Assembly (NCBI GenBank): GCA_016213785.1
Contig: JACQZQ010000001.1
Coordinates: forward strand, 1-64,000
Origin: Acidobacteriota bacterium
GTDB lineage: Bacteria > Acidobacteriota > Blastocatellia > Chloracidobacteriales > JADJPF01
Direction of reading: 5' to 3'
DNA: 64,000 nucleotides
Positions 1 to 64,000 of the stretch are shown piece by piece; the stretch's first letter is position 1; the number at the start of each line of letters is the position of its first letter. The position numbers and the translations under genes were made by a program. The notes beneath the pieces were generated by a model, which did not search any database, was not told where the DNA came from, and worked only from the letters and a program-made list of their open reading frames with translations.

Positions 1-3000
1 GCTACTAGCCATGTGTCTAGCTTGGGCAAAATCAAGGCCAGAGTCGTCATCTTTCTCGTAACCAGTAAATTGTTGTCTGATGTTTTCAGAGGAGGAAAAA
101 TATCCAGGAATAGAAGAACGAAAATCAGTAGGGTTATTAATAGATTGACCAAAAGGGTAAAAATCACGTCTGGTAATGACATCACCATTAGAGTTAGTGA
201 TAATACGAGTAGAACCTAAATGGTCAGGGGTTAAATAATAGGTTTGGCCTGCTTCGATAACTGCTAGTAATCCACTTGGAGCATAAATGTTTTCTTTGGT
301 TGGAGAAGTAACAGGAGGAATATTAAGGCCACCATCATATTCAGCTAGAAGAGAACCATCCTGATTATAGACAAAACGAGTAGTACCTAGTACAGAAGTT
401 TTTTTAACTCTCCAGCCATTAGCATCATAAAAGTAATTAGACTCAGGTTGTAAGACAGGGCCTTGAGGGTTAAAGAAAACATTTATAAGTCTGTTTTCAG
501 CATCATAAGTGTAGATTTTGCCAGATGGGTCAGCAGTAAGATTACCAGCATTATCATAGGTATAACCAGCAGAGATAATTCGGTTGGTAGTAGAAGAAAT
601 AGAAAGAGATTGAGAGTTAGTTCCATCAACTTGAGTACGATTGCCATAACGGTCATAAGTATAGGATTCAGACCAGTTAGCAATGGTAATCGGAGCTAAA
701 AAAACACTAGAAAGCTCATTGGACATAACAGAAAAATCAGAATTTATATTAGAGCCATCAGAAGAAACAGAGTTGGCACGAGAGTAGTCAATAGAAGAAA
801 AGAAAGAAGAAGGTGAGTAAGAAAAAGGAGATAAGTTGTCAATGTCGTAAATAGGAGAAGGAGAAAAACTATAGTCAGTAAAGGAAGTAGAAGTAGAAGT
901 AGAAGTAGAAGTACGAGAAATAGGAGTAATAAATTCCTTAGCTACTTTAAGACGATTAAGTTCGTCATAGGCAAAAAATTGTTCTATAGGATTATTGCCA
1001 AGTCCAGGAGTAATGCGAATATAACCAATGTTGCCATTATTTTGAGATTGGTTAGAAGAAACAAAAGGGGCAGAAGTAGAGTTAATTAAATTTTGAGCGT
1101 TATAGAGAGCATAGTTATATTCTATCTTCCATTTACTATCAATATTTGGAAAAGTACCTAAAGTAATTTGAGTAGGTTGAAGACGACTATTGTATTTGAC
1201 TTGGTGTAATAAGTTATTACCAAGTTTGTGAGATTCAATAGCACCAGCAGGCGTATAGGTGGCTTGTTGAGAAATAGCAGAATTGTTAGTTAAAACATCA
1301 GTAAGTTGACCAGCAATGTTATAAGAGTGAGTAACATTTCTACCTGATGGGTAAGTATGACTAGTAGATAAACTAGCAAGATTATACTGGGTGTTAGTTG
1401 TGTAGTACCGAGAATCAAGAAGTTGGACACTTTTAGAAACTCTTCCAACATTATCATAGACATGGAAAAGACCAGTAGGTTCTTGTCTAGTAGTGGCAGC
1501 AGTAACAACAGCAGTAAGTCTACCCATTGAAAATTGAGGAATAAAATTTGGAGGAGCAAGCCCGGAAGGTACATTGCCATCATAAAAGTAGGTAGCATCA
1601 GGGGTAGTATCTGAGTAATCCTTTATTAATAAACGGTTTAGAGTATCATAGGTATAAGTTGTAATAATACCTCTAGGATCTGTACGTTTAGTTAGATTAG
1701 AAGCAATATCATATTGATAAGAAGTAGTCCCACTACCATTAAGACCTGTTTCGGGAGTTGTAGAACTGAGCAAACGACTAAGAGAGTCATAAGCAAAAGT
1801 ACGAGTTTGTAGACCTTGATTAACCTGTTTTAGATTACCTCTAGCGTCATAGTTATAAGTGGTGGACTGACTTAAGAAACCATTAGAAGTAGGTTCAATA
1901 ACTTCTGTTAATCTACCCAAAGCATCAACTTTACTGCGACGTTGTTTATCAGCTTGGTCAGTAACAGTGATAGTTGTACCAGAATAAGTACTTGTTACAG
2001 TGCCAGTAGAAATATTACTAGCATCAAAAGTAGTTACTGTTGATATTCTGCCTAATTCGTCATAGGAAGTAGTTGTATATCCATCAGTAGTAGAACTAGC
2101 AGCAAGGCGATGAGGATTTGTAGCTTTTTTTACACGTCCAAGACCGTCATAAGTAGTTTCAACAGAAACAAAATCATTATTTACATCTTTACTGGTTTGT
2201 TGGAGAGGTTTTAAGAAACCATCTACATAACTAATAACAGATAAATCTCTACCACTATCTAAAGAAGTATCAGCTTGAATAAAAGCAGGGTAAGTGCCAG
2301 GAGCGCTATAGGTGTAACGAGTTTCACCAGAACCTAAAGGTCTTTGTACTTTTGTTAAACGATCAAGTAGGTGAGGGTCTTGATAAAAATAATTAGTAAC
2401 TTGATTATTTAAGTCTTTTGAACTAGTAACTAAACCTGTAGAGACATCATAAGTGCTTTCAGTCTTAAATTCTTGAAAAAATTCAGGGATAGACTGACGA
2501 TTAGCAATAGGAAAAGCAAAGTGTTGAGAATCATAATCAGTTCTGACAATTTGATTAGATTTTGGGCCAGTAGCTTTAACAGCATTACCAGCAATATCAT
2601 ATTGAGTAAAGATGGTAGTTCTATCAGTTTGAAAAGTTCCTAGGCCAGCGGTAACAGCAGTAAGATTACCTCTTTTGATAAAGGTAAAGCCAAAATTAGG
2701 ATTGCGAGTAGTTGGAATATTAAAATTTCTGTTCAGTAAAACATCACGAGTGTAGTTGTCATACTCATATTCAACTCTAGTTTCTTCTATATTGTTGGGG
2801 TTAAAAATAGATTCAGTTTTAACTAGTGAAACTAAGTGAGGGTTGATAACTATATTTTTATCATTTGGGTCATCAGTGTATTTAAGATATTCAGGATCAG
2901 TAACAAATGTGCGTGTTGTTTTACGGAGTAAATTATTTCCATCAAAAACACTTTCACCGATAACATTGTTAAAACCAATAGGGCCTACACCATTTATAAA

Positions 3001-4740
3001 AATATTATCTTGGTATTCAACAGAAGTACGGAAGACTTGTCCGCTATCTAAGTAACGCACAGTGGTTTCTTTAATACGAGGATCATTTTCTGGTTGAGCA
3101 AGGAAGGTTTTATTAGCTCCGGCTATCCAACTAACCCCGGCACGTTGTTCCCAAGTATACTCAGTAACACGCTTAGGTTGTTCAGTATCTAAAGTTAGTT
3201 CTTCAGTCTTAATTTCTTTTCCTTCTAACCAAGGAGAGTAACCTGTTTTTGGAGGCACACCTGTACCAGGAGTAAAGTTTTGTAGTGGAGAATAACTATA
3301 GTAATGGTTTGTGCTGGCTACACGAGTATTCTCACCTGAAAATGTTCTTTGCCTTACAGGTAAAGGGATATTATTAGAATCAGTTAAAGAAGGGTCACTA
3401 TAGGTAGATTTGCTTTCTGGAGGCAAATAAGCCAACCTATCAGCAGCTTTAGGCCATATGCGTCTAGTAGATATTCTACGAAAGATTTCTTGTCTATTTG
3501 GACTACCGGCAATGACTGGGCCACTACTTTGCTCCATTCTATATTCAATAGCACCAAGATTTGGTGTTTCTACTAGTACAACTTCTCCATAACTGTTATA
3601 ACGAAAATTCCATTTATGCCCAGAAGGAAGTGTGACTTCTTTAATTACATTGGGGTTAAAGAAATCATTACTACTAGAAGGAGGATCTAGATCAGGAAAT
3701 AGTCCTGAATTAGGAATACCAGGACGATTAACATAAGTTTTTAGCACTTCAGCCTGTGTATAACTACCACCTTGACCAATTAAAGAGTTAGCTAGAGGAG
3801 CAAATTTAATGGTAGTAGTCCTAGTAGAGTTATTAAAACCAGGTGAAGTTATATTGATATTAAAAAGCTCTTGATTAGTAGGATTTGGATTTGCTTCTAC
3901 ATATTGGATGTTAATTTGTCTACCTAATGTATCAGTAATTTGTGTAAGACGAGAGCCTTGGTAGGAATAACGTACTATATTGCCATTGCTATCATGTTGT
4001 TCTTTAACTTTACCTCTAGAAAGAACAAAGCGAGTTCCATTTCTTAGTACAACAACACCATCAACGGCAAAGGGTTGGTAAGGGCCATTAGCTTGTAATT
4101 TATCTTTAATCTCTACATCGCTTACAAAGATTGCTGCTGTTCCATCAGCAGTATGAAATCTTTTACCTCTAGATTGGTTATCTCCTATTACACTAGCTGT
4201 TAAAGGTTGACCATCTGTAATATCATCACGGAAATTGTATTCTGTTCCATCAGGTGAGCTAAAGGTAAGAGTAGTAAGAGTATAAGTTGTTTGGCCTTCT
4301 CTATAAGATGAACGTCTACCCATCATTCTACCGACATGGAAACTCCACCCAGGAGCAAGTATTGGTCTTTCTTTATCCCAATGGTCATATTCAGGTACAT
4401 AATAAAGACCTTCTGCTAATTGATTAGTTATTCGTCGTTCTTGAACTCGCCAAATTTTTGAATTATAAGAAAGAGAAATTCCAGCCCCACTACCAGCACG
4501 TCCTCCCAAAGCTGCTAAGGGAAAAGACATGGAAAGATTGCCATTGAATAAATTTACTTGATCAAAAGAACTTCCACCATAACTACCCAAAGGGTGAGCA
4601 CCTGTTGCTAAAGCGCCTGGAGTGCTTTGAGAAGTAGCACTCCCACCACCTGATTGGCTAGCTTGGGCAAAACATACTGATGGAAAAAGGATAATAACTA
4701 TTAATAAAGATGCTAATAACTTTTGTAATTTCTTAAACAT
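1..4740 (-). CDS. YD-repeat (RHS-type) secreted protein, C-terminus beyond window edge
   Basis: Read from the ATG at 4738-4740, the minus strand stays open to base 1 (1580 codons, no stop), so this is a 3'-partial gene. The N-terminus is a classic signal peptide (MFKKLQKLLASLLIVIILF, cleavage near FAQA, about residue 26). A wall-associated-type N-region follows, with YNSKIWRVQ and GWSFHVGR, then many YD repeats such as YTYDTLNRL, YEYDNYTRD, YTYDNAGNL and YTYDAENRL. The C-terminal RHS core hallmark begins at LTPDHLGSTR and runs through FTGYEKDDDSGLDFAQAR, which normally precedes the GRF..PD motif and a variable tail. The core therefore ends almost exactly at the window edge. It lies 38 bases after the PKD gene on the same strand, so they are probably cotranscribed. 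A surface or toxin-delivery role is family knowledge; the toxin tail, if any, is not visible. Confidence 0.9.
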   Translation of the reverse strand, partial: MFKKLQKLLASLLIVIILFPSVCFAQASQSGGGSATSQSTPGALATGAHPLGSYGGSSFDQVNLFNGNLSMSFPLAALGGRAGSGAGISLSYNSKIWRVQERRITNQLAEGLYYVPEYDHWDKERPILAPGWSFHVGRMMGRRSSYREGQTTYTLTTLTFSSPDGTEYNFRDDITDGQPLTASVIGDNQSRGKRFHTADGTAAIFVSDVEIKDKLQANGPYQPFAVDGVVVLRNGTRFVLSRGKVKEQHDSNGNIVRYSYQGSRLTQITDTLGRQINIQYVEANPNPTNQELFNINITSPGFNNSTRTTTIKFAPLANSLIGQGGSYTQAEVLKTYVNRPGIPNSGLFPDLDPPSSSNDFFNPNVIKEVTLPSGHKWNFRYNSYGEVVLVETPNLGAIEYRMEQSSGPVIAGSPNRQEIFRRISTRRIWPKAADRLAYLPPESKSTYSDPSLTDSNNIPLPVRQRTFSGENTRVASTNHYYSYSPLQNFTPGTGVPPKTGYSPWLEGKEIKTEELTLDTEQPKRVTEYTWEQRAGVSWIAGANKTFLAQPENDPRIKETTVRYLDSGQVFRTSVEYQDNIFINGVGPIGFNNVIGESVFDGNNLLRKTTRTFVTDPEYLKYTDDPNDKNIVINPHLVSLVKTESIFNPNNIEETRVEYEYDNYTRDVLLNRNFNIPTTRNPNFGFTFIKRGNLTAVTAGLGTFQTDRTTIFTQYDIAGNAVKATGPKSNQIVRTDYDSQHFAFPIANRQSIPEFFQEFKTESTYDVSTGLVTSSKDLNNQVTNYFYQDPHLLDRLTKVQRPLGSGETRYTYSAPGTYPAFIQADTSLDSGRDLSVISYVDGFLKPLQQTSKDVNNDFVSVETTYDGLGRVKKATNPHRLAASSTTDGYTTTSYDELGRISTVTTFDASNISTGTVTSTYSGTTITVTDQADKQRRSKVDALGRLTEVIEPTSNGFLSQSTTYNYDARGNLKQVNQGLQTRTFAYDSLSRLLSSTTPETGLNGSGTTSYQYDIASNLTKRTDPRGIITTYTYDTLNRLLIKDYSDTTPDATYFYDGNVPSGLAPPNFIPQFSMGRLTAVVTAATTRQEPTGLFHVYDNVGRVSKSVQLLDSRYYTTNTQYNLASLSTSHTYPSGRNVTHSYNIAGQLTDVLTNNSAISQQATYTPAGAIESHKLGNNLLHQVKYNSRLQPTQITLGTFPNIDSKWKIEYNYALYNAQNLINSTSAPFVSSNQSQNNGNIGYIRITPGLGNNPIEQFFAYDELNRLKVAKEFITPISRTSTSTSTSTSFTDYSFSPSPIYDIDNLSPFSYSPSSFFSSIDYSRANSVSSDGSNINSDFSVMSNELSSVFLAPITIANWSESYTYDRYGNRTQVDGTNSQSLSISSTTNRIISAGYTYDNAGNLTADPSGKIYTYDAENRLINVFFNPQGPVLQPESNYFYDANGWRVKKTSVLGTTRFVYNQDGSLLAEYDGGLNIPPVTSPTKENIYAPSGLLAVIEAGQTYYLTPDHLGSTRIITNSNGDVITRRDFYPFGQSINNPTDFRSSIPGYFSSSENIRQQFTGYEKDDDSGLDFAQARHMASS
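884..913. repeat. Hexanucleotide tandem repeat inside the RHS gene
   Basis: Five perfect copies of GAAGTA on the plus strand. On the coding strand they encode alternating Ser and Thr (STSTSTSTS) in a low-complexity linker before the last YD block. Six-base units keep the frame, so slippage would change linker length without breaking the gene. Confidence 0.9.
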
Positions 4741-4778
4741 AATCTCTCTTTCTTAACTTGTGTGGTCTTAAGGTGTTA

Positions 4779-7199
4779 TTAGGGTAAAGCTGTAATATGG
4801 CAAACCCAGTTAGGGTTATTGTCTTCAGTTATAAAAATCTCGTTATTAGTTGAAGAAAAAACAACTTCAACAAACATTTCACTAGCCATAGGAACTGTAA
4901 AAGTCTGTATAACTTGTTGGTTTTTATCTCTAAGCCTATAAGTCAAGTTTTCTAAACCAGTACGATTGACTAAAACAATGAAAGCAGGTTTAAGAGAAAC
5001 CTGAATTTCTCTTGGTTCAATACCTGTAAGTGTGGAGTAAATAACCAGAAGAGGTTGTTTTTCAATAGTAAGAGTAACATCAGAAGTACTTGTTAAAACT
5101 CCATCTGTTGCAGTTAACCTTAGAACATAAAGACCTGGTTCGGTAAATGAAGCAAAAGTATTAAGCTGATTAGGGGAAGTGAAAGACACAGTACCATTAC
5201 CACTAACTTTACTCCAAGTGAGAGCAATAGTGGAATTTATAGGCAACCCATCATCACTAGCAGTTCCTTGTAATGTTGCCCTGCCAGGAATAAAAGATAA
5301 TTGATTATTACCAGCAAAGACTGTGGGAGGTTGATTACCTATACCATTAACAATAACGATTACATCATCAGAAGCAGATAAAACACTATCATTACCAGTA
5401 AGCCTTAATGTATAAGTGCCAGTAGCAGAAAAAGAAGCTTGAGTAACAGCAGCATTAGGGCTGGAAAAAGTTACAACTCCATTACCAGCAACTTGTGTCC
5501 AAGAAAGATTAACTTGAGCAGGCGGATTAGGTAATCCATCATCTGTTACAGTTGCATTTAACATAGCACTATTAGGTAATACGATAGTTAAATCGTTTCC
5601 TGCATTGACTATAGGAGGCTGATTTTGTTGTTGTGTTTGATTAACTGTGATAGTAACGCTATCTGATGTACTTAAAGTAGAATCACTAGCAGATAACTGT
5701 AGTATGTAAGTTCCAGCAATATTGAAAGTTGCTGTTGTGATAGCTGTAGTTGGACTACTAAAGGTAACTGTCCCACCTACTGGACTAGAAACTTTACTCC
5801 AAGTAACCGTTGTTTGTGCTGGTGGTGAAGGAAGTCCATCATCTGTAACAGTAGCATTTAATGTTACGCTATTTGTTGGTAATGTTATTGATTGGTCAGT
5901 ACCTGCATTTACTATTGGAGCAAGGTTATTTGTAACACTTTTAACCACATTAACTGAAGATGAGCCAGTATTTCCAAATATATCCGTTGCAGTTACTGTT
6001 ATTGTGTTATTTCCATTATTAAGTGGAATAGTAGATGTATAGTTAACTCCATTTATAGCAGCAGTTACTCCGTTGACATTTACTGATGTTACCAAAGAAG
6101 TATCTTGAAATGTTCCTGTCACTATAGTAGTACTGCTATTAATCACTTGATTTGGGGTAGGTTGAGCAATTGTTACAGAAGGAGAAATAGTATCTGCTAC
6201 TAAATTTTGTATTAATCCACCATTTAAGTTTAATTTGTCACAAACTAAAGAACCTTTTAATAAAGCTCCTGAACTAACATTAACAGTAGCGAGAGGAGCT
6301 TGTATGACACCATAAATATTAGAGTTAGTATTTAAAGTGATAGTAGTTGCAGTAGTTTTTAAGAGTAAAGCTATAGGATTATTAGAGTTACCTATAGTCG
6401 TTGATGCTCCAATGTTTACTACATTAGCAAGATTAAGAGTTACGTTACCTCGTATTTGCAACTGTGTTGAATTAGATAAAATCAACCCATGTAGGTTATA
6501 TATAGTATTTTGTCCATCAATACCAAAAGTAAAACCAGAATTAGAGAAGGCTGTAAAATCTCCGTAACTACCTGGAGGAACAACTAGTTGACCATAGTTT
6601 GAGTTTAAAGTGATATCTCGAACAATAGAGAAATCACTTACAGTTTGTCCAGGGCTTAACGACAAGTTAAGTCGCCCTAATGACCTAGGGGCAGTAACAG
6701 AAGGAAGAGTAATAGGATCTGTTTTAGTAACAACATGTTTTAGAGACACATTATTATTTATGTTAATAGAATAACCCGTAGGGGAAGAATTACCAGTACC
6801 AACAACAGTACCATTATAGGAGGAAGATGAATTGATATTGATAGTAGGAGTACCAGGAACAAATAAGCTACCAGAAACAATAGTACCAGAAAGAATGTTG
6901 CCCGCTTCACCAAGTAAAACTCTAATAGAACCATCAACACGACCCTGATTTAATCCAGGAAAGTGTTGTGTAACAACAGTATCTCCGGGCTGTTGTAATA
7001 TTGTTGCTGTTGATTTGGCTATTCCATTAACTTTTTCAACTTCTTTTTTCTTTCCTATTTTTTCTCCTATTAAAGCAAGCGACGTTAAGCTAGTTAATTG
7101 TAAAATCAACAGTATTAACATATATTTCTTTAACCATTTGACTTTATTATATTTGCTATCTTGCTTTATTTGCTTACAGTTAGATCCATTTTTATTCAT
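4779..7199 (-). CDS. Secreted protein with beta-rich N-domain, Ig-like domain and three PKD domains
   Basis: 806 residues. A membrane segment at about residues 27-43 (YMLILLILQLTSLTSLALI) acts as signal or anchor. Residues about 90-335 are Gly/Asn/Ser/Thr/Val-rich with short strands, for example NGTVVGTGN and LKGSLVCDKLNLNGG, like a beta-helical or polymer-type surface domain that I cannot name. An Ig-like domain follows (about 340-425, DTISPSVTIAQPTPNQVINS). Then come three PKD-like repeats, each opening with P.V.AG and containing TDDGLP or SDDGLP and a TYxLxLxASD-type strand. The last about 90 residues are a distinct C-domain ending NPNWVCHITALP. It sits 38 bases upstream of the RHS gene on the same strand. 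Extracellular display or adhesion is inferred from the domains; no catalytic motif is seen. Confidence 0.85.
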   Translation of the reverse strand: MNKNGSNCKQIKQDSKYNKVKWLKKYMLILLILQLTSLTSLALIGEKIGKKKEVEKVNGIAKSTATILQQPGDTVVTQHFPGLNQGRVDGSIRVLLGEAGNILSGTIVSGSLFVPGTPTININSSSSYNGTVVGTGNSSPTGYSININNNVSLKHVVTKTDPITLPSVTAPRSLGRLNLSLSPGQTVSDFSIVRDITLNSNYGQLVVPPGSYGDFTAFSNSGFTFGIDGQNTIYNLHGLILSNSTQLQIRGNVTLNLANVVNIGASTTIGNSNNPIALLLKTTATTITLNTNSNIYGVIQAPLATVNVSSGALLKGSLVCDKLNLNGGLIQNLVADTISPSVTIAQPTPNQVINSSTTIVTGTFQDTSLVTSVNVNGVTAAINGVNYTSTIPLNNGNNTITVTATDIFGNTGSSSVNVVKSVTNNLAPIVNAGTDQSITLPTNSVTLNATVTDDGLPSPPAQTTVTWSKVSSPVGGTVTFSSPTTAITTATFNIAGTYILQLSASDSTLSTSDSVTITVNQTQQQNQPPIVNAGNDLTIVLPNSAMLNATVTDDGLPNPPAQVNLSWTQVAGNGVVTFSSPNAAVTQASFSATGTYTLRLTGNDSVLSASDDVIVIVNGIGNQPPTVFAGNNQLSFIPGRATLQGTASDDGLPINSTIALTWSKVSGNGTVSFTSPNQLNTFASFTEPGLYVLRLTATDGVLTSTSDVTLTIEKQPLLVIYSTLTGIEPREIQVSLKPAFIVLVNRTGLENLTYRLRDKNQQVIQTFTVPMASEMFVEVVFSSTNNEIFITEDNNPNWVCHITALP

Positions 7200-7699
7200 A
7201 CATTACACCCAAAAACCATAATTTAGCTTGTTACTTTTATCTTACTATTTATTAGAAAAATTAAATTCTACTTAATATTTATTATATGTCAAGTAAGTAT
7301 TAACTATTTTATATTAATATTGACATATTATGTATTCTTTAATTATCTATTATTGCTACATAAATAAAGTATAGGTTTTTTCTTTAATAAGTTTATTAAT
7401 TTATCTCAAATGTATAGACGGTTTTTTATCTTCTTTCCGTCAAAAACTCGGGATTTTTTTTCCAGGTTTCTTTTCTTTAGTAGCGGCACACATCACTAAG
7501 CAAGTGAGTTTATAGAACTCGCTTCCTTAGTGACGCTACTACCTTACTTTTGTAACTTATTCAATAGAGTGTAAAGAAAGAAGGGTGTAATCTCTTGCAG
7601 TAGAATGAATTAGAAGAAAAAGCCGCAGGACTTAAGAATTAAGAATCTATACTTTTTAGTTTGCTGAGTAGTTATATTTTGTAGATTTTTAAGGAAAGC
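7200..7699. other. Intergenic region with one long imperfect hairpin
   Basis: No convincing gene on either strand. The half near the PKD start is very AT-rich and probably holds its promoter, though I could not fix clear -35/-10 boxes. The only structured part is the inverted repeat at 7479-7540, listed separately. Confidence 0.6.
7479..7540. repeat. Three-part imperfect inverted repeat
   Basis: Arms pair as 7479-7485 with 7534-7540 (AGTAGCG/CGCTACT), 7494-7500 with 7526-7532 (CACTAAG/CTTAGTG) and 7502-7508 with 7518-7524 (one G-T pair). There is an 8-base bulge on the left side and a 9-base loop. It lies about 160 bases past the stop of the FHA-GGDEF gene. It has no T-run, so it may be a processing or termination hairpin or a small repeat-element relic. 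Confidence 0.55.
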
Positions 7700-8659
7700 T
7701 TAATAGTCATCTTCTAGACCTGGAATAATAGTAGCTAAACAGACTCTATTACGGCCAGTTTGTTTTGCACGATAAAGAGCTTCATCGGCTTGTTTAACTA
7801 ATTCTTCTATAGTACGACCACATACAGGATGTTGGGCAACACCAATGCTAACAGTGACACGTCTTGGGCATCCATGAGCAGCAAAATCAGTTGCTTCAAT
7901 ACTTTGTCTTAACCTTTCAGCCGCAATTACAGCGCCTTCAATACTAGTTTCAGGGAGTAATATAATAAATTCTTCTCCACCATAACGGGCAGCCATATCA
8001 TGAGAGCGGAGATGGTCGCCAATGGTTTTAGATACTACTCGTAAAACAGCATCTCCAATATCATGACCGTAATTATCATTAATGCCTTTAAAGAAATCTA
8101 TATCAAATAAGAGTATTGAAAAGGGTCTAGAATGTCGGCTAGAAACTGAAGCAATCTTTTCAAGTTCTTCTTGAGCATGGTTACGGTTCCATAGTCCTGT
8201 TAATGCATCGCGGGTTGCTTGTTGATAAAGTCTTTGATGGTAGGAGAGGTCAAGACGGTCTTTAACTTCAAATTTTAGGATGGTGTCTCCAATGCTAATT
8301 TTATCAGCATTTCGTAGCACGACTTCAGCAATTTTCTGACCATTAATATAAGTACCATTTTTACTATTAAGATCAATTGCGGTAACACGAGAGCTTTCTA
8401 TATCACCATTTTCTTGAACAGTGATTAATATATGTCGTCTAGAGGCTTTACCATCGTCTAATCTAATATCAGCCTCTTCGCTACGGCCAAGGACATTTTC
8501 AGGTTTATCTAACTGGAAAACACATCCAAAATCACGCCCTTCTATAACTGTAAGGGTATAGTAATGGCTAGAAGCAGATTGCGAGCCGCGCACATCAGCC
8601 ATGCGTAACTCAATAGTCTGATCAAGTGGTTGAGTTAAATTGTCTCTATCTTTTGCCAT
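7700..8659 (-). CDS. FHA-GGDEF diguanylate cyclase
   Basis: 319 residues. An N-terminal FHA domain (about 35-130) has GRS at 58-60, SRRH at 73-76 and NGTYINGQ at 101-108, the phosphothreonine-binding loops. A GGDEF domain (about 150-310) has the metal and substrate region FDIDFFKGINDNYGHD, the active loop GGEEF at 227-231 and an intact RxxD inhibitory site (R218-D221) five residues before it. It should make c-di-GMP from two GTP in the cytoplasm, with product inhibition, and dock to a phosphorylated partner through FHA. No membrane segment. It follows the TPR-receiver-PATAN gene on the same strand after 129 bases. The window's Ser/Thr kinases are plausible sources of its FHA ligand (inference). 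Confidence 0.95.
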   Translation of the reverse strand: MAKDRDNLTQPLDQTIELRMADVRGSQSASSHYYTLTVIEGRDFGCVFQLDKPENVLGRSEEADIRLDDGKASRRHILITVQENGDIESSRVTAIDLNSKNGTYINGQKIAEVVLRNADKISIGDTILKFEVKDRLDLSYHQRLYQQATRDALTGLWNRNHAQEELEKIASVSSRHSRPFSILLFDIDFFKGINDNYGHDIGDAVLRVVSKTIGDHLRSHDMAARYGGEEFIILLPETSIEGAVIAAERLRQSIEATDFAAHGCPRRVTVSIGVAQHPVCGRTIEELVKQADEALYRAKQTGRNRVCLATIIPGLEDDY

Positions 8660-8788
8660 GCTTTTTAGGTTATAAAATTATTTTGAGCGTGAATAGGGGT
8701 AAAATATCATAGCTAGGTTTGCAATGTCTATGACGATTATGCATCTAGAAAGAAAAAATTAAAACTACTGATTTTAAGAGGGAATTTT

Positions 8789-10759
8789 CTACTCAAGCCC
8801 AAAATCTACTATACGTAATAACCCAGCTTTATTAAGTGCAACTACGGTTTGAATAGTTTCTAAGTCTCCTTGTAAACAGTGTAAACACTCGCTTAAAGGG
8901 TGTGTACCATCAAATAGTTGTAATATACGCATAGTTTCATCTGAAAAATCAGCAGAGAAAAATTCAGGATTATCTTCTGTGTTTACAGACATAAAAACTT
9001 CGCCTGGGGGCAGTTGCTCAATAAGTCTTAATTCCTCATCACGTCTACGCATTGCTTCCATTAAAATGCCTTGAATGCTTTGTTTAATGGCAAAAGCGCG
9101 ATCTACAGTTTGGCTATGAAAATTAAAATTACCACCATCCATACACCAATTAACTAAACAATAAATAGCTGTTTTACCAGCTAGGTCTTCAAATTCGGCA
9201 TCAATAATACGGCCTTGGTCAATATAAATTACTCCAAAACGACCAGAACGAGATAGATGTAGTACTCCAGATTTATTACCAGAGGCTAGAGATTGTAATA
9301 AGTCTGGTAAAGGCATTTCAGAGAGTTTTCCGCGAACATCGCCAGCTAGGCGCACTTTTTGGAGCATTCGCCGAAGCCTGATGCTTATTTCCCCTATTTC
9401 AAAGGGTTTTAGCCAATAGTCTTCTACTCCACCTTGTAATGCTTGAAGTTTATTATCTGGTTCTACACAGCCTGTTAAAAGAATAAAAGGGATGTCGGCT
9501 AAATTATCATTGCTTTGCAAGTATTCAAATAACTCATAACCATTTTTACGGGGCATGCCTACATCAGAAATTATAAAACTTGGACTAAAGTCTTTTAATT
9601 TTTCTATAGCCTCTTCGCCATCTATAGCTTCAATTACACGACAACCAAAATCTGATAGAAGTTCTACTAGTAGCTCTCTTACTGCTGCATCATCATCTAC
9701 TACCATTACAGACAAGTCACTAAAGTTTTGTTTTTCTGTAGGTCGAAAACTTCCTGTGTTACGCCCAGAAAAAGAAAGTTTAGGAAATTCACCAGTAGAA
9801 CGTGTTTCAGAAGATGTACTACTAAGAGCAGGGAACTGTCCTGTTGTTCTTTTAACTACCATTGTGGGAGTTAAGCTAGGAATTTCTCTAGGTGTAATAA
9901 ATTTAGCATCAAAATTTGGTATTGGGCTATCAACAGGAAAAACTAACCTAGGATCTTCTTTAGGAGTAAGGAATTTACTTTCTTCATTTTTTAGTTGGTT
10001 GCTAGGCTCAAATAAAAATTCATTTGCTAGTAAATTAGGTGGTAGATTAAAATTAGTACTTATACTAGAGGGGGATTTTTGGTTATGGTCAAAAGTAATG
10101 TTTTCTTCTTCGATTAGATCATTTATTAAAGGCATACTCTCATCTGAATCATCATTTGCAACAGAAACTAGTAATTCTACCTGATGATTTAATAAAGCTT
10201 TTTCTACATATTCTTGGGTTGTAGCAGATAAGTTTAATTGTGTTGTTAGACGGCAATTATCTAGTATTAAAAGGACTTCATGAAGCCAATTTAGGTCTAT
10301 AGGGCAGGATGAAATCAAATTTTCAAAATAATGTTTAGCTTCTTCTATTTGTGTATTACTTGAATATATTTCAGCAAGCTGTTTAATTGGCCTAAGTGTT
10401 TTATCTAGACGAGATTGCTTACAATATATACTAATTATTTCCTTTAAGTTATTATCTGTATTACTAGGTTGCAGTAATTCTGCTTTATGTAAGTATGCTA
10501 GGGCTTGATCCAGATCTTCAGTTTCATTAAAATATTTGGCAAGTTTAATATAGGTTTGTCTTAAGGTTTTAATATCATTATTTAGTGCAGCTATTTTAAG
10601 AGAATCCTTTAAGGCATTCATATCTAAATTGTTATTATCTGTTGGTTGCACAGAATTTATTACAGTAGAATCACTAGCGTTTTCCATTTGTGTACAAATA
10701 GATAGGTTAGCGTCATGATGGTCTTGGCAAACCGGGCAATCTTTATTAACTGTTATCAT
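8789..10759 (-). CDS. TPR - receiver - DUF4388 (PATAN) response-regulator-like protein
   Basis: 656 residues. The N-terminus carries a CPVC pair (C8, C11), then TPR-like helices (about 47-200), then a Ser/Pro/Thr-rich linker (about 205-345). A receiver domain (about 350-465) has the acidic triad D355-D357, phosphoacceptor D399, T429 and K451 all in place. A DUF4388/PATAN domain follows (about 478-575, PLPDLLQSLASGNKSGVL and GVIYIDQGRIIDAEF) and then a winged-helix-like tail. PATAN receivers are known from Myxococcus, cyanobacteria and Acidobacteriota in gliding and exopolysaccharide control. No histidine kinase lies nearby. The linker holds repeated RxTG.FP-like patches (TTGQFPALS, STGEFPKLS), possible docking or phosphorylation sites. 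Confidence 0.9.
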   Translation of the reverse strand: MITVNKDCPVCQDHHDANLSICTQMENASDSTVINSVQPTDNNNLDMNALKDSLKIAALNNDIKTLRQTYIKLAKYFNETEDLDQALAYLHKAELLQPSNTDNNLKEIISIYCKQSRLDKTLRPIKQLAEIYSSNTQIEEAKHYFENLISSCPIDLNWLHEVLLILDNCRLTTQLNLSATTQEYVEKALLNHQVELLVSVANDDSDESMPLINDLIEEENITFDHNQKSPSSISTNFNLPPNLLANEFLFEPSNQLKNEESKFLTPKEDPRLVFPVDSPIPNFDAKFITPREIPSLTPTMVVKRTTGQFPALSSTSSETRSTGEFPKLSFSGRNTGSFRPTEKQNFSDLSVMVVDDDAAVRELLVELLSDFGCRVIEAIDGEEAIEKLKDFSPSFIISDVGMPRKNGYELFEYLQSNDNLADIPFILLTGCVEPDNKLQALQGGVEDYWLKPFEIGEISIRLRRMLQKVRLAGDVRGKLSEMPLPDLLQSLASGNKSGVLHLSRSGRFGVIYIDQGRIIDAEFEDLAGKTAIYCLVNWCMDGGNFNFHSQTVDRAFAIKQSIQGILMEAMRRRDEELRLIEQLPPGEVFMSVNTEDNPEFFSADFSDETMRILQLFDGTHPLSECLHCLQGDLETIQTVVALNKAGLLRIVDFGLE

Positions 10760-10992
10760 TAGTTGATTCCAAAATAGAAATATGTGCTTTACCCTAACAA
10801 ATTGTTGTGTTTTCGAGCAATTATAACATATGTTATAGATTAAATTCTTTGTTTAAATATATTTTAACTTTTTTTACAATTTAGTCAAAAAAGGTTTATT
10901 TGCTTAAGTTTAGCGGAAATATATTTTGAATTTCTCAATGAAAAATATCATAATTTTTTTCAAAAATCACTAGATTTTTAAGGGTATTTCCT

Positions 10993-12060
10993 ATGTTTAA
11001 GCAGAAATCAGAAAATCACACTAAGATAATTAAAATAGCTTTAATTGGTTTTGGCAACTCAGCTTGTCGGCTTGCAGAACTATTAATTGAGCGAGAAAAA
11101 GAAATTACTTCTAAATATAGAGTAAAAATAATTGTTACTGCCATTGCTACAGCAAGAGGTGGAAAGATAATTTCTAAAGAAGGCATAAATTTAATGCTAG
11201 CCTTAGAGTTAGTGAGATCAAAAAGATCTCTAGCCGAATTAGACAAGGTAGAAGTTCTAGAAAACACTTTAGATATTATTGAGAAAAGCGATGCAGATAT
11301 TATTATCGAAACAACTCTATTAAACCTAAATAATGGCGAACCTGCTTATAGCCATATAAAACAGGCTCTTTTAAGTGGTAAAGATGTTGTTACTGCTAAT
11401 AAAGGCCCTTTAGCTTTTGCTGCTAAAGAATTATTTAAAATAGCAAGAGCTAAAGGAGTCGCCTTACGCTATGAATCAACAGTAATGGATGGTACTCCAG
11501 TATTTAATTTAGTTAAGCATACTTTACCATTAGCTAAAATTAACCGGATTAGAGGAATAGTTAATAGCACAACAAATTTTATTTTAAGTGAAATGGAAAT
11601 GGGAAGAGATTTTGCTCCTTCGCTAGAAGAGGCTCAAAGACGAGGAATTGCTGAAGCAGACGCAAGTCTTGATATTGAGGCTTGGGACGCAGCAATAAAA
11701 GCTACAGTTTTAGCTAATTGCTTGATGGATGCTAACTTAAAACCTAGTGAGGTTATTAGAAAAGGTATTAGTGAGATTAAAAAAACAGAGGTTTTAGAGG
11801 CAATAAATAGAGGAAAGAAAATTCGTTTAGTTATAGATATTGAGCGTATTAATTCAAGCATTCAGGCTAAAGCCTTACCTACTGAAATTTCTAAAGAAGA
11901 TATTTTTTATAATATAGATGCTTTTTCTAATATTTTAGCTTTAGAAACAGATTTGATGGGAACTTTAATGATTGTTGAACAAGATCCTACACTTACACAA
12001 ACTGCTTATGGATTACTTAGTGACTTACTTTCAATAATTGAAGATAAAATAAATTTATAG
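10993..12060 (+). CDS. hom: Homoserine dehydrogenase
   Basis: 355 residues, the short form without an ACT regulatory domain. The Rossmann motif ALIGFGNSACRLAELL lies near the N-terminus; VTANKGPLA marks the end of the nucleotide-binding domain. The catalytic domain shows GTPVFNLV, GIVNSTTNFILSEM and the substrate region ADASLDIEAWDAAIK, with the Lys and Asp residues of the family. It catalyses NAD(P)H-dependent reduction of aspartate semialdehyde to homoserine on the way to threonine and methionine. It has no biosynthetic neighbours here, and its end lies 10 bases from the convergent tetR gene. The ATG at 10993 is the first in frame after a stop-rich AT leader. Absence of ACT suggests no direct allosteric control through that domain (inference). 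Confidence 0.93.
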   Translation: MFKQKSENHTKIIKIALIGFGNSACRLAELLIEREKEITSKYRVKIIVTAIATARGGKIISKEGINLMLALELVRSKRSLAELDKVEVLENTLDIIEKSDADIIIETTLLNLNNGEPAYSHIKQALLSGKDVVTANKGPLAFAAKELFKIARAKGVALRYESTVMDGTPVFNLVKHTLPLAKINRIRGIVNSTTNFILSEMEMGRDFAPSLEEAQRRGIAEADASLDIEAWDAAIKATVLANCLMDANLKPSEVIRKGISEIKKTEVLEAINRGKKIRLVIDIERINSSIQAKALPTEISKEDIFYNIDAFSNILALETDLMGTLMIVEQDPTLTQTAYGLLSDLLSIIEDKINL

Positions 12061-12070
12061 CCTAATATAA

Positions 12071-12658
12071 TTACTTAGAAAAAATTTTAAGAGCAATTTC
12101 TACGACTTTTTCTAGCTGACAAGAGCTTGCGCCATTTGCAGCTTGAACAGACATACCTTGAGATAGAGTTGCTACATAGCGAGCAAGATTACAGGGTTCT
12201 ATATCTATAGGCAAATCCCCTTCTAATTTTGCACGCTCAAAACGTTCACGAAGTAGAGTTTCAGTAAGTAAACGCCTAGAAATTAATTCTTTACGAATAC
12301 AATCAGCCTCCTTTCCAGAAACAAGCGCTCCTTGAACCGCAAGACATCCTGGAGGATGGTTAGGATCAGTTTGTGAATGGGCAAACCCAAATAACAAATC
12401 TTCTATAACAGCACGTGCTGTAGGTTGATTTAATGCTCTTTCTATAGCAACTCTTCTATTTTCAAAATACCTATCAAGCGCTTTGCGAAATAACTCTTCT
12501 TTGTTTCCAAATGTAGAATACATACTAGGTTTATTAATTCCCATCGCTATAGTTAAATCCTGTAAAGAAGCCCCTTCATAACCCTTACTCCAAAATACTT
12601 GTAATGCACTCTCTAATGCTTTATCTACATCAAATTCTTTTGGCCTTCCTACTCCCAC
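12071..12658 (-). CDS. TetR/AcrR-family repressor of the adjacent SDR gene
   Basis: About 195 residues. The N-terminal helix-turn-helix (ASLQDLTIAMGINKPSMYSTFGNKEELFRKAL) is typical TetR_N; the C-domain resembles the TetR_C groups found with oxidoreductases. A GTG at 12664 opens the frame two codons earlier, but the near-perfect Shine-Dalgarno AAGGAGGTGAT spans that codon and sits five bases before the GTG at 12658, so I prefer 12658. It is divergent from the SDR gene. Its own promoter (12701-12729) is followed by an operator at the start site, and two copies of the same operator bracket the SDR promoter. Autoregulation and repression of the SDR gene are inferred from this geometry. The ligand is unknown. 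Confidence 0.92.
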   Translation of the reverse strand: MGVGRPKEFDVDKALESALQVFWSKGYEGASLQDLTIAMGINKPSMYSTFGNKEELFRKALDRYFENRRVAIERALNQPTARAVIEDLLFGFAHSQTDPNHPPGCLAVQGALVSGKEADCIRKELISRRLLTETLLRERFERAKLEGDLPIDIEPCNLARYVATLSQGMSVQAANGASSCQLEKVVEIALKIFSK

Positions 12659-12672
12659 AATCACCTCCTTTA

Positions 12673-12694
12673 TTTTATACCGATAAGTATAATA
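12673..12694. promoter_or_regulatory. TetR operator site C, over the tetR start site
   Basis: TTTTATAC-N6-GTATAATA, a near-perfect dyad with the same 6-base spacer as sites A and B. It lies immediately downstream of the tetR -10 box on the minus strand, so binding should block tetR transcription. Confidence 0.7.
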
Positions 12695-12700
12695 TTAAAA

Positions 12701-12729
12701 ATTATACCTAATATTCAGATAAATATCAA
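12701..12729 (-). promoter_or_regulatory. Sigma-70 promoter of tetR
   Basis: On the minus strand TTGATA (12724-12729), a 17-base spacer and TATAAT (12701-12706). The predicted start near 12694 falls at the edge of operator C. Confidence 0.75.
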
Positions 12730-12792
12730 TTATATCTATTACATACATACTTATTATTTTTGTTAAACTTTTTAACTTGCAAAAATCTATGA

Positions 12793-12814
12793 TTTTATAC
12801 CAAATAGTACAAAA
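12793..12814. promoter_or_regulatory. TetR operator site A, upstream of the SDR -35 box
   Basis: TTTTATAC-N6-GTACAAAA, dyad with a single mismatch. It matches site B over most of its length and ends five bases before the -35 box. Confidence 0.7.
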
Positions 12815-12819
12815 TAATG

Positions 12820-12848
12820 TTGACAGATTATTTTTAGGCTGATATATT
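12820..12848 (+). promoter_or_regulatory. Sigma-70 promoter of the SDR gene
   Basis: Consensus TTGACA (12820-12825), a 17-base spacer and TATATT (12843-12848), placing the start near 12855. It sits between operators A and B. Confidence 0.8.
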
Positions 12849-12868
12849 TTTTACCAAGCAGTACAAAA
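12847..12868. promoter_or_regulatory. TetR operator site B, over the SDR start site
   Basis: TTTTTTAC-N6-GTACAAAA. Its right half is identical to site A and the spacer is again 6 bases. It overlaps the last -10 bases and the predicted start of the SDR transcript. Confidence 0.7.
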
Positions 12869-12895
12869 TGAATTTAGTATAGAGGGGATAAAACA

Positions 12896-13651
12896 ATGTC
12901 AAAGAAATTATCAGGAAAAGTAGCATTAGTAACAGGTGGTTCAAGAGGAATAGGAAGGGCAATAGCTCAAGCATTAGCAGAAGATGGAGCAGATATAGCT
13001 ATTAGTTACACATCATCTACTTCTACAAGTAAAGCTAAAGAGTTAGTTAGTGAGCTTGAAAATAAAGGTGTTCATGCAGTAGCTTTTCAAGCAGACCAAG
13101 CAGACGCTAAGCAAGTAGAGGGTTTAGTTAAAAAGGTAGCAGAGCATTTTGGCCGTCTTGATATTCTTGTTAATAATGCTGGTGTGTTTGCTTTAGGGTC
13201 AGTAGGAGATCCTGCAAATGACCTAGCAGCTTTTGAGCGTCAATTTGCAATAAATGTAGGTGGTGTAGTTGCTGCTGTTCAAACGGCAGTTAAATATTTA
13301 GGTGAAGGTGGGCGTATTATTTCTATAGGTTCAGTACTTGGTGATCGCACCCCATTTTTAGGAATGTCAGAATATTCAGCAACAAAGGCTGCTATAGCTG
13401 GTTATACTAGAGGTTGGGCTAGAGATCTTGGCTCAAAAGGGATTACTGTAAATATTGTTCAGCCTGGCCCAATTGAAACAGATATGAACCCTTCTAACTC
13501 AGATAGTGCTCCAGCAATGAAAGCATTAACAGCCCTTGGTCGCTATGGTTTACCTGAAGAAGTTGGAGCTACTGTGGCTTTTCTAGCTAGCCCTGGGGCT
13601 GCTTTTATTACAGGTACAACAATCAATGTTGATGGTGGCTTTAATGGTTGA
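12896..13651 (+). CDS. Short-chain dehydrogenase/reductase, FabG-like
   Basis: 251 residues, full-length classical SDR. TGGSRGIG (residues 13-20) binds the nucleotide; NNAG is at 93-96. The catalytic residues N120, S146, Y160 and K164 (YSATK) are all present, and the C-terminus shows the usual TGTTINVDGGF. An AGGGG ribosome site lies ahead of the ATG. It is an NAD(P)-dependent oxidoreductase of unknown substrate. The divergent TetR gene with shared operators suggests it is induced by a small molecule it may reduce or detoxify, rather than being the fatty-acid FabG. That assignment is inference; no fatty-acid genes are nearby. Confidence 0.92.
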   Translation: MSKKLSGKVALVTGGSRGIGRAIAQALAEDGADIAISYTSSTSTSKAKELVSELENKGVHAVAFQADQADAKQVEGLVKKVAEHFGRLDILVNNAGVFALGSVGDPANDLAAFERQFAINVGGVVAAVQTAVKYLGEGGRIISIGSVLGDRTPFLGMSEYSATKAAIAGYTRGWARDLGSKGITVNIVQPGPIETDMNPSNSDSAPAMKALTALGRYGLPEEVGATVAFLASPGAAFITGTTINVDGGFNG

Positions 13652-13725
13652 TTATTTAGATAATCAATATGGTATTTTATTTATAGGCAATTTACTAAAT
13701 TAAATATAAAGGATAGAGAGGAGTT

Positions 13726-13763
13726 AAAAAGGCTGGGAATATTTTTACCAACCCAGCCTTTTT
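13726..13763. terminator. Bidirectional terminator between the SDR and Oar-like genes
   Basis: A perfect stem, AAAAAGGCTGGG paired with CCCAGCCTTTTT (13726-13737 with 13752-13763), around a 14-base loop. The T-run on each strand suits both convergent genes. Confidence 0.9.
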
Positions 13764-13768
13764 CTAAC

Positions 13769-16700
13769 TTAGAAAGTAAAGCGGACACCTAGTTGTAACT
13801 GACGTTTTGCTGCTGCTGAAGTAAAACCTAAAGGTTGAGTAGGTGATTTACCACGATCACCACGTGCGTCAAAACTAGTAAGTCTAGTTGTACCAATAAT
13901 ATTATTAATACCTGCAAAATTGGTACGGTTAAAAAGATTAAAGGCTTCAAGTGTTAACTCAAAATAAACATTTTCTTTAACACTGATACGGCGTGCAATT
14001 CTAGTATCAAAACTATAAAACTCTTCGCCTCGGCCTGTGTTGCGTCCTGTTGCACCTGGTCTATCAGATTGTGAGCGACCATCGCCATTAGCATCAAAGC
14101 CAAGTAATAAGTTAAATGGACGACCCGAACCAGCAGTAAATATTGGAGCAATTTGGAAGTCGCCAAGAAGTTTTGCAGTTAAAGAATCGCCTTTGATTGG
14201 GCTAACAAAGATACCACTAATAACAGCACGATGTCGTTGATCAAAAGAGGATAATGCACGATCAGCAGTTAAATTAAGTGGATTTTGTGCTGCAAAATCG
14301 CTATTAAAATCAGTCACTTCATCTATAGATTTTGAAAATGTATAGTGAGCATTAAGACTAAAATTATTGGAAAAACGACGTTGTACAGCAACTGTAAAAG
14401 CATTATAGAAGGATTTTGCAGTTGATTCATAAACGTTATCTTGAAAACGTAATGGATTACGAAAATCGCTAGTTAAACCTGCTGCTGCTTGTACAGGGGT
14501 TGGAAAACGAATAAAAGTAGCTTGTCCTGTAATAGGGCTAACTGGGCCTGTGGCCTTAAATTGGTTTATATCTCTTGGACGTGCAATATTTTGACCACGA
14601 GTAAATAGATAGCTTAATTCAAGAGAAAACCCTTTTCCTAAATCTCTTTCAACCCCAAGGCTTGCTTGATAAGTAGTAGGGGTTCTGTAATTGGGTCCAA
14701 GGCGAAAACGAACTTCTAGAGGACGGCCTGGGCCTGGTTTAATTCCAAATGGAGCTAGATCTGCGGCTGTAATAGATCTTGTTCCAAGAATACCACGAGA
14801 TAGTAAGCTTTGATAAACTGCAAATGAAGAAGGTAAACCTAATGCTCCTGAGGTTGCAGTAGCTAAAACAATGTTAATTTCTGTTGGATCACCAAAACCT
14901 GCTAATTCTGATGTTACATTAGCTACAGTATAAATAACTGCACCATTAAAAATACCTGCACCTGCGCGTATAACTGTTTTACCATCAGAAAATGGACTCC
15001 AGGAAAAACCTACTCTTGGTTGAATATCATCTGTATCTGTAGGTACATTAAGAGCTTCGTCATCAATTGAGTAACGAAGGCCATAGTTTAAGGTAAAGTT
15101 TGGTCTAACTTTCCAAGTATCTTGAGCATAAAAACCATAGCGAAAAACATTTCCATGATCAGACGAATCACCAAAACCTTGTTGATAAACAATGGGTAAG
15201 TTTAGGTTAAATGCTTGTAATGCATTAATTGGTGTAGATAAGGCTGGAAGCAGAGCGGGGTTATTGTTTGTAAGAAATGTTGTTAGAGAATTAAGAACAG
15301 TTGGCCCTAATTGAGGGTTAGCTGCAATAATGGTTGAAAGGGGGATGTTTGCACCAAAGTTAAAACGCCCACCACCAAAAGTTTCATTAAAATCATCAAC
15401 TGCTGTGGCTAAAAGTGAACCACCAACCTTAAAAGTGTGATTACCTTTAACTATTGAAAGATTATCTACTACATCATAGTGGCGCTCAAAATTTGTAGAG
15501 GGAAGGAAAATATCTCTGCCAAAATTACCAAAGCCTTCAATATTAATTTCAGGGCCTATTTGTTCATTTGGTACTACTTCAAAACGTAAATAGGTATATT
15601 GCAATTTTAGTTCATTAACAATGGTAGGACTAAAAAGATGGTTTTCTGATAAAGAAATGTTTCCATTAAAACTATCAATTGTTCTACCTCTAGAAACTGC
15701 TGTAAGTGCGCCGCTTGCTTGATTCTCAAAAAAAGAGTCATTTAAGTTAAAACGTAAATAAGCACTATCATTAGCGCTAAAAGTACGGTCAATACGGCTT
15801 GAGAAGTTTGTTTGATGTGATTCAAAGGGAAATTGACCACTAGCATTTTGAAAACGTTTAACTGTGTTTGGATAGAGACTAGATGAAGTGGTTAACGCAT
15901 TACGTAATCCTGCTGAAACAGCACTAAAAGCTGTACCATCAAGAAAATTAAATAATGATGTTTGTGATGGGGTGATTTTAAATATATTAGGGTCATTAAG
16001 TAGGTTTACGAAGGTTGTTTGATTTTCATCAAATCTTTCAAAAGCAGTAAAAAAGAAAGTGTTTCCTTTTATTAAAGGCCCACCTAAGGAACCTCCATAT
16101 TGTTGACGGTCAAAAGGTGATTTCTCATTAGGTGAAAAATCAAATACATTGCGTGCATCTAATCTATCATTGCGGAAATAACCAAATATACCACCATGAA
16201 AATCTTTTGTACCTGATTTTGAGATAATGCTAATAATACCGCCTGCTGCGCCTCCAAACTCTGCGCTATAGCTATTGCGTAATACTTGAAACTCTTGTAC
16301 AGCTTCTTGGCTAACTGTTGCAATTACTGCACCTGTAATGGTGTTAGTTTCTGAACCATCTACTGCAACATAATTGCCACGTCCATTATTACCGCCAAAG
16401 GAAAGACCTGATTGGGGTGTTTGGGCTACACGAAAATCAGAAGCATCTGCAATATTATCTGAGTCTGTTACTCCAGGAGTAAGCTGTGCATAATCAATAT
16501 AGTTACGTCGTCCAATAGGAAGATTAGTGATTTGTCTAGCATCAATAACTGTTGATTGTTGTGTTCTATCAACTTCTATTACTCCGCTATTACTTTCAAT
16601 AGTAACTACTTCTTCAATGCCAGCCTCAGTACTTAGCTTAAAAGTGAGAGTAGATTGAGCACCTACTGTAAGTGTAACCATCTGCTTACTTTCAGCAAAG

Positions 16701-17002
16701 CCAGCAGAGGCTTCAACAGTCACCTCATAGGTGCTTGGTAACACAGCAAGAAAAATAAAATTACCATCACCATCTGTTGTTGTATTACGCACTGTATCTT
16801 TTGTTGTATCCTTAAGTACTACACTGGCACCAGGAACAACGGCATTAGTTGAATCAAAAACCTGTCCACGCAGTTCAGCAGTAGAACTAGAAGCTTGCGC
16901 AAACACAAAAGAAGTACAGGTAAAGAAAAAAATTAGCAAAAAGGAAATCCTTGTTAATTGCAACAAAGGAATTAACCTTTCAAAAGGGCTTAATCTTAGC
17001 AC
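13769..17002 (-). CDS. Oar-like TonB-dependent receptor with carboxypeptidase-regulatory N-domain
   Basis: 1077 residues. A long signal peptide (cleavage near FVFAQA, about residue 36) precedes a carboxypeptidase-D regulatory-like beta-sandwich (about 40-125, [22 protein letters not shown]). A plug domain follows (about 150-265, with [23 protein letters not shown]), then a large barrel ending in [11 protein letters not shown], a terminal Phe as in outer-membrane proteins. The start is GTG with a strong AAGGAGG eight bases upstream. Such receptors are strongly expanded in Acidobacteriota and are thought to import polymers or peptides, or to bind surface structures; the substrate cannot be read here. 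No SusD-like partner is adjacent. It is monocistronic, with the terminator just past its stop. Confidence 0.92.
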
Positions 17003-17553
17003 TGCGATATCCTCCTTTTACAAAATTACTTTCATTAAAAGACATTTTGACAACCACATAAAGCTTGCTAGATTTATTGTTATAGACAAAACGAATATGT
17101 TCTAAACTAAGGCTTTATGCTAATTAACTTAAATTGGTAAACTTATTGAAAATAGAAACTTTTAGCTCTTTTGCGAGAAAAGTTATTTAAGTTGTAGGGC
17201 ATAGTCTTAATGAAAACAAAAAGATTGTTTTCTATTAAAACATTAGGTGAGGATAAACTTTACTTATATTTGGCAATATAGGCTATTTATTTTTTTATTA
17301 TGTTAGGGAATATTTAACCTATTGGCGATTTTGGGAGCCTACAAAACCTTATTACTATTATAATTATTCCAATAATTACATGTACTTTATTCGGCAGTAT
17401 AAGTCAAGCTAATGTACTAGAGATTATTTCTAGCAACATATCTACATTAATTAACCTATTTAAAGTCTAGGATTGCAAAAAGTATTGGACTGTCTATAAG
17501 AGAGTGTTTATTAAGTGAAATGCCAAAAAAACTCTTTTGCCCTTTAGAGTTTT
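17003..17553. other. Intergenic region without a recognisable gene
   Basis: About 550 AT-rich bases between two minus-strand genes. It should hold the Oar-like gene's promoter, but no box pair stands out. One stop-bounded plus-strand stretch (about 17312-17470) would encode a hydrophobic Ile-rich peptide without a start codon. I do not call it a gene. A terminator for the sulfatase gene lies at the right-hand end. Confidence 0.5.
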
Positions 17554-17556
17554 TTA
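17525..17556 (-). terminator. Terminator of the sulfatase-fold gene
   Basis: On the plus strand AAAAAACTCT (17526-17535) pairs with AGAGTTTTTT (17546-17555) around a 10-base loop. The hairpin overlaps the stop codon of the minus-strand gene and ends in a T-run on that strand. Confidence 0.75.
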
Positions 17557-20070
17557 TTCTTTTGGAACAAAATGATAAAAATTATTAATTCTCTCAATAT
17601 GACCTCGTATAAGAGTCTCATTTTCCTTTTTAACTAATGGGTTTACAAGGTTATTTCTAGCTCTAGGGTCATTTATTAAATCATAAAAATAATCTTGGAA
17701 ATTTACTCCATCGGCAATATAAAGAGTCTTTCCATTATTAGTTAAAAGCCCATAGACTGCACCATAACTAGATGCTACTAGGTAAGAATCTTGTAAATAA
17801 GCCTTTTGCTCTTCAATTGTTTTTGTAAATAATGGTCTACCAAAAATTTCATTTTTAATTGTTAAATTATCTCCTACTAAGTAATAAAGACTAGGCGTTA
17901 TATCAGAGGAAAACGCTATTGTCTTGCTGTCGTAAACAATACTCTTAAGAAGTTTATTAGGCAGGTGAATAATTAAAGGGATTTTTAGAATTTCTGGAAA
18001 AATAGTATAAGCATGCCCAAAACGTCCTTCTTCGCCTAAAGAATCACCATGATCAGAAGTAAAAATAATTATGCTATTTTCAAATAAATTTTCAGATTTT
18101 AGAAATTTAATAAAATCACCAAAACATCTATCAATTTCTTTAACTCGTGAAGCATAAGGAGCATAAAAATTATCATAATTATCATTATCTAAAATAGTAC
18201 GGTTTTGTCGATTAATTACTGATATATGAATATTTTGCGGTTGGGTATAAGCAAACATTGGCTGGGTTTTATCTTCACGATTAGTAATTTTATCTTTTAA
18301 TTCATCTAAACTTTTACAAAACTCTAAACTTTGAGTCCTAACCCCTTTATCAATTTGGGTGATGCTGGAAGATGGTTTAACTATGGTTTCTAAAATAGAA
18401 TCCATGCTTATAAAGCTTTGGTAATTTCCTTTTTCCAACAGCTTTTCTAAACTATTCATTGGGTAAAAAGGTGTAACATATTGTTTATGGAGTAAAAGCC
18501 CTCCTACCCAAATTGAAGGTTCAGAAAGTCCTGTTCCTCCATAATGACTAAAAGAGTTTTCCATGACAATGCTCTCACTTGCAAAAGCATCTATAAAAGG
18601 AGTAAATTTAACAGATCTGTTATATGCGCCTACGTAATCTTGCCGTAAACTATCAATTGTAAAAATAAAAATATTAGGCTTTTCTTTGGGAGTAAAGTTT
18701 TCTACTAGGTCTATTTCTACAGGATTAATTTTTATTTCTTGAGCAATATTACTAGAACTTTGTAAAAATTTATAAAATGACCCTTTTTCTCTAGAAGTGT
18801 TAAAAATATCTTTAAGTAAACGAACCGATATATCATAACCAGCATATTTATCTAGAAGTTCTGAGCCTGAAATAATTTGATAATTATTTTGCCAAGACAA
18901 TTGATTTTCTAAAATAGAAATAGTTTTATAGCTAATCAAACTTAATAAAGCAAAAACTAACATTAAGTTTGTTCCAAAAGATTTTTTTGCTAGATTTGCT
19001 AAATTTTCTAAATTGGGTTTAGTTGAATAGAAACAAATAAATACAAAAAGCCAAATTATTAAGACAATTATTTTTTGTAATAGAAAGTTCCAATCTAAGG
19101 CTACAAACTTAGTTGTTAATACATATGCTATAACTCCTAATATTAACAAAAGGAAAACTTGTGTAACTTTATTAAAAGGTGTTTTACATAGTAATAGCTC
19201 TAGTGGGTTTTCAAAGGGTTTTTTTCCAACAGCTAATAATATACTTATGCTACTAAAAAATGTTACTAATAATGTAGCAAAAACAAATGCAAAAAATGTA
19301 GCTAAATAATTGTTAAAACCTATTGCAGCAAAAATTAAATTCCTAAAAACTAAGCAGACCAGAATAATAGCTACTGCTTGTACTAACCAAAATTCTAAAA
19401 CACTTATTTTTAAGCTAAGTTTAGCTAGAGCCGAAACAAAGTTAAATATAAGAAAAATAGCCATAAACACCACTAAATGAGCGCTAAGACTCCAAATAAG
19501 AATAAATATTTCTTGGCTAATTGTTGGAAAAAAATCAATAAAACTTAATCTAGCCTGAAAAATAACAAAATAGAGCAGAGAAACAAAAATAGATGTTTTT
19601 AGAAGTGCTAAGAAAATTTTTTTATCTTTTTCTTTATCTATATCTTGCGGCCAAATTATTTTAGGGTAAAAATTAAAATAATTAATTAAGATTAGGTAAA
19701 ACAATGGTAAGCTTGTAATAAAACACCAAAATAAACTAGTAAAACTATTTTCTAGTCTGCTTAGTAATGGGTTAAAAATTAAAGCTATACTAAAAAGAGA
19801 ATTTCCAATAACAAAAATTAAAGAAAAATATTTAGAAAAACGCTTAGAAAAGTCTATGGTAGAAAGTAAATTAATGTTAAGTAGAACACTAACAGTTAAG
19901 TAAATATAAGGATGAATTTTAACAAATATTGCTAGCCAAGTTACTAATTCTAATTTAATTACTTGTTGGTAAGTAAAAGGAGGATAAGCTAGTAAACAAT
20001 AAAAAGAAGTTAGAATAATTAAAATAGCGAAAATAAGTCTGATAACTATAGATATTATTTTAGCACTCAT
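17554..20070 (-). CDS. Polytopic membrane protein with C-terminal sulfatase/alkaline-phosphatase fold
   Basis: 838 residues. The first about 400 hold many hydrophobic helices; the C-terminal half is a sulfatase-family domain. It opens with KPNIFIFTIDSLRQDYVGAY (first metal Asp) and includes FTSDHGDSLGEEGRFGHAY (metal Asp-His) and a final PLIIHLP strand. The nucleophile region reads GGTGLSEPSIWVGG. Aligned to the sulfatase signature C/S-x-P-S-R, it has Ser at the formylglycine position and Ile in place of the invariant Arg. A true sulfatase is therefore doubtful; a phosphotransferase of the LTA-synthase or phosphoethanolamine-transferase type, with Thr or Ser as nucleophile, fits the membrane half better. 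The substrate is probably a lipid or envelope glycan (inference). It is a single gene with its own terminator. Confidence 0.82.
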   Translation of the reverse strand: MSAKIISIVIRLIFAILIILTSFYCLLAYPPFTYQQVIKLELVTWLAIFVKIHPYIYLTVSVLLNINLLSTIDFSKRFSKYFSLIFVIGNSLFSIALIFNPLLSRLENSFTSLFWCFITSLPLFYLILINYFNFYPKIIWPQDIDKEKDKKIFLALLKTSIFVSLLYFVIFQARLSFIDFFPTISQEIFILIWSLSAHLVVFMAIFLIFNFVSALAKLSLKISVLEFWLVQAVAIILVCLVFRNLIFAAIGFNNYLATFFAFVFATLLVTFFSSISILLAVGKKPFENPLELLLCKTPFNKVTQVFLLLILGVIAYVLTTKFVALDWNFLLQKIIVLIIWLFVFICFYSTKPNLENLANLAKKSFGTNLMLVFALLSLISYKTISILENQLSWQNNYQIISGSELLDKYAGYDISVRLLKDIFNTSREKGSFYKFLQSSSNIAQEIKINPVEIDLVENFTPKEKPNIFIFTIDSLRQDYVGAYNRSVKFTPFIDAFASESIVMENSFSHYGGTGLSEPSIWVGGLLLHKQYVTPFYPMNSLEKLLEKGNYQSFISMDSILETIVKPSSSITQIDKGVRTQSLEFCKSLDELKDKITNREDKTQPMFAYTQPQNIHISVINRQNRTILDNDNYDNFYAPYASRVKEIDRCFGDFIKFLKSENLFENSIIIFTSDHGDSLGEEGRFGHAYTIFPEILKIPLIIHLPNKLLKSIVYDSKTIAFSSDITPSLYYLVGDNLTIKNEIFGRPLFTKTIEEQKAYLQDSYLVASSYGAVYGLLTNNGKTLYIADGVNFQDYFYDLINDPRARNNLVNPLVKKENETLIRGHIERINNFYHFVPKE

Positions 20071-20150
20071 AAAATTTCTTACTAAATTGTAAAAGATTGG
20101 TGCTAATAAGAATACTAGCTTATTAAAAATGTCCTATAAGTGGCTAAAAG

Positions 20151-21359
20151 TCAAGAGGTTGGAGATATTGGTGTTTTTGTTCTTTTAGCTAACCATATCT
20201 TAAACCTATGATAGGTAAGTAAAAAACCTGTACAAACTAAAAAGATAGTTCCAATTGCTGAAAGAAAAATAATTATCTGTCCACTTAAACCTAAAACTTC
20301 ACCTGTATGAACAGGACGAGCTAAGGAGTTTAATTGACGACCAAGATTAGCCTTTGTATAAGGCTCGTAGCTAATAACTTGTGCTGTTTTTTGATCAAGT
20401 GATAATTGTGAACTTTGCCAATAATTACCTTCATTAATAAAAACTCGCATAGGGGTTTTATTATTAGTTGGAAAACGTAGGTTTATAACTTTCCAATTTT
20501 GGGGTGCTTGTTTTTGTGCTTCTAAATAAAAAGCATCTAGATTATTAAGTACTTCTATTGGAACCTCTTGTTGAGTTTCAGGCTTTGGTTTATTAGCTGT
20601 ATTTTCAGGCTTTGTCTTATCACTTGCCTTATCATTAGGTTGTTGGTTAGATGGTTTTGGGCGATCAGGACGTTCAGTTTGGGTTACTGTATAAAGCAGA
20701 TTGCTAGCCCACTCAAACCCCATAACAATACCTGTTAAACTAACAATAAAAATTATGGATGAAGCCCAAAAACCAATTGAGTTATGCCAATTAAAGTTTC
20801 TTGTATGACCCTTTAGCCCTAACTTAAATATTGTTATTGCTTTTACTTGTTGACGTGTCCATCCTCTAGGTAGCCAAATAAATAGCCCTGATAGAACAAG
20901 AAAGAAAAAAGAGATACTACTAATTCCTGTGATAATTTTACCAGTGTCGCGGTTTTTACCTTCTAAAGCTAGCCAGCGATGAAGTTCTGTTGTGGTCTTA
21001 AAAAAGGCTCTTAAATTCTTTGCACCTTCGCCAAGTATTTCACCTGTGTAGGGATTAACAAATAAAACTCCATCTCTACCTAAACTAACTGTTACAGCAA
21101 GTCTAGGGTCAGATTGAATTACTAACCCTGATATTTTAGTGCTTGGTTTAGCTTCTTTTACTTTTACAATAAGCGCTTGAGGGCTTAGGCGTTCTGAGTT
21201 GGAAGCTATTACAGTTCGAGTTTTACTTTCGGCAAGATCAACGATTTGTCTTTCAAAAGCAATTAAAGAGCCTGTTATAGCCATAAACAGGATTAATAAA
21301 CCAACAATTATACCTACAGGTAAGTGACACCAAAAAATAACTTTTCTTAGTAGTTTCAT
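20151..21359 (-). CDS. PepSY-associated transmembrane protein of an iron-uptake operon
   Basis: 402 residues. The family-typical N-terminus (MKLLRKVIFWCHLPVGIIVGLLILFMAITG has the first helix) is followed by a periplasmic PepSY-type region with LHRWLALEGK, more helices, a Pro/Lys-rich hydrophilic insert (about 225-265), and a last helix near 375. This is the PiuB/PepSY_TM family. Members sit with siderophore receptors and are thought to reduce ferric siderophore or help move iron at the inner membrane. It is the third gene of the operon, 22 bases after the dioxygenase gene. Confidence 0.88.
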   Translation of the reverse strand: MKLLRKVIFWCHLPVGIIVGLLILFMAITGSLIAFERQIVDLAESKTRTVIASNSERLSPQALIVKVKEAKPSTKISGLVIQSDPRLAVTVSLGRDGVLFVNPYTGEILGEGAKNLRAFFKTTTELHRWLALEGKNRDTGKIITGISSISFFFLVLSGLFIWLPRGWTRQQVKAITIFKLGLKGHTRNFNWHNSIGFWASSIIFIVSLTGIVMGFEWASNLLYTVTQTERPDRPKPSNQQPNDKASDKTKPENTANKPKPETQQEVPIEVLNNLDAFYLEAQKQAPQNWKVINLRFPTNNKTPMRVFINEGNYWQSSQLSLDQKTAQVISYEPYTKANLGRQLNSLARPVHTGEVLGLSGQIIIFLSAIGTIFLVCTGFLLTYHRFKIWLAKRTKTPISPTS

Positions 21360-21381
21360 TTATTTAAACTCCAAAATACAC

Positions 21382-22062
21382 TTAAACATCTGCCCAGCTT
21401 CGCAATAGATTATGGTAAATCCCTGTTAGTTGTATGATGGTTTTATGCTCAGGTATGTCTTTATTAAGCTGTTGGATAGCTAAGTCTAGATCAAAAAGCG
21501 TTGTACGTTTTCCATCATCACGCACCATGCTTTGGATCCAGAAAAATGAAGCAATTCTTGCACCTTTTGTTACTTGAGTAACATGATGTAAACTTGATGC
21601 AGGATATAAAATCATATGACCAGCAGGTAGTTTAACTTTATGTACTCCATAATTATCTTCTATAACAAGTTCCCCGCCTTCATAATCTTCAGGGTGGTTA
21701 AGAAATAAAGTTGCTGAAAGGTCTGTACGAATGTAATGTGCTGTTTGAGGAATTTGACGAATAGCATTATCAATATGAGTTCCAAAAGATTGACCGCCTT
21801 GGTAACGGTTAAATAAAGGAGGGAAAACCTTTGCAGGTAGTGCAGCAGAAATAAAAAGAGCATTTTTGCCTAAAGCTGAAAGAATCATTTCACCTAGCTT
21901 TTTTGCTACCTTATGGTTTTCAGGAATTTGTTGGTTATTTTTCGCACGAGCAGATTGATGGCCTGCTGTAACTCGGCCATCAACCCAATCGGCTTTAGCT
22001 AGGAACTCTTTTGCTTGTGCTAACTCATCAGAATTTAGTACTTCTGGTATAGTTAATAACAC
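21382..22062 (-). CDS. piuC: PKHD-type Fe(II)/2-oxoglutarate dioxygenase (PiuC/YbiX family)
   Basis: 226 residues, the standard family length. Iron ligands H96, D98 and H159 and the 2-oxoglutarate-binding R169 are present ([23 protein letters not shown]). These cytoplasmic hydroxylases are encoded beside catecholate or xenosiderophore TonB receptors in many Proteobacteria; the substrate is not firmly known. Here it lies 25 bases after the receptor gene and 22 before the PepSY gene, which supports the family assignment and iron-regulated co-expression. Confidence 0.94.
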
Positions 22063-22087
22063 TTACTCTACTTCTCCATCTAAAAAT

Positions 22088-24535
22088 TTACTTACGTAGC
22101 TTAAAGTTAAGCCCAACTTTTACCGAACGACCTGCGCCAGGAACTAAATGTCCACCGCTAACTTGGTCAATGTAAAATTTATTACTTAGATTATAAGCAT
22201 TTATTTGAAGTTCAATTGATTCACTAATAGCTCGTTTTACAAACATATCAGCTACAGTATAGCTCTTTACTTGTCTTACAAGTCCAGTAATAGGATCTAG
22301 TGGGGTAGTCGAGCTTGCATTACGGCTGCCAACATATCTTAAAGTAAAGCCTGCATCTAATCGCCAAGGTAAATTATAGGTAGTGGTTAAGCTACCAGTA
22401 TGTTTAGGGACGTTAGTAAGACGGCTACCAATAGCCTTTGGAAAGAATTTTGATGCAACTAGTTCACTATCTAAAAAAGCATAACTAGAATTAATTTGTA
22501 AGCGATCCATTATTCTACCCGTAGTTTCAAACTCAAAACCATCTACTTTTTGTTCACCAGAAAGTATAACTAAAAGTGAGTTCATAGGATCGGTTTCACG
22601 AGCATTAGTTTTTTCTACACGAAATGCTGCTGCACGAATAGAAAAACGTTCTGATAATAAATCCCACTTGCTACCGACTTCAAACGTCCTATTTTCTTCA
22701 GGAGCAACTTTTACAGTTGCGGCACTAAGTGCAAAAGCTTCAGCTGAAGGATTAAATGAAGTGCTGTAGCTAAAATAAATACTTCCTGTTTTCATAGGCT
22801 TGTAAACAATTGCACCACGATAACTTGTCATATTATCAAGACGATTAAATTTACCTTTTGCAGTACCTATAAATTGCTCAAAATCAACATCAAATCTGTC
22901 ATAACGAACCCCGCCTACAAACTCTAGCTTATCGGCAAGATTTATAGTTGTTAAGAAATAAGTTGCAAAGGTATTGCCTATAGCACGAATTCTAGAAGTA
23001 AGTGCAGAAGTACCAGAAAAGGGCGTTTCAGTATTTGGATTTAGTAGATTTGCTAGCGGAACCCCTGTAATAGTAAAACGAGTTGGCTTTGAAGTTTCAC
23101 GAGAACCTTCTACACCACCTACTACTGTATATTTTATAAAACCTGTTTGAAATTTCGCTGTTACATCAAATTGGTTTTGTAGAAAAGTCTCATCAGTATC
23201 AAGCGAAACTTGATTACGACTTACTTGTATTTGGTTAAGAGGAGTATTAAGCGTAGGAGTTCCGCTAATACGTGGGGCTGTAATTAAAGCCTCACGAGAA
23301 TAATTTGTATAACGTGCTTGATTACGTATACCAAATGAATCATTAAACTGATGCTCAAACTTAATTGTCCCTATATCGACATTAGTTTTAAGGAAATTAC
23401 TATTCTTAAAACCATAGTAGTTATTACGATCTACTGGAGCAGGGCCATTAAACAAATAGGGAAGCCCATAGTCAGGAATATCATCAGATGATTGATGAAA
23501 ATAACTAATAGTTAAATTAGTTGGTTGACCAATACCTATTGCTAAAGATGGAGCAAATCCATAACGGCGAGTCTCAGCAATATCACGCTCGGCAACTTGA
23601 GCATAATGGCCTAAGATATTTAATCTAAATGCAGAATTTTTCCCTAGTTTTGATATAGGCTCATTAATATCTATTGTTGCTCTTTTAGTCTCATCACTTC
23701 CAAACTCAAGCGTCCCATTAATAAAAGATCTAAGCTGTGGAGCTTTATAAGTTTGATTTACTGCACCACCTGTTGAACCACGCCCAAGAGTTACAGATGA
23801 AGGGCCTTTTAAGACTTCTACTTGCTCAACATTAAAAGGATCCCTATAGTAGTTGCCAAAATCACGCATACCATCAATAAAAAGATCATTACGAGCGCCA
23901 AACCCACGAATTGTTAAATTATCTCCTTGATTTCCACCTTCACCAGCAGCAATACTAACACCTGCAACATTACGCAAGGCATCACGAAGTGTTGTAACTC
24001 CTTGATCTTCAAGCGTTTCTTTTGAGACGATGCTAATTGATTGAGGTGTATCACGTAAAGGTTCAGTAAATTTAGGCGAGTTTAATATCTTAATACTATC
24101 TGTAACTTCAATTACTTCTGATGTTGCTTCAATTGTTATCGTTATTTCATTAGCAGAAGTAAAACGATAGGTAACGTTTGTGCCTACTAGAATTTGCTTA
24201 AGAGCTTCATCTAGCGAGTAGCTACCTGTAACCCCAGAAGATGTAAGACTGCGTAGTGCCTCATTTATTCCTTGAATTTTTATTCCTGTAGTGTCTTGAA
24301 AAGCGGCGAATACCTTATCTAGAGAGCCAGCAGGGATATTAAATTGACGAGCAGTCTCTTGCTGTTGAAGAAAACTATTGACCGTAAAACTAGGAAACGC
24401 TTTTCCATAAACAGGAAGTACAAACCCACTATCAAACGCAGTACAAGCAAGTAATGCTCCCATTACAACTAATTTTTTAGAACTATTTTCAGTAGAATTA
24501 CATTTACTTTTCTTAGTGCATTTTTTTACTTTCAT
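22088..24535 (-). CDS. TonB-dependent siderophore receptor with N-terminal STN domain
   Basis: 815 residues. A basic N-terminus and hydrophobic stretch (about 20-45) serve as signal. An STN domain (about 58-112, IPAGSLDKVFAAFQDTTGI) follows, then a plug (about 155-265, PQSISIVSKETLEDQGVTTLRDALRNVAGV and VEVLKGPSSVTLGRGSTGGAVN hold the signatures), then the barrel with the GSKWDLLSERFSIRAAAF and YNLSNKFYIDQ strands. It resembles PiuA/Fiu/FhuA-type receptors importing ferric siderophores. An STN domain usually serves FecR-sigma factor signalling, but no such pair is in the window. It is the first gene of the operon and is driven from a Fur-like promoter about 420 bases upstream. Confidence 0.93.
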   Translation of the reverse strand: MKVKKCTKKSKCNSTENSSKKLVVMGALLACTAFDSGFVLPVYGKAFPSFTVNSFLQQQETARQFNIPAGSLDKVFAAFQDTTGIKIQGINEALRSLTSSGVTGSYSLDEALKQILVGTNVTYRFTSANEITITIEATSEVIEVTDSIKILNSPKFTEPLRDTPQSISIVSKETLEDQGVTTLRDALRNVAGVSIAAGEGGNQGDNLTIRGFGARNDLFIDGMRDFGNYYRDPFNVEQVEVLKGPSSVTLGRGSTGGAVNQTYKAPQLRSFINGTLEFGSDETKRATIDINEPISKLGKNSAFRLNILGHYAQVAERDIAETRRYGFAPSLAIGIGQPTNLTISYFHQSSDDIPDYGLPYLFNGPAPVDRNNYYGFKNSNFLKTNVDIGTIKFEHQFNDSFGIRNQARYTNYSREALITAPRISGTPTLNTPLNQIQVSRNQVSLDTDETFLQNQFDVTAKFQTGFIKYTVVGGVEGSRETSKPTRFTITGVPLANLLNPNTETPFSGTSALTSRIRAIGNTFATYFLTTINLADKLEFVGGVRYDRFDVDFEQFIGTAKGKFNRLDNMTSYRGAIVYKPMKTGSIYFSYSTSFNPSAEAFALSAATVKVAPEENRTFEVGSKWDLLSERFSIRAAAFRVEKTNARETDPMNSLLVILSGEQKVDGFEFETTGRIMDRLQINSSYAFLDSELVASKFFPKAIGSRLTNVPKHTGSLTTTYNLPWRLDAGFTLRYVGSRNASSTTPLDPITGLVRQVKSYTVADMFVKRAISESIELQINAYNLSNKFYIDQVSGGHLVPGAGRSVKVGLNFKLRK

Positions 24536-24878
24536 TACTCTTATTACTCTCCTTAAAAGGCTTCGGTTATTTAGTTAAATAATAATAAAATTTAGGCAAA
24601 CAGATATTTAGCCACTATTTAAGTAGCAATTTTTTGCTAGTTTAAGAGTTATTTTTAGAGCTAGTAGCCTTGTAGCCTTTTAGAGAAGGTAAGTTTTATC
24701 TCTTAATCAAATTATTTAAGAAATATATATAAACTAATAGTTTCTCTAAAGTCTTACACCACAGTCTATTAAAATATTAAAAATAGCTTCTAGTGCTTAT
24801 CAAAAAATAAGTTGTGTGCTAGGATTTGCCCGCACAATATACGGGTTAGCGTCAAATATAACCAAACTAGTTGTGCTA

Positions 24879-24910
24879 GCCACCTTTAACGTTGCCGCGC
24901 TAAAGGTGGC
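24879..24910. repeat. Perfect 10-bp hairpin in the leader
   Basis: GCCACCTTTA (24879-24888) and TAAAGGTGGC (24901-24910) pair fully around a 12-base GC-rich loop. There is no T-run, so a terminator is less likely than a regulatory or processed RNA element. Confidence 0.8.
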
Positions 24911-24940
24911 CGTTCTTGACTTGTTAATTAGTGCTGAAAT

Positions 24941-24955
24941 TGAAAATCGTTTTCA
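24941..24955. promoter_or_regulatory. Fur-like box
   Basis: TGAAAATCGTTTTCA, a palindrome of the 7-1-7 Fur type (compare TGATAATnATTATCA). It covers about +4 to +18 of the predicted minus-strand transcript, a standard repression position. Confidence 0.65.
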
Positions 24956-24965
24956 GAGCAAAAAA

Positions 24966-24994
24966 ACTATACATAAAAGATTTATTTGTGTCAA
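24966..24994 (-). promoter_or_regulatory. Sigma-70 promoter of the siderophore receptor operon
   Basis: On the minus strand TTGACA (24989-24994), a 17-base spacer and TATAGT (24966-24971). The start is predicted near 24959, just before the Fur-like box. Confidence 0.75.
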
Positions 24995-25055
24995 CTATTT
25001 TTCCATTCAGTAGAATTATTAGAGTGCTATCAGTAGGGTTTATAGATAGGTTTGG

Positions 25056-25892
25056 TTAAATAGGTTCTAGGGTTAGGACTTCATTTAAGTAATCAACTTT
25101 AACAATAAAATTTTTTAGATAGTTAAATCCAAGTATTCCATGTAGTTTTATTCCTGCTACTTTGCTTAACATAGCAAAAAAATCTGCTACTACAACTGTT
25201 AGGTTTTCTACTTCAGTACTACCTACAGATAGAGAAGAAATCTCTGTAATAGGCATACTTAATTGATAGCCTCCGCCAGTTGAGACCGTTTCCATAGCTT
25301 TATTCTCTAGTGATAAAATTTCTGCAATATCAATAGAAATAACAGTACCAGAGGCACCTGTATCAAGAGCAAATTGGTAGGGGCCTGTATTATTAACCAT
25401 TGTAGACACAACAATTAAAGGTCTTTGGGGATGGGCTAGCCTAAATTTTATTTGATTAGGAGTTAAATTTAGTGTGCTTAATGCACTTGGTTCGATAGGT
25501 GAAGTTAAATGTAGGGTTTGTTTTTGATAATTAAGTATAAGGTCGAAATTTTGTAGAAAATTATAACCAATTCCACCCATAACTTCGGCATTAATTGCTT
25601 GGCAAACATCTGTTAAATCAACTATTCCTACCAGTAAATTATTTATTTTTGCTTGTCCAACTGAAAAATAGTTTACTTCTCCAAGCCCTAAAGCTATTTT
25701 GCCTCCTGCTACTAAGGCTTCTCGCTCATCCTGGCAAGCTATCCCTAATTTTTCTGCAAGTGTTGGTGTAATAAGCGAAGTGCTTGCTCCTGTATCTAAA
25801 ATAAAATCAAATGGGCCTTGTTCATTAATATAGGTTGGCACTAATACTAAAGGTTGAGGATCTCCTGCTAACTTAAAGCTTGTTGTGTCCAA
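25056..25892 (-). CDS. Tandem retropepsin-like aspartic protease
   Basis: 278 residues made of two similar halves. Each has a catalytic DTGA motif: D33-T-G-A (FILDTGASTSLI) and D177-T-G-A (FALDTGASGTVI). Each also has a matching later block, GGIGYNFLQNF (about 106-116) and HGILGFNYLKNF (about 251-262). Bacterial retropepsin-like domains are usually single and must dimerise; here one chain could supply both aspartates, like pepsin. No signal peptide or membrane segment is visible with this ATG, so a cytoplasmic location is likely unless the start is wrong. It ends upstream of the siderophore promoter and lies 34 bases downstream of the glycosyltransferase gene on the same strand. Confidence 0.88.
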   Translation of the reverse strand: MDTTSFKLAGDPQPLVLVPTYINEQGPFDFILDTGASTSLITPTLAEKLGIACQDEREALVAGGKIALGLGEVNYFSVGQAKINNLLVGIVDLTDVCQAINAEVMGGIGYNFLQNFDLILNYQKQTLHLTSPIEPSALSTLNLTPNQIKFRLAHPQRPLIVVSTMVNNTGPYQFALDTGASGTVISIDIAEILSLENKAMETVSTGGGYQLSMPITEISSLSVGSTEVENLTVVVADFFAMLSKVAGIKLHGILGFNYLKNFIVKVDYLNEVLTLEPI

Positions 25893-25926
25893 TTGTTACT
25901 CCTACTAATTATTTAAGAAAGTTTTG

Positions 25927-27846
25927 TTAAGGCTTAATATAAAATAATGCAATTTTATCATTTAATATCAACATTTCACCATGCTCAAGAAGGAATTTAA
26001 CAAAAAGATTTGCCTCTTCTTTATTAAAAGGCATTGTTTTAGCACCTAAAAGAATTGATCTTCTATAAAGTAGATGTGTTATTCCTATGGCACGAATTTT
26101 ATCTTTTATTTCTGCTGGTGTTTTTGAACTTTGCACTATTTTGGTTAATGTATAATCTTCAAAAACAGAATCTCCAAAATAGTCGCGTTCTAAGTAAAAA
26201 GGCTGGTTGCTAATATCTACTAGAAATATTTTGCTATCTAGAGGAGTTTTTTGGTTTATATGTTCGTAAGCAATATAATAATCAAATTTATTGCGTAGAT
26301 AATCACTAGTTGATAGTTGTCCTATAAAAAGCTGTCCATACTTAAAAGAATTAAAATAATAGCCAATTACTGTTAAATTTACTAAAAAAATGATTATTAC
26401 TAATGTTAAAAATATCTTATCTAAAAAGTGTTCTTTACTTGCACTAGTAACACTGTCTTTATTTAAAAACTGATCATAACTCATAGCAATTGCTAAACTT
26501 AATAAAGGGAATATTGGCAGTAAATAGCGAATTTGTTGTGAAGATGCAGCCCAAAAACAATAGAAAAATACTGAAAAACCTAATAAATATAATACTTCGT
26601 TTTTTACTTTTTTAATTACAAAAAATATTAATAATGTAAGAATATAGAATGTCCCAATAATTCCTTGATAATACTGATCACTTTCATAGCGAGCTAAAAA
26701 TGATAACTTAAAAGGTAGCAGTAAATAATCTAAAAAGCTTTTATCCCCTCCATAACGATTAAGCATAACTAATGTATTTTTAGCTCTATCTATGTCCCAT
26801 CCTATGTTATTACTAGGAAAGATATTAAGTAAAAAAGGAAAGAGAGGGTTATTTGTCCAAGCTACATTACGGATAAACCAAAGCAGAGAAACTAAAAGCG
26901 CTATAATGCCAGGGACAAACAAATATTTTAAGACTGCCTTAAGAGAAGTTTCTTTATGCTCTTTAAGTACAAATAAAATTAATAAAGGAATAATTACACC
27001 AACAAATAAAGTTGTATACTTAATAGATAGCGCTGCACCAAGAGCAAAACCAAAAAGACAAGACCAACTAAACTCTTTAGTTTTACGCCATTTTAGAAGC
27101 GCAAGCATAGCTAAAGTAATATAAAAAGTAAGAGTTAAATCTATATAAGCCCAAGTCATTTCCATCCAAACAGTAGGAATAGTTAGAAATGCTGTGGCAG
27201 CTAAAAGTCTAGCTCTAGAACTAATTCCTAGGTGTTTCCCTCCAGCTAGTATGGCTAAAAAAGTTGCTACTCCAAAAAAATGATGTAGTAAAGTAGCCAT
27301 CCCAGCACCACCTATTAATAAGGCATATAAAAAAAGCATTTCCATTGCTGCTGGGAAATAAGAAAAATAGTTGTAGGGTAAATCTATGATTTTTCCAAGC
27401 TTAATATAATCTTTTGGTAAGGCTAGGTGGTGTACTAAGGCATCTTGGGCAGCAGGCGGAGTTAATGCTCCAATTGCAGCCGATAAAATTACTAATAAAC
27501 AAATAATTGATAAAATTACTTCATAAAGAGATAGCTGTTTTAATAAATAGGTAATGTTTTTTTTAATATTAGTAAATACTTTAGGAATTTGAGTAGCACT
27601 AATAAGAGTACTACTTCCTAGTATTAACAAAGATAATGATGGGCGATAGAGACCAAATACACCTGCAAAAAAAATTATTGTCCAGCTAAGCCAAGCCCCT
27701 ATAGCAAAATCAAATAATGCTACAAGTAAATTTTCAGGCAAACTAAAAATTTTTTGACGACAAACACGACCAACTGCCCAAAACCCTAACACAGCAAGTA
27801 TGGCACAGATAAAATTTATAACATAATTTATTGGCAAGAAATCCAT
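25927..27846 (-). CDS. GT39/PMT-like multi-pass membrane glycosyltransferase
   Basis: 639 residues with about a dozen hydrophobic helices. The first luminal loop reads PPAAQDALVHHLALPKDY, which carries the acidic residue and basic/His pattern typical of polyprenyl-phosphate-sugar-dependent transferases (DALxYHL in many relatives). A C-terminal soluble part (about 520-639) contains LLYRRSILLGAKTMPF. It should transfer a sugar from a lipid-linked donor on the periplasmic face to a protein or glycan; the acceptor is unknown. It precedes the aspartic protease by 34 bases, a likely two-gene unit, and is preceded by a terminator from the gene upstream. Confidence 0.85.
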   Translation of the reverse strand: MDFLPINYVINFICAILAVLGFWAVGRVCRQKIFSLPENLLVALFDFAIGAWLSWTIIFFAGVFGLYRPSLSLLILGSSTLISATQIPKVFTNIKKNITYLLKQLSLYEVILSIICLLVILSAAIGALTPPAAQDALVHHLALPKDYIKLGKIIDLPYNYFSYFPAAMEMLFLYALLIGGAGMATLLHHFFGVATFLAILAGGKHLGISSRARLLAATAFLTIPTVWMEMTWAYIDLTLTFYITLAMLALLKWRKTKEFSWSCLFGFALGAALSIKYTTLFVGVIIPLLILFVLKEHKETSLKAVLKYLFVPGIIALLVSLLWFIRNVAWTNNPLFPFLLNIFPSNNIGWDIDRAKNTLVMLNRYGGDKSFLDYLLLPFKLSFLARYESDQYYQGIIGTFYILTLLIFFVIKKVKNEVLYLLGFSVFFYCFWAASSQQIRYLLPIFPLLSLAIAMSYDQFLNKDSVTSASKEHFLDKIFLTLVIIIFLVNLTVIGYYFNSFKYGQLFIGQLSTSDYLRNKFDYYIAYEHINQKTPLDSKIFLVDISNQPFYLERDYFGDSVFEDYTLTKIVQSSKTPAEIKDKIRAIGITHLLYRRSILLGAKTMPFNKEEANLFVKFLLEHGEMLILNDKIALFYIKP

Positions 27847-27940
27847 TTAGATTATGGCCTTAGAAGATTAAAAGAAGATTAAGAAATGTCTCAAGCCTAT
27901 CATTAATAAGCTTTTAATGCAATGTCTGTAAATGACTGTA

Positions 27941-27975
27941 AAAAACAAATAGGCCAAAATTTCCTTGGCCTATTT
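27941..27975 (-). terminator. Terminator after the Cys-motif/TonB-C gene
   Basis: AAATAGGCCAA (27947-27957) pairs with TTGGCCTATTT (27965-27975) around a 7-base loop. On the minus strand the stem is followed by a T-run (A-run at 27941-27945 on the plus strand). Confidence 0.88.
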
Positions 27976-28014
27976 TCTTACTCATTTAATAAAGGAGGAT
28001 AGATTAATTAAGGG

Positions 28015-28938
28015 TTAATTTTTGATATGAAAAGTTAAAGTTCCTCTAACAGGTGCGCCACTGCTGTTTAACCTATTAATATCAAATTTCCATTGATAGG
28101 CTGTACTTAGAGCACTGTCTACTACCTCTGGTAAAACACTATTAGAGCTAATATTTTCTACACTGATAACATTACCACTATTATCAATTTCTATTCTTAC
28201 TTTTACTGTAAAGCTACCTTTAATTTTTTCACTAAAAATTATGGCTTCAGGGCTTTCTATAGCTGCTTTAAGTAATTCTTTTTCGCTACGCTCAACCCCA
28301 TTAGGCACAGCAACATCACCCATTTCAAAATTACCTTCATTTATTGGACTAGCTATTTTACCCATTATAACGCCCATTTCTACATCAGGGTTTTTAGTAG
28401 AACAACTTGAAGTTTCAGTATTTACTAGCTCATCCTTAGGTGTTTCAGTAGGAATTTCAGGACTGTTAATAACCATCTCGCCCTTAATTTCAGTATTGGT
28501 ATAAGTCTTAGTATTAGGTAGAGGTCTATCTGTTGTGTTGGGAGGAACATAAGCCATTGAACCCATAACAGGACTAGAGAGAATTCTTTTATTTGTCATA
28601 TAAGCAAAAAGTCCAAAGCCTGTAATAAAGCTTAATAGAGCAGATATTACAGCAGTTGCAGTTCGAGCGATTTTTTTCCTTAAAGCTTGAAGACCAACAG
28701 GGCAATTTTCGGTTAAAATCGTGCCATCAGCGCGACGAAAATATCTGACACATAAACGTCCTTCTGTTTTTCTAATTAAGTCTTCTGCCTGATATTCTGT
28801 CATAGCAGAAAGATTATAGACGTTTAGTTTACATTCTTGACAAAAACGAACTTTATCATTGCCAACCATTTTTCCCCAATCAGCAGTACAAGGAGCAGCA
28901 ATTGATATTGTTTGTAATGGGATGCTACGTTTAGTCAT
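28015..28938 (-). CDS. Cys-motif membrane protein with TonB-like C-terminal domain
   Basis: 307 residues. The N-domain has a conserved cysteine pattern: APCTADWGKMVG (C17), RFCQECKLNVYNLS (C33, C36), RLCVRYFRRADG (C63) and ENCPVG (C79). This module is common upstream of varied domains in Acidobacteriota and other soil bacteria; its function is unknown and metal binding is a guess. One membrane helix lies at about 92-115. A Thr/Pro/Glu-rich periplasmic stalk follows, then a TonB C-terminal-like domain (about 240-307, VKVRIEIDNSGNVISVE, ALSTAYQWKF, GTLTFHIKN). Energy transduction to TonB receptors is possible but unproven. The ATG follows a GGAGGG site and the gene is divergent from the sigma-54 activator. 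Confidence 0.85.
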   Translation of the reverse strand: MTKRSIPLQTISIAAPCTADWGKMVGNDKVRFCQECKLNVYNLSAMTEYQAEDLIRKTEGRLCVRYFRRADGTILTENCPVGLQALRKKIARTATAVISALLSFITGFGLFAYMTNKRILSSPVMGSMAYVPPNTTDRPLPNTKTYTNTEIKGEMVINSPEIPTETPKDELVNTETSSCSTKNPDVEMGVIMGKIASPINEGNFEMGDVAVPNGVERSEKELLKAAIESPEAIIFSEKIKGSFTVKVRIEIDNSGNVISVENISSNSVLPEVVDSALSTAYQWKFDINRLNSSGAPVRGTLTFHIKN

Positions 28939-29001
28939 AAAATTAACCCTCCAAAGCTTCTAGCTAAAGTATTTGATTTTTCTACTTTGTCGTACAAGCC
29001 T

Positions 29002-29130
29002 AAAAAAAGTTCCCAGGATGATAAAAATTTTTATTAAATTTTATCACCCTGACAAACCATTACTGCTGAGAGAAGTAAGACAATTTCTGCTATTATTAGT
29101 CACCAGAGACCAAAAAAAAGTTCCTAAGAT
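29002..29130. promoter_or_regulatory. Direct repeats and hairpin in the divergent intergenic region
   Basis: AAAAAAAGTTCCCAGGAT (29002-29019) and AAAAAAAGTTCCTAAGAT (29113-29130) differ at two of 18 positions and lie 111 bases apart. Between them TGATAAAA (29019-29026) pairs with TTTTATCA (29039-29046). They separate the Cys-motif gene from the sigma-54 activator gene. Binding sites for a shared regulator are plausible. I see no -24/-12 promoter here. Confidence 0.45.
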
Positions 29131-29151
29131 ATTTACATCAAAGTAAAAATT

Positions 29152-31107
29152 ATGGCTGTAAACAAAAATACTAGCACTTCTCTAAAATCTAATAATCAAA
29201 TGACTAAGGAAAAAATATTAGAACTTTCACTGTTGGAAAAAATCATGATTGGTACATCTACCACTTTGGGAGATGATTTTTTTCGTGCTCTTGTTTTTCA
29301 ATTAGCTCAGTCTTTAGATGTTAAATATGCCTTTGTTGCTGAATTTACAGAGATAAACACTCGTGTTTGTACCTTAGCAATGTGGGCAGAAAAAGAATTT
29401 ATTGATCATTATGAGTATGATCTTTCTGGGACACCTTGTGAGGATGTTGTAAAAGGAAAACTTTGTCATTACCCTGAGAATATCCAAGCCTTATTTCCTA
29501 AAGATATCACTCTAGTAGAAATTCAAGCCCAAAGTTATCTAGGAGTTCCATTAATAGCTGCTGATGGAGAGGTATTAGGTCATTTAGCAGTAACAGACAT
29601 TAAGCCTATGCCAGCAGAGCCAAGAAATTTATCTATTTTCCAAATTTTTGCTGCTCGTGCTAGAGCAGAACTAGAAAGAAAGCGAACAGAAAAAGCTTTA
29701 CAAGAGAGTGAAGAAAGATTAAACCGTGTTGTAAACTCAGCAATGGACGCTATTATCACTATAAATAGAGAACACCAGATTAGTATTTTTAATGAAGCCG
29801 CAGAAAAGATATTCCACATTTCTGCTGATAAAGTGATAGGTAAAAAACTAGATCCTTTTTTATCAGAAAGTTTTCGCGAAGTATTAAACCATCATATTAA
29901 TTCTTTTACTTCTAACTCTAAAACTACCTCTTGTGTCTGGATTCCACAAGGTTTAAGCGCACTACGTAGCGACAAAGAAGAATTTCCAATAGAAGCCACT
30001 TTGTCTCACACAAAATTAAATAAAAATGATCTCTACACAATAATTTTACGAGATATAAATGATCGTAAACAGGCTGAGAGAGAACTAGAAAAGCTTCATC
30101 TAGAAAACCTCTACCTACAAGAAGAAATTAAAACAGAATATAACTTTGAGGAAATCATTGGAGCTAGCAAATCTATAAAAAAAATATTTCAGCAAATTGA
30201 ACAAGTAGCAAATACTGATGCAAATGTTTTAATAATTGGTGAAACTGGCGCAGGCAAAGAACTTATTGCACGAGCTATCCATAACCGAAGTAAACGCAAA
30301 GACCGTCCTTTAATAAAAGTCAATTGTGCTGCTCTTTCACCGGGACTAATTGAAAGCGAGTTTTTTGGTCATGAAAAAGGTGCTTTTACTGGAGCTATAA
30401 CTCAAAGAATAGGGCGTTTTGAGCTTGCTAATGGAGGAACTATTTTTTTAGATGAAATAGGAGATATTTCTCTAGAAGTCCAAGCAAAACTCTTAAGAGT
30501 CCTTCAAGAACAAGAATTTGAAAGGGTTGGAGGCTCTAAAACCTTAAGAGTAGATGTAAGGGTAATTACTGCTACTAACCGAGACTTAAAAAAAGCAGCC
30601 TCAGAAGATAAATTTCGCCCTGATCTTTATTATAGATTAAATGTCTTTCCTATTTATTTACCACCTCTAAGAGAAAGAATTGAGGATATGCCTTTATTAA
30701 TCCGCTATTTTATTAATAAACATATGCACCGTATTGGTAAAAGAATTAACCATGTTACCCCGGAACTAATTAAGCATTTTTCCTTTTATACTTGGCCTGG
30801 TAACATAAGAGAATTAGAAAATGCTGTTGAGCGTGCAGTTATTTTATCTAAAGGAGATACTCTAGAACTTGTAGATGATTTAATCAGCCAAACAAATTTA
30901 TTAACCCCTACATCGTCTTCTAGTAAAGCTCTAAATCAGTTTCAGACTTTAGAAGAAGTAGAGCGTAATTATATTACAAAAGTATTGGAACAGACAAAGT
31001 GGGTAATAGAAGGTCAAAATGGTGCAGCAAAAACACTAGGATTAAATCCTAGTACCTTACGAAGTAGAATGCAAAAATTAGGGCTACACCGCCCTAATTT
31101 TAATTAA
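29152..31107 (+). CDS. Sigma-54-dependent activator with GAF and PAS sensors
   Basis: 651 residues. A GAF domain (about 33-175) is followed by a PAS domain (about 190-305, ending in the PAC-type IILRDINDRKQAERELE), a short coiled coil, then the AAA+ domain (about 332-565). It has Walker A GETGAGKE (363-370), GAFTGA (410-415) for sigma-54 contact, Walker B FLDEIGD (432-438) and WPGNIRELEN. A Fis-type helix-turn-helix ends the protein (about 605-648, GAAKTLGLNPSTLRSRMQKLGL). It should remodel sigma-54 RNA polymerase in response to a small ligand or redox cue. There is no receiver domain, so control is through GAF/PAS. Its end lies 12 bases from the convergent phosphatase gene. Targets are unknown. 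Confidence 0.94.
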   Translation: MAVNKNTSTSLKSNNQMTKEKILELSLLEKIMIGTSTTLGDDFFRALVFQLAQSLDVKYAFVAEFTEINTRVCTLAMWAEKEFIDHYEYDLSGTPCEDVVKGKLCHYPENIQALFPKDITLVEIQAQSYLGVPLIAADGEVLGHLAVTDIKPMPAEPRNLSIFQIFAARARAELERKRTEKALQESEERLNRVVNSAMDAIITINREHQISIFNEAAEKIFHISADKVIGKKLDPFLSESFREVLNHHINSFTSNSKTTSCVWIPQGLSALRSDKEEFPIEATLSHTKLNKNDLYTIILRDINDRKQAERELEKLHLENLYLQEEIKTEYNFEEIIGASKSIKKIFQQIEQVANTDANVLIIGETGAGKELIARAIHNRSKRKDRPLIKVNCAALSPGLIESEFFGHEKGAFTGAITQRIGRFELANGGTIFLDEIGDISLEVQAKLLRVLQEQEFERVGGSKTLRVDVRVITATNRDLKKAASEDKFRPDLYYRLNVFPIYLPPLRERIEDMPLLIRYFINKHMHRIGKRINHVTPELIKHFSFYTWPGNIRELENAVERAVILSKGDTLELVDDLISQTNLLTPTSSSSKALNQFQTLEEVERNYITKVLEQTKWVIEGQNGAAKTLGLNPSTLRSRMQKLGLHRPNFN

Positions 31108-31119
31108 AGTTTTTGGGAT

Positions 31120-32361
31120 TTATTGTTTCTTTTTAGTAGAAGTAAAAGTTTTTACTAGTTCTTTAGTAGCTTCTTTTGCTTTTGAAAGACCTACTACACC
31201 TTCTTTTACTTGATGGATTACAGTTTCTAGATTAGTAAAATGTATATTTTGAGCAGCTAGCCAATCAGAAGCTTCTTGGGTTTGATCTATTTTAAATTCT
31301 AAAATTTGCTGACAATACTCTAACCATTCAAGAAGTTTTTCACTTTCATCTTTAATAATTTCGCTATTAGGAAAATCTCCTAAATGACTAACTTCTTGTT
31401 TCTTTGGTGCTTCAGCCCCAGCATTATTATAGTACCTCTCAATAATAGAAGAATTACCTAATAATTGGGTACGTTTATGAGTTTTTTCTGGGCTTTGTTC
31501 AGGATTAAAGGCTGTAATGGTTTGAAGCATACCTGTTAATCCTTTTGCATCCTTGCTTACTTGTAGAGCATCTCCTGAAAACTTAGCAATAACGCAGGTA
31601 ATATTATCTGTTCCTCCACGTTGCTTAGCAATATCTACTAGTTTTTGGCAAGCTAAATGAGGTTCCATATTAGCACTAAAAAAGAGCATCTCTCCTGTTG
31701 TTACTAAGTTAGATAAACCATCTGAGCATAGTAATAAAATATCTTCTTGTTTAAGTTGAAACATACAAACCGCAACTTGAACAATTTCTTGTGCTCCAAT
31801 AGATTGCAGTATAACATTTCTTCTAGGGTGTACTACGGCATCTTCTGGCCTAAGCAAGCCTCTTTCAACCAGTTGAGCCACAAAAGATTGGTCAGTAGTT
31901 ACTTGTTTAATATTACCACCGCGAATAAGATAAGCTCGACTATCGCCAACCTCACCAATATAAACCTCATCATCTTCAATAAGTGCGGCTGTTACTGTTG
32001 CACCCATCCCTTTTAATTGCGGACGAGCTTCGCCTTCTTGCCATACAACGTGATTTGCCTCTTCTACAGCAGCTACAACCCTATCATGAGGAGAGATCTT
32101 TCGTGACATACGCATTAAAGCATCTTTTATTGATAATACCGTTAGTTCACTAGCAAGTTCACCATATTCAGCGCCACCCATTCCATCAGAAACCACTAAT
32201 AACAAAGAGTTTTCCCCAACATCGTGAGATGTCTCACACCAAGCAGGTAAGTTTTGACCCGCAACTATATCTGCTAGGATAAAATTATCTTCATTATTTT
32301 TACGAACTATACCAACATCGGTAATTGCTGCGATAGTACAATTTATCGTGCTTGCTGCCAT
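31120..32361 (-). CDS. PP2C-family Ser/Thr protein phosphatase
   Basis: 413 residues from the ATG at 32361, which has GGGAG at good spacing. A GTG 22 codons upstream (32427) keeps the frame open but has no ribosome site. The PP2C domain (about 8-255) has the metal and phosphate motifs R20-NNED, SDGMGG (58-63), GDSRAYL (139-145), CSDGLSN (202-208) and GGTDNIT (239-245). A Lys/Glu-rich C-terminal region (about 260-413) with helical character has no known domain. It is Mn/Mg-dependent and soluble, and should reverse the window's PknB-type kinases. It is convergent with the sigma-54 activator and upstream of rtcB's tail on the same strand. Confidence 0.93.
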   Translation of the reverse strand: MAASTINCTIAAITDVGIVRKNNEDNFILADIVAGQNLPAWCETSHDVGENSLLLVVSDGMGGAEYGELASELTVLSIKDALMRMSRKISPHDRVVAAVEEANHVVWQEGEARPQLKGMGATVTAALIEDDEVYIGEVGDSRAYLIRGGNIKQVTTDQSFVAQLVERGLLRPEDAVVHPRRNVILQSIGAQEIVQVAVCMFQLKQEDILLLCSDGLSNLVTTGEMLFFSANMEPHLACQKLVDIAKQRGGTDNITCVIAKFSGDALQVSKDAKGLTGMLQTITAFNPEQSPEKTHKRTQLLGNSSIIERYYNNAGAEAPKKQEVSHLGDFPNSEIIKDESEKLLEWLEYCQQILEFKIDQTQEASDWLAAQNIHFTNLETVIHQVKEGVVGLSKAKEATKELVKTFTSTKKKQ

Positions 32362-32479
32362 AACCCAAACTCCCACACTTTGCTCGTTTTTATTTTTGAA
32401 AGTTTTTCTGATGTTACATAATACCACAATAATACTATATAGCCAGTAGTAGCCAGATTACTAACAAAGTTTAGTTCAA

Positions 32480-32530
32480 TTTATTTTAATTTATTTTAAT
32501 TTATTTTAATTATTTTAATTTATTTTAATT
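32480..32530. repeat. AT-only tandem repeat
   Basis: Five to six near-perfect 10-base units of the type TTATTTTAAT (one unit a base or so short) between the phosphatase start and rtcB. It is a variable-length repeat candidate in a promoter-proximal position for the phosphatase gene (minus strand). Confidence 0.85.
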
Positions 32531-32676
32531 TTAGTTTTTAGTTTGAACAGACGTTAAGTAGAGAAAACCTTACAACATAATAAGCCGAGAAATAAAGAGA
32601 GTAAAGCGTAATTTTTAAATTATGAAAAACTTTATAAATCTTTAACTTTTAAATACATCACCTAAGATATACTTAC

Positions 32677-32696
32677 TAGGTAAATTAATTTACCTA
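32677..32696. terminator. Palindrome downstream of rtcB
   Basis: TAGGTAAATT/AATTTACCTA, a perfect 20-base palindrome ten bases past the rtcB stop (minus strand). With no clear T-run it is a possible, not certain, terminator. Confidence 0.4.
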
Positions 32697-32706
32697 ATTA
32701 ATAATT

Positions 32707-34173
32707 TTAGCCTTTGATTACACCAATAGGTTTAAGTCTAGCAACTTGTTTAGAAATACCTGCATTATGAACAATACTAACAACATCATCTACATTTTTA
32801 TAAGCCATAGGATGTTCTTCAGCCAAGCCTTTCCAACTACGGGCGCGAGCTACTACACCGTGTTGTGCAAGTTCTTGGTCAATTCGTCTATTTTGAGCCT
32901 GTTTTACCGCAGCAGTTCGACTTAAAACCCTTCCAGCACCATGACAAGTTGTTCCAAATGTTTGTTCTAAACTCCCTTCTTGACCTACCATTAACCAACT
33001 TGCTCTACCCATATCTCCAGGAATAATTACAGGTTGACCAATAGCTTGATAACGCAAGGGAATTTCTGAGTGATGTGGAGGGAAAGCGCGAGTTGCTCCT
33101 TTACGGTGAACACAAAGAGTTTTCTTTTTACCATTAATTATGTGTTCTTCAAACTTAGCGATATTATGGGCAACATCATAAATTAAATTCATACCTAGTT
33201 TTTCCCATTTTTGCCCAAAAATGGTTTCAAAGACTTCTCTAGTTTGCCACATCAGAAGTTGACGATTACACCAAGCAAAATTTGCTGCTGCTCGCATTGC
33301 TCCTAAATATTCTTGACCTTCCAAACTATCAATAGGAGCACAAACTAATTGTCTATCAGGTAATTTAATTTTGTATTTAGAAGGTGCATATCGAAGTTTA
33401 AGTAATGCATCATCACAAACCTGATAGCCAAGCCCACGAGAACCAGAATGGATCATTACACATATTTGGTCTTTCTCTATTCCAATAACTTTTGCTACTT
33501 CCTCATCAACTATTTCATCAACTACTTGGACTTCTAAAAAATGATTACCCGAGCCTAGAGTTCCGCATTGTTCTGCCCCTCTAGCTAAAGCGCGTTCACT
33601 AACGGCTTCTGGGTCAGCATCAGCTAAACATCCATTTGCTTCAGTGCATTCAATATCACGCTCAACAGCTAGATCACGATTTTTAAGCAAATAGCGAGAG
33701 CCTTTTTCCATAAGCTTACGTAATTCTTTTTTATCAAAGTGATATTTTCCAGAACGCCCTGCACCTGTTGGAATTTGTTTATAAAGCTCATCAACAAGCT
33801 CTTTTATTTTAGGCTGAACATCTGGCCTAAAAAGGTTTGTACTCACTAAACGCACCCCACAATTAATATCAAACCCAATACCTCCAGGTGATATAACCCC
33901 CCCCTCATTAGGGTCAGTGGCACATACTCCACCAATACAAAACCCATAACCCCAATGAATATCAGGCATTGCAATGCTTGCAAGCTGGATGCCTGGTAAA
34001 CATGCCACATTAGCTACTTGGTCAGGTGCTTGATCTTCGCGGATTTTTTGGATTAATTTTTTATCAGCGTAAATTAAGCCATCTACAAGCATTTCTGGTT
34101 TGTAGCTTTTAGGAATTTTCCAGCAATAGTCATTTACTTTTTCTAGTGGCCCTTTATAAGCGTCTTTGCTCAT
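32707..34173 (-). CDS. rtcB: RNA-splicing ligase RtcB
   Basis: 488 residues, full length. The family motifs are complete: DIHWGYGF, GIGFDINCGVRL with metal ligands D102 and C105, GSGNHFLE (H211), HSGSRGLG (H242), DVAHNIAK (H336) and the guanylate-accepting histidine in TCHGAGR (H411). The C-terminus ends in VIKG as in relatives. It joins RNA 2',3'-cyclic phosphate or 3'-phosphate ends to 5'-OH ends with GTP and Mn(II). No archease, RtcA or RtcR gene is adjacent. The sigma-54 activator 1.6 kb away is not RtcR-like (it has GAF/PAS instead of a CARF-type N-domain). Confidence 0.96.
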   Translation of the reverse strand: MSKDAYKGPLEKVNDYCWKIPKSYKPEMLVDGLIYADKKLIQKIREDQAPDQVANVACLPGIQLASIAMPDIHWGYGFCIGGVCATDPNEGGVISPGGIGFDINCGVRLVSTNLFRPDVQPKIKELVDELYKQIPTGAGRSGKYHFDKKELRKLMEKGSRYLLKNRDLAVERDIECTEANGCLADADPEAVSERALARGAEQCGTLGSGNHFLEVQVVDEIVDEEVAKVIGIEKDQICVMIHSGSRGLGYQVCDDALLKLRYAPSKYKIKLPDRQLVCAPIDSLEGQEYLGAMRAAANFAWCNRQLLMWQTREVFETIFGQKWEKLGMNLIYDVAHNIAKFEEHIINGKKKTLCVHRKGATRAFPPHHSEIPLRYQAIGQPVIIPGDMGRASWLMVGQEGSLEQTFGTTCHGAGRVLSRTAAVKQAQNRRIDQELAQHGVVARARSWKGLAEEHPMAYKNVDDVVSIVHNAGISKQVARLKPIGVIKG

Positions 34174-34460
34174 TGATTTTCCTCTATCTTTTCTCTAAAA
34201 ATTTTCCTCTTTCAGCTTAGGTTAAATATTGTAATGTTGAGAAAATATGTTGTACAGTTTCTAATCCTTATTAAAATATTTAAGGGTGTGAAATGAGTAA
34301 AAGCTTACGTATTTTAAATAGCCAGAAATTAAGCAGAACTTTTGCTAAAAAATGATAGTTTTAATAAAAATCCTGCGCGTCATTTATTAGAAGAAAATTT
34401 ATAAAAATAAGGCTCTTTATATAAAGAGCTTTTAAGAAATAAGGAGACTTAGGATTTAAT

Positions 34461-37400
34461 ATGGGATTATCATCATATGTAAAAACTAGCATAAAAGCTA
34501 AAAGCATAATAATGTCAGTACTAATACTGGCAACATTTTTCACCATGGTGCCAAAAGCATCGTTAAATACAAATAATAAAAATGCTTTTCCTCTTGATAC
34601 TAATACTAGCCATATAGCACAAAACTTGCTAATAAAACAACGTAATCCTGTGGTTAATGAAGGTAACTTAATTACTTTAACTGCTATAGATATAAGCGGT
34701 AATAATGTTACTGGAACTCGTTGGTCTTCTGGTAGCCCTGATGTTGCACAAGTAAATCCTCTGACAGGTGAAGTTACAGGTATTAAACAAGGTTTTGCTA
34801 CTATTACAGCAACTCGTAATAATGAAAGTGTTTCTACTTTTGTAGTTGTTACTAGAGTTAAAAAAGGTAAAGGTGAAAGAGTTCCAGGTGATTCTAAAAT
34901 AGATAATGCAGGTAAGTTATACTTAAGCAACCCAAGTCAAAATGTGATTTTAGTTGCAGATAAAACCCTTAATGGTCCTATACAGCTTTTTGCTGGTGAG
35001 CGCAATACAGGTGGAAATCAAAATGGTTTTCGAGGACAAGCTCGTTTTGCTGGGCCTACGGCAATTGCTATAGATAATAGTCCTAGGGGAGGACTCTATA
35101 TCACTGATACGCTAAATCATCAAATCCGTAAAATAGATTTTAATGGTCAAGTAGAAACTCTACTTGGAACAGGATTTCCTGGTAAAAGCCTCTTTGATAG
35201 TGATGGAGCACTTTCAAGTGATAATATTCTCTTTAATAGCCCACGAGGAATTGTAGCTGATAGTGGAGGTAATCTCTATATATCTGATACAGATAACCAT
35301 GCTATCTATTATGTTGATTTTGCTAGAAATAAAGTTAGTCTACTTGCAGGTCAGCCTGGGGTAAGCGGCCAAGATGATGGAATAGGTGGAGATGCTAAAT
35401 TTAAGCGTCCTGCTGGGCTTGCTCTTAGCTCAGATGGTCGATTACTTACAGTTGCAGACCAAGATAATAACCGAGTTCGCCTTATTGAAATAAGCCGCCA
35501 AGCTGATGGTAGACCTACTGCTACTGTATCAACTTTAGGGACTGGTTCTGGAAATACTTCTCCTACTAAAGCAGTTCAAAATAATGGCATCTTTTTTGAT
35601 CAACCTCAGTCTGTAAGTCTAGATGCTCTAAATAATATTTATGTAGTTGATAATTCTGGAGTTCAAATAGTTTTACGCTCAAATAAACAAGTTCCTCAAG
35701 TTGTTCAACTTGCACAACCTGGAGTTAGTTTTAATAAAGCTGTAAATGTAACAGTAAAAGGGACAGAAACCTTTGTACTTGATGCAGAAGCCGCTTCTGA
35801 AGACGATGCAGTTAGTGTTGTTACTGTGGGCGGCCCTAAAATAGATAGTGTAACTCCTAGTGTTTTTCGTATGGAAGGCGGAGCAGATGTAGTTGTTACA
35901 GGTTCAAACTTTGCTCCTGAAACAATGGTTACTTTTGGAGATACCCTTATTACACCTCAGGTAGTTAGTGCTACAGAAATAAGATTTAAGGTTTCTCCTC
36001 AGGCTTCTCCAGGAACTAAAACTTTTTCACTTTTAACTCGTGGAGGTATTGCTCAAAAAGAGTTAAATATTATAGCTAAACCTGCTTCAGACTTAAATTT
36101 TGAAGAAATAACTACTATTGCTGGTGGGCTTTCTTTTTCTGGTGATGGTGGTAGTGCACTAGAAGCTAATCTAGGCCTTAGCACTAGGGTTGCTCTTGAT
36201 AATTTAGGTAATATTTTTATTGCTGATGTAATTTCTGGAAGAGTACGTCGTGTTAATGTAGAAACAGGTATGATTAATACTGTAGTTGGTGGAGGAACTT
36301 CTTTAAATGATGGTGTAATTGGTAATGTTGCTAGAATCCAGCCTAGTGCTATTACATTAGACAGCGGTGGAAATATTTTTATTAGTGATAGATTAACAGA
36401 GAGTATTAGACGTATTGATGCTGTTACTAACATAGTTACTACTGTTGCTGGGGGCAAAGGTCGTGCTTTTGGTGGTGATGGTGCAGCAGCTACAAGCGCT
36501 GGCTTTGGAGACACTCCAAATAGTTTACTATTTGATCGCAGTGGTAATTTATTTATCAGCACTAATAATCGTGTTCGTCGTATTGATGCTCAAACATCTG
36601 TTATAAGCACTGTAGTTGGAAATGGTAATCAAGGTTTTAGTGGTGATGGTGGAGTAGCTACAAATGCTAGTTTAGCTATACCTTCAGGACTGGCTTTGGA
36701 TTCTAAGGGTAATCTCTTTATTGCAGATGCTTTTAATGGTCGTGTTCGCCGTGTTGATGGGCAAACAAATATAATTACTACAGTTGCTGGTAATGGTGGT
36801 TTTGCTGGTGGAAGTGATAGAGATGGTAAACCTGCAACAAGTATTGCACTGGTTGTCCCTTCTGCTATTGCCATTGATAGTCAAGATAATTTACTTGTTT
36901 CAGATTTCTTAATTTCTCGTGTTAACCTCTCTACAGGAATTATTAACATAGTAAAACAAGATCCCCCTTCAATGAAATGTGGTGATAATGATATTCCTGA
37001 TTTTCTATTTACCAATCCTGGAACAACTATGGCTTTAGATGGTAATGGAAATTTATTTGTTTCTAGCGAAAGGCGTATAAGAAAGTTAAGTGTAAGTACA
37101 GGAGCAGTTTCTACTGTAGCAGGTAAAAAGCTTATAGCTATTCCTGGGGATAAGGGTTTAGCTACAAATGCTACTTTAGGTGCTGCAATTGATGTTACTA
37201 CTGATAGTCAAGGCAATATGTATATTGCAGACTTTGATACTGCTGTTATTAGACGTATTGATGCTAAGACAGGAATTATTGATCGCTTTGCAGGTGTTGG
37301 AAAAAATGATTGTAATTTTGCTTCAGGCGTTCCTAATGGAGATGGTGGACAAGCTTTAGCTGCTAATTTCCTTAGCCTAACTGCTTTAGCTACAGATAAT

Positions 37401-38474
37401 AAAGGTAATGTATTTGCAGCAGATTTTTCTGAGGGGAAAATTCGACGTATTGATACTAGTACAAATATAATTACTACTTTTGCAGGCGATGGCTCACTAG
37501 GAGATGATATTACTGGGGATGGTGGGCTTGCAACTAAAGCTGGCTTAGGTGGTGTAAATGATATAGCTGTTGATACACAAGGCAACCTAATTATTGCTAG
37601 CCAAAACTATGTACGTAAGGTTAATGCTACTACAAATATTATTACTACTATTGCAGGTAATGGTAGTAAAGACTTTGGAAAAGATGGGGATATGGCTACT
37701 AAAGTAGCTGTTTCACCAGGAAATATTACAGTTGATAGTAAGAATAATATCTTTATTGCTGAACGTGGAATGATAATAAATAACAAAGTAACAGGGGGCG
37801 TAGTTCGTCGTATTGATGCTAATACTGGGACTATAACAACAGTTGCAGGTAGTGGTAAGACACTCTTTAGCCCTGATGGAACTTTGGCTACAAATGCAGG
37901 TTTAGGTTCTGTTCGTAGTGTAGAAGTAGATGGAGCAGGTAACTTATTTATTAGCGCTACAGAATTTGATCCTGAAAACTTTTTAGGCCCACTAAATGCC
38001 ACAATCTTTAAGGTAGATGCTAGCACTAAAACAATCAGCACCTTTATAAAAGGAAAAGAAACCTATCAAGGTGATGGTGGTTCAGTAGCTAATGCAGGTT
38101 TTGTTGGTGTGCCAATTCTATCCTTTGCCCCAAATGGTGATCTACTATTTTTAGACTTAAATATACCTTCGGTTGCTGCTCTAAGATTAGTACATTTACC
38201 AAAAACTAGTGGTAGTCCAGTAAATACAACAATTTCTATTAGTAATGCTGTTTATCTTAAACCAAATCTATCTATTGATGGTCAAGGTTTTGGAACTTCT
38301 GCAACAAAAGTTATGGTAAATGGTTCAGATATAAGTAGTTTTATTTCAACAAATAATGATAGTAAGTTGGTTTTTACTGGAAACCGTAAAAAGCTTAATG
38401 TAAAGAAAGGCGCTAATCAACTTACAGTAACTAACTCTAGTGGTGCAACAGCTTCTTTCCAATTTACTTTTTAG
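34461..38474 (+). CDS. Large secreted NHL-repeat protein with Big2 and IPT/TIG domains
   Basis: 1337 residues. A hydrophobic signal-type segment (about 16-33) leads to a Big2 Ig-like domain (about 60-130, NPVVNEGNLITLTAIDISG). NHL repeats follow (first set about 150-410), then an IPT/TIG domain (about 468-550, PKIDSVTPSVFRMEGGADVVVTG contains its core). A second, longer NHL set covers about 555-1240, each unit of the form D..GN.FI.D....R.RRID..T..I.T.AG.G..G..GDGG.A..A. A TIG-like C-domain ends the protein. NHL sets form beta-propellers, so at least two propellers are likely. It is extracellular or periplasmic, with no catalytic motif. AAGGAG precedes the ATG; the gene stands alone, with its own terminator. 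Confidence 0.9.
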   Translation: MGLSSYVKTSIKAKSIIMSVLILATFFTMVPKASLNTNNKNAFPLDTNTSHIAQNLLIKQRNPVVNEGNLITLTAIDISGNNVTGTRWSSGSPDVAQVNPLTGEVTGIKQGFATITATRNNESVSTFVVVTRVKKGKGERVPGDSKIDNAGKLYLSNPSQNVILVADKTLNGPIQLFAGERNTGGNQNGFRGQARFAGPTAIAIDNSPRGGLYITDTLNHQIRKIDFNGQVETLLGTGFPGKSLFDSDGALSSDNILFNSPRGIVADSGGNLYISDTDNHAIYYVDFARNKVSLLAGQPGVSGQDDGIGGDAKFKRPAGLALSSDGRLLTVADQDNNRVRLIEISRQADGRPTATVSTLGTGSGNTSPTKAVQNNGIFFDQPQSVSLDALNNIYVVDNSGVQIVLRSNKQVPQVVQLAQPGVSFNKAVNVTVKGTETFVLDAEAASEDDAVSVVTVGGPKIDSVTPSVFRMEGGADVVVTGSNFAPETMVTFGDTLITPQVVSATEIRFKVSPQASPGTKTFSLLTRGGIAQKELNIIAKPASDLNFEEITTIAGGLSFSGDGGSALEANLGLSTRVALDNLGNIFIADVISGRVRRVNVETGMINTVVGGGTSLNDGVIGNVARIQPSAITLDSGGNIFISDRLTESIRRIDAVTNIVTTVAGGKGRAFGGDGAAATSAGFGDTPNSLLFDRSGNLFISTNNRVRRIDAQTSVISTVVGNGNQGFSGDGGVATNASLAIPSGLALDSKGNLFIADAFNGRVRRVDGQTNIITTVAGNGGFAGGSDRDGKPATSIALVVPSAIAIDSQDNLLVSDFLISRVNLSTGIINIVKQDPPSMKCGDNDIPDFLFTNPGTTMALDGNGNLFVSSERRIRKLSVSTGAVSTVAGKKLIAIPGDKGLATNATLGAAIDVTTDSQGNMYIADFDTAVIRRIDAKTGIIDRFAGVGKNDCNFASGVPNGDGGQALAANFLSLTALATDNKGNVFAADFSEGKIRRIDTSTNIITTFAGDGSLGDDITGDGGLATKAGLGGVNDIAVDTQGNLIIASQNYVRKVNATTNIITTIAGNGSKDFGKDGDMATKVAVSPGNITVDSKNNIFIAERGMIINNKVTGGVVRRIDANTGTITTVAGSGKTLFSPDGTLATNAGLGSVRSVEVDGAGNLFISATEFDPENFLGPLNATIFKVDASTKTISTFIKGKETYQGDGGSVANAGFVGVPILSFAPNGDLLFLDLNIPSVAALRLVHLPKTSGSPVNTTISISNAVYLKPNLSIDGQGFGTSATKVMVNGSDISSFISTNNDSKLVFTGNRKKLNVKKGANQLTVTNSSGATASFQFTF

Positions 38475-38505
38475 TAAAAGTAAATAATTTTAGCTTGGAT
38501 TTTAT

Positions 38506-38533
38506 AAAAGTAGGCCAAATTGGCCTACTTTTT
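38506..38533. terminator. Terminator after the NHL-repeat gene
   Basis: AAAAGTAGGCCAA (38506-38518) and TTGGCCTACTTTT (38520-38532) form a near-continuous palindrome ending in a T-run, 31 bases past the stop. The remaining AT-rich bases to 38789 show no gene; they should hold the kinase promoter. Confidence 0.88.
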
Positions 38534-38789
38534 CTTTGTAATAGAAATTATTGCTCCATTTTCTTATCCTTGGAATTAGTACTTTTTTATTAGTTTTTAT
38601 TTTCTATTGAGTTTTAACTTTATATTTTTTAATCAAGTCAGCGCAGTTTTTAAAATCACAAAATTGCCAGATTGACACTTAAACTTATTTTTGTTACTTT
38701 CCAAATATTAAATCTGTTGCCAATGCCCTAAATTAAAACACCAAACATTTATATAAAATATATAAAACTTAAAACGTATAGGGAAAACT

Positions 38790-41243
38790 ATGGCATTAGT
38801 TGGGGATGTAAAAGATTTACCGTTACCAGATATAATTCAAATTAATTGCCTTGGGCGAAATGTTGCACGACTACTTGTGCGCTATCCTGTTGGCGATGGG
38901 GTGTTTTATTTTCAAGATGGAGAGATCTATGATGCCCGTCTAGGCGAACTCTCAGGAGTAAAAGCCATTTATGAAGCACTTAAATATGAAGAAGGTGCTT
39001 TTCGTATTGATGCTTCAGTAACTACTTCTGAAAGAACTATTTTTAAGTCTTGGGCAGAAGTTCTAATGGATGGCTTACGCTATTTAGATGAACAAAATGC
39101 AGGAATCTCTCCTAGTAAAAGCTATGCTAATTTTAATCCAGATGACTTTTTAACCCGTCAAACTCAAGGTATTCCTGTTATAGGTAAACAAAATAAAGAC
39201 TATATAGGAAAAATAGTTAATGATAAATATAGAGTTGTTAGAAAGATTAAGGAAGGTGAATTAGGGACAATGTATCAGGCTACTCATATCCAAATGGATG
39301 TGTCAGTAGCAATAAAGATAATGCATCCTTACTTAGTGACTGATCAAGCCGCTGTAGAACGTTTCCGTCGTGGAGCACATGCTGCTGCTAAAATACACCA
39401 TCCAAATGCTATTAGTGTTCTAGATTTTGGAATTACTCGTGATGATATAGTCTATCTAGCAATGGAATATCTAGAGGGTGAAACTTTTCGCGAACGTTTG
39501 CAAAGACAGAAAAAAATTATCCCTAAAGAAATGTTAAAGATCCTTAAACCTGTTTGTTCTGCTCTAGAGGCTGCTCATAGAGATCAAATTGTTCATAGAG
39601 ACTTAAAACCAGAAAATATAATGATTTATGAGAGTGCAGGAGAAGAACTAGTAAAAGTCTTAGATTTTGGTATGGCAAAACTAAAATCTTTAGGAACAGA
39701 AGGAGTCTTAACCTCTCATGGCTTAATGCTTGGTACTCATAGTTATATGTCTCCAGAGCTTTGCGAAGGAGTAGATATAGATAATCGCTCGGATGTTTAT
39801 GCCTTAGGTATTATTATATATGAAGCTTTAACTGGAAGCCTTCCTTTTAATGACCCAACTCCTGTTGGAATGGCCTTAAAACACATTGGTAGTAGACCTA
39901 GTTCCCCTAGAATTCTAAGCCCAGAACTTTCTGAAAATGTTGAGAAAGTTCTTATGAAAGCGCTAGAAAAAAGGCCAGAAGCTCGCCAACAATCAGCACT
40001 TGAGCTAGCTAAAGAGTTTGAGCAAGCATTAAGTTTTAAAGGCTTTCCTAGCAATTTACCTAAAACTAAACCTGTAAGCAATCTAGCAAACTCTTTTGCC
40101 TCAGAACCTTTTATTACTCAAAGCGTTCCAGAGATTTTTAGTGGGGAACTTAGAGAATCGCGTAGCCGTGTTCCTGGTACAGATCCTTTTTCTCCACCAA
40201 ATAAATTTGTTAATGATCCTCAAGTAAAACGACCAAACACGTCAGAAAACCCTGTTGGAAAAGTTCCAAGCCCTAATCCAACAAACCTTGAGGCTAAACC
40301 ACTAGAAAATAAAGCAAAGGCTGAACAAATATACCCCAAAACTCCTTCAGTAAATCCTATAGAAACTATAGAAAATAACCTTCAACCAGATAATGTTGTA
40401 AGAGTTGAGCCAATAGCAGTTAAGAAAAAAAGTAGCTTAGTGGAATCAAACCTATTTTTGTTTTTCCTCTCAGCTTTGATTGCAGGGACTTTATTTTTAA
40501 TGGTCTTTTTGATCTGGCAATATTTTAAGGGTGTGCCGCAAACTAGTAACACTAATAAAAGTTTTCTTGCTCCTCAAATGATAAAGATTCAAGGTGCAAG
40601 TTTTAGGATGGGACGCGATGAAGATAAAGATGTTCCTTTAGTAGAAACCCCATCTCATGAAATAACAGTAAAAGATTTTTTTTTAAGCCGTTTTGAAATC
40701 ACTAACAAAGAATATCAAGAGTTTGTAATTGACGCAAATTATAGACCTCCTTTGGGTTGGGGAGGAACAGAACTAGCTAAAGGAACAGAGAATTTACCTA
40801 TAGTTAATATTACTTGGGAGGATGCAAATTACTACTGTCAATGGCTTTCTAAAGTTACTAAAGAAAACTATCGTCTTCCTACTGAAGATGAATGGGAGTT
40901 TGCTGCTAGAGGAACTGAAAATAGGCTTTATCCTTGGGGTAATTCAGCTACCTCCACAGTTTTTGCTAGTACTAGCTTAGGCTTAACATCCCCTGTTAAT
41001 AGCGCTTCACTCTTGGCTGATAGAAGCCCTTTTGAAATTGTTGGGCTTGCAGGCAATGTAAGCGAATGGACATCAAGCCTCTATCAACCTTATCCAGGTT
41101 CAACTAGTAAAATAGATTGTAGTGGTTGTTATACTGTAAGAGGCGGTAATTTTAAGTCTCAACCAAATGAATTAGTAAGTACTTTTCGCAGAGGTAGCAA
41201 AAAAGCCAGTGAACTTATAGGTTTTCGTGTAGCTAGAGATTAA
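38790..41243 (+). CDS. DUF4388 - Ser/Thr kinase - TM - formylglycine-enzyme-like fusion
   Basis: 817 residues with four modules in order. A DUF4388/PATAN domain (about 1-100) comes first. A PknB-type kinase (about 147-415) has VAIK Lys176, HRDLKPEN (269-276) and DFG (292-294), but its Gly-rich loop is degenerate (IKEGELGTMY). A Pro/Ser/Asn-rich linker leads to a single membrane helix (about 553-577). A C-terminal FGE-sulfatase/SUMF1-like domain (about 596-817) shows FRMGRDEDKD, RLPTEDEWEFAARG, PWGN, GLAGNVSEWT and VRGGNFKS. The kinase is thus cytoplasmic and the FGE fold periplasmic. In such fusions the FGE fold is usually a ligand-binding or carbohydrate-related sensor rather than an oxidase; this is inference. 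An M23 peptidase gene follows 56 bases later. Confidence 0.93.
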   Translation: MALVGDVKDLPLPDIIQINCLGRNVARLLVRYPVGDGVFYFQDGEIYDARLGELSGVKAIYEALKYEEGAFRIDASVTTSERTIFKSWAEVLMDGLRYLDEQNAGISPSKSYANFNPDDFLTRQTQGIPVIGKQNKDYIGKIVNDKYRVVRKIKEGELGTMYQATHIQMDVSVAIKIMHPYLVTDQAAVERFRRGAHAAAKIHHPNAISVLDFGITRDDIVYLAMEYLEGETFRERLQRQKKIIPKEMLKILKPVCSALEAAHRDQIVHRDLKPENIMIYESAGEELVKVLDFGMAKLKSLGTEGVLTSHGLMLGTHSYMSPELCEGVDIDNRSDVYALGIIIYEALTGSLPFNDPTPVGMALKHIGSRPSSPRILSPELSENVEKVLMKALEKRPEARQQSALELAKEFEQALSFKGFPSNLPKTKPVSNLANSFASEPFITQSVPEIFSGELRESRSRVPGTDPFSPPNKFVNDPQVKRPNTSENPVGKVPSPNPTNLEAKPLENKAKAEQIYPKTPSVNPIETIENNLQPDNVVRVEPIAVKKKSSLVESNLFLFFLSALIAGTLFLMVFLIWQYFKGVPQTSNTNKSFLAPQMIKIQGASFRMGRDEDKDVPLVETPSHEITVKDFFLSRFEITNKEYQEFVIDANYRPPLGWGGTELAKGTENLPIVNITWEDANYYCQWLSKVTKENYRLPTEDEWEFAARGTENRLYPWGNSATSTVFASTSLGLTSPVNSASLLADRSPFEIVGLAGNVSEWTSSLYQPYPGSTSKIDCSGCYTVRGGNFKSQPNELVSTFRRGSKKASELIGFRVARD

Positions 41244-41299
41244 TAACTAGAAAATTTTGTTTTAATTTATATTCTATGTAGTAATTAAAACAATAACTT

Positions 41300-41992
41300 A
41301 TGGTCAAACAATTTTTTAAGCTAATTTCTTTGACACTTTGGCTAATATTAAATATAGTTTCTCCTCTGCTATTTGCACCATCAACTAAACTTTCAAGTCA
41401 AATATATAACTCTAAAAAAACTACTAATTTCTTTAACCAAGATAAATCATTTACTACAAATATTGTGTCTAAAGAGTTTACTTACCCTATAGGAAAGAAT
41501 GGTTATGCAACTCAAAAAAGAGATGGTGATGGTTGGTATAATGCCAGAGATTTTCGAGAGCTTAATCATTTAGGGGAAGATTGGAATAAAGAAACAGGAG
41601 GAAATACAGATTGTGGTCTACCTGTTCGTGCTATTTCAAATGGGAAAATTATTTTTGCTGGAACTAACATAGAAGGATGGGGAAATGTCTTAATCATTCG
41701 CCATCTTTTAGAAGATAAAACAGAAATAGAGTCTCTTTATGGGCATCTTAAATCTTTTACTAAAACCTCAGGCAATGTAAATCTAGGAGAAATAATAGGT
41801 TTAATAGGTGATGGTGGAGGTATTTATAGCTGTCATTTGCATTTAGAAATTCGCCTATCAAATTGTCCTAGCTGGGGGCAAACCGGCCTAGGTTATAGCC
41901 TTGATTCTAAAGGCTGGGTAGATCCTTCATCTTTTATTGATTCTTATCGTCAAAAAAGAACAAGCAAATCCCAAGTTTTCAAAAGAAAATAG
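41300..41992 (+). CDS. M23-family (LytM-type) metallopeptidase
   Basis: 230 residues. A signal-type hydrophobic N-terminus (about 8-27) sends it to the envelope. The peptidase domain (about 85-215) has the zinc ligands H90 and D94 (NHLGEDW), then SLYGHLKSF (H149) and CHLHLEIR (H179, H181), a complete M23 site. It should cleave peptidoglycan cross-links or other glycyl peptides. Its position right after the kinase-FGE gene on the same strand suggests co-expression and a link between envelope sensing and wall remodelling (inference). Confidence 0.92.
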   Translation: MVKQFFKLISLTLWLILNIVSPLLFAPSTKLSSQIYNSKKTTNFFNQDKSFTTNIVSKEFTYPIGKNGYATQKRDGDGWYNARDFRELNHLGEDWNKETGGNTDCGLPVRAISNGKIIFAGTNIEGWGNVLIIRHLLEDKTEIESLYGHLKSFTKTSGNVNLGEIIGLIGDGGGIYSCHLHLEIRLSNCPSWGQTGLGYSLDSKGWVDPSSFIDSYRQKRTSKSQVFKRK

Positions 41993-42091
41993 ATTTAATA
42001 AAGTAGTTAATGATACTTGCAAGGTAGTTAAAAGGCTTTCTAGATAATCTGCACTTTTAACTTCTGAACAAAGATAAATTCTTAGTTATTT

Positions 42092-43165
42092 ATGAAAATT
42101 ATTTCAAGTTTAAGTGATGATGTTTGGCACAAATTAAGTAATAGCTCTTATGAATGGTGGTATTTTGATGCTATTTCTGAAGATGGAAATTCGCTTGTTA
42201 TAACCTTTTTCTATGGCCTACCTTTTTCTCCTTACTATAATAAAAAAATAACTAAAGATAAAACACAAGATACTCAATTGGCTGACCCTAAAGAACATGT
42301 TGCAATTTATTTTTGTCTTTATGGAGCAGGTAAAGCTAATATGCCGCTAGCTTATGTACTTAATGAATATTCTAGTAATTATAATTTTTCTAAAACAGAG
42401 CCTTTGGTAAATATAGGAAAGACTTCTTTAAGTTATGATGCTAATAGAGGTTTTTTAATTAAGCTTGACGCTTTGGCTCTTTGGGGACGCAGGGTTAGCG
42501 GGGAACTAGTTTTTAAGCCAGATTTTTTTCCTTCTATAAATTGGCCTGACTCAAATAGTGAGCATTTATGGAATTGTGTTGCTCCTAGGTGCAAAGTCAA
42601 CGGAGAGTTGACTATTACTGGGCTGATTAAAACACGTAAAATCCTTTTTCGCGGGTTGGGCTATCATGATCATAATTACGGCTCTCATCCTATGCATTAT
42701 GATATGAAAAGATGGCATTGGGGAAGGCTTCATACTAAAGAGCTTACGGCAATTTACTATATCATTGAAAATAATATAGTAAATAACATTGAAAATAAAA
42801 ATGACCTAAAATCCTTTTTAGCTGTTTTAGATAGTAAAGGAAAAATGCTTTATTTAGGCCCAGCTAAATTTGATTATCAGGAAAAAAAAGACCTAATGGG
42901 TGTTAAGTATTTTTCGGAAATTAATCTAACTAGTGAAAATAATAGAGTTTGTAATCTTAAAGTTATTAAAACTCGAACTGTTGATCAAGGGCCTTTTTAT
43001 CTTAGGTTTTTAGCTAAGCAACAGTTAACAATAGACTTAAAAGATATTGAAAATATTGATGCAAATAATCAAGAAATTGGATTTGCAGAGGCTTTTGAGC
43101 CTGCAAAGCTTTTTATTAAAGCATTTTGGCCGTTTATTAAAATGCCAATAAGGAAATTTTATTAA
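42092..43165 (+). CDS. CrtC/AttH-like lipocalin-fold protein (carotenoid 1,2-hydratase-like)
   Basis: 357 residues. The N-terminal YEWWYFDAISEDGNSLVITFFYG segment holds the WYF-DA signature; the middle has GLGYHDHNYGSHPM and RWHWGRLHT. This pattern is typical of hydroxyneurosporene synthase (CrtC) and AttH-like proteins, which share a double lipocalin-like fold. CrtC hydrates carotenoid 1,2 double bonds, but there are no carotenoid genes in the window, so the substrate is open. There is no signal peptide. It lies 15 bases upstream of sat on the same strand, an uncommon pairing. Confidence 0.78.
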   Translation: MKIISSLSDDVWHKLSNSSYEWWYFDAISEDGNSLVITFFYGLPFSPYYNKKITKDKTQDTQLADPKEHVAIYFCLYGAGKANMPLAYVLNEYSSNYNFSKTEPLVNIGKTSLSYDANRGFLIKLDALALWGRRVSGELVFKPDFFPSINWPDSNSEHLWNCVAPRCKVNGELTITGLIKTRKILFRGLGYHDHNYGSHPMHYDMKRWHWGRLHTKELTAIYYIIENNIVNNIENKNDLKSFLAVLDSKGKMLYLGPAKFDYQEKKDLMGVKYFSEINLTSENNRVCNLKVIKTRTVDQGPFYLRFLAKQQLTIDLKDIENIDANNQEIGFAEAFEPAKLFIKAFWPFIKMPIRKFY

Positions 43166-43180
43166 GAAAGGTTGTAAATA

Positions 43181-44335
43181 ATGGAAACAATTAAACCTCA
43201 TGGGGGAAATTTAATTAATCGTGAAGTTAGTGGAGCAGAACGAGAGGATTTACTCTCTCGTGCTAAAAGTCTGAAAAGAATTGAGTTAAATGCTCGTGAA
43301 GTTTCAGACCTGGAAATGATTACTATAGGGACTTTTTCCCCATTAGAAGGCTTTATGGGTCGTGATGATTATGAAAACGTATGTGAGCATATGCACTTAA
43401 AGTCTGGCTTACCCTGGACAATACCTATTACTCTTTCAGTTAGCAAACAACAAGCAGATTCTTATAAAGAAGGTCAAGAAATTGCTCTTTATCAAGATGA
43501 AAATCATTTATTAGCTGTTCTAACTCTTACAGAAAAATACACTTACAATAAAGAAAAAGAAGCTCAATCAGTTTATAGGACTACTGATAGTGCTCACCCT
43601 GGAGTTGCTGCCCTTTATAAACAAGAAGAAATTTTGCTAGCAGGTAGTGTAAAGGTCGTTAATCATCCGCTAAATGTCTCTTTTCCTGCTTATAGATTAA
43701 CACCTACACAAACTCGTGCTGCTTTTGCTGAAAAGAAATGGCGTAGGATTGTTGCGTTCCAAACACGTAATCCAGTACATCGTGCTCATGAATATATTCA
43801 GAAGTGTGCTATGGAAACAGTAGACGGGCTACTTCTACACCCTTTAGTAGGAGAAACTAAATCAGATGATATTCCAGCAGATGTTAGAATGCGTTGTTAT
43901 GAGGTTTTACTAGAAAACTATTACCCTCAAAAACATACAATGCTCTCAGTTTTACCTGCTGCAATGCGTTATGCTGGGCCACGAGAAGCCATTTTTCATG
44001 CTATTATGAGGAAAAATTATGGCTGTACTCATTTTATTGTTGGCCGTGACCATGCTGGTGTAGGAAATTACTATGGCACTTATGATGCTCATTATATTTT
44101 TGATGAGTTTGATGCTAAAGCACTAGATATTACACCTATGTTTTTTGATCATACTTTCTTCTGTAGACGATGTGGTGCAATGGCTTCATCAAAAACTTGT
44201 CCACATTCTAGCTCTGATCATGTTTTTCTTAGTGGAACAAAAGTTCGTGATATGCTTCAAAAAGGTGAAATTCCCCCAGTAGAGTTTACTCGTCCAGAGG
44301 TTGCTCAAATCCTTATCGATTCAATGAAACAATAG
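43181..44335 (+). CDS. sat: Sulfate adenylyltransferase (ATP sulfurylase, Sat type)
   Basis: 384 residues, the monofunctional homo-oligomeric type. The ATP-binding motifs are intact: [11 protein letters not shown] (Q194-E204), and [17 protein letters not shown] further on. The C-terminal region has a [13 protein letters not shown] cysteine cluster found in many bacterial Sat proteins, and [11 protein letters not shown]. It converts ATP and sulfate to adenosine phosphosulfate and pyrophosphate. No cysC, cysH, apr or dsr gene is near, so assimilatory or dissimilatory use cannot be told from context. It closely follows the CrtC-like gene and is followed by a 16-bp hairpin. Confidence 0.95.
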
Positions 44336-44352
44336 ATTTTAACCAAATTTCC

Positions 44353-44392
44353 TTAAGTTAACTTTAAGTCTAAAACCTTAAAGTTAACTTAA
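44353..44392. terminator. Long perfect hairpin after sat
   Basis: The arms 44353-44368 and 44377-44392 pair over 16 bp around an 8-base loop; each arm itself contains the palindrome AAGTTAACTT. There is no T-run. It may be a terminator for sat or a leader element for proC, whose ATG is 32 bases downstream. Confidence 0.65.
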
Positions 44393-44423
44393 CTTATTAG
44401 ATTTCTTAGGAGAAAATAATTAG

Positions 44424-45242
44424 ATGTTAAGTGATAAGAAAATTGCTGTTATTGGCCTAGGTACTATGGGACATGCTGTAGTTAATGGGCTTTTACGCTC
44501 TCAAGCCGTTAGCCCTGATCAAATAAGCGCTACAGTTCGCACAAAGCCTAGCGCTGAAAAAGTATCAAAAGACTTAGGGATTAAATGTATTACAGATAAT
44601 GTAGCAGCAGTAAATGGAGCCGATATTGTACTGCTTTGTGTAAAACCAAAAGATATTGAAAAAATAGCAGAACACTTAACTAAAAAAGGTGCACTTAAAA
44701 ACAATCCTTTAATTATTTCTATTGCAGCAGGAACTAGTACTGGGTTTATTGAAAATATTATTGGACAAGATTGTCCTGTGCTTCGTGCAATGCCTAATAC
44801 GCCTTGTTTTATTGGTAAAGGAATGACTGTAGTTGCTAAAGGTTCTCAAGCTAAAGAAGAGCATGTTAGTTTGGCTAGAGATATTTTTTCAACTATGGGA
44901 CGTTTTGCAGAGCTTGAAGAAAAACATATGGATACAGTCACAGGACTTTCTGCAAGTGGGCCAGCCTTTATCTATATCATTATTGAGGCTTTAGCCGATG
45001 GTGGAGTAATGAGGGGGCTACCTCGAAGTGTAGCTACAGAATTAGTTGCTCAAATGACTTTAGGTGCGGCTGAAATGATTTTAACAACAGGAAAACACCC
45101 TGCTGCTCTAAAAGATGAAGTAACAACTCCAGCAGGATGTACAATAGCTGGAATTTTAGCTCTAGAAGATGGTCGTATTCGTTCAGTGCTTGCTCGTGGT
45201 GTAGAAACTGCTGCTAAAGTTGCTAGCGAGTTAGGAAGATAA
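44424..45242 (+). CDS. proC: Pyrroline-5-carboxylate reductase
   Basis: 272 residues, normal length. The nucleotide motif IAVIGLGTMGHAVVNGLL is at the N-terminus; LRAMPNTPCFIGKGMT, the TGLSASGPAFIYIIIEALADGG-type block and DEVTTPAGCTIAGILALE are the family signatures. It makes proline from pyrroline-5-carboxylate with NAD(P)H. It is first in a proC-proB-proA cluster (gaps of 126 and 22 bases) that holds the whole pathway from glutamate. Confidence 0.96.
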   Translation: MLSDKKIAVIGLGTMGHAVVNGLLRSQAVSPDQISATVRTKPSAEKVSKDLGIKCITDNVAAVNGADIVLLCVKPKDIEKIAEHLTKKGALKNNPLIISIAAGTSTGFIENIIGQDCPVLRAMPNTPCFIGKGMTVVAKGSQAKEEHVSLARDIFSTMGRFAELEEKHMDTVTGLSASGPAFIYIIIEALADGGVMRGLPRSVATELVAQMTLGAAEMILTTGKHPAALKDEVTTPAGCTIAGILALEDGRIRSVLARGVETAAKVASELGR

Positions 45243-45368
45243 TTTTTAATAAAATTTTAATTTTCTTGCCTAAAATAATCCTTCTGGCTATTGATAAAAG
45301 CTTACAATAAATCAAAACAGTCTAAGAACATTACTTAGGTGTAAAATATAGCATTTTAAGAATAAAAA

Positions 45369-46544
45369 ATGGATAAACTAGAACAATCAATACATGCTTC
45401 TATAACTAATGCTCAAAGAATAGTGGTAAAAGTTGGAACTAATGTAATTATGCGCGAAGATGGAGCAGTTGCATTAGGCCGTATTTATAATTTAATTGAG
45501 TCACTAGCTAACTTACGTAAGCAGGGAAAAGATGTTTTGCTAGTTTCTTCTGGCGCAGTTGGGCTTGGAGCACAACGCTTAATGCTAGATAAAAAACCTA
45601 AACAATTAAACCTTAAACAGGCTTGTGCAGCTATTGGTCAAGGCCGCTTAATGGCAATTTATGAAGATGCTTTTGAAAAATTAGGAGTAGTTGTTGCTCA
45701 GGTTTTATTAACAGAGGATGATTTTACTAACCGCAATCGTTATATAAACTTGCAGGCTACATTAACTAAACTTCTAGAACTTGGAGTAATTCCTGTTATT
45801 AATGAAAATGATACTGTCTCTACACTAGAATTAGAAAGAGCTTTATCAGAAGAATCTAAAGCACATACACCTGTATTTGGCGATAATGACAAGCTTTCGG
45901 CTTTAGTTATGAGCAAGATTCTTGCTGATTTGCTTATAATTGTTTCAGATGTTGATGGTTTATACACAAGTAACCCTAAAAAAGATAAAAGCGCAAAGCT
46001 AATTCCTGTTGTCAATAAAATTACCCCAGAAATAGAAAGTATTGCTGAGGGTGCTAGTGATAGAGGGCGCGGCGGGATGAAAACCAAAGTAGAAGCAGCA
46101 AAAATTGCTACAAGTTCTGGAGGCTTAGTTGTAATTGCTAGTGGTAAAATTCTAGGTGTTTTAGAGCGTATTTTTGCAGGCGAAGCAATTGGAACAGTCT
46201 TTTTACCTGTTACACAGCTTTCTAGTAAAAAACGCTGGATTGCTTATGCTTCAGCACTCTCAGGTACTTTGGTAGTCAATCTAGGTGCTAAATTAGCGCT
46301 CTTAAATAAAAAAGCTTCTCTTTTACCAGCAGGCATTGTTAAATTAGAAGGGAATTTTGATCGGGGCGAAGTAGTAAGTATTAGTGATGAAATTGGTGTA
46401 GAATTTGCTCGCGGAATTGTTAATTATTCCAGCCAAGATGCCACAAAACTAATAGGTATACACTCAGACAATATTGAATATTTAGTTGACCAAAAAAATC
46501 ATGACGCGCTAATTACTCGGGATAATATAGTGATTTTGACGTAA
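45369..46544 (+). CDS. proB: Glutamate 5-kinase
   Basis: 391 residues. The amino-acid-kinase domain (about 12-265) has VVKVGTNVI, SSGAVGLGAQRL, INENDTV and FGDNDKLSALV; the regulatory DRGRGGMKTKVEAAKIA stretch is present. A C-terminal PUA domain (about 285-370) completes the usual architecture. It phosphorylates glutamate at the gamma-carboxyl, the committed step of proline synthesis and the target of proline feedback in the family. It is the middle gene of the proline cluster. Confidence 0.96.
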   Translation: MDKLEQSIHASITNAQRIVVKVGTNVIMREDGAVALGRIYNLIESLANLRKQGKDVLLVSSGAVGLGAQRLMLDKKPKQLNLKQACAAIGQGRLMAIYEDAFEKLGVVVAQVLLTEDDFTNRNRYINLQATLTKLLELGVIPVINENDTVSTLELERALSEESKAHTPVFGDNDKLSALVMSKILADLLIIVSDVDGLYTSNPKKDKSAKLIPVVNKITPEIESIAEGASDRGRGGMKTKVEAAKIATSSGGLVVIASGKILGVLERIFAGEAIGTVFLPVTQLSSKKRWIAYASALSGTLVVNLGAKLALLNKKASLLPAGIVKLEGNFDRGEVVSISDEIGVEFARGIVNYSSQDATKLIGIHSDNIEYLVDQKNHDALITRDNIVILT

Positions 46545-46566
46545 GACTTTAGTAAAGGATAAATAA

Positions 46567-47895
46567 ATGACAAGACCTAATATGATTAATGAAGAGGTTT
46601 ATATTATTGCAAAAGCAGCTAAAGCCGCGTCTAGACGTTTGTTGGTTGCTAATGGTGAGCTAAGAAATCAGATTTTACTTAAGATTGCTACTGAATTAGA
46701 AGAGCGTCAGGATGAAATCTTAGCTGCTAATCTAGAAGATCAAAAAAATGCCTTGCCTTTAGTAAATAATGGTCAAATGGCAAAATCACTCTTTGATCGC
46801 CTTAAGTTAGATAAAATTAAACTTAAAACGATGATTGAGGGTGTTAGAACAGTAGCAGATCTAGAAGACCCTCTAGGCAAAATTCTTAGTAAAACCCTAT
46901 TAGATGATGGTTTAGAACTTCAAAAAGTAAGTTGTCCTTTAGGAGTACTAGCAGTTATTTTTGAATCGCGCCCTGATGCGGTTACTCAAATAAGCGCTTT
47001 AGCCATTAAATCAGGTAATGCAGTAATTCTTAAAGGTGGTCGAGAGGCTCTAAACTCAAATTTAGTGCTAGTTAAAGCAATAAAATCAGCACTTAGCCAT
47101 TTTCCAGAAATCCCAACAGATTCAGTCTCTTTAGTTGCTGAACGTGAGCAAATAAATGCTCTTCTTTCACTAGATTCTTATGTAGATTTAGTTATTCCTC
47201 GTGGATCAAATGAATTAGTCCGTTATATTCAAGCACATACACGTATTCCTGTACTTGGACATGCTGAGGGAATTTGTCATATATATGTTGATAAAAGTGC
47301 TAATTTAGAAATGGCTAAAGAAATAGTCTATGATGCTAAATTACAATACACGGCTGCATGTAATTCGCTAGAAACCCTTTTAATACATAAAGATATAGCA
47401 AAAGAGGCTCTAGAGAAAATATTAGGTAAATTACAGAGCGCAGGAGTTGAATTAAGAGGATGCTACCTTACAAAAAGCTTAAGTGCAAATATTAATATAA
47501 AATCTGCTGGCCTTGAGGACTGGAAAACGGAGTATTGTGCACCAATTTTATCTATAAAAATAGTTGATAGCTTAGACGAAGCTATAGAACATATAAATAC
47601 TTATGGCTCTGGTCATACTGATTCAATTATTACTGAAGACAGAGTGCGGGCAGAAATTTTCCTTAATAGTATTGATGGAGCAGGAGTTTATCATAATGCC
47701 TCAACCCGTTTTGCTGATGGGTTTAGATATGGTTTTGGTGCAGAAGTTGGTATAAGTACTTCTAAACTTCATGCTCGTGGGCCAGTAGGTTTAGATGGTT
47801 TAGTTTCTTATAAATATAAACTTTATGGTTCTGGACAAGTAGTTGCAACTTATAGTGGTGCTAATGCAAAAAGCTTTATGCATAAAAAATTATAA
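46567..47895 (+). CDS. proA: Glutamate-5-semialdehyde dehydrogenase (gamma-glutamyl phosphate reductase)
   Basis: 442 residues. The aldehyde dehydrogenase-like fold shows CPLGVLAVIFESRPD, SGNAVILKGG, the catalytic Cys in YTAACNSLETLL and the C-terminal VGISTSKLHARGPVGLDGL. It reduces gamma-glutamyl phosphate with NADPH to glutamate semialdehyde, which cyclises to the ProC substrate. It begins 22 bases after proB, which indicates translational or transcriptional coupling. Confidence 0.97.
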   Translation: MTRPNMINEEVYIIAKAAKAASRRLLVANGELRNQILLKIATELEERQDEILAANLEDQKNALPLVNNGQMAKSLFDRLKLDKIKLKTMIEGVRTVADLEDPLGKILSKTLLDDGLELQKVSCPLGVLAVIFESRPDAVTQISALAIKSGNAVILKGGREALNSNLVLVKAIKSALSHFPEIPTDSVSLVAEREQINALLSLDSYVDLVIPRGSNELVRYIQAHTRIPVLGHAEGICHIYVDKSANLEMAKEIVYDAKLQYTAACNSLETLLIHKDIAKEALEKILGKLQSAGVELRGCYLTKSLSANINIKSAGLEDWKTEYCAPILSIKIVDSLDEAIEHINTYGSGHTDSIITEDRVRAEIFLNSIDGAGVYHNASTRFADGFRYGFGAEVGISTSKLHARGPVGLDGLVSYKYKLYGSGQVVATYSGANAKSFMHKKL

Positions 47896-48130
47896 ATTAA
47901 AAATTTAATAGAGCTTTTGCTAGAAAATTCTAGAAAGAAAATTTCTTTGACCATTATGGTTGTCTATTATCCTTTAAAGCGGTTAATATATAAACTCTAG
48001 TAACCAATAATAAATTATTTGGATACTATCAAATGTCCTTATATCTACAGGACTAGAGTATCTAAAATTGAAAGTTTCTTTCTAAAATATAAATTAAAAT
48101 CCTAACATTTTACTATTTTGGAGTTTCCCA

Positions 48131-51100
48131 ATGAAGGTTTGCAGCTTTTGCGGCAAACAATGGTCTGATAATACTAAATTTTGCCCAGCAGATGGAAATA
48201 CTGTCTTAGATATTGTTCCTAGGGACAATTCTATAAGGCCATCTTTTCGCAATAAGGAAAAGGAAAAAAAGCTGGAAAAAATTGATCCATGGACAAACCT
48301 AATAGGTAAAACTCTTAATAGAACATACCAAATAGAAGAAAAATTAGGCCAAGGCGGAATGGGAGCAGTTTTTCGTGCTCGTCATTTAGGTATTGGAGAC
48401 ACAATAGCTCTAAAAGTTATCTCTGAAGAACACACTAAAGATTCTGTAATGCTTGCTAGATTTCGTCGTGAGGCTCAAGCCGTGCGCCGCCTAGCACATC
48501 CTAATGCCGTTACTGTCCATGATTTTAATACTACAGAAGAAGGTCTTTACTTTATGGTTATGGAGTTTGTTAAAGGACAAACTCTTGAACAATATCTCTC
48601 AGAACAACAAACAAGCCTTTCCCCTCAACGGGCTTTAGAAATACTTAGACCTGTAGCTAATGCTCTGGATGTAGCACATAACTTAGGCATTATTCATCGT
48701 GATATTAAGCCTGCCAATTTAATGTTATGTAAAGATAGTTCTGGGCGTGAACAAGTAAAAGTGCTAGATTTTGGTACTGCAAGGCTAAGCTCAACTAATG
48801 ATCCTGAGGCAGTCTCTCTTACTCATCAAGGTCAGATTTTTGGTACTCCTTTTTATATGGCTCCAGAATCAGTACTTGGTGAACCTATAACGCATAGCAT
48901 TGATATTTATTCTTTAGGCATTATTCTTTATAAAATGCTTACAGGTACTCTACCTTTTCAGTCAGATAAAAGTATGCAGGTTATGATGTCTCATGCTCAT
49001 ACAACTCCAGATATACCTTCAGTAAGAAATCCTAAGTTACATACTAAGTATGATAGCCTAATACTAAAAGCTATAGAAAAAACGGCAGCAAAACGTTATC
49101 AAAGTGCAGGAGAGTTTATAAGCACTTTAGCTAGTTTAGTTAATGAAGATAATAAGTCTGTAGCTTCTACAATAGTGGAAGAAGAGTACTCAGTAGTTTC
49201 TAATATAGTTTCAAAAGTAAAGCTTGCTGCTATAAAAGAACCTGAGTTTAATTGTTATATAGGTCGAGAAAATGAATTAAAACGCTTACAAGAGATTTTT
49301 TCTCAAGCTTGTGAAAGTAGAGCAAACCCAGTTTTTGTTATTGGTAGTCCTGGTCTTGGAAAAACTCAACTCTTAACTAGGTTTCGTGATTGGGCTAATG
49401 AACAGGGAAGTTTAGTTTTAATGGGTAAGTTTTTTGATTATGGAGGAACTGTAACAGAGCCTTTAAGAGTTTTTAAGAATTTGTTGATGGGACTTATTTC
49501 TACAGGAATACTTAATAGTATTCCTGTAAGTGTGTTTAGTAGTTCTAAACCAACAGATGATAAAACAGGAGTTTCCGAGACTAGTAGTAGTGAAAAATGG
49601 CAAGCTTTTGCCAATTTAGCAAACTCTTTTATCTCGCTTGCTCGTAATCGCACAGTAGTATTAATTCTTGATGATATACAATGGGCTGATGTACTTAGTT
49701 TAGAATTTATAAGATATTTATTACGTAATGTAGAAAGCTTACGCTTTTGTTTTGTAGCAGGCTCTCATACTGAAGAATCAAAAACTAAAGGGCATCCTTT
49801 CCGTGAATGGTTAGTTAAACAAGCACAATATAACCATTATGAAAAAATAGAACTACAAGCATTTGATAAACAGGGAATTAAAACTCTGTTAGAAACCATT
49901 TTCCATTTTATCGAAGTAAGTCAAAAAGATATTGAAGTACTTTATAAATTAACTAGTGGAAATCCATTGTATTTAATAGAGGTTATTAGGCTTTTAGTTG
50001 ATAATCAACGTATAAGTTTTCAGGATGGTGTATGGTGTGGAGGTGATTTTGATGAGGTAAAATTACCTGATACTGTAACTAATATAGTTCGTTATAAGAT
50101 GGAAGCCTGTTCAGAAGAGCTAAGAGAAGTACTTATTGCTGCTTCTGTAATAGGTGATACTTTTGAATTTGATTTACTTAAAGCTATATGTGAGATTAGC
50201 GAAGGAGACTTAGAAAGCTTTTTAGCTATGGGTGTTAAGGAACTACTCTTAAAAGATGAAGATAGTACGGAAGACTACTATGAGTTTTATAATTCAACTA
50301 TTAGACGTGCCATCTATGATGATATTCCTAAAAGACATAAAAAACGGTTACATTTTAAGGCTGCAAAAGAAATTGTTAAACTAAATGTAGGAAAATCACA
50401 TTTAACTAATAGTGCTTTAGCCTATCATTTCTATTCAGCAGGTGAATGGGAACTGGCAGCAAAACATAGTCTAGCTAGTGTTGAGCAGGCTTTTAGTAAA
50501 CAAGCAATGGATGAAGTAATAAGGTTTTCTCGTTATGCCGAAGATGCTTTAACTCGCTTAGCTGCTGAAGATGCTTTGGCTAGTGAATCAGAGGAATCTG
50601 AAGCAGATATTAATGAATTTAGACGGCGTATAGCTCAAGTAAGAATTAAACGATCTATTGCTTTAATGCGCTTAGGTAATTTTAAGGAAGCACAACAAGA
50701 AGCAGAATCCTTACAACAATACATTGAAAACCTGACTCCTGAACTCCAAGCAAGGCTTTATTTAGTTTTAACAGAACTGTGTTTTTGGTCTAGCCGTAAT
50801 GCTGAGGGTGTTAACATAGGCTCAAGAGGTTTAGTCCTAGCACGCCAAGCAAATGATGAAGAATGTATAAGATATACAATGTTTTTCCTTGCTTGGTGTA
50901 GAGTAAGAATTACTCCTATTTCTGAAAGTACAGCATTATTTCAACAAATAATAGATCTTGCTAAAGAAGCTGAAGACCGTTCCTTAGAAGCAAGAGCGCT
51001 TTCTGCCTTAGCAAATTTAATCCATATCACAGGCCAATGGCGTAAGGCACGAACTTATCTAGAAGAAGCTTATAAGATTGCTAAAGAGGTTGGAGATCAT

Positions 51101-51787
51101 TTTGTTAAAAGCCAAGTATTATTATTTTCTGCTTGGACAGTAGAATTTGAAAATAATTATGAAAAACTAAAACAATATTCTGATGAAGGAATAAAAGTAG
51201 CCCATACATATGGTTGGCGTAATTGGGAAGGCTATCAGTATTATGTAATTGGACGAAGTTATCTGCGTCGTTTGCACTCAGATTTTATACTTGCTGAAGA
51301 AATGTTATCTCGTAGCCTCTCTATTATGAAAGAAACTCATGATTTAGTAGGACAACTAGTTGTTTCAAAAGAATTATTAAAACTAGAACTATTAACAGAA
51401 CCGCAAGCAAAACTATCAGAGAGAATAAGAGAAGTTATTAATGGTTTTAATAAAAATCAAGAAATGATTTCAAATTGTGAAGCAATGCTTACTTTAGCTG
51501 ATCTAGAAAGCCAATTAGGTAATGATGAGGGTGCTCTTGTTTTTTACTTAAATGCCTTAAAAATATCTGAACTAGTACCTTTCCTTGAAATTCAGTGGCG
51601 AATCCATTTTAGCTTAGCAAAATGCTTAAAGAAACAAAATAACGAGCCAGGCGCTATTGAACATATGATCCGCGCTATAGAAGTAATTAACCGCCTAAAA
51701 CAAGAATTTGATACTACTGAAGAAGTAGCTGCTTTTCTAGAAAATAAAGAAGAAGTCTATAGCGCTTATGCAGATATGTTTAGTTAA
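48131..51787 (+). CDS. Zinc-ribbon - Ser/Thr kinase - AAA ATPase - TPR signalling protein
   Basis: 1218 residues. An N-terminal zinc ribbon is CSFCGKQW...FCPADG (C4, C7, C18 plus a further ligand not obvious). The kinase (about 66-333) is canonical: GQGGMG at 73-78, K95, HRDIKPAN (189-196), DFG (213-215). A PknK/MalT-like AAA domain (about 377-640) has Walker A GSPGLGKT (405-412) and Walker B LILDDIQWAD (D514, D515). The C-terminal half (about 720-1218) is helical with TPR-like repeats. There is no membrane helix, so it is cytoplasmic. It resembles PknK-type regulators, but no DNA-binding domain is seen at the C-terminus. It stands alone between proA and the AmgK-like gene. Confidence 0.93.
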   Translation: MKVCSFCGKQWSDNTKFCPADGNTVLDIVPRDNSIRPSFRNKEKEKKLEKIDPWTNLIGKTLNRTYQIEEKLGQGGMGAVFRARHLGIGDTIALKVISEEHTKDSVMLARFRREAQAVRRLAHPNAVTVHDFNTTEEGLYFMVMEFVKGQTLEQYLSEQQTSLSPQRALEILRPVANALDVAHNLGIIHRDIKPANLMLCKDSSGREQVKVLDFGTARLSSTNDPEAVSLTHQGQIFGTPFYMAPESVLGEPITHSIDIYSLGIILYKMLTGTLPFQSDKSMQVMMSHAHTTPDIPSVRNPKLHTKYDSLILKAIEKTAAKRYQSAGEFISTLASLVNEDNKSVASTIVEEEYSVVSNIVSKVKLAAIKEPEFNCYIGRENELKRLQEIFSQACESRANPVFVIGSPGLGKTQLLTRFRDWANEQGSLVLMGKFFDYGGTVTEPLRVFKNLLMGLISTGILNSIPVSVFSSSKPTDDKTGVSETSSSEKWQAFANLANSFISLARNRTVVLILDDIQWADVLSLEFIRYLLRNVESLRFCFVAGSHTEESKTKGHPFREWLVKQAQYNHYEKIELQAFDKQGIKTLLETIFHFIEVSQKDIEVLYKLTSGNPLYLIEVIRLLVDNQRISFQDGVWCGGDFDEVKLPDTVTNIVRYKMEACSEELREVLIAASVIGDTFEFDLLKAICEISEGDLESFLAMGVKELLLKDEDSTEDYYEFYNSTIRRAIYDDIPKRHKKRLHFKAAKEIVKLNVGKSHLTNSALAYHFYSAGEWELAAKHSLASVEQAFSKQAMDEVIRFSRYAEDALTRLAAEDALASESEESEADINEFRRRIAQVRIKRSIALMRLGNFKEAQQEAESLQQYIENLTPELQARLYLVLTELCFWSSRNAEGVNIGSRGLVLARQANDEECIRYTMFFLAWCRVRITPISESTALFQQIIDLAKEAEDRSLEARALSALANLIHITGQWRKARTYLEEAYKIAKEVGDHFVKSQVLLFSAWTVEFENNYEKLKQYSDEGIKVAHTYGWRNWEGYQYYVIGRSYLRRLHSDFILAEEMLSRSLSIMKETHDLVGQLVVSKELLKLELLTEPQAKLSERIREVINGFNKNQEMISNCEAMLTLADLESQLGNDEGALVFYLNALKISELVPFLEIQWRIHFSLAKCLKKQNNEPGAIEHMIRAIEVINRLKQEFDTTEEVAAFLENKEEVYSAYADMFS

Positions 51788-51951
51788 CTAATCATCTCCT
51801 AAACAATGTTAAATTAATATTATCCCAACCCTCTCATTTAGCTCTAAGCTAAAGTTCCTGGCTTCAGATAGTTTATTACATATAATTGATCTGATATTAT
51901 TAGCCGTTTTTATTTCTATTAAAATTAAAATTAAATATAGGAAATCTAGTA

Positions 51952-53001
51952 GTGACGCTTAAGAATAATCCTAGTACTATATCAGAAGAAGAACTTTTTA
52001 CTTTTAATTCAGACACTCGCTTAAAATTTTACTTGGACTTTGAACAAGCTAATTTAGGTGTTAAGCAAATAGAAAAGCTTACAGGCGATGCTTCAACCAG
52101 ACAATATTTTCGTCTTTTTTGTACAAATGGTAGTACTTTAATTGCTTCTATTTATCAAGAATCCTTTGACCAAAATACACATCCTTTTTCTGATGTTACA
52201 AAACTTTTTTTAATGGCTAAACTTCCTGTCCCTAAAATAATTGCTGTTTCTGGTCGTTTTGCAATTATGCTTATGGAAGATTTAGGTGATACTAGACTGC
52301 AAGATTGGTTACTAAGGGTCTCAGAAGAAGACTATAAAAATGCTTACAAAGAGGCTATTTCTTTAATTATAGATATTCAAAATGCAACAAATTTGGCTTA
52401 CTTGCAAAACTCTATTTCATCTCGCCTAGCATTTGATCAAGCTAAATTAATGTGGGAATTAGACTTTTTCTATCAACATTATTTTCATAGCTACTTACAA
52501 GTTAAACTTAGTTCTAAAGAAGAAACAGCCTTAAAAACTGAACTTGAAGCAATTGCTAAAGAACTTTCAGCACGTCCTAGGGTGCTTTGTCATAGGGATT
52601 TCCATTCGCGTAACTTAATGTTGTATCAGGGTAAGCAATATATAATTGATCATCAAGATGCTAGAATGGGGCCAGAAAGCTATGATATTGCTTCACTCTT
52701 GCGAGATCCTTACGTAGAACTTAGTGAGGAAATGGTAGAAGCACTTTATCAATTTTTTGTTAATAAAAAACTTGCTCTTGGTGCTAGCCAAAAATGGGTT
52801 GAAGAAATGAAGCAAGAATTTGAGCTAATGACTCTACAAAGAATTGTAAAAGCAATAGGCACTTATGCTTATCAAACTGCGGTAGTAAAAAATAATGTTT
52901 ATGCTCCATATATTCCTAGAGCAATAGCTACTGTAGAAGGTGCAGCTAAAAGATTAGGGCGATTTTCTAACCTATTAAATATGTTAAAAATAGCTAATTA
53001 A
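51952..53001 (+). CDS. AmgK-like sugar kinase / aminoglycoside-phosphotransferase-fold protein
   Basis: 349 residues from a GTG with a TAGGAAA site upstream. N-lobe motif [11 protein letters not shown] (45-55) and [12 protein letters not shown] are those of the AmgK family; the catalytic loop is CHRDFHSRN (H214, D216, N221) and the metal site [18 protein letters not shown] opens at D233. AmgK phosphorylates the anomeric hydroxyl of MurNAc/GlcNAc in peptidoglycan recycling and is normally followed by the nucleotidyltransferase gene murU. Here asnS follows instead, 38 bases downstream, so the partner must be elsewhere or the substrate differs. Confidence 0.85.
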
Positions 53002-53039
53002 CTAAAAACACTTACATTATATCTATTGAGGTAAAAAAA

Positions 53040-54338
53040 GTGAAAGGTCAAGTTTATATTTCTGATGTTGCTAAGCATGTTGGGGAAGAGATTACTATTA
53101 AAGGCTGGTTATATAATATTCGTTCTAGTGGTAAATTGATGTTTCCTCAACTTCGTGATGGTTCAGGTATCATTCAGGGAGTAGTTTTTAAGAAAAATAT
53201 TCCTGAATCAGTTTGGGAAGCTTGTAAAAATTTAACTCAAGAATCTGCTCTTATTGTAAAAGGAACACCTCGTGCTGATGAGCGTGCCCCAGGAGGCTTT
53301 GAGCTTGATGTAACTGATGTAGAAGTAATACAAGTAGCTCATGATTATCCTATTACGCCTAAAGAACATGGCATAGAATTTTTAATGGATCATCGTCATC
53401 TCTGGCTTCGCTCACGCCGTCAACACTCCATCTTAAAAGTTCGAGCAGAAATAATTCGCGCTGTAAGAGATTTTTTTGATGATAGAGATTTTACTCTTTG
53501 CGATACACCTATTTTTACTCCTGCTGCTTGTGAGGGAACTACTACATTATTTGAGTGTGACTATTTTGATGATGAAAAGGCTTATTTAACTCAATCAGGA
53601 CAACTTTATAATGAAGCAACTGCAATGGCTTTTGGTAAGGTTTACTGTTTTGGGCCAACATTTCGCGCTGAAAAATCTAAAACACGTCGCCATTTAACAG
53701 AATTTTGGATGGTTGAGCCAGAAATAGCTTATGCTACTCTTGAAGATGTAATGGAACTAGCTGAAAACTTTATTACATTTATAGTTCAACGTGTCCTAGA
53801 ACGCCGCAAAGAAGAATTAAAAGTCTTAGAGCGAGATATTTCTAAATTAGAAAATATTGCTCCTCCATTTCCTCGACTTCACTATAATGATGCCGCAAAA
53901 ATGCTAAAAGAAGGTGGCTTAGCTTTTGAATATGGTGGTGATTTAGGAGCACCAGACGAGACATTTTTATCAGAAAAATATGATAAACCTTTAATGGTGC
54001 ATCGTTATCCTGCTCCTGTAAAAGCTTTTTATATGGAACCAGATCCAGTAGACCAAAACCTATCTCTTAGCGTTGATATTCTTGCTCCAGAAGGCTATGG
54101 AGAAATTATAGGCGGCGGTCAGCGTATGGTTTCATTAGATAAATTACGTGAACGTATTGCTGAGCATAATTTGCCAGAATCAGCTTTTGATTGGTATCTA
54201 GATTTACGTAAATATGGAAGTGTACCGCATTCAGGCTTTGGTATGGGTATAGAGCGCTGTGTTACATGGCTTTGTGGCATAGAACATGTTAGGGAAACTA
54301 TTCCTTTTCCTCGTATGCTATACCGCTTAAAACCTTAA
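53040..54338 (+). CDS. asnS: Asparagine-tRNA ligase
   Basis: 432 residues from GTG with GAGG upstream. The OB-fold anticodon domain (about 1-105, [24 protein letters not shown]) precedes the class II core with [21 protein letters not shown] (motif 2) and [15 protein letters not shown] (motif 3). The latter region and [11 protein letters not shown] fit AsnRS rather than AspRS. It charges tRNA-Asn directly, so Asn-tRNA need not depend on GatCAB. It is last in the long plus-strand run, ending at a strong terminator. Confidence 0.95.
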
Positions 54339-54374
54339 GATATATTAAATCTCTAAATCTGAAAGTCTTAAAAA

Positions 54375-54403
54375 AAAGAAGAAAACCTGTGGTTTTCTTC
54401 TTT
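54375..54403. terminator. Bidirectional terminator between asnS and the FHA gene
   Basis: AAAGAAGAAAACC (54375-54387) pairs perfectly with GGTTTTCTTCTTT (54391-54403) around a 3-base loop. The flanking A-run and T-run serve both convergent genes. Confidence 0.93.
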
Positions 54404-54413
54404 AATCAACATC

Positions 54414-54911
54414 TTAGTTTAAGTTGGCATTAGGTAATAAAGAAATAACAATAGAAGTTTCTCCGATAGTGATTTCATCTCCTGATTTTAACAGAGCTTG
54501 TTTTACTCTTACTCCATTAACAAAAGTCCCATTTATTGATGCAGTATCAAAGATTTCTACTCTTGCATCAGAATGAACCAACAAACTACAATGTGTGCGT
54601 GAAACATACATATCATCAATAATAAAGTTATTTTTACTTGATCTTCCTATAGTATTATAACCATATTTCAATGGATGAGAAATTAAGCCTAATAATAGTA
54701 AGTAGTTAGAGTGATTATCTAGAAAACCAGGTGCCGGATAGGCAAAACGTATATCTCCCAAAGGGGTATCAGGGTGTAAGTCTAGTAAAACAAAAGTTTT
54801 AGCCCCAACCGCATTTTCTATATTTTTACGAACTTTTTTAAATTGGCTGAGTCTTTTAGGTTCATCTTTAAGGTGAGGGGCTTTAAGCGGATATTTTTTT
54901 GATTTACTCAT
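54414..54911 (-). CDS. Stand-alone FHA-domain protein
   Basis: 165 residues. A basic N-terminal region (about 1-35) and a segment LLDLHPDTPLGDIRF precede an FHA domain (about 68-155) with GRSSKNNFIIDD (GRS 89-91), SRTH (104-107) and NGTFVNG (127-133), all phosphothreonine-binding loops. It has no other domain, so it probably acts as an adaptor for Ser/Thr-kinase products. A good ribosome site (AAGGAG-like, GGAGCG) precedes the ATG. It has no operon partner. Confidence 0.92.
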   Translation of the reverse strand: MSKSKKYPLKAPHLKDEPKRLSQFKKVRKNIENAVGAKTFVLLDLHPDTPLGDIRFAYPAPGFLDNHSNYLLLLGLISHPLKYGYNTIGRSSKNNFIIDDMYVSRTHCSLLVHSDARVEIFDTASINGTFVNGVRVKQALLKSGDEITIGETSIVISLLPNANLN

Positions 54912-55509
54912 ATATCGCTCCTTATTATTTGGAAGGGTTTTTAAGGTGGGTTAGTTTATTAACTATTAACTAATAATTATTAAATAGACTGTTTTATCCT
55001 ACGAGGAGCTAAAAACGCTAAGGTATAAGTAGGCAAGGTAGTCTCAGGTGCACGTAAATAAATTTGTTAAGTAACTCTAGAAAATAACCAAGTTATTTTA
55101 GATATATTTTTATAATTAAAAAATAACTTTTTAAGCTTATTTTTATAGAGATTATTGTGAGGTTTTAGCATAATTTTTTTATTCCTTTCCTTCTAAAAGC
55201 CATAACAATAAGTTACAGTCGTTTTAGTATTAAGACTTGTATAACTTGTTAGTGATATTAGTGTAGCAGTCTAAAAGTAAGGTTGCCATTATTTTTTATA
55301 AAATAGCAAAGATTTTAATATTTAAGGTATGTTAAGGAGTTTAACTTATTTAGTTTATTTATCTAATATATTCTAATAGTTTCATTAAAAACTTTTCTTA
55401 AAACCGGCGGTGTTCCTCAGTAAGAGCGAAAGGGAAACTATTTAACACTATAGTATGTAGTAATATGATTATAGTATAAATATAGAACTAAGGGACACCA
55501 CCAAATAAG
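54912..55509. other. AT-rich intergenic region with an imperfect terminal inverted repeat
   Basis: About 600 bases without a recognisable gene on either strand. It should contain the promoter of the FHA gene on its left. Its right end holds the inverted repeat at 55406-55502 just beyond the hydrolase stop codon. Confidence 0.5.
55406..55502. repeat. 97-base segment bounded by 15-base imperfect inverted repeats
   Basis: GGCGGTGTTCCTCAG (55406-55420) faces CTAAGGGACACCACC (55488-55502): 12 Watson-Crick pairs, one G-T and two mismatches. The interior is AT-rich with the repeated motif TATAGTAT. It may be a miniature mobile-element relic or a long hairpin downstream of the hydrolase gene. Confidence 0.5.
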
Positions 55510-56229
55510 TTATTGTCGATCTTTATCCCATACATTATTAAGCCATTGAATGGTTTTACTTAATGGATCAGCAAAGCGGACGGTTTCAAAATGGCTTATA
55601 TCATCGATTATTTGCAATTCTACTTTAGTCCCTTTGTTTTGTAATTTTTTTACTGCTTCTTCAACAGGTTCTAACTCAAAGATTTCATCTTTGCGACTAT
55701 GAATTACATAGAAAGGTACTTTAGCGCTAGGTTCATCTTTAGGTGAGGCTGAGACAGCAATGGCTGCACTAAATAATTCAGGGTGTTTTGCTGCCATAAA
55801 CCAAGTTCCTATTCCACCACGACTATAGCCTGTTATTACTACATGACTATTATCAACGGGCAATTCTTTAGATATTTTGTCTAGGAGTTCCAAAACAGCT
55901 TCCTCGCTTTTAGGATCTCTCCAGTCTGTTCCAGGGCAATCGGGAGCAATTATAATAGTATCTAAAGACTTAAATGCAGGGATAACTAATTTCTCTAGAT
56001 AACCTCTACTATAATAAGGTGTTACTTCTCCTCCATAATGTAGCCCTAAAATTAAAGGGAATTTTTTATTTGAGTTTAGATTTGGTAGTACCAAAGTGTA
56101 GCGCAACATTGAGCCATCCTTTAGCACCATTTGCTTTTCATAAACTCCAGCTTTTAGTTCATTTTCTGCTAATACATTAATATTTGTAAAAATTGTTGTT
56201 ATAAAAAACAATACAATTATTGACCACAT
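55510..56229 (-). CDS. Secreted alpha/beta hydrolase (esterase/peptidase-like)
   Basis: 239 residues. A signal peptide (about 1-21, MWSIIVLFFITTIFTNINVLA) exports it. The alpha/beta fold shows LGLHYGG (oxyanion region), nucleophile elbow GYSRGGIG (S136), acid D181 (HSRKDEIFE) and base H213 (DISHFETV), a complete triad. It is closest in style to the phospholipase/carboxylesterase and predicted-peptidase families; the substrate is unknown. The small lipoprotein gene lies 41 bases upstream on the same strand, so they are probably cotranscribed. Confidence 0.9.
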   Translation of the reverse strand: MWSIIVLFFITTIFTNINVLAENELKAGVYEKQMVLKDGSMLRYTLVLPNLNSNKKFPLILGLHYGGEVTPYYSRGYLEKLVIPAFKSLDTIIIAPDCPGTDWRDPKSEEAVLELLDKISKELPVDNSHVVITGYSRGGIGTWFMAAKHPELFSAAIAVSASPKDEPSAKVPFYVIHSRKDEIFELEPVEEAVKKLQNKGTKVELQIIDDISHFETVRFADPLSKTIQWLNNVWDKDRQ

Positions 56230-56270
56230 AATTTTCCTTTATTAAATTGTAAATTTAAGATAAGTAGCTT

Positions 56271-56693
56271 TTATTTCTTTATACTTTCAATAATACGTTG
56301 TGCAGATTGGACATTACTTTCTGCTGTTTGAATATAGGAAGATATTTCTGATTGTAGTGCCGCCTTTTCTTCATCAGGCGTTTTAGGTATTTTTTCCATT
56401 TTTGCTATGGCGCTTCGCCAAGCATCATGGGCTTTTTGAAGATGTTTTTGTGCTGTAATTAATTCTTTTGATAAGTCTTTTTCATCACGTTCTAGAAATG
56501 GAGTTGCTTTTGCAAGTCTTGATTCAAACTGCACAATTTGTCCAGCTAAAGATTCACCTTTTGCTGATTCTAGTAATTCTTGGTGTGTGCTTAAAGCGTC
56601 TTGTGCTTGACTAAGAGGATCTTTTTGCGCAATAGGGCAGGCTAAAAAAATTAAAGAGAAAAATAAAATAAATGATAATAATTTGTTTTTCAT
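56271..56693 (-). CDS. Small helical lipoprotein-like exported protein
   Basis: 140 residues. The N-terminus MKNKLLSFILFFSLIFLAC is a signal with a near-lipobox cysteine at 19 (FLAC, imperfect at the -3 position). The rest is charged and heptad-like, probably a coiled coil, with no catalytic motif. I do not recognise a family. It lies upstream of the secreted hydrolase and may anchor or assist it in the periplasm (inference). Confidence 0.75.
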   Translation of the reverse strand: MKNKLLSFILFFSLIFLACPIAQKDPLSQAQDALSTHQELLESAKGESLAGQIVQFESRLAKATPFLERDEKDLSKELITAQKHLQKAHDAWRSAIAKMEKIPKTPDEEKAALQSEISSYIQTAESNVQSAQRIIESIKK

Positions 56694-56883
56694 AAAAATA
56701 TTTTATTGCTATTTCAAAATTACACGATTATTAAAATTTAAGATTTCCAACTTTGACTGAGTTGCTATAAAGAGCTTTGTAATGGCTCTATCCTTAAGTT
56801 TTGCAAGAAATGATTTATAATAAATAGCCCAAGCGATAATCCTGAGTTATTATCAATTATATAAATATAAATGAGGGTAATAT

Positions 56884-59800
56884 ATGTTATTAAATACTAA
56901 AAAATATATTCTCTTTAGTATTTTTTTATTTGTTGTTTTACTAACAAACAGTTGGTTTACTACTAAAGCACTAAATGATAATAAAAATATTAGAGATACT
57001 GATGACCAATATAACATTAAAACAAATAATAAAAAAGCTTTAGATTGGATAAGATTTTCACCAATCCTAGAAAAATTTTCTGCCCCTCTTTATCAATATA
57101 TTCACCAGTCTTTTTTAGAAGAAAATACGAGTAAATTAAAAGATAAAGTATCTAAAAATATAGCAAAAACTACTCAAAATAATATCTTATCAAATAACCT
57201 ATCAAATATAATAATCAATGATATTAATCAAGAAGATAGCTTAAAAATACAGAATCAGACCGCTAGTGCTGCTTTTGGTGAAAATATTGTAGTTGTTTAT
57301 AACAAAACAGGTCTTTTTCGTACTAGCGCTAGTTATAGTTTTGATGGTGGTACAAACTGGCAAGAAACTACTGTTAACTCGCTAATTGGAGGCGCTAACA
57401 TAGGCAATAGCGCTATTGCTGTAGATAATAGTGGTAATTTTTATGTTGCCAATGTAGCCGTAAATAGAGCTAATTTAATTACTGTGGCTCTTTCTCGTTC
57501 AGAAGATGGTGGCGTTAGTTGGCTACCTGCTACAGACGTTGTTGGGGCCAATGTTAGAACTAGATTTATTCACGATCGCCCTTGGATTGCAATTGATAAT
57601 CGTAGCCGAGCACAAGTAAATGTTTATGTTAGTTGGACTCAATTTGATGATATGGAAAAACGATCATCAATTATGTTTGCTCGCTCTATAAATGGTGGTA
57701 TTAGGTTTACTACTCCTATAGAAATTACACCTAATACAAAAGGGTTTAACACAGATGGCTCGCGTTTAGCTATAGGGCCAAATGGAGAAATTTACCTAAC
57801 TTGGGTTAATAATCAAACAGGAACATTTTTTCTAGCTAAATCAACAAATAATGGAGTTAGTTTTTCTAGTCCTAAGGAAATAGCTACCTTAGGACTACTT
57901 CGCACACCAGCATTTCTTAATGGAAGCTTTAACACTAATATTTACCCAAGCTTAACTGTTGATACTAGTAACACACAAACTCAAGGCTTTATTTATCTTA
58001 CTTATAATGGACGTACTAGAATTAATTCTCCTGATAAGTCAGATATCTTTTTACTTTGTTCAACTGATGGTGGAGAAAGTTGGAGTAAAGCTGTAAAAGT
58101 CAATGATGATGAGACTATTACAGATCAATGGATGCCTTCAGTTACTGTAAATAGTAGCGGAAAAGTCGCTTTGCTTTGGTATGATAGAAGAAATAATCCT
58201 GTAAATAATTCATTAATTGACGTTTATGCCACAACCTCTTTTGATGGAGGTAAATCATTTTCTAAAAACTTACGAGTAACAGATACTAGTTGGCCGCTTG
58301 TTCCTAGTTCAACACAGATAGCTTTTGGCTCTCATGGGGAATATAACCAAATTTCTACACAAGGAGATTTTGTTAATCTACATTGGGCAGATGATCGCAA
58401 TGGAACAGACCCAAATATATTTTTTGCTAAACTACCATTTAATGAAACAGAAAAACCAGATTTTAGCTTATCTGGACGGACAATTTTTGCTACTGCTCGG
58501 GTTGGAGAATCAGTTACTTTTTTAGGTGAGAGTTTACGCGTTGGTGCTTTTAATGATTTTATTCAACTTAGCGCTACATCTGATCTTCCTAATATTGATT
58601 TAAGGCTTTTAACAGAAGAAATTTTTGCAGGCAATGGTTTTAACTTAACAGCTTTTATTCCAAATAATACTAGACCAGGCAATTATGTAATTACTATCAC
58701 AGGTTCATCAAAAGATCGTAGCCGCTCAACAGTTGTTCGCCTAAGTGTCCTAAATAATGAGCCGGAAGCCAAGGTTACTAATAATTTAACTAGAAATACT
58801 GGTGAGAGTACTAGACCAAAAATAATTACTGACTCTCAAGGCTTCTTTCATATGGTTTGGCAAGATGATACTGAAGGAGTTGCAGCAATTTTTTATGCTA
58901 ACTCACTAGATGGAAAAGACTTCTCATCTCCTACAAATCTTTCTAGAAACTTTGACCCAGCACTACGCCCAACAATAGCATCTGATAAACAAGGGAGAAT
59001 TCATATAGTTTGGCAAGAAGCTAATCCCTTAGGTAATTTTTTAGTTTATACCCGTACAGATGATTTAGGAAAAACTTTTTTACCTAAAAGGATTATCACT
59101 CCTGATATTGCTAATTCCCTTAATGCTGTTTTAGCTGTTGACTTAAATGACACCATTAACTTAGTCTGGTCAGCTAATTTACCTAATTCACAAACAGCTA
59201 TTTTACTTGCAGAGTCTAAAGATGGTGGAGAAAATTTTGTAATTACAAAGACTTTAGCTAGTACTGCTAAGCCAGTTATATATGAGCCAATACTAGCAAT
59301 AGATAGTAAAAACACTTTTCATCTTGCATATTCAATGCTTGAAGTTACACGCCAGCGTTTTGATAGCTCAGCTTTTACCGCAGGGCTTTTTTATCAACGT
59401 TCAGTTAGCGAAAAATTTGATTTTGCTGAACCGATTAACTTAATCCCTAGAGATTTTATTTTAGCTGATTCTCCGGTTTTATTAGCTGATGGGCTTGGAC
59501 AAGTAGTACTTATTTTTGCCGGATTTAATAGCAGAATGCCTTTTCCTAGTAGAGAAATTTACTATACCCAATCTTTTGATAATGGAGCTAGCTTTTTCTT
59601 TTCGCCAAATACGATTTCTAATGGTAATGGCGACTCTACAGCAGTTGCGGCTGTTTATGGTAAGGATAGATCCCTTAATGTAATTTGGAGAGATACTTTA
59701 AGACAAAACTTTGATATTTATATCAACCGTTTGATGAAAGGGGAAAGAAATTTTATAGGGTCAAAAATAATTTCCCAGAATTTAGGGATTTCCGATTTTC

Positions 59801-60774
59801 CTACAATTGCTTTAGGCAAAAACGGTTCTATGGTGATTGCTTGGGCTGATGATTCTATAGGAAGTAGCGAGATTTTTTACTCTAACCTGACTCTTGATGA
59901 TTTTCCAGAAATAGAAATCAATAGCTTTTCACCTCTTCAAGCTGCTATTAGCGAAACAGTTAATTTAAGAGGAAGTAATTTTAATGATGTTGGAGAAGTT
60001 AAGGTAGGAGAGCTAAGTGCTAAGTTTAGGATTATTTCTGACCAAGAGATAGAATTAACCATTCCTAATGGAGCAGTATCAAGTAAAATAAGAGTATTTT
60101 CTTTTACAGCTTTATCTAGTTCTAAGGATGTTTTACTAATTAAAGATAAAGTAGGTGTTAAGCCTGTTAATATAGATTTTGGACAAATTAGCTTAGGTAA
60201 ATCTGTGACAAAAAGTTTTCAACTTGTTAATTCTAGCAATACTCCTAGGACAATTCGGGGAATACTCTTTACTAATCTAGGGTTTAGCTTAGACAAAATA
60301 AAATTTCCTCTTATGCTTGCTGCCAATTCAACAATGGATATAGGAGTTACATTTACACCAAATATACTAAGTCTTCAAGGCGGTTTAGCCCTTATATTAA
60401 CAGATAACCAAAATTCTATTGATTTAGCTGTAGAGCTTATAGGAATTGGGCTTGATGCTTTAGCCCCTTCAGTTGCAACGCTTACACCTCTTGGAGGTGA
60501 AGAATTTACTCCAGGACAACAGGTAAGAATAACTTGGAGAACGCAAGATAATTCATCTATAGCTAGACAAGAAATCCTGCTTTCTACAGATGGTGGAAAC
60601 TCATTTCCTATAACAATTGCTAGTGGACTTGTTGGAGTAAGAGATTTTATTTGGACAGTGCCAGAAATTAATACTACTATGGCAAAAATTAAGATTGTGG
60701 CTATAGACTTATCTAATAATAGAGGTGAAGGTGTAACTGAGCGTACTTTTACTATTAAAGCAAAAAGACGCTAA
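56884..60774 (+). CDS. Large secreted BNR/sialidase-like repeat protein
   Basis: 1296 residues. A signal-type helix (about 8-24) is followed by a beta-propeller-like region with many Asp-box motifs: SFDGGTNW, SEDGGVSW, STNNGVSF, STDGGESW, SFDGGKSF (first set about 155-520), then SKDGGENF and SFDNGASF in a second set (about 640-1000). An IPT/TIG-like domain (about 1013-1085), an Abp/choice-of-anchor-D-like domain (about 1090-1190, VNIDFGQISLGKSVTKSFQL) and a C-terminal domain with STDGGNSFP follow. No sialidase Arg triad or FRIP motif is evident, so it is probably a binding or structural exoprotein rather than a sialidase. A GAGG site precedes the ATG; a 19-bp terminator follows. Confidence 0.88.
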   Translation: MLLNTKKYILFSIFLFVVLLTNSWFTTKALNDNKNIRDTDDQYNIKTNNKKALDWIRFSPILEKFSAPLYQYIHQSFLEENTSKLKDKVSKNIAKTTQNNILSNNLSNIIINDINQEDSLKIQNQTASAAFGENIVVVYNKTGLFRTSASYSFDGGTNWQETTVNSLIGGANIGNSAIAVDNSGNFYVANVAVNRANLITVALSRSEDGGVSWLPATDVVGANVRTRFIHDRPWIAIDNRSRAQVNVYVSWTQFDDMEKRSSIMFARSINGGIRFTTPIEITPNTKGFNTDGSRLAIGPNGEIYLTWVNNQTGTFFLAKSTNNGVSFSSPKEIATLGLLRTPAFLNGSFNTNIYPSLTVDTSNTQTQGFIYLTYNGRTRINSPDKSDIFLLCSTDGGESWSKAVKVNDDETITDQWMPSVTVNSSGKVALLWYDRRNNPVNNSLIDVYATTSFDGGKSFSKNLRVTDTSWPLVPSSTQIAFGSHGEYNQISTQGDFVNLHWADDRNGTDPNIFFAKLPFNETEKPDFSLSGRTIFATARVGESVTFLGESLRVGAFNDFIQLSATSDLPNIDLRLLTEEIFAGNGFNLTAFIPNNTRPGNYVITITGSSKDRSRSTVVRLSVLNNEPEAKVTNNLTRNTGESTRPKIITDSQGFFHMVWQDDTEGVAAIFYANSLDGKDFSSPTNLSRNFDPALRPTIASDKQGRIHIVWQEANPLGNFLVYTRTDDLGKTFLPKRIITPDIANSLNAVLAVDLNDTINLVWSANLPNSQTAILLAESKDGGENFVITKTLASTAKPVIYEPILAIDSKNTFHLAYSMLEVTRQRFDSSAFTAGLFYQRSVSEKFDFAEPINLIPRDFILADSPVLLADGLGQVVLIFAGFNSRMPFPSREIYYTQSFDNGASFFFSPNTISNGNGDSTAVAAVYGKDRSLNVIWRDTLRQNFDIYINRLMKGERNFIGSKIISQNLGISDFPTIALGKNGSMVIAWADDSIGSSEIFYSNLTLDDFPEIEINSFSPLQAAISETVNLRGSNFNDVGEVKVGELSAKFRIISDQEIELTIPNGAVSSKIRVFSFTALSSSKDVLLIKDKVGVKPVNIDFGQISLGKSVTKSFQLVNSSNTPRTIRGILFTNLGFSLDKIKFPLMLAANSTMDIGVTFTPNILSLQGGLALILTDNQNSIDLAVELIGIGLDALAPSVATLTPLGGEEFTPGQQVRITWRTQDNSSIARQEILLSTDGGNSFPITIASGLVGVRDFIWTVPEINTTMAKIKIVAIDLSNNRGEGVTERTFTIKAKRR

Positions 60775-60782
60775 AAGGTAGT

Positions 60783-60824
60783 AAACCCTACAAATATTAG
60801 CAAGTGCTAATATTTGTAGGGTTT
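60783..60824. terminator. 19-bp perfect hairpin between the BNR gene and ctaA
   Basis: AAACCCTACAAATATTAGC (60783-60801) pairs fully with its complement at 60806-60824 around AAGT. It lies between the convergent BNR-protein and ctaA genes and is probably a bidirectional terminator, though T-runs are short on both sides. Confidence 0.85.
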
Positions 60825-60847
60825 AAGCTGTTAAAGACAATAAAGTT

Positions 60848-61825
60848 TTAGGTTACTGAAATAGGCTTTTGTCTTAAATATTCAGCTTGAGGTTCTAAAC
60901 TAGTTTGCCAATCTGCAATTAGTATATTTGCTGTTGCTAAGACTAAAGAGATCCAGACTAAATCTGCTACTAGTAAATGCACTAGTTGTAGCCAGGTAGG
61001 GGCAAGCAAATAAACGTTTATAAGTCCAAGGATAATTTGTAAGCTAGAAAGTCCAACATAGGCTAGACTAAAACCTTTTGCCCAAGAACTTGTTTGATAT
61101 TGTAAAAGTGTAAATATGACTAAGGCTATTGAAAAACCTACAGTAATAACAGCGATAAAGGGATGAAGAATTCTAAGTCGGATTAAAAAATGTGCTGTAG
61201 CAGAAAGATCTGACTTTAATGCTTGTTCTAAAGTCTGAGAGGGAAATAAGGTATCACCAAGGGCTGCTACTGCTCCACTTGCCCCAAGTAAAGTTACTCC
61301 AATTAAAGAGAATAGTAAACCAACTGTTAAGAGCGGTTTAACTCCTAATCTAATCATTTGCCCACCGCTTGCCCACCAAGCGGTTAGAGTTAATGTTCCT
61401 AAAAGTAGAAAAGTATTAACTAAATGTACTGACATAAACATTGCACGAGCTATAGAGGCATTGTCAGCTACAAGGCTAAAGAGGACAATAGCCGCTCCTA
61501 CTGCTGCTTCAAGGAGCATAAAAAGCATAGAGAGTTTGGCTCCAAGTCTTGCTGGATGTTTTTTCTGGAAAAAACGATGTGACCAGACTAGCAAAACTAC
61601 TACCATTAAGAGTGCAAGTCCGCTAGTAAGGCGATGAGTAAACTCAATTATGGTTTTTAACTCAGGTGCAGTAGGGATAATTTCACCATTACAATCAGGC
61701 CAATGGCTTCCGCATCCGTCTCCAGAACGGCTTGAACGTACATAAGCACCCCAAACAATTACTCCAATGTTATAAAAAAGCACTCCCCAAGCATAAATTG
61801 CTAATTTATTTAATTTAAGTAACAC
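60848..61825 (-). CDS. ctaA: Heme A synthase (CtaA/COX15 family)
   Basis: 325 residues with about eight membrane helices. The cysteine pair lies in SGDGCGSHWPDCNG (C38, C45); heme-ligand histidines are in EFTHR (H64), SVHLVNTFLL, RILHPFIAV and LVHLLVADLVW. It oxidises the C8 methyl of heme O to a formyl, giving heme A for cytochrome c oxidase, and so implies an aa3-type respiratory oxidase. No ctaB or cox genes are in the window. It follows the TerB-like gene by 34 bases on the same strand. Confidence 0.94.
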   Translation of the reverse strand: MLLKLNKLAIYAWGVLFYNIGVIVWGAYVRSSRSGDGCGSHWPDCNGEIIPTAPELKTIIEFTHRLTSGLALLMVVVLLVWSHRFFQKKHPARLGAKLSMLFMLLEAAVGAAIVLFSLVADNASIARAMFMSVHLVNTFLLLGTLTLTAWWASGGQMIRLGVKPLLTVGLLFSLIGVTLLGASGAVAALGDTLFPSQTLEQALKSDLSATAHFLIRLRILHPFIAVITVGFSIALVIFTLLQYQTSSWAKGFSLAYVGLSSLQIILGLINVYLLAPTWLQLVHLLVADLVWISLVLATANILIADWQTSLEPQAEYLRQKPISVT

Positions 61826-61859
61826 AATAAGTCCTTTATTTTCTGACTATTAGAAAAAT

Positions 61860-62333
61860 TTACTTGATAACAGAATATTGCTCTCCAAAAACAGCAAATC
61901 CATTTTTTATTTTAATTATCTCTACAATAGGTTCAAGCTCATCAAGAGGGATCTCAAAAGCTTCCACAAATTTATTAAAAACTTCCTTTTCTGCTTGATC
62001 GACAACTTCATCTAGGTAAGCACAATCAAGCAAATTAGCAAGAATACATTTGCGCTGTGCTTTAGAAAGTCTTGGAGTTGCCTCAAGTAAAAATGTTTCT
62101 AAAGAATTTCTGCTACGATAAGTCATAGCAATATCCAAGATTTGTTGATTAGCAACCTGTATACTTAAGGGGCCTGTTTTAGTACTGCCAACAACAGATA
62201 GTAAATGACCTATTTCACGGCTCTGTACTTGTCCATCGGCAGAAATCATGTAGAGTAAAGAGATTAAAAAAGCTCTTACAGAAGACATTGTTTGAGGATC
62301 AGTATCATATTTAAGTATTTCTGCAAATTTCAT
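61860..62333 (-). CDS. TerB-like (tellurite-resistance/DjlA N-domain type) protein
   Basis: 157 residues, all-helical. LISLLYMISADGQVQSREIGHLLSVVG is the TerB-type metal-binding helix pair (D-G-x-V-x-x-x-E pattern), with a second copy-like AYLDEVVDQAEKEVFNKFVEAF further on. The family is cytoplasmic, of uncertain function, sometimes linked to stress or membrane complexes. No other ter gene is present. It is the first gene of a pair with ctaA; the hairpin cluster begins a few bases upstream of its ATG. Confidence 0.82.
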   Translation of the reverse strand: MKFAEILKYDTDPQTMSSVRAFLISLLYMISADGQVQSREIGHLLSVVGSTKTGPLSIQVANQQILDIAMTYRSRNSLETFLLEATPRLSKAQRKCILANLLDCAYLDEVVDQAEKEVFNKFVEAFEIPLDELEPIVEIIKIKNGFAVFGEQYSVIK

Positions 62334-62345
62334 CCGTCTTAACTA

Positions 62346-62382
62346 GCGCGGAAACTCCGTTCTTAAGAGCGGAGAGGAGCGC
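62346..62382 (+). repeat. Hairpin resembling an IS200/IS605 right end or omega-RNA tail
   Basis: GCGC (62346-62349) pairs with GCGC (62379-62382) outside an 8-bp stem, 62355-62362 with 62367-62374, closed by a TTAA loop; one pair is G-U only on the plus strand. The order GGAAA - stem - GAGGA is like the tail hairpin of TnpB elements. There is no tnpB or tnpA beside it, so an orphan end is the most that can be said. Confidence 0.4.
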
Positions 62383-62428
62383 CATCTCCTTTCATAAATA
62401 AAAATAAAGAAAAAAGGGAAGGAATGAA

Positions 62429-62480
62429 CTTCCCCTTAAGGAAAAGAAGTGGATTACTCCACAAGTCTCCGCTTACGCGG
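62429..62480 (-). ncRNA. Candidate structured RNA: tandem hairpins with GUAA and UUAA loops
   Basis: Read on the minus strand: CCGC-GTAA-GCGG (62469-62480), GTGGA-GTAA-TCCAC (62449-62462) and CTTTTCC-TTAA-GGGGAAG (62429-62446). Two loops are GNRA type, and the third stem needs two U-G pairs that exist only in minus-strand RNA. A weaker CCC-GTAAAA-GGG lies at 62506-62517. It could be a leader of the TerB-like gene, a small RNA or an element relic. Confidence 0.35.
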
Positions 62481-62730
62481 GTGATTACTTTTATAACAAG
62501 CCTTTCCCTTTTACGGGCAAGTAGTTGACTAATTGCTTTTACGATAGAAAGAGTATTTTTTTAAAACTAAAAGCAGTAAAACTATATTAATGCTAATTTA
62601 GAGCGAGTAAAAGGATGGTTTTCCTAGAATAAGTGAAAAGAGTTTTAATTTTTTGTTAGCCTAATTAAAACTCTAAAGTAGTATTATCTAAGTCTAGAAA
62701 AGTTTATTAAGCCTAAAGATTTTGATACGG

Positions 62731-63585
62731 TTAACGATTTCTAAACTTAAAAATTTGTTTTGAAGGTTTGCGTCTACGGCGCTCTTCTGCAAGGGGGTGT
62801 TTGGCTTCGTATAAAGCTGCAATATCAGGATGTAGCTTATAATTTACTGTTGTTAAAGGATATAGATGACCATCTGTATCTACAAAGCCTGTTCGCATAG
62901 GGACAGGTCGGGTAGGAGAATAGACTAACCTACATTCTGTTCCACGTGCCCATGCTACCCAGTCAGAAAGCTCTTCAGCATTTCCTACTGTAGCAGAAAG
63001 CATTAGGGCACGCACAGTAGTAGGTGAATAAATAATAGCCTCTTCCCAAACTACTCCACGTTCACGATCTGCTAAATAATGAACTTCATCAAAAACTACA
63101 AGCCCTATATTCATTATTTCTAATGAATTCATAGCATCATAGAGAGAGTTTCGATAAATTTCTGTTGTTGCAACAATTAAAGGTGCATGAGGGTTGATTT
63201 TTCTATCACCTGTTAAAATGCCTACTTTGTCTTCCCCAAATAGTTTTGAGAATTCTCTAAATTTATCATTAGACAAAGCTTTAAGAGGAGAAGTATACCA
63301 AGCACGACTTCCTTGAGAGAGTATGTGTTTAATTGATTCAGTAGCAATCCAAGTCTTACCAGAACCAGTAGGGGCTGCTACTAGTACATCACAGCCCACT
63401 TTAGTTACTAAGTCAATTGCTTGGAGTTGAAAATCATCTGGAACAAAATCTGTAACTTCTGGTGTTCCAATGCCTTTTAAGAATATGGCTAGTTCTTTTT
63501 GTCGGTTTAAGTTATCAGGAGTTTGTTTTTCTCCTAATTTACTTTTTCCTATTATTTTTTGCTCACGCTTTTTTTCTATAGTCAT
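62731..63585 (-). CDS. SKI2-type DEVH helicase, truncated after RecA domain 1
   Basis: 284 residues. Motif Q region FQLQAIDLV, motif I APTGSGKTW (Walker A), Ia TSPLKALSNDKF, Ib-like TGDRKIN, motif II DEVH, motif III LSATVGN are all present, which gives a complete first RecA lobe of a SKI2/DEVH RNA helicase. The chain then ends in a basic stretch RRRRKPSKQIFKFRNR, at the point where relatives continue into the second lobe with motifs IV-VI. Those motifs are absent from the following sequence. The protein is therefore about a third of the usual size and unlikely to unwind RNA alone: a decayed gene, or the first half of a split one. It begins 11 bases after the DUF4412-like gene. Confidence 0.85.
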   Translation of the reverse strand: MTIEKKREQKIIGKSKLGEKQTPDNLNRQKELAIFLKGIGTPEVTDFVPDDFQLQAIDLVTKVGCDVLVAAPTGSGKTWIATESIKHILSQGSRAWYTSPLKALSNDKFREFSKLFGEDKVGILTGDRKINPHAPLIVATTEIYRNSLYDAMNSLEIMNIGLVVFDEVHYLADRERGVVWEEAIIYSPTTVRALMLSATVGNAEELSDWVAWARGTECRLVYSPTRPVPMRTGFVDTDGHLYPLTTVNYKLHPDIAALYEAKHPLAEERRRRKPSKQIFKFRNR

Positions 63586-63596
63586 AATAAGTTAAA

Positions 63597-64000
63597 TTAC
63601 TTAGGTATAGGCATAGTTTCAGCATATGGGTCTTTAGCAGTTTTTTTCTGAAACATTTCTTGAGTAGTATTATATTGTTTTAGCCCTTTTGGTAGCTCAA
63701 AAAGTGCTTCATTTACAGTTAAATCAACTTCAGTAAATTCAACACTATCACTAAAGTTTAGAAATTGTAGGTCTTGACGTATAATTAAACCTTGTAAGTC
63801 TTTGGCTTTCCAAATAGTAACAGTTTTTACATTATTGGCTTCATCAAAACTAATTCTGTATTTAATGCAAGAATGCCCAGAAATATTTTCTGCACCTAGG
63901 TCTTCGATTTTTACATTTCTAGGGGCAAGAGTTCGTGCTTGTTGTAGGAAAAAAGGATCTGTTCTAAGAAATAATGCTGAATTTCCAGTAAGTTCACTAT
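63597..64000 (-). CDS. DUF4412-like exported protein, N-terminus beyond window edge
   Basis: The frame is open from base 63998 (edge) to a TAA at 63597-63599, giving the last 133 residues. It reads ISGHSCIKYRISFDEAN, VTIWKAKDLQGLIIRQD and LFELPKGLKQYNTT. The order (G-x-x-C-x-K-Y, W-x-x-K-D, FELPxGL) is that of DUF4412 / LolA-like periplasmic proteins of unknown role. The start and any signal peptide lie outside. The helicase gene follows after 11 bases, so the two form one unit. Confidence 0.75.
   Translation of the reverse strand, partial: SELTGNSALFLRTDPFFLQQARTLAPRNVKIEDLGAENISGHSCIKYRISFDEANNVKTVTIWKAKDLQGLIIRQDLQFLNFSDSVEFTEVDLTVNEALFELPKGLKQYNTTQEMFQKKTAKDPYAETMPIPK

Follow-up and report, generated by a model that had tools for sequence, protein, structure and literature searches.

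A conserved two-hairpin RNA element, putatively cis-regulatory, in the leaders of TonB-dependent receptor genes of Blastocatellia

The leader of a TonB-dependent siderophore receptor gene in an Acidobacteriota bacterium contains a conserved structured RNA element, comprising a hairpin (P1), a linker and a second hairpin (P2). The element recurs ahead of TonB-dependent receptor genes of several subtypes, mostly downstream of a Fur-like box, in related genomes of the class Blastocatellia. Judged from comparative sequence analysis, its most likely role is cis-regulatory, and we consider it probable that the element is a module of TonB-receptor leaders in this class that controls receptor expression in cis after transcription. 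Here, we describe the locus in a stretch of 64,000 nucleotides (the window; contig JACQZQ010000001.1), the conservation and distribution of the element, and the evidence that bears on its possible functions.

The element precedes three genes encoding a Fiu-like TonB-dependent receptor, a YbiX/PiuC-like hydroxylase and a PepSY_TM protein (Table 1). A preliminary description of this DNA had called them a siderophore operon; they do form a siderophore receptor operon, but one that serves uptake rather than synthesis. The best-scoring named family for the receptor is Fiu, at a score below the cut-off of that family, and the window genome contains 32 Plug-domain matches in all. The gene just upstream of the promoter (25056-25892, minus strand) encodes two retropepsin-like aspartyl protease domains (PF13650 and PF13975).

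Table 1. Features of the receptor operon and its leader in the window
Feature	Coordinates	Strand	Basis
Promoter: TTGACA (24994-24989), 17-nt spacer, TATAGT (24971-24966)	24966..24994	minus	sequence; 11/12 consensus
Fur-like palindrome TGAAAACGATTTTCA (coding strand)	24955-24941	minus	overlaps likely transcription start
Conserved structured RNA element (P1, linker, P2), 98 nt	24813..24910	minus	94% identity in G001; covariance-model copies before TonB receptors
Hairpin P1: 13-bp stem (24910-24898 / 24891-24879), loop CGGCAA (24897-24892)	24879..24910	minus	folding, covariation
Conserved linker segment GCACAACU, consensus GCACRACY	24869..24876	minus	alignment A7 (19 sequences)
Hairpin P2: UUGUGC (24837-24832) and GCACAC (24819-24814), loop with AAAUCCUA	24814..24837	minus	three double-changed pairs; folding
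Leader remainder, poorly conserved past its first 18 nt	24536..24812	minus	comparison with G001
TonB-dependent siderophore receptor, Fiu-like (STN, Plug, barrel)	22088..24535	minus	Pfam; TIGR01783 above cut-off
PKHD-type Fe(II) dioxygenase, YbiX/PiuC-like	21382..22062	minus	profile matches
PepSY-associated TM protein (PepSY_TM)	20151..21359	minus	Pfam

The promoter-like sequence TTGACA-17-TATAGT, present where the preliminary description had placed it, is the top site of its kind in the region; as a class, promoter-like sites are no more frequent here than in shuffled sequence. With the putative start placed 7 nt past the -10 box, the palindrome lies at about +4, as had been claimed, although on the strand opposite to the one then given, and the receptor ATG at 24535 follows about 424 nt from the start (about 420 in the earlier account). 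A scan of 29 related loci for a TTGAAAANNNTTTTCAA-like box no more than 250 nt upstream of P1, controlled by Markov shuffles, found one in 23 (p < 0.05), usually 37-49 nt before P1, and a profile search of the window genome found two FUR-family genes above the PF01475 cut-off. The palindrome over the likely start, the boxes at related loci and the FUR-family genes support the assignment of this site as a putative Fur-type promoter.

Within the leader, the earlier account had noted a perfect 10-bp hairpin in a segment richer in G and C than its flanks. The stem, formed by GCCACCTTTA and TAAAGGTGGC, is longer than described, extending to 13 bp with one G-U pair, and it lies in an island of about 100 nt with 42-43% GC against 22-30% on both sides. 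Single-sequence folds that include P1 gave z-scores of -2.6 to -3.1. The genome-wide search for the hairpin that had been proposed found the element as a single copy in the window genome, and searches for tRNA and tmRNA returned nothing.

Comparison with the closest relative, a Blastocatellia MAG of the same genus (JAHFUF010000041.1, locus L048, genome G001), delimits the conserved segment. The gene upstream of the promoter is a different, divergent one in G001, upstream DNA is 49% identical, and the alignment starts at the -35 box; despite the different upstream gene the promoter is 86% identical. Identity is 77% over the start site and Fur box, 55% in the spacer that follows, 94% without gaps over the element, 89% over the next 18 nt, and 61% with 47 gap columns over the remaining 259 nt of leader (24794-24536). 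Since the receptor coding sequences are 81% identical, the element is more constrained than its own receptor gene. A leader without conservation or structure, the outcome named beforehand as speaking against the proposal, was therefore not what we found: the element stands at 94% against 61% for the rest of the leader, and P1 covaries (see below). The conservation and structure of the island are more than chance. Of the 420-base structured leader that had been proposed, structure and conservation hold, but only for about 98 nt.

Copies of the element were sought in progressively wider searches. Searched with blastn, the phylum yielded a single short match, in a genome of another family (G336); there an identical loop, followed after about 60 nt by CAAATTCTAGCACA, lies ahead of a different TonB receptor. 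G437 was added by searching 162 Blastocatellia genomes for the pattern. A covariance model built on these two sequences with the window and G001 (R1, four sequences) and searched over the 162 genomes yielded 11 further loci with a per-genome E <= 0.0025, in G014, G433, G492 (two), G448, G493, G034, G037, G008, G007 and G004. All R1 loci scanned stand before Plug-domain receptors (G007, a near copy of G008, was left out of the separate Plug scan). This step was non-circular because the search used the RNA alone, and the rough chance of receptor adjacency, computed for the window genome as 32 genes x 700 nt / (2 x 6.4 Mb), is about 0.002 per match. Model R2 (13 sequences) added G047, G052 (two), G435, a second copy in G004, G054 and G436, with a Plug domain in six. 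Model R3 (19 sequences) raised the scores of copies in genomes of the same order (G006, G008, G010, G011 and G012) and added G420, bringing the total for the refined model to about 27 copies in five Blastocatellia families, plus one in another class. Any R3 match at E <= 0.1 is confined to 37 of the 162 class genomes, about a quarter, so the element is dispensable in many relatives.

The one convincing copy outside the class (G578, E = 3.6e-11) has a Fur box and a TonB-receptor-like frame and comes from a MAG with 9% contamination; it could reflect transfer or a foreign contig. In this copy (L179, G578:C230:6986-7092) the 3' strand of P2 is tandemly duplicated, ATCTTAGCACAATCTTAGCACGCC. The other out-of-class matches that were read were ordinary terminator hairpins or lacked the downstream receptor-type gene. 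R1 matches scoring under about 25 bits (L085-L097) were coding sequence or ordinary terminators, as were most R3 matches near E = 0.001 outside the main set; an exact 21-nt match in G252, which lies on the opposite strand and ahead of an unrelated gene, was judged to be chance. Four loci in same-order genomes (L108, L111, L112 and L113) have P1 followed by a hairpin unlike P2, GGAUGGCGCGU..AUGCGCCGUCC and a CACUCUACCCG loop, which is possibly a variant of the element. At L127 (G436:C545) the element and a Fur box precede what was judged by eye to be a truncated receptor start of about 138 amino acids, followed by a PepSY_TM-like gene; this may be a decayed receptor or an assembly error.

Compensatory changes across related leaders, which had been proposed as a check, maintain P1 strongly and P2 moderately. 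In an alignment of 19 sequences (A7), P1 pairs in 88% of cells and shows double-sided changes at 12 of its 13 pairs, and the two helices together score 0.437 for covariation, where shuffles give 0.195 +/- 0.018 and slid controls no more than 0.154. P2 (RGYGUGC and GCACRCY, with AUCCUA in the loop) is more conserved in sequence than P1; it has three pairs with double changes, a number not above that in shuffles, and scores 0.299 against 0.185 +/- 0.030 in shuffles and 0.178 in the best slid control. Some of the aligned sequences came from searches with models in which P1 and P2 were already assumed; the resulting bias toward these helices matters little for P1, given the size of its signal, but is a genuine concern for P2. 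In folding, P1 is near certain, and the mean best-pair probability of P2 is 0.81; in the window's own sequence P2 reaches only 0.06 as a result of competing pairing.

The same observations bear on whether the element is a regulatory RNA at all. P1 is an inverted repeat, and very weak model matches elsewhere are ordinary AAAGCC..GGCTTT terminators, so that the element might be suspected of being a DNA inverted repeat, a relic terminator, a repeat element or a short coding frame. Such non-regulatory origins are nevertheless very improbable: the sequence of P1 varies while its pairing is kept, no U-run follows it, and the element occurs once in the window genome with no phage or plasmid match. 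A mobile or repeat element was rejected on that single copy and the lack of any match in phages, plasmids or viral contigs. A conserved peptide or upstream reading frame was likewise rejected, as element lengths differ by insertions and deletions that are not multiples of three; the small frames of the window and G001 also differ by amino-acid-changing substitutions. Locus L106 of G034 has a small frame rich in Cys, MSKKSKCCNSYKRKGKACKNCPLIK, after the Fur-like box and before P1 (about 292-369, plus strand), which is not seen as such in other members.

TonB-dependent receptors lie downstream of nearly all confident copies, and they are of several subtypes: STN-type Fiu-like receptors in the window and G448, CarboxypepD_reg siderophore-type receptors in G336 and G004, and receptors in G014, G034 and G008 that are nearest to haem or B12 receptor models, below cut-offs. 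The exceptions, G420 and G412, have other outer-membrane-type proteins. In G420 (L157, C41:22117-22230) an element-like sequence follows a Fur-like box and precedes an unnamed secreted or porin-like frame; in G412 (L114, C31), which is outside the class, a possible copy precedes a gene for a DUF6662 protein. In three genomes (G052a, G054 and G012) the element is found 13-60 nt past an upstream frame on the same strand, without a convincing Fur box, and these copies within operons indicate that the element goes with the receptor gene rather than with the promoter alone.

Distances from the element to the start codon range from about 26 to 280 nt, with G047 and G037 at about 500-650 nt or more; a long leader is not what the relatives have in common. 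This variable spacing argues against a single fixed ribosome-site mechanism. It also bears on the idea that the promoter-proximal 150 nt accumulate as a Fur-controlled small RNA acting elsewhere, which the layout in the window would suit, the element lying close to the promoter, with about 280 nt of poorly conserved leader after it. We regard such a leader-derived sRNA as improbable, because in many relatives the start codon is merely 26-90 nt from the element, some copies sit within operons, and the search of the leader region found no intrinsic terminator-like site after the element.

A further alternative is that the module is a riboswitch, with iron, a siderophore-related compound, haem or another metabolite as a direct ligand that switches receptor expression. 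The loops and linker are conserved as well as the helices, the module is associated with uptake genes, and the 5' strand of P2 has a possible alternative partner in the linker GCACRACY; this alternative helix, if formed, would make a switch by excluding P2. Set against this, the module is a pair of simple hairpins and lacks a complex fold, no expression platform was found, the downstream receptors seem to differ in substrate, and the alternative helix, which had some support on 13 sequences, weakened on 19 and is almost never favored in folding (0.017). A new riboswitch class sensing iron supply or a siderophore-related molecule, and providing a second, RNA-level control of Fur-controlled TonB receptors, is unlikely, though less so than the sRNA reading.

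We return to a module that acts in cis after transcription, against which count the absence of a common expression platform or terminator and the varying distance to the start codon. In this proposal, Fur with iron would block transcription at the start site, and the leader would be transcribed when iron is short; the two hairpins would then set translation of the receptor or the lifetime of its mRNA, presumably through a bound protein, sRNA or ligand. Given so simple a two-hairpin structure, in which no expression platform is recognizable, a bound protein or sRNA, or stabilization of the mRNA, is more likely than a metabolite switch.

Searches against Rfam release 15, at gathering and permissive thresholds, gave chance matches only, and no description of the motif was found in open-access papers; the motif appears to be an undescribed family of structured leader RNAs, of a known kind and putatively cis-regulatory. 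The cobalamin riboswitch is a structured RNA in the leaders of btuB, itself a gene for a TonB-dependent receptor. The present element resembles it in position, but is far smaller, has only two hairpins, matches no Rfam riboswitch and accompanies mostly iron- or siderophore-type genes with Fur boxes. The leader of the haem receptor gene chuA is reported to involve an RNA thermometer and the sRNA CyaR (PMC9002310), and so resembles the present case in placing a second, RNA-level control on an iron-limited receptor gene; the structure and organism differ, and the element has no FourU match. RusT, an iron-starvation sRNA of Caulobacter, similarly controls outer-membrane transporters at the RNA level, but it acts in trans on their mRNAs (PMC11005374), whereas the element belongs to the leader of the receptor mRNA itself. 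Acido-1 and Acido-Lenti-1, from a survey of 104 motifs, are also structured Acidobacteria RNAs known by comparison only; they are listed as not cis-regulatory, the main text of the survey does not mention TonB (PMC2864571), and cmscan matched the element to neither.

Through the module, iron uptake in these bacteria is probably subject to a second level of control. An RNA structure common to several iron-receptor subtypes, and found with Fur boxes, would represent a testable RNA-level control of nutrient uptake in the Acidobacteriota, a phylum that is abundant in soil and genetically little studied, and the roughly 27 natural variants would ease mutational and ligand tests.

Follow-up and report, generated by a model that had tools for sequence, protein, structure and literature searches.

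In Synechocystis, PilB is reported to be bound by PATAN (PMC10519157), and MglB homologs are described as being encoded near PATAN genes (PMC4316618). The catalytic cysteine pair of human FGE is given as Cys336/Cys341 (PMC4505483), and one review describes DYD kinases that are devoid of the alphaC glutamate (PMC12599244). The locus considered here encodes a protein of 817 aa in which a PATAN/DUF4388 domain, a Hanks-type kinase, a single TM helix, and an FGE-like domain follow one another in that order. It lies in the window, by which we mean the whole 64,000-nucleotide stretch of DNA that was analysed, belonging to contig 6 of the 6.4-Mb genome, in 132 contigs, of an uncultured member of the Acidobacteriota. 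The ORF, the Pfam matches, and the TM prediction bear out this order of modules, and the M23 peptidase gene that follows it, as the initial annotation had read them. The protein is real and under selection, a remix of known modules at the level of the genus, and it is known from two genomes, the second of which (G001, hereafter the sister genome) is 87% complete and carries the gene on a contig with a coverage of 2.4.

Architecture, conservation, and distribution

All three Pfam domains score above their curated cut-offs (Table 1). The hydrophobicity profile of the protein has one peak, at about residues 550-580, where the full-length AlphaFold model also has a helix, and the KKK immediately before this helix suggests an N-inside/C-outside orientation. 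The single TM helix and the preceding KKK support the membrane sensor layout that had been proposed for the protein, in which the kinase lies on the inner side of the membrane and the FGE-like domain on the outer side. A long variable linker sits between the kinase domain and the TM helix. The kinase fold is modelled at high confidence and the PATAN and FGE portions at low or mixed confidence; the full-length model is of no use for the PATAN-kinase interface because the PATAN is mostly below pLDDT 50.

The sister genome, the sole other genome of the genus, is the only one in which a full-length ortholog (76% identity) was found. The two proteins are most alike in the kinase (89% identity) and the PATAN (88%), less so in the FGE-like domain (72%), and least in the TM helix (58%) and the linker (55%), and the corresponding dN and dS values, obtained by simple Nei-Gojobori counting and with dS high, are about 0.06 and 0.77 for the PATAN, 0.07 and 0.75 for the kinase, 0.34 and 0.94 for the linker, and 0.19 and 0.89 for the FGE-like domain. 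Since dN is well below dS across the parts, the gene is not decaying, and by these counts, selection on the protein is purifying. The full-length ortholog, together with the low dN in every compared domain, also means that the ORF is not a chance one.

The gene 5' of the kinase differs between the orthologs, encoding NHL repeats in the window and a CHAT-TPR protein in the sister genome. Between the NHL-repeat gene and the kinase gene, a block shared with the sister genome is flanked by two copies of TTGCCA and has TTGACA-17-TACTTT inside; it is probably a promoter/operator, with the qualification that a promoter scan found sites in the region not to be in excess. A hairpin with a T-rich tail is probably a terminator that insulates the kinase gene from the NHL-repeat gene, the region holding 2 terminator-type hairpins where 2.2 are expected.

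The full-length architecture is present in 2 of the 14 genomes of the order, the window's own included; matches at E<=1e-90 occur in five of the 14, and they start at residue 1 only in the two members of the genus. When residues 1-420 were searched against 162 genomes of the class, 13 matched at E<=1e-80, and among the best 11 candidates per genome, only the alignments from the window and the sister genome cover PATAN plus kinase. With the same residues, a phylum sample of 396 genomes gave an alignment beginning in the PATAN only from the window's own genome, among the matches listed for the best 4 candidates per genome. Since the class and phylum searches place the PATAN-kinase span in this genus only, the PATAN-kinase-TM-FGE order appears to be genus-restricted within the limits of candidate scoring: diverged PATAN-kinase fusions could escape detection because scoring was confined to the top 11 (class) or top 4 (phylum) of each genome's candidates. 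The earlier impression that the full architecture is unfamiliar fits the exact order, which was seen only in the two genomes of this genus among those searched. The kinase plus PATAN and kinase-FGE combinations as such are common in the window's own genome.

There, the 817-aa query has 165 matches, mostly to the kinase domain, with 45 places matching PATAN and 42 FGE at E<=1e-10. Kinase and FGE occur together in at least 15 frames, as matched by contig and open-frame length, and at least 10 other proteins combine kinase and PATAN, all with the kinase first (six recognised via the HRDxKP motif at the 30 of the 45 PATAN places that were read, one via its ORF, and three via Pfam). A further candidate for this combination, on contig C90, gave no DUF4388 match in Pfam at E<=0.001. 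Two of the kinase-first proteins, L100 and L108, have PATANs that are distant in the tree from that of the window kinase. Matching by contig and frame length revealed no other frame in this genome that combines PATAN, kinase, and FGE, and three other PATAN frames of more than 500 aa from the class search with residues 1-147 are without a kinase HRD or DFG motif. An N-terminal PATAN was found in none of 12 kinase-FGE relatives examined (eight from the window's own genome and four from G001, G012, and G013); seven of the 12 aligned (L076, L077, L079, L082, L083, L242, and L166) have, where the window protein has its PATAN, a CPxC...CPxDG-like N-terminus resembling a zinc ribbon. As judged from these matches, the pieces of the 817-aa protein are common, and their order is not.

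Table 1. Positions of the features at the locus, in window coordinates
Feature	Position	Strand	Evidence
PATAN-kinase-TM-FGE-like protein, 817 aa	38790..41243	+	ORF, Pfam, full-length 76% ortholog in G001
PATAN (DUF4388, PF14332) domain, residues 5-102, PATAN-A subfamily	38802..39095	+	Pfam (E 3e-16, 60 bits, cut-off 25), class search, tree, invariant positions
Hanks-type kinase domain (Pkinase), residues 147-400, PknB-like	39228..39989	+	Pfam (E 3.8e-46, 158 bits, cut-off 31.7), PDB sequence and fold matches
Degenerate glycine loop KEGELG (K154, E157)	39249..39266	+	Kinase alignment
Codon GGA, Gly195 at alphaC glutamate position	39372..39374	+	Kinase alignment; sister has GGT
HRD catalytic aspartate D271, intact	39600..39602	+	Kinase alignment
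DFG aspartate D292, intact	39663..39665	+	Kinase alignment
TM helix, residues 555-580	40452..40529	+	Model, hydrophobicity
FGE/SUMF1-like domain (FGE-sulfatase, PF03781), residues 594-816, without Cys after RGG motif	40569..41237	+	Pfam (E 1.1e-43, 150 bits), relatives, sequence
CSGC motif (C777, C780) in FGE-like domain, kept in sister	41118..41129	+	Ortholog alignment, sequence
M23 peptidase gene	41300..41992	+	Pfam (Peptidase_M23, E 1.2e-13)
60-bp upstream block shared with sister genome, probable promoter/operator	38664..38723	+	Pairwise alignment, sequence
Hairpin with T-rich tail after NHL-repeat gene, probable terminator	38506..38532	+	12 pairs

Origin of the PATAN domain

We use the name PATAN-A, defined in this analysis, for an order-wide PATAN-roadblock family. 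A class search with residues 1-147 matched 63 of 162 genomes at E<=1e-8, and, with the two kinases set aside, the nearest matches are to small stand-alone proteins that occur throughout the order (54-64% identity over 104-131 aa). The PATAN-A protein of the window's own genome (L071:4331-5119, 262 aa) is 63% identical to the kinase PATAN over 110 aa and is encoded on C33, a contig other than the window's. In a tree of 59 PATANs, both kinase PATANs nest, with support 99/98, within the PATAN-A group, whose 16 rows include one from beyond the order. The tree is built on just 109 columns, many of its deep branches are weak, and its PATAN-A node is starred. Of the 57 positions invariant across 13 PATAN-A proteins, 48 are retained in the window kinase and 46 in that of the sister genome, as against 8-29 in 28 other PATANs of the window's own genome. 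Taken together, the tree and the invariant positions indicate that the kinase PATAN is derived from the PATAN-A protein of a conserved gene cluster.

One of these 28, the PATAN-receiver protein at 8789, retains 20 of the 57 positions and falls outside the PATAN-A group in the tree, and on these grounds, it was rejected as the nearest PATAN. The initial annotation had the kinase reporting to the same PATAN network as this protein, a proposal that is not supported, as the 8789 PATAN is distant and the kinase PATAN groups with PATAN-A on another contig. Pfam finds no roadblock domain C-terminal of the PATAN in the window protein, the kinase being there instead, and a sequence search of the PATAN against solved structures returned nothing useful (best E 0.18).

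The run of genes on C33 comprises PATAN-A, proteins of 438 aa and 162 aa, a second PATAN (PATAN-B), an sCache-HAMP membrane protein, and a TPR protein. The 162-aa protein has no Pfam match and resembles a roadblock protein on inspection by eye. Judged by gene order and length, G004 has the first five of the run as well. The C-terminal domain of PATAN-A, modelled at moderate confidence as helix-strand-strand-helix-three strands-helix, matches roadblock/LC7 structures, including MglB, with a Foldseek probability of 1.00; the PATAN portion of this model is poor, and the C-terminal domain was used alone. On its predicted structure, the PATAN-A C-terminus is a roadblock/LC7 fold. In the window's own genome and in the sister genome, pilB has a different PATAN gene 3.8-3.9 kb upstream of it, and we infer that this linkage, the proximity of MglB homologs to PATAN genes, and the binding of PilB may bear on the window kinase. 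Because the PATAN-A cluster is not beside pil or mgl genes at the two loci read, any pilus or polarity output would be indirect.

Kinase core, candidate mechanism, and alternatives

The alphaC glutamate is present in 72 of 72 other aligned kinases, a set drawn from part of the kinome (60 from the top of the own-genome similarity list plus the 12 kinase-FGE relatives, making 68 from this genome and 4 from its relatives), and glycine replaces it in both orthologs. The codon for this glycine is GGA in the window and GGT in the sister genome, so the residue has outlived a silent change. The degeneracy of the loop that had been noted earlier is confirmed: in IKEGELG, both orthologs have Lys in place of the first Gly (G in 57 of 70 ungapped rows) and Glu at the fourth loop position (G in 61 of 70). 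As the alignment shows the alphaC Glu to be lost along with the first loop Gly, the core is more degenerate than the glycine loop alone would indicate. The residues K176, R270, D271, K273, N276, D292, G294, and E323 are normal, and VAIK, HRDxxxxN, and DFG, the motifs normally used for calling kinases active, are all intact. As VAIK, HRD, and DFG are retained in its sequence, the window kinase fails the three-motif definition of a pseudokinase given in the review (PMC12599244). PknB is the best PDB match of the kinase domain, both by sequence and by fold; the PknB PASTA kinase model NF033483 gives 307 bits, under its equivalog threshold of 450, and Pfam finds no PASTA repeats in the protein.

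Our preferred explanation, whose chances of being right or wrong we judge to be even, is that a genus-specific membrane sensor relays an envelope signal by docking to a PATAN-A/roadblock/Cache-HAMP complex, with its kinase activity crippled or conditional. A common kinase-TM-FGE receptor would have received a copy of PATAN-A's PATAN in place of its N-terminus, which is CxxC zinc-ribbon-like in most relatives examined. The FGE-like domain would bind an envelope or extracellular ligand, and the ligand state would be transmitted across the TM helix to the kinase fold, which, with its nucleotide-binding and catalytic Lys/Asp/Asn residues kept, may have weak or conditional activity or may serve only as an ATP-gated switch. 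The PATAN would dock onto the binding partner of PATAN-A (the PATAN-A/roadblock-like/PATAN-B/sCache-HAMP/TPR cluster) and in doing so supply a second input to the PATAN-A complex. Judging by what is known of PATAN and roadblock proteins, the final output would most likely be control of type IV pili or of polarity. More tentatively, and in our estimate rather unlikely, the protein could be an ATP-gated, catalytically silent TM receptor through which an outside ligand controls the PATAN-roadblock complex by competitive docking instead of phosphorylation, following the loss of the alphaC Glu and the PATAN swap. If true, this would make it a bacterial counterpart of pseudokinase receptors, known from one genus only, with a small GTPase or the pilus motor controlled through the complex. 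The donor of the PATAN is traceable to one protein of one conserved cluster, which suggests specific binding partners for a PATAN and would connect kinase receptors with PATAN-roadblock signalling. The need for the alphaC Glu in bacterial receptors can also be tested cleanly here, on a kinase under purifying selection that has lost this one core residue in both orthologs and is otherwise intact.

The strongest competitor to a docking sensor with a crippled or conditional kinase is an ordinary active receptor kinase, which either tolerates the missing alphaC Glu or makes up for it (for example, by loop E157) and whose PATAN brings in substrates of the PATAN-A complex to be phosphorylated. The intact VAIK, HRDxxxxN, and DFG motifs count against a crippled core and mean that the protein is possibly simply an active kinase: VAIK Lys176, HRD Asp271, Asn276, DFG Asp292, and APE Glu323 are all in place, the fold is confidently modelled with PknB as the top match, a PP2C-type phosphatase gene lies at 31120-32427, and the review discusses alphaC-Glu-less kinases with compensating contacts (PMC12599244). 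The glutamate is, however, universal among the 72 related kinases and missing in both orthologs along with the first loop Gly, and we regard this alternative as a serious one that is somewhat less probable than the docking sensor.

Far less probable is that the kinase and the M23 peptidase form an envelope-sensing pair, as the initial annotation had suggested, with the kinase reporting to the PATAN-receiver protein at 8789. The two genes are on the same strand and 56 bp apart, and the M23 protein has a hydrophobic N-terminus and the zinc motifs HxxxD and HxH. Against a functional pairing, the 86 nt from the kinase stop to the contig end in the sister genome, the source of the lone ortholog, are unrelated to the window and contain no M23 start; no M23 relative was matched at E<=1e-6 in the sister genome or in 11 of the other 12 genomes of the order (12 of 13 in all), G013 giving one weak generic match; and M23 was found in none of nine scanned genes adjoining other kinase-FGE genes, four of which encode PEGA domains. 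The low retention of PATAN-A positions at 8789 speaks against the link to the receiver protein. M23 was rejected as a pathway partner on the unrelated sister flank, the lack of a sister counterpart, and the nine neighbours, and its adjacency is probably incidental, a verdict that is good but not final, as it rests on one ortholog on a low-coverage contig.

The outer domain has as its best solved match the FGE domain of the ToxD kinase (7spq, E 5.7e-25), followed by SUMF2 and SUMF1. We consider it highly improbable that it functions as a formylglycine-generating or related oxidative enzyme and not as a binding domain, despite the strength of the FGE-sulfatase match in Pfam. The cysteines of the protein are at positions 20, 256, 325, 683, 777, and 780, with none after 780 or after the RGG motif, and the segment following the GG motif is where we take the catalytic pair of aerobic FGE to fall; the domain was rejected as an FGE enzyme for this reason. 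On this domain, every NCBIfam model listed for FGE-fold enzymes stays below its cut-off. The conserved CSGC motif precedes the expected catalytic segment, and we read the domain as a candidate binding or redox-sensing one. Least probable of all is a diversity-generating-retroelement variable region of the sort seen in the kinase-CLec proteins of cyanobacteria, for which the shared fold class, the existence of DGR kinases (PMC7517822), and a weak resemblance (E 0.0007) to a variable protein of Treponema speak, but the C-terminal segment is conserved between both orthologs, with no hypervariation in the alignment of the two sequences.

Comparison with known systems

Like the PknB/PASTA-type Hanks receptor kinases, the window protein has a cytoplasmic PknB-like kinase, one TM helix, and an extracytoplasmic sensor; it differs from them in having an FGE-like sensor instead of PASTA, an N-terminal PATAN, and a lost alphaC Glu. 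The pairing of an FGE-like domain with an STK is shared with kinase-FGE/CLec fusions, such as the paralogs in the same genome, the cyanobacterial DGR kinases, and the ToxD kinase FGE domain, although four of the kinase-FGE relatives have a trailing PEGA-domain gene, which the window protein does not. With the Synechocystis response regulators PixG, PixE, and LsiR, it shares the PATAN as a docking or output module, as these are described (PMC7690835, PMC10519157), whereas the window protein is without a receiver domain and carries its PATAN on a membrane kinase. The nearest relative of that PATAN, PATAN-A, has a roadblock domain in place of the kinase, TM helix, and FGE-like domain. The bacterial STK pseudokinases of the DYD family and EssB/YukC likewise have a membrane-linked kinase fold with a damaged core, and the DYD kinases, as the review has them, also lack the alphaC Glu (PMC12599244); in contrast to these, the window kinase keeps its beta3 Lys, HRD, and DFG.

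Genes adjoining the kinase and M23 peptidase

Directly upstream of the PATAN-kinase-TM-FGE gene, the window encodes a 1337-aa protein (34461-38474) in which Big_2 and TIG occur together with numerous NHL/teneurin-like repeats, whereas this place is occupied by a CHAT-TPR gene at the kinase ortholog of the sister genome. Adjoining the M23 gene is a protein weakly similar to carotenoid 1,2-hydratase and to a Diels-Alderase N-terminal domain (42092-43165). A promoter-like site (41330-41358, 11/12 match) lies within the beginning of the M23 ORF; this gene may be transcribed from a separate promoter, or its start may lie further downstream.

Other PATAN proteins

An order-wide gene cluster encodes a PATAN-roadblock protein, a roadblock-like protein, a second PATAN protein, and a sCache-HAMP protein, which together would make up a putative signalling complex. 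No output domain was recognised in these four proteins, and no account of such a complex was found in the literature searched.

In both genomes of the genus, a PATAN gene lies 3.8-3.9 kb upstream of pilB, which is followed in the source genome by pilT- and pilC-like ORFs. A kinase-receiver-PATAN protein (L239:2067-4580) joins Ser/Thr and two-component signalling within a single chain. PATAN and kinase-PATAN proteins are also densely clustered at locus L237 (G000:C31:142500-160000); one carries DnaJ and TPR, and the search gave the kinase at 156279 a 2039-aa frame, at odds with the ORF read there.

PEGA-domain neighbours of kinase-FGE genes

Several kinase-FGE genes are followed, after 0-35 bp, by a gene for a secreted-looking PEGA-domain protein of ~460-520 aa, which is likely a conserved partner of the kinase-FGE receptor.

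Coordinates of PATAN- and PEGA-related features (L, sequence locus)
Feature	Coordinates
PEGA-domain gene after kinase-FGE gene	L078:2911-4299
PEGA-domain gene after kinase-FGE gene	L081:9033-10469
PEGA-domain gene after kinase-FGE gene	L084:5243-6628
PEGA-domain gene after kinase-FGE gene	L085:8340-9902
PATAN protein upstream of pilB	L312:2927-3688
PATAN protein upstream of pilB	L313:220-1035
PATAN-roadblock gene cluster	L071:4331-10655
PATAN-roadblock gene cluster	L073:1598-6645
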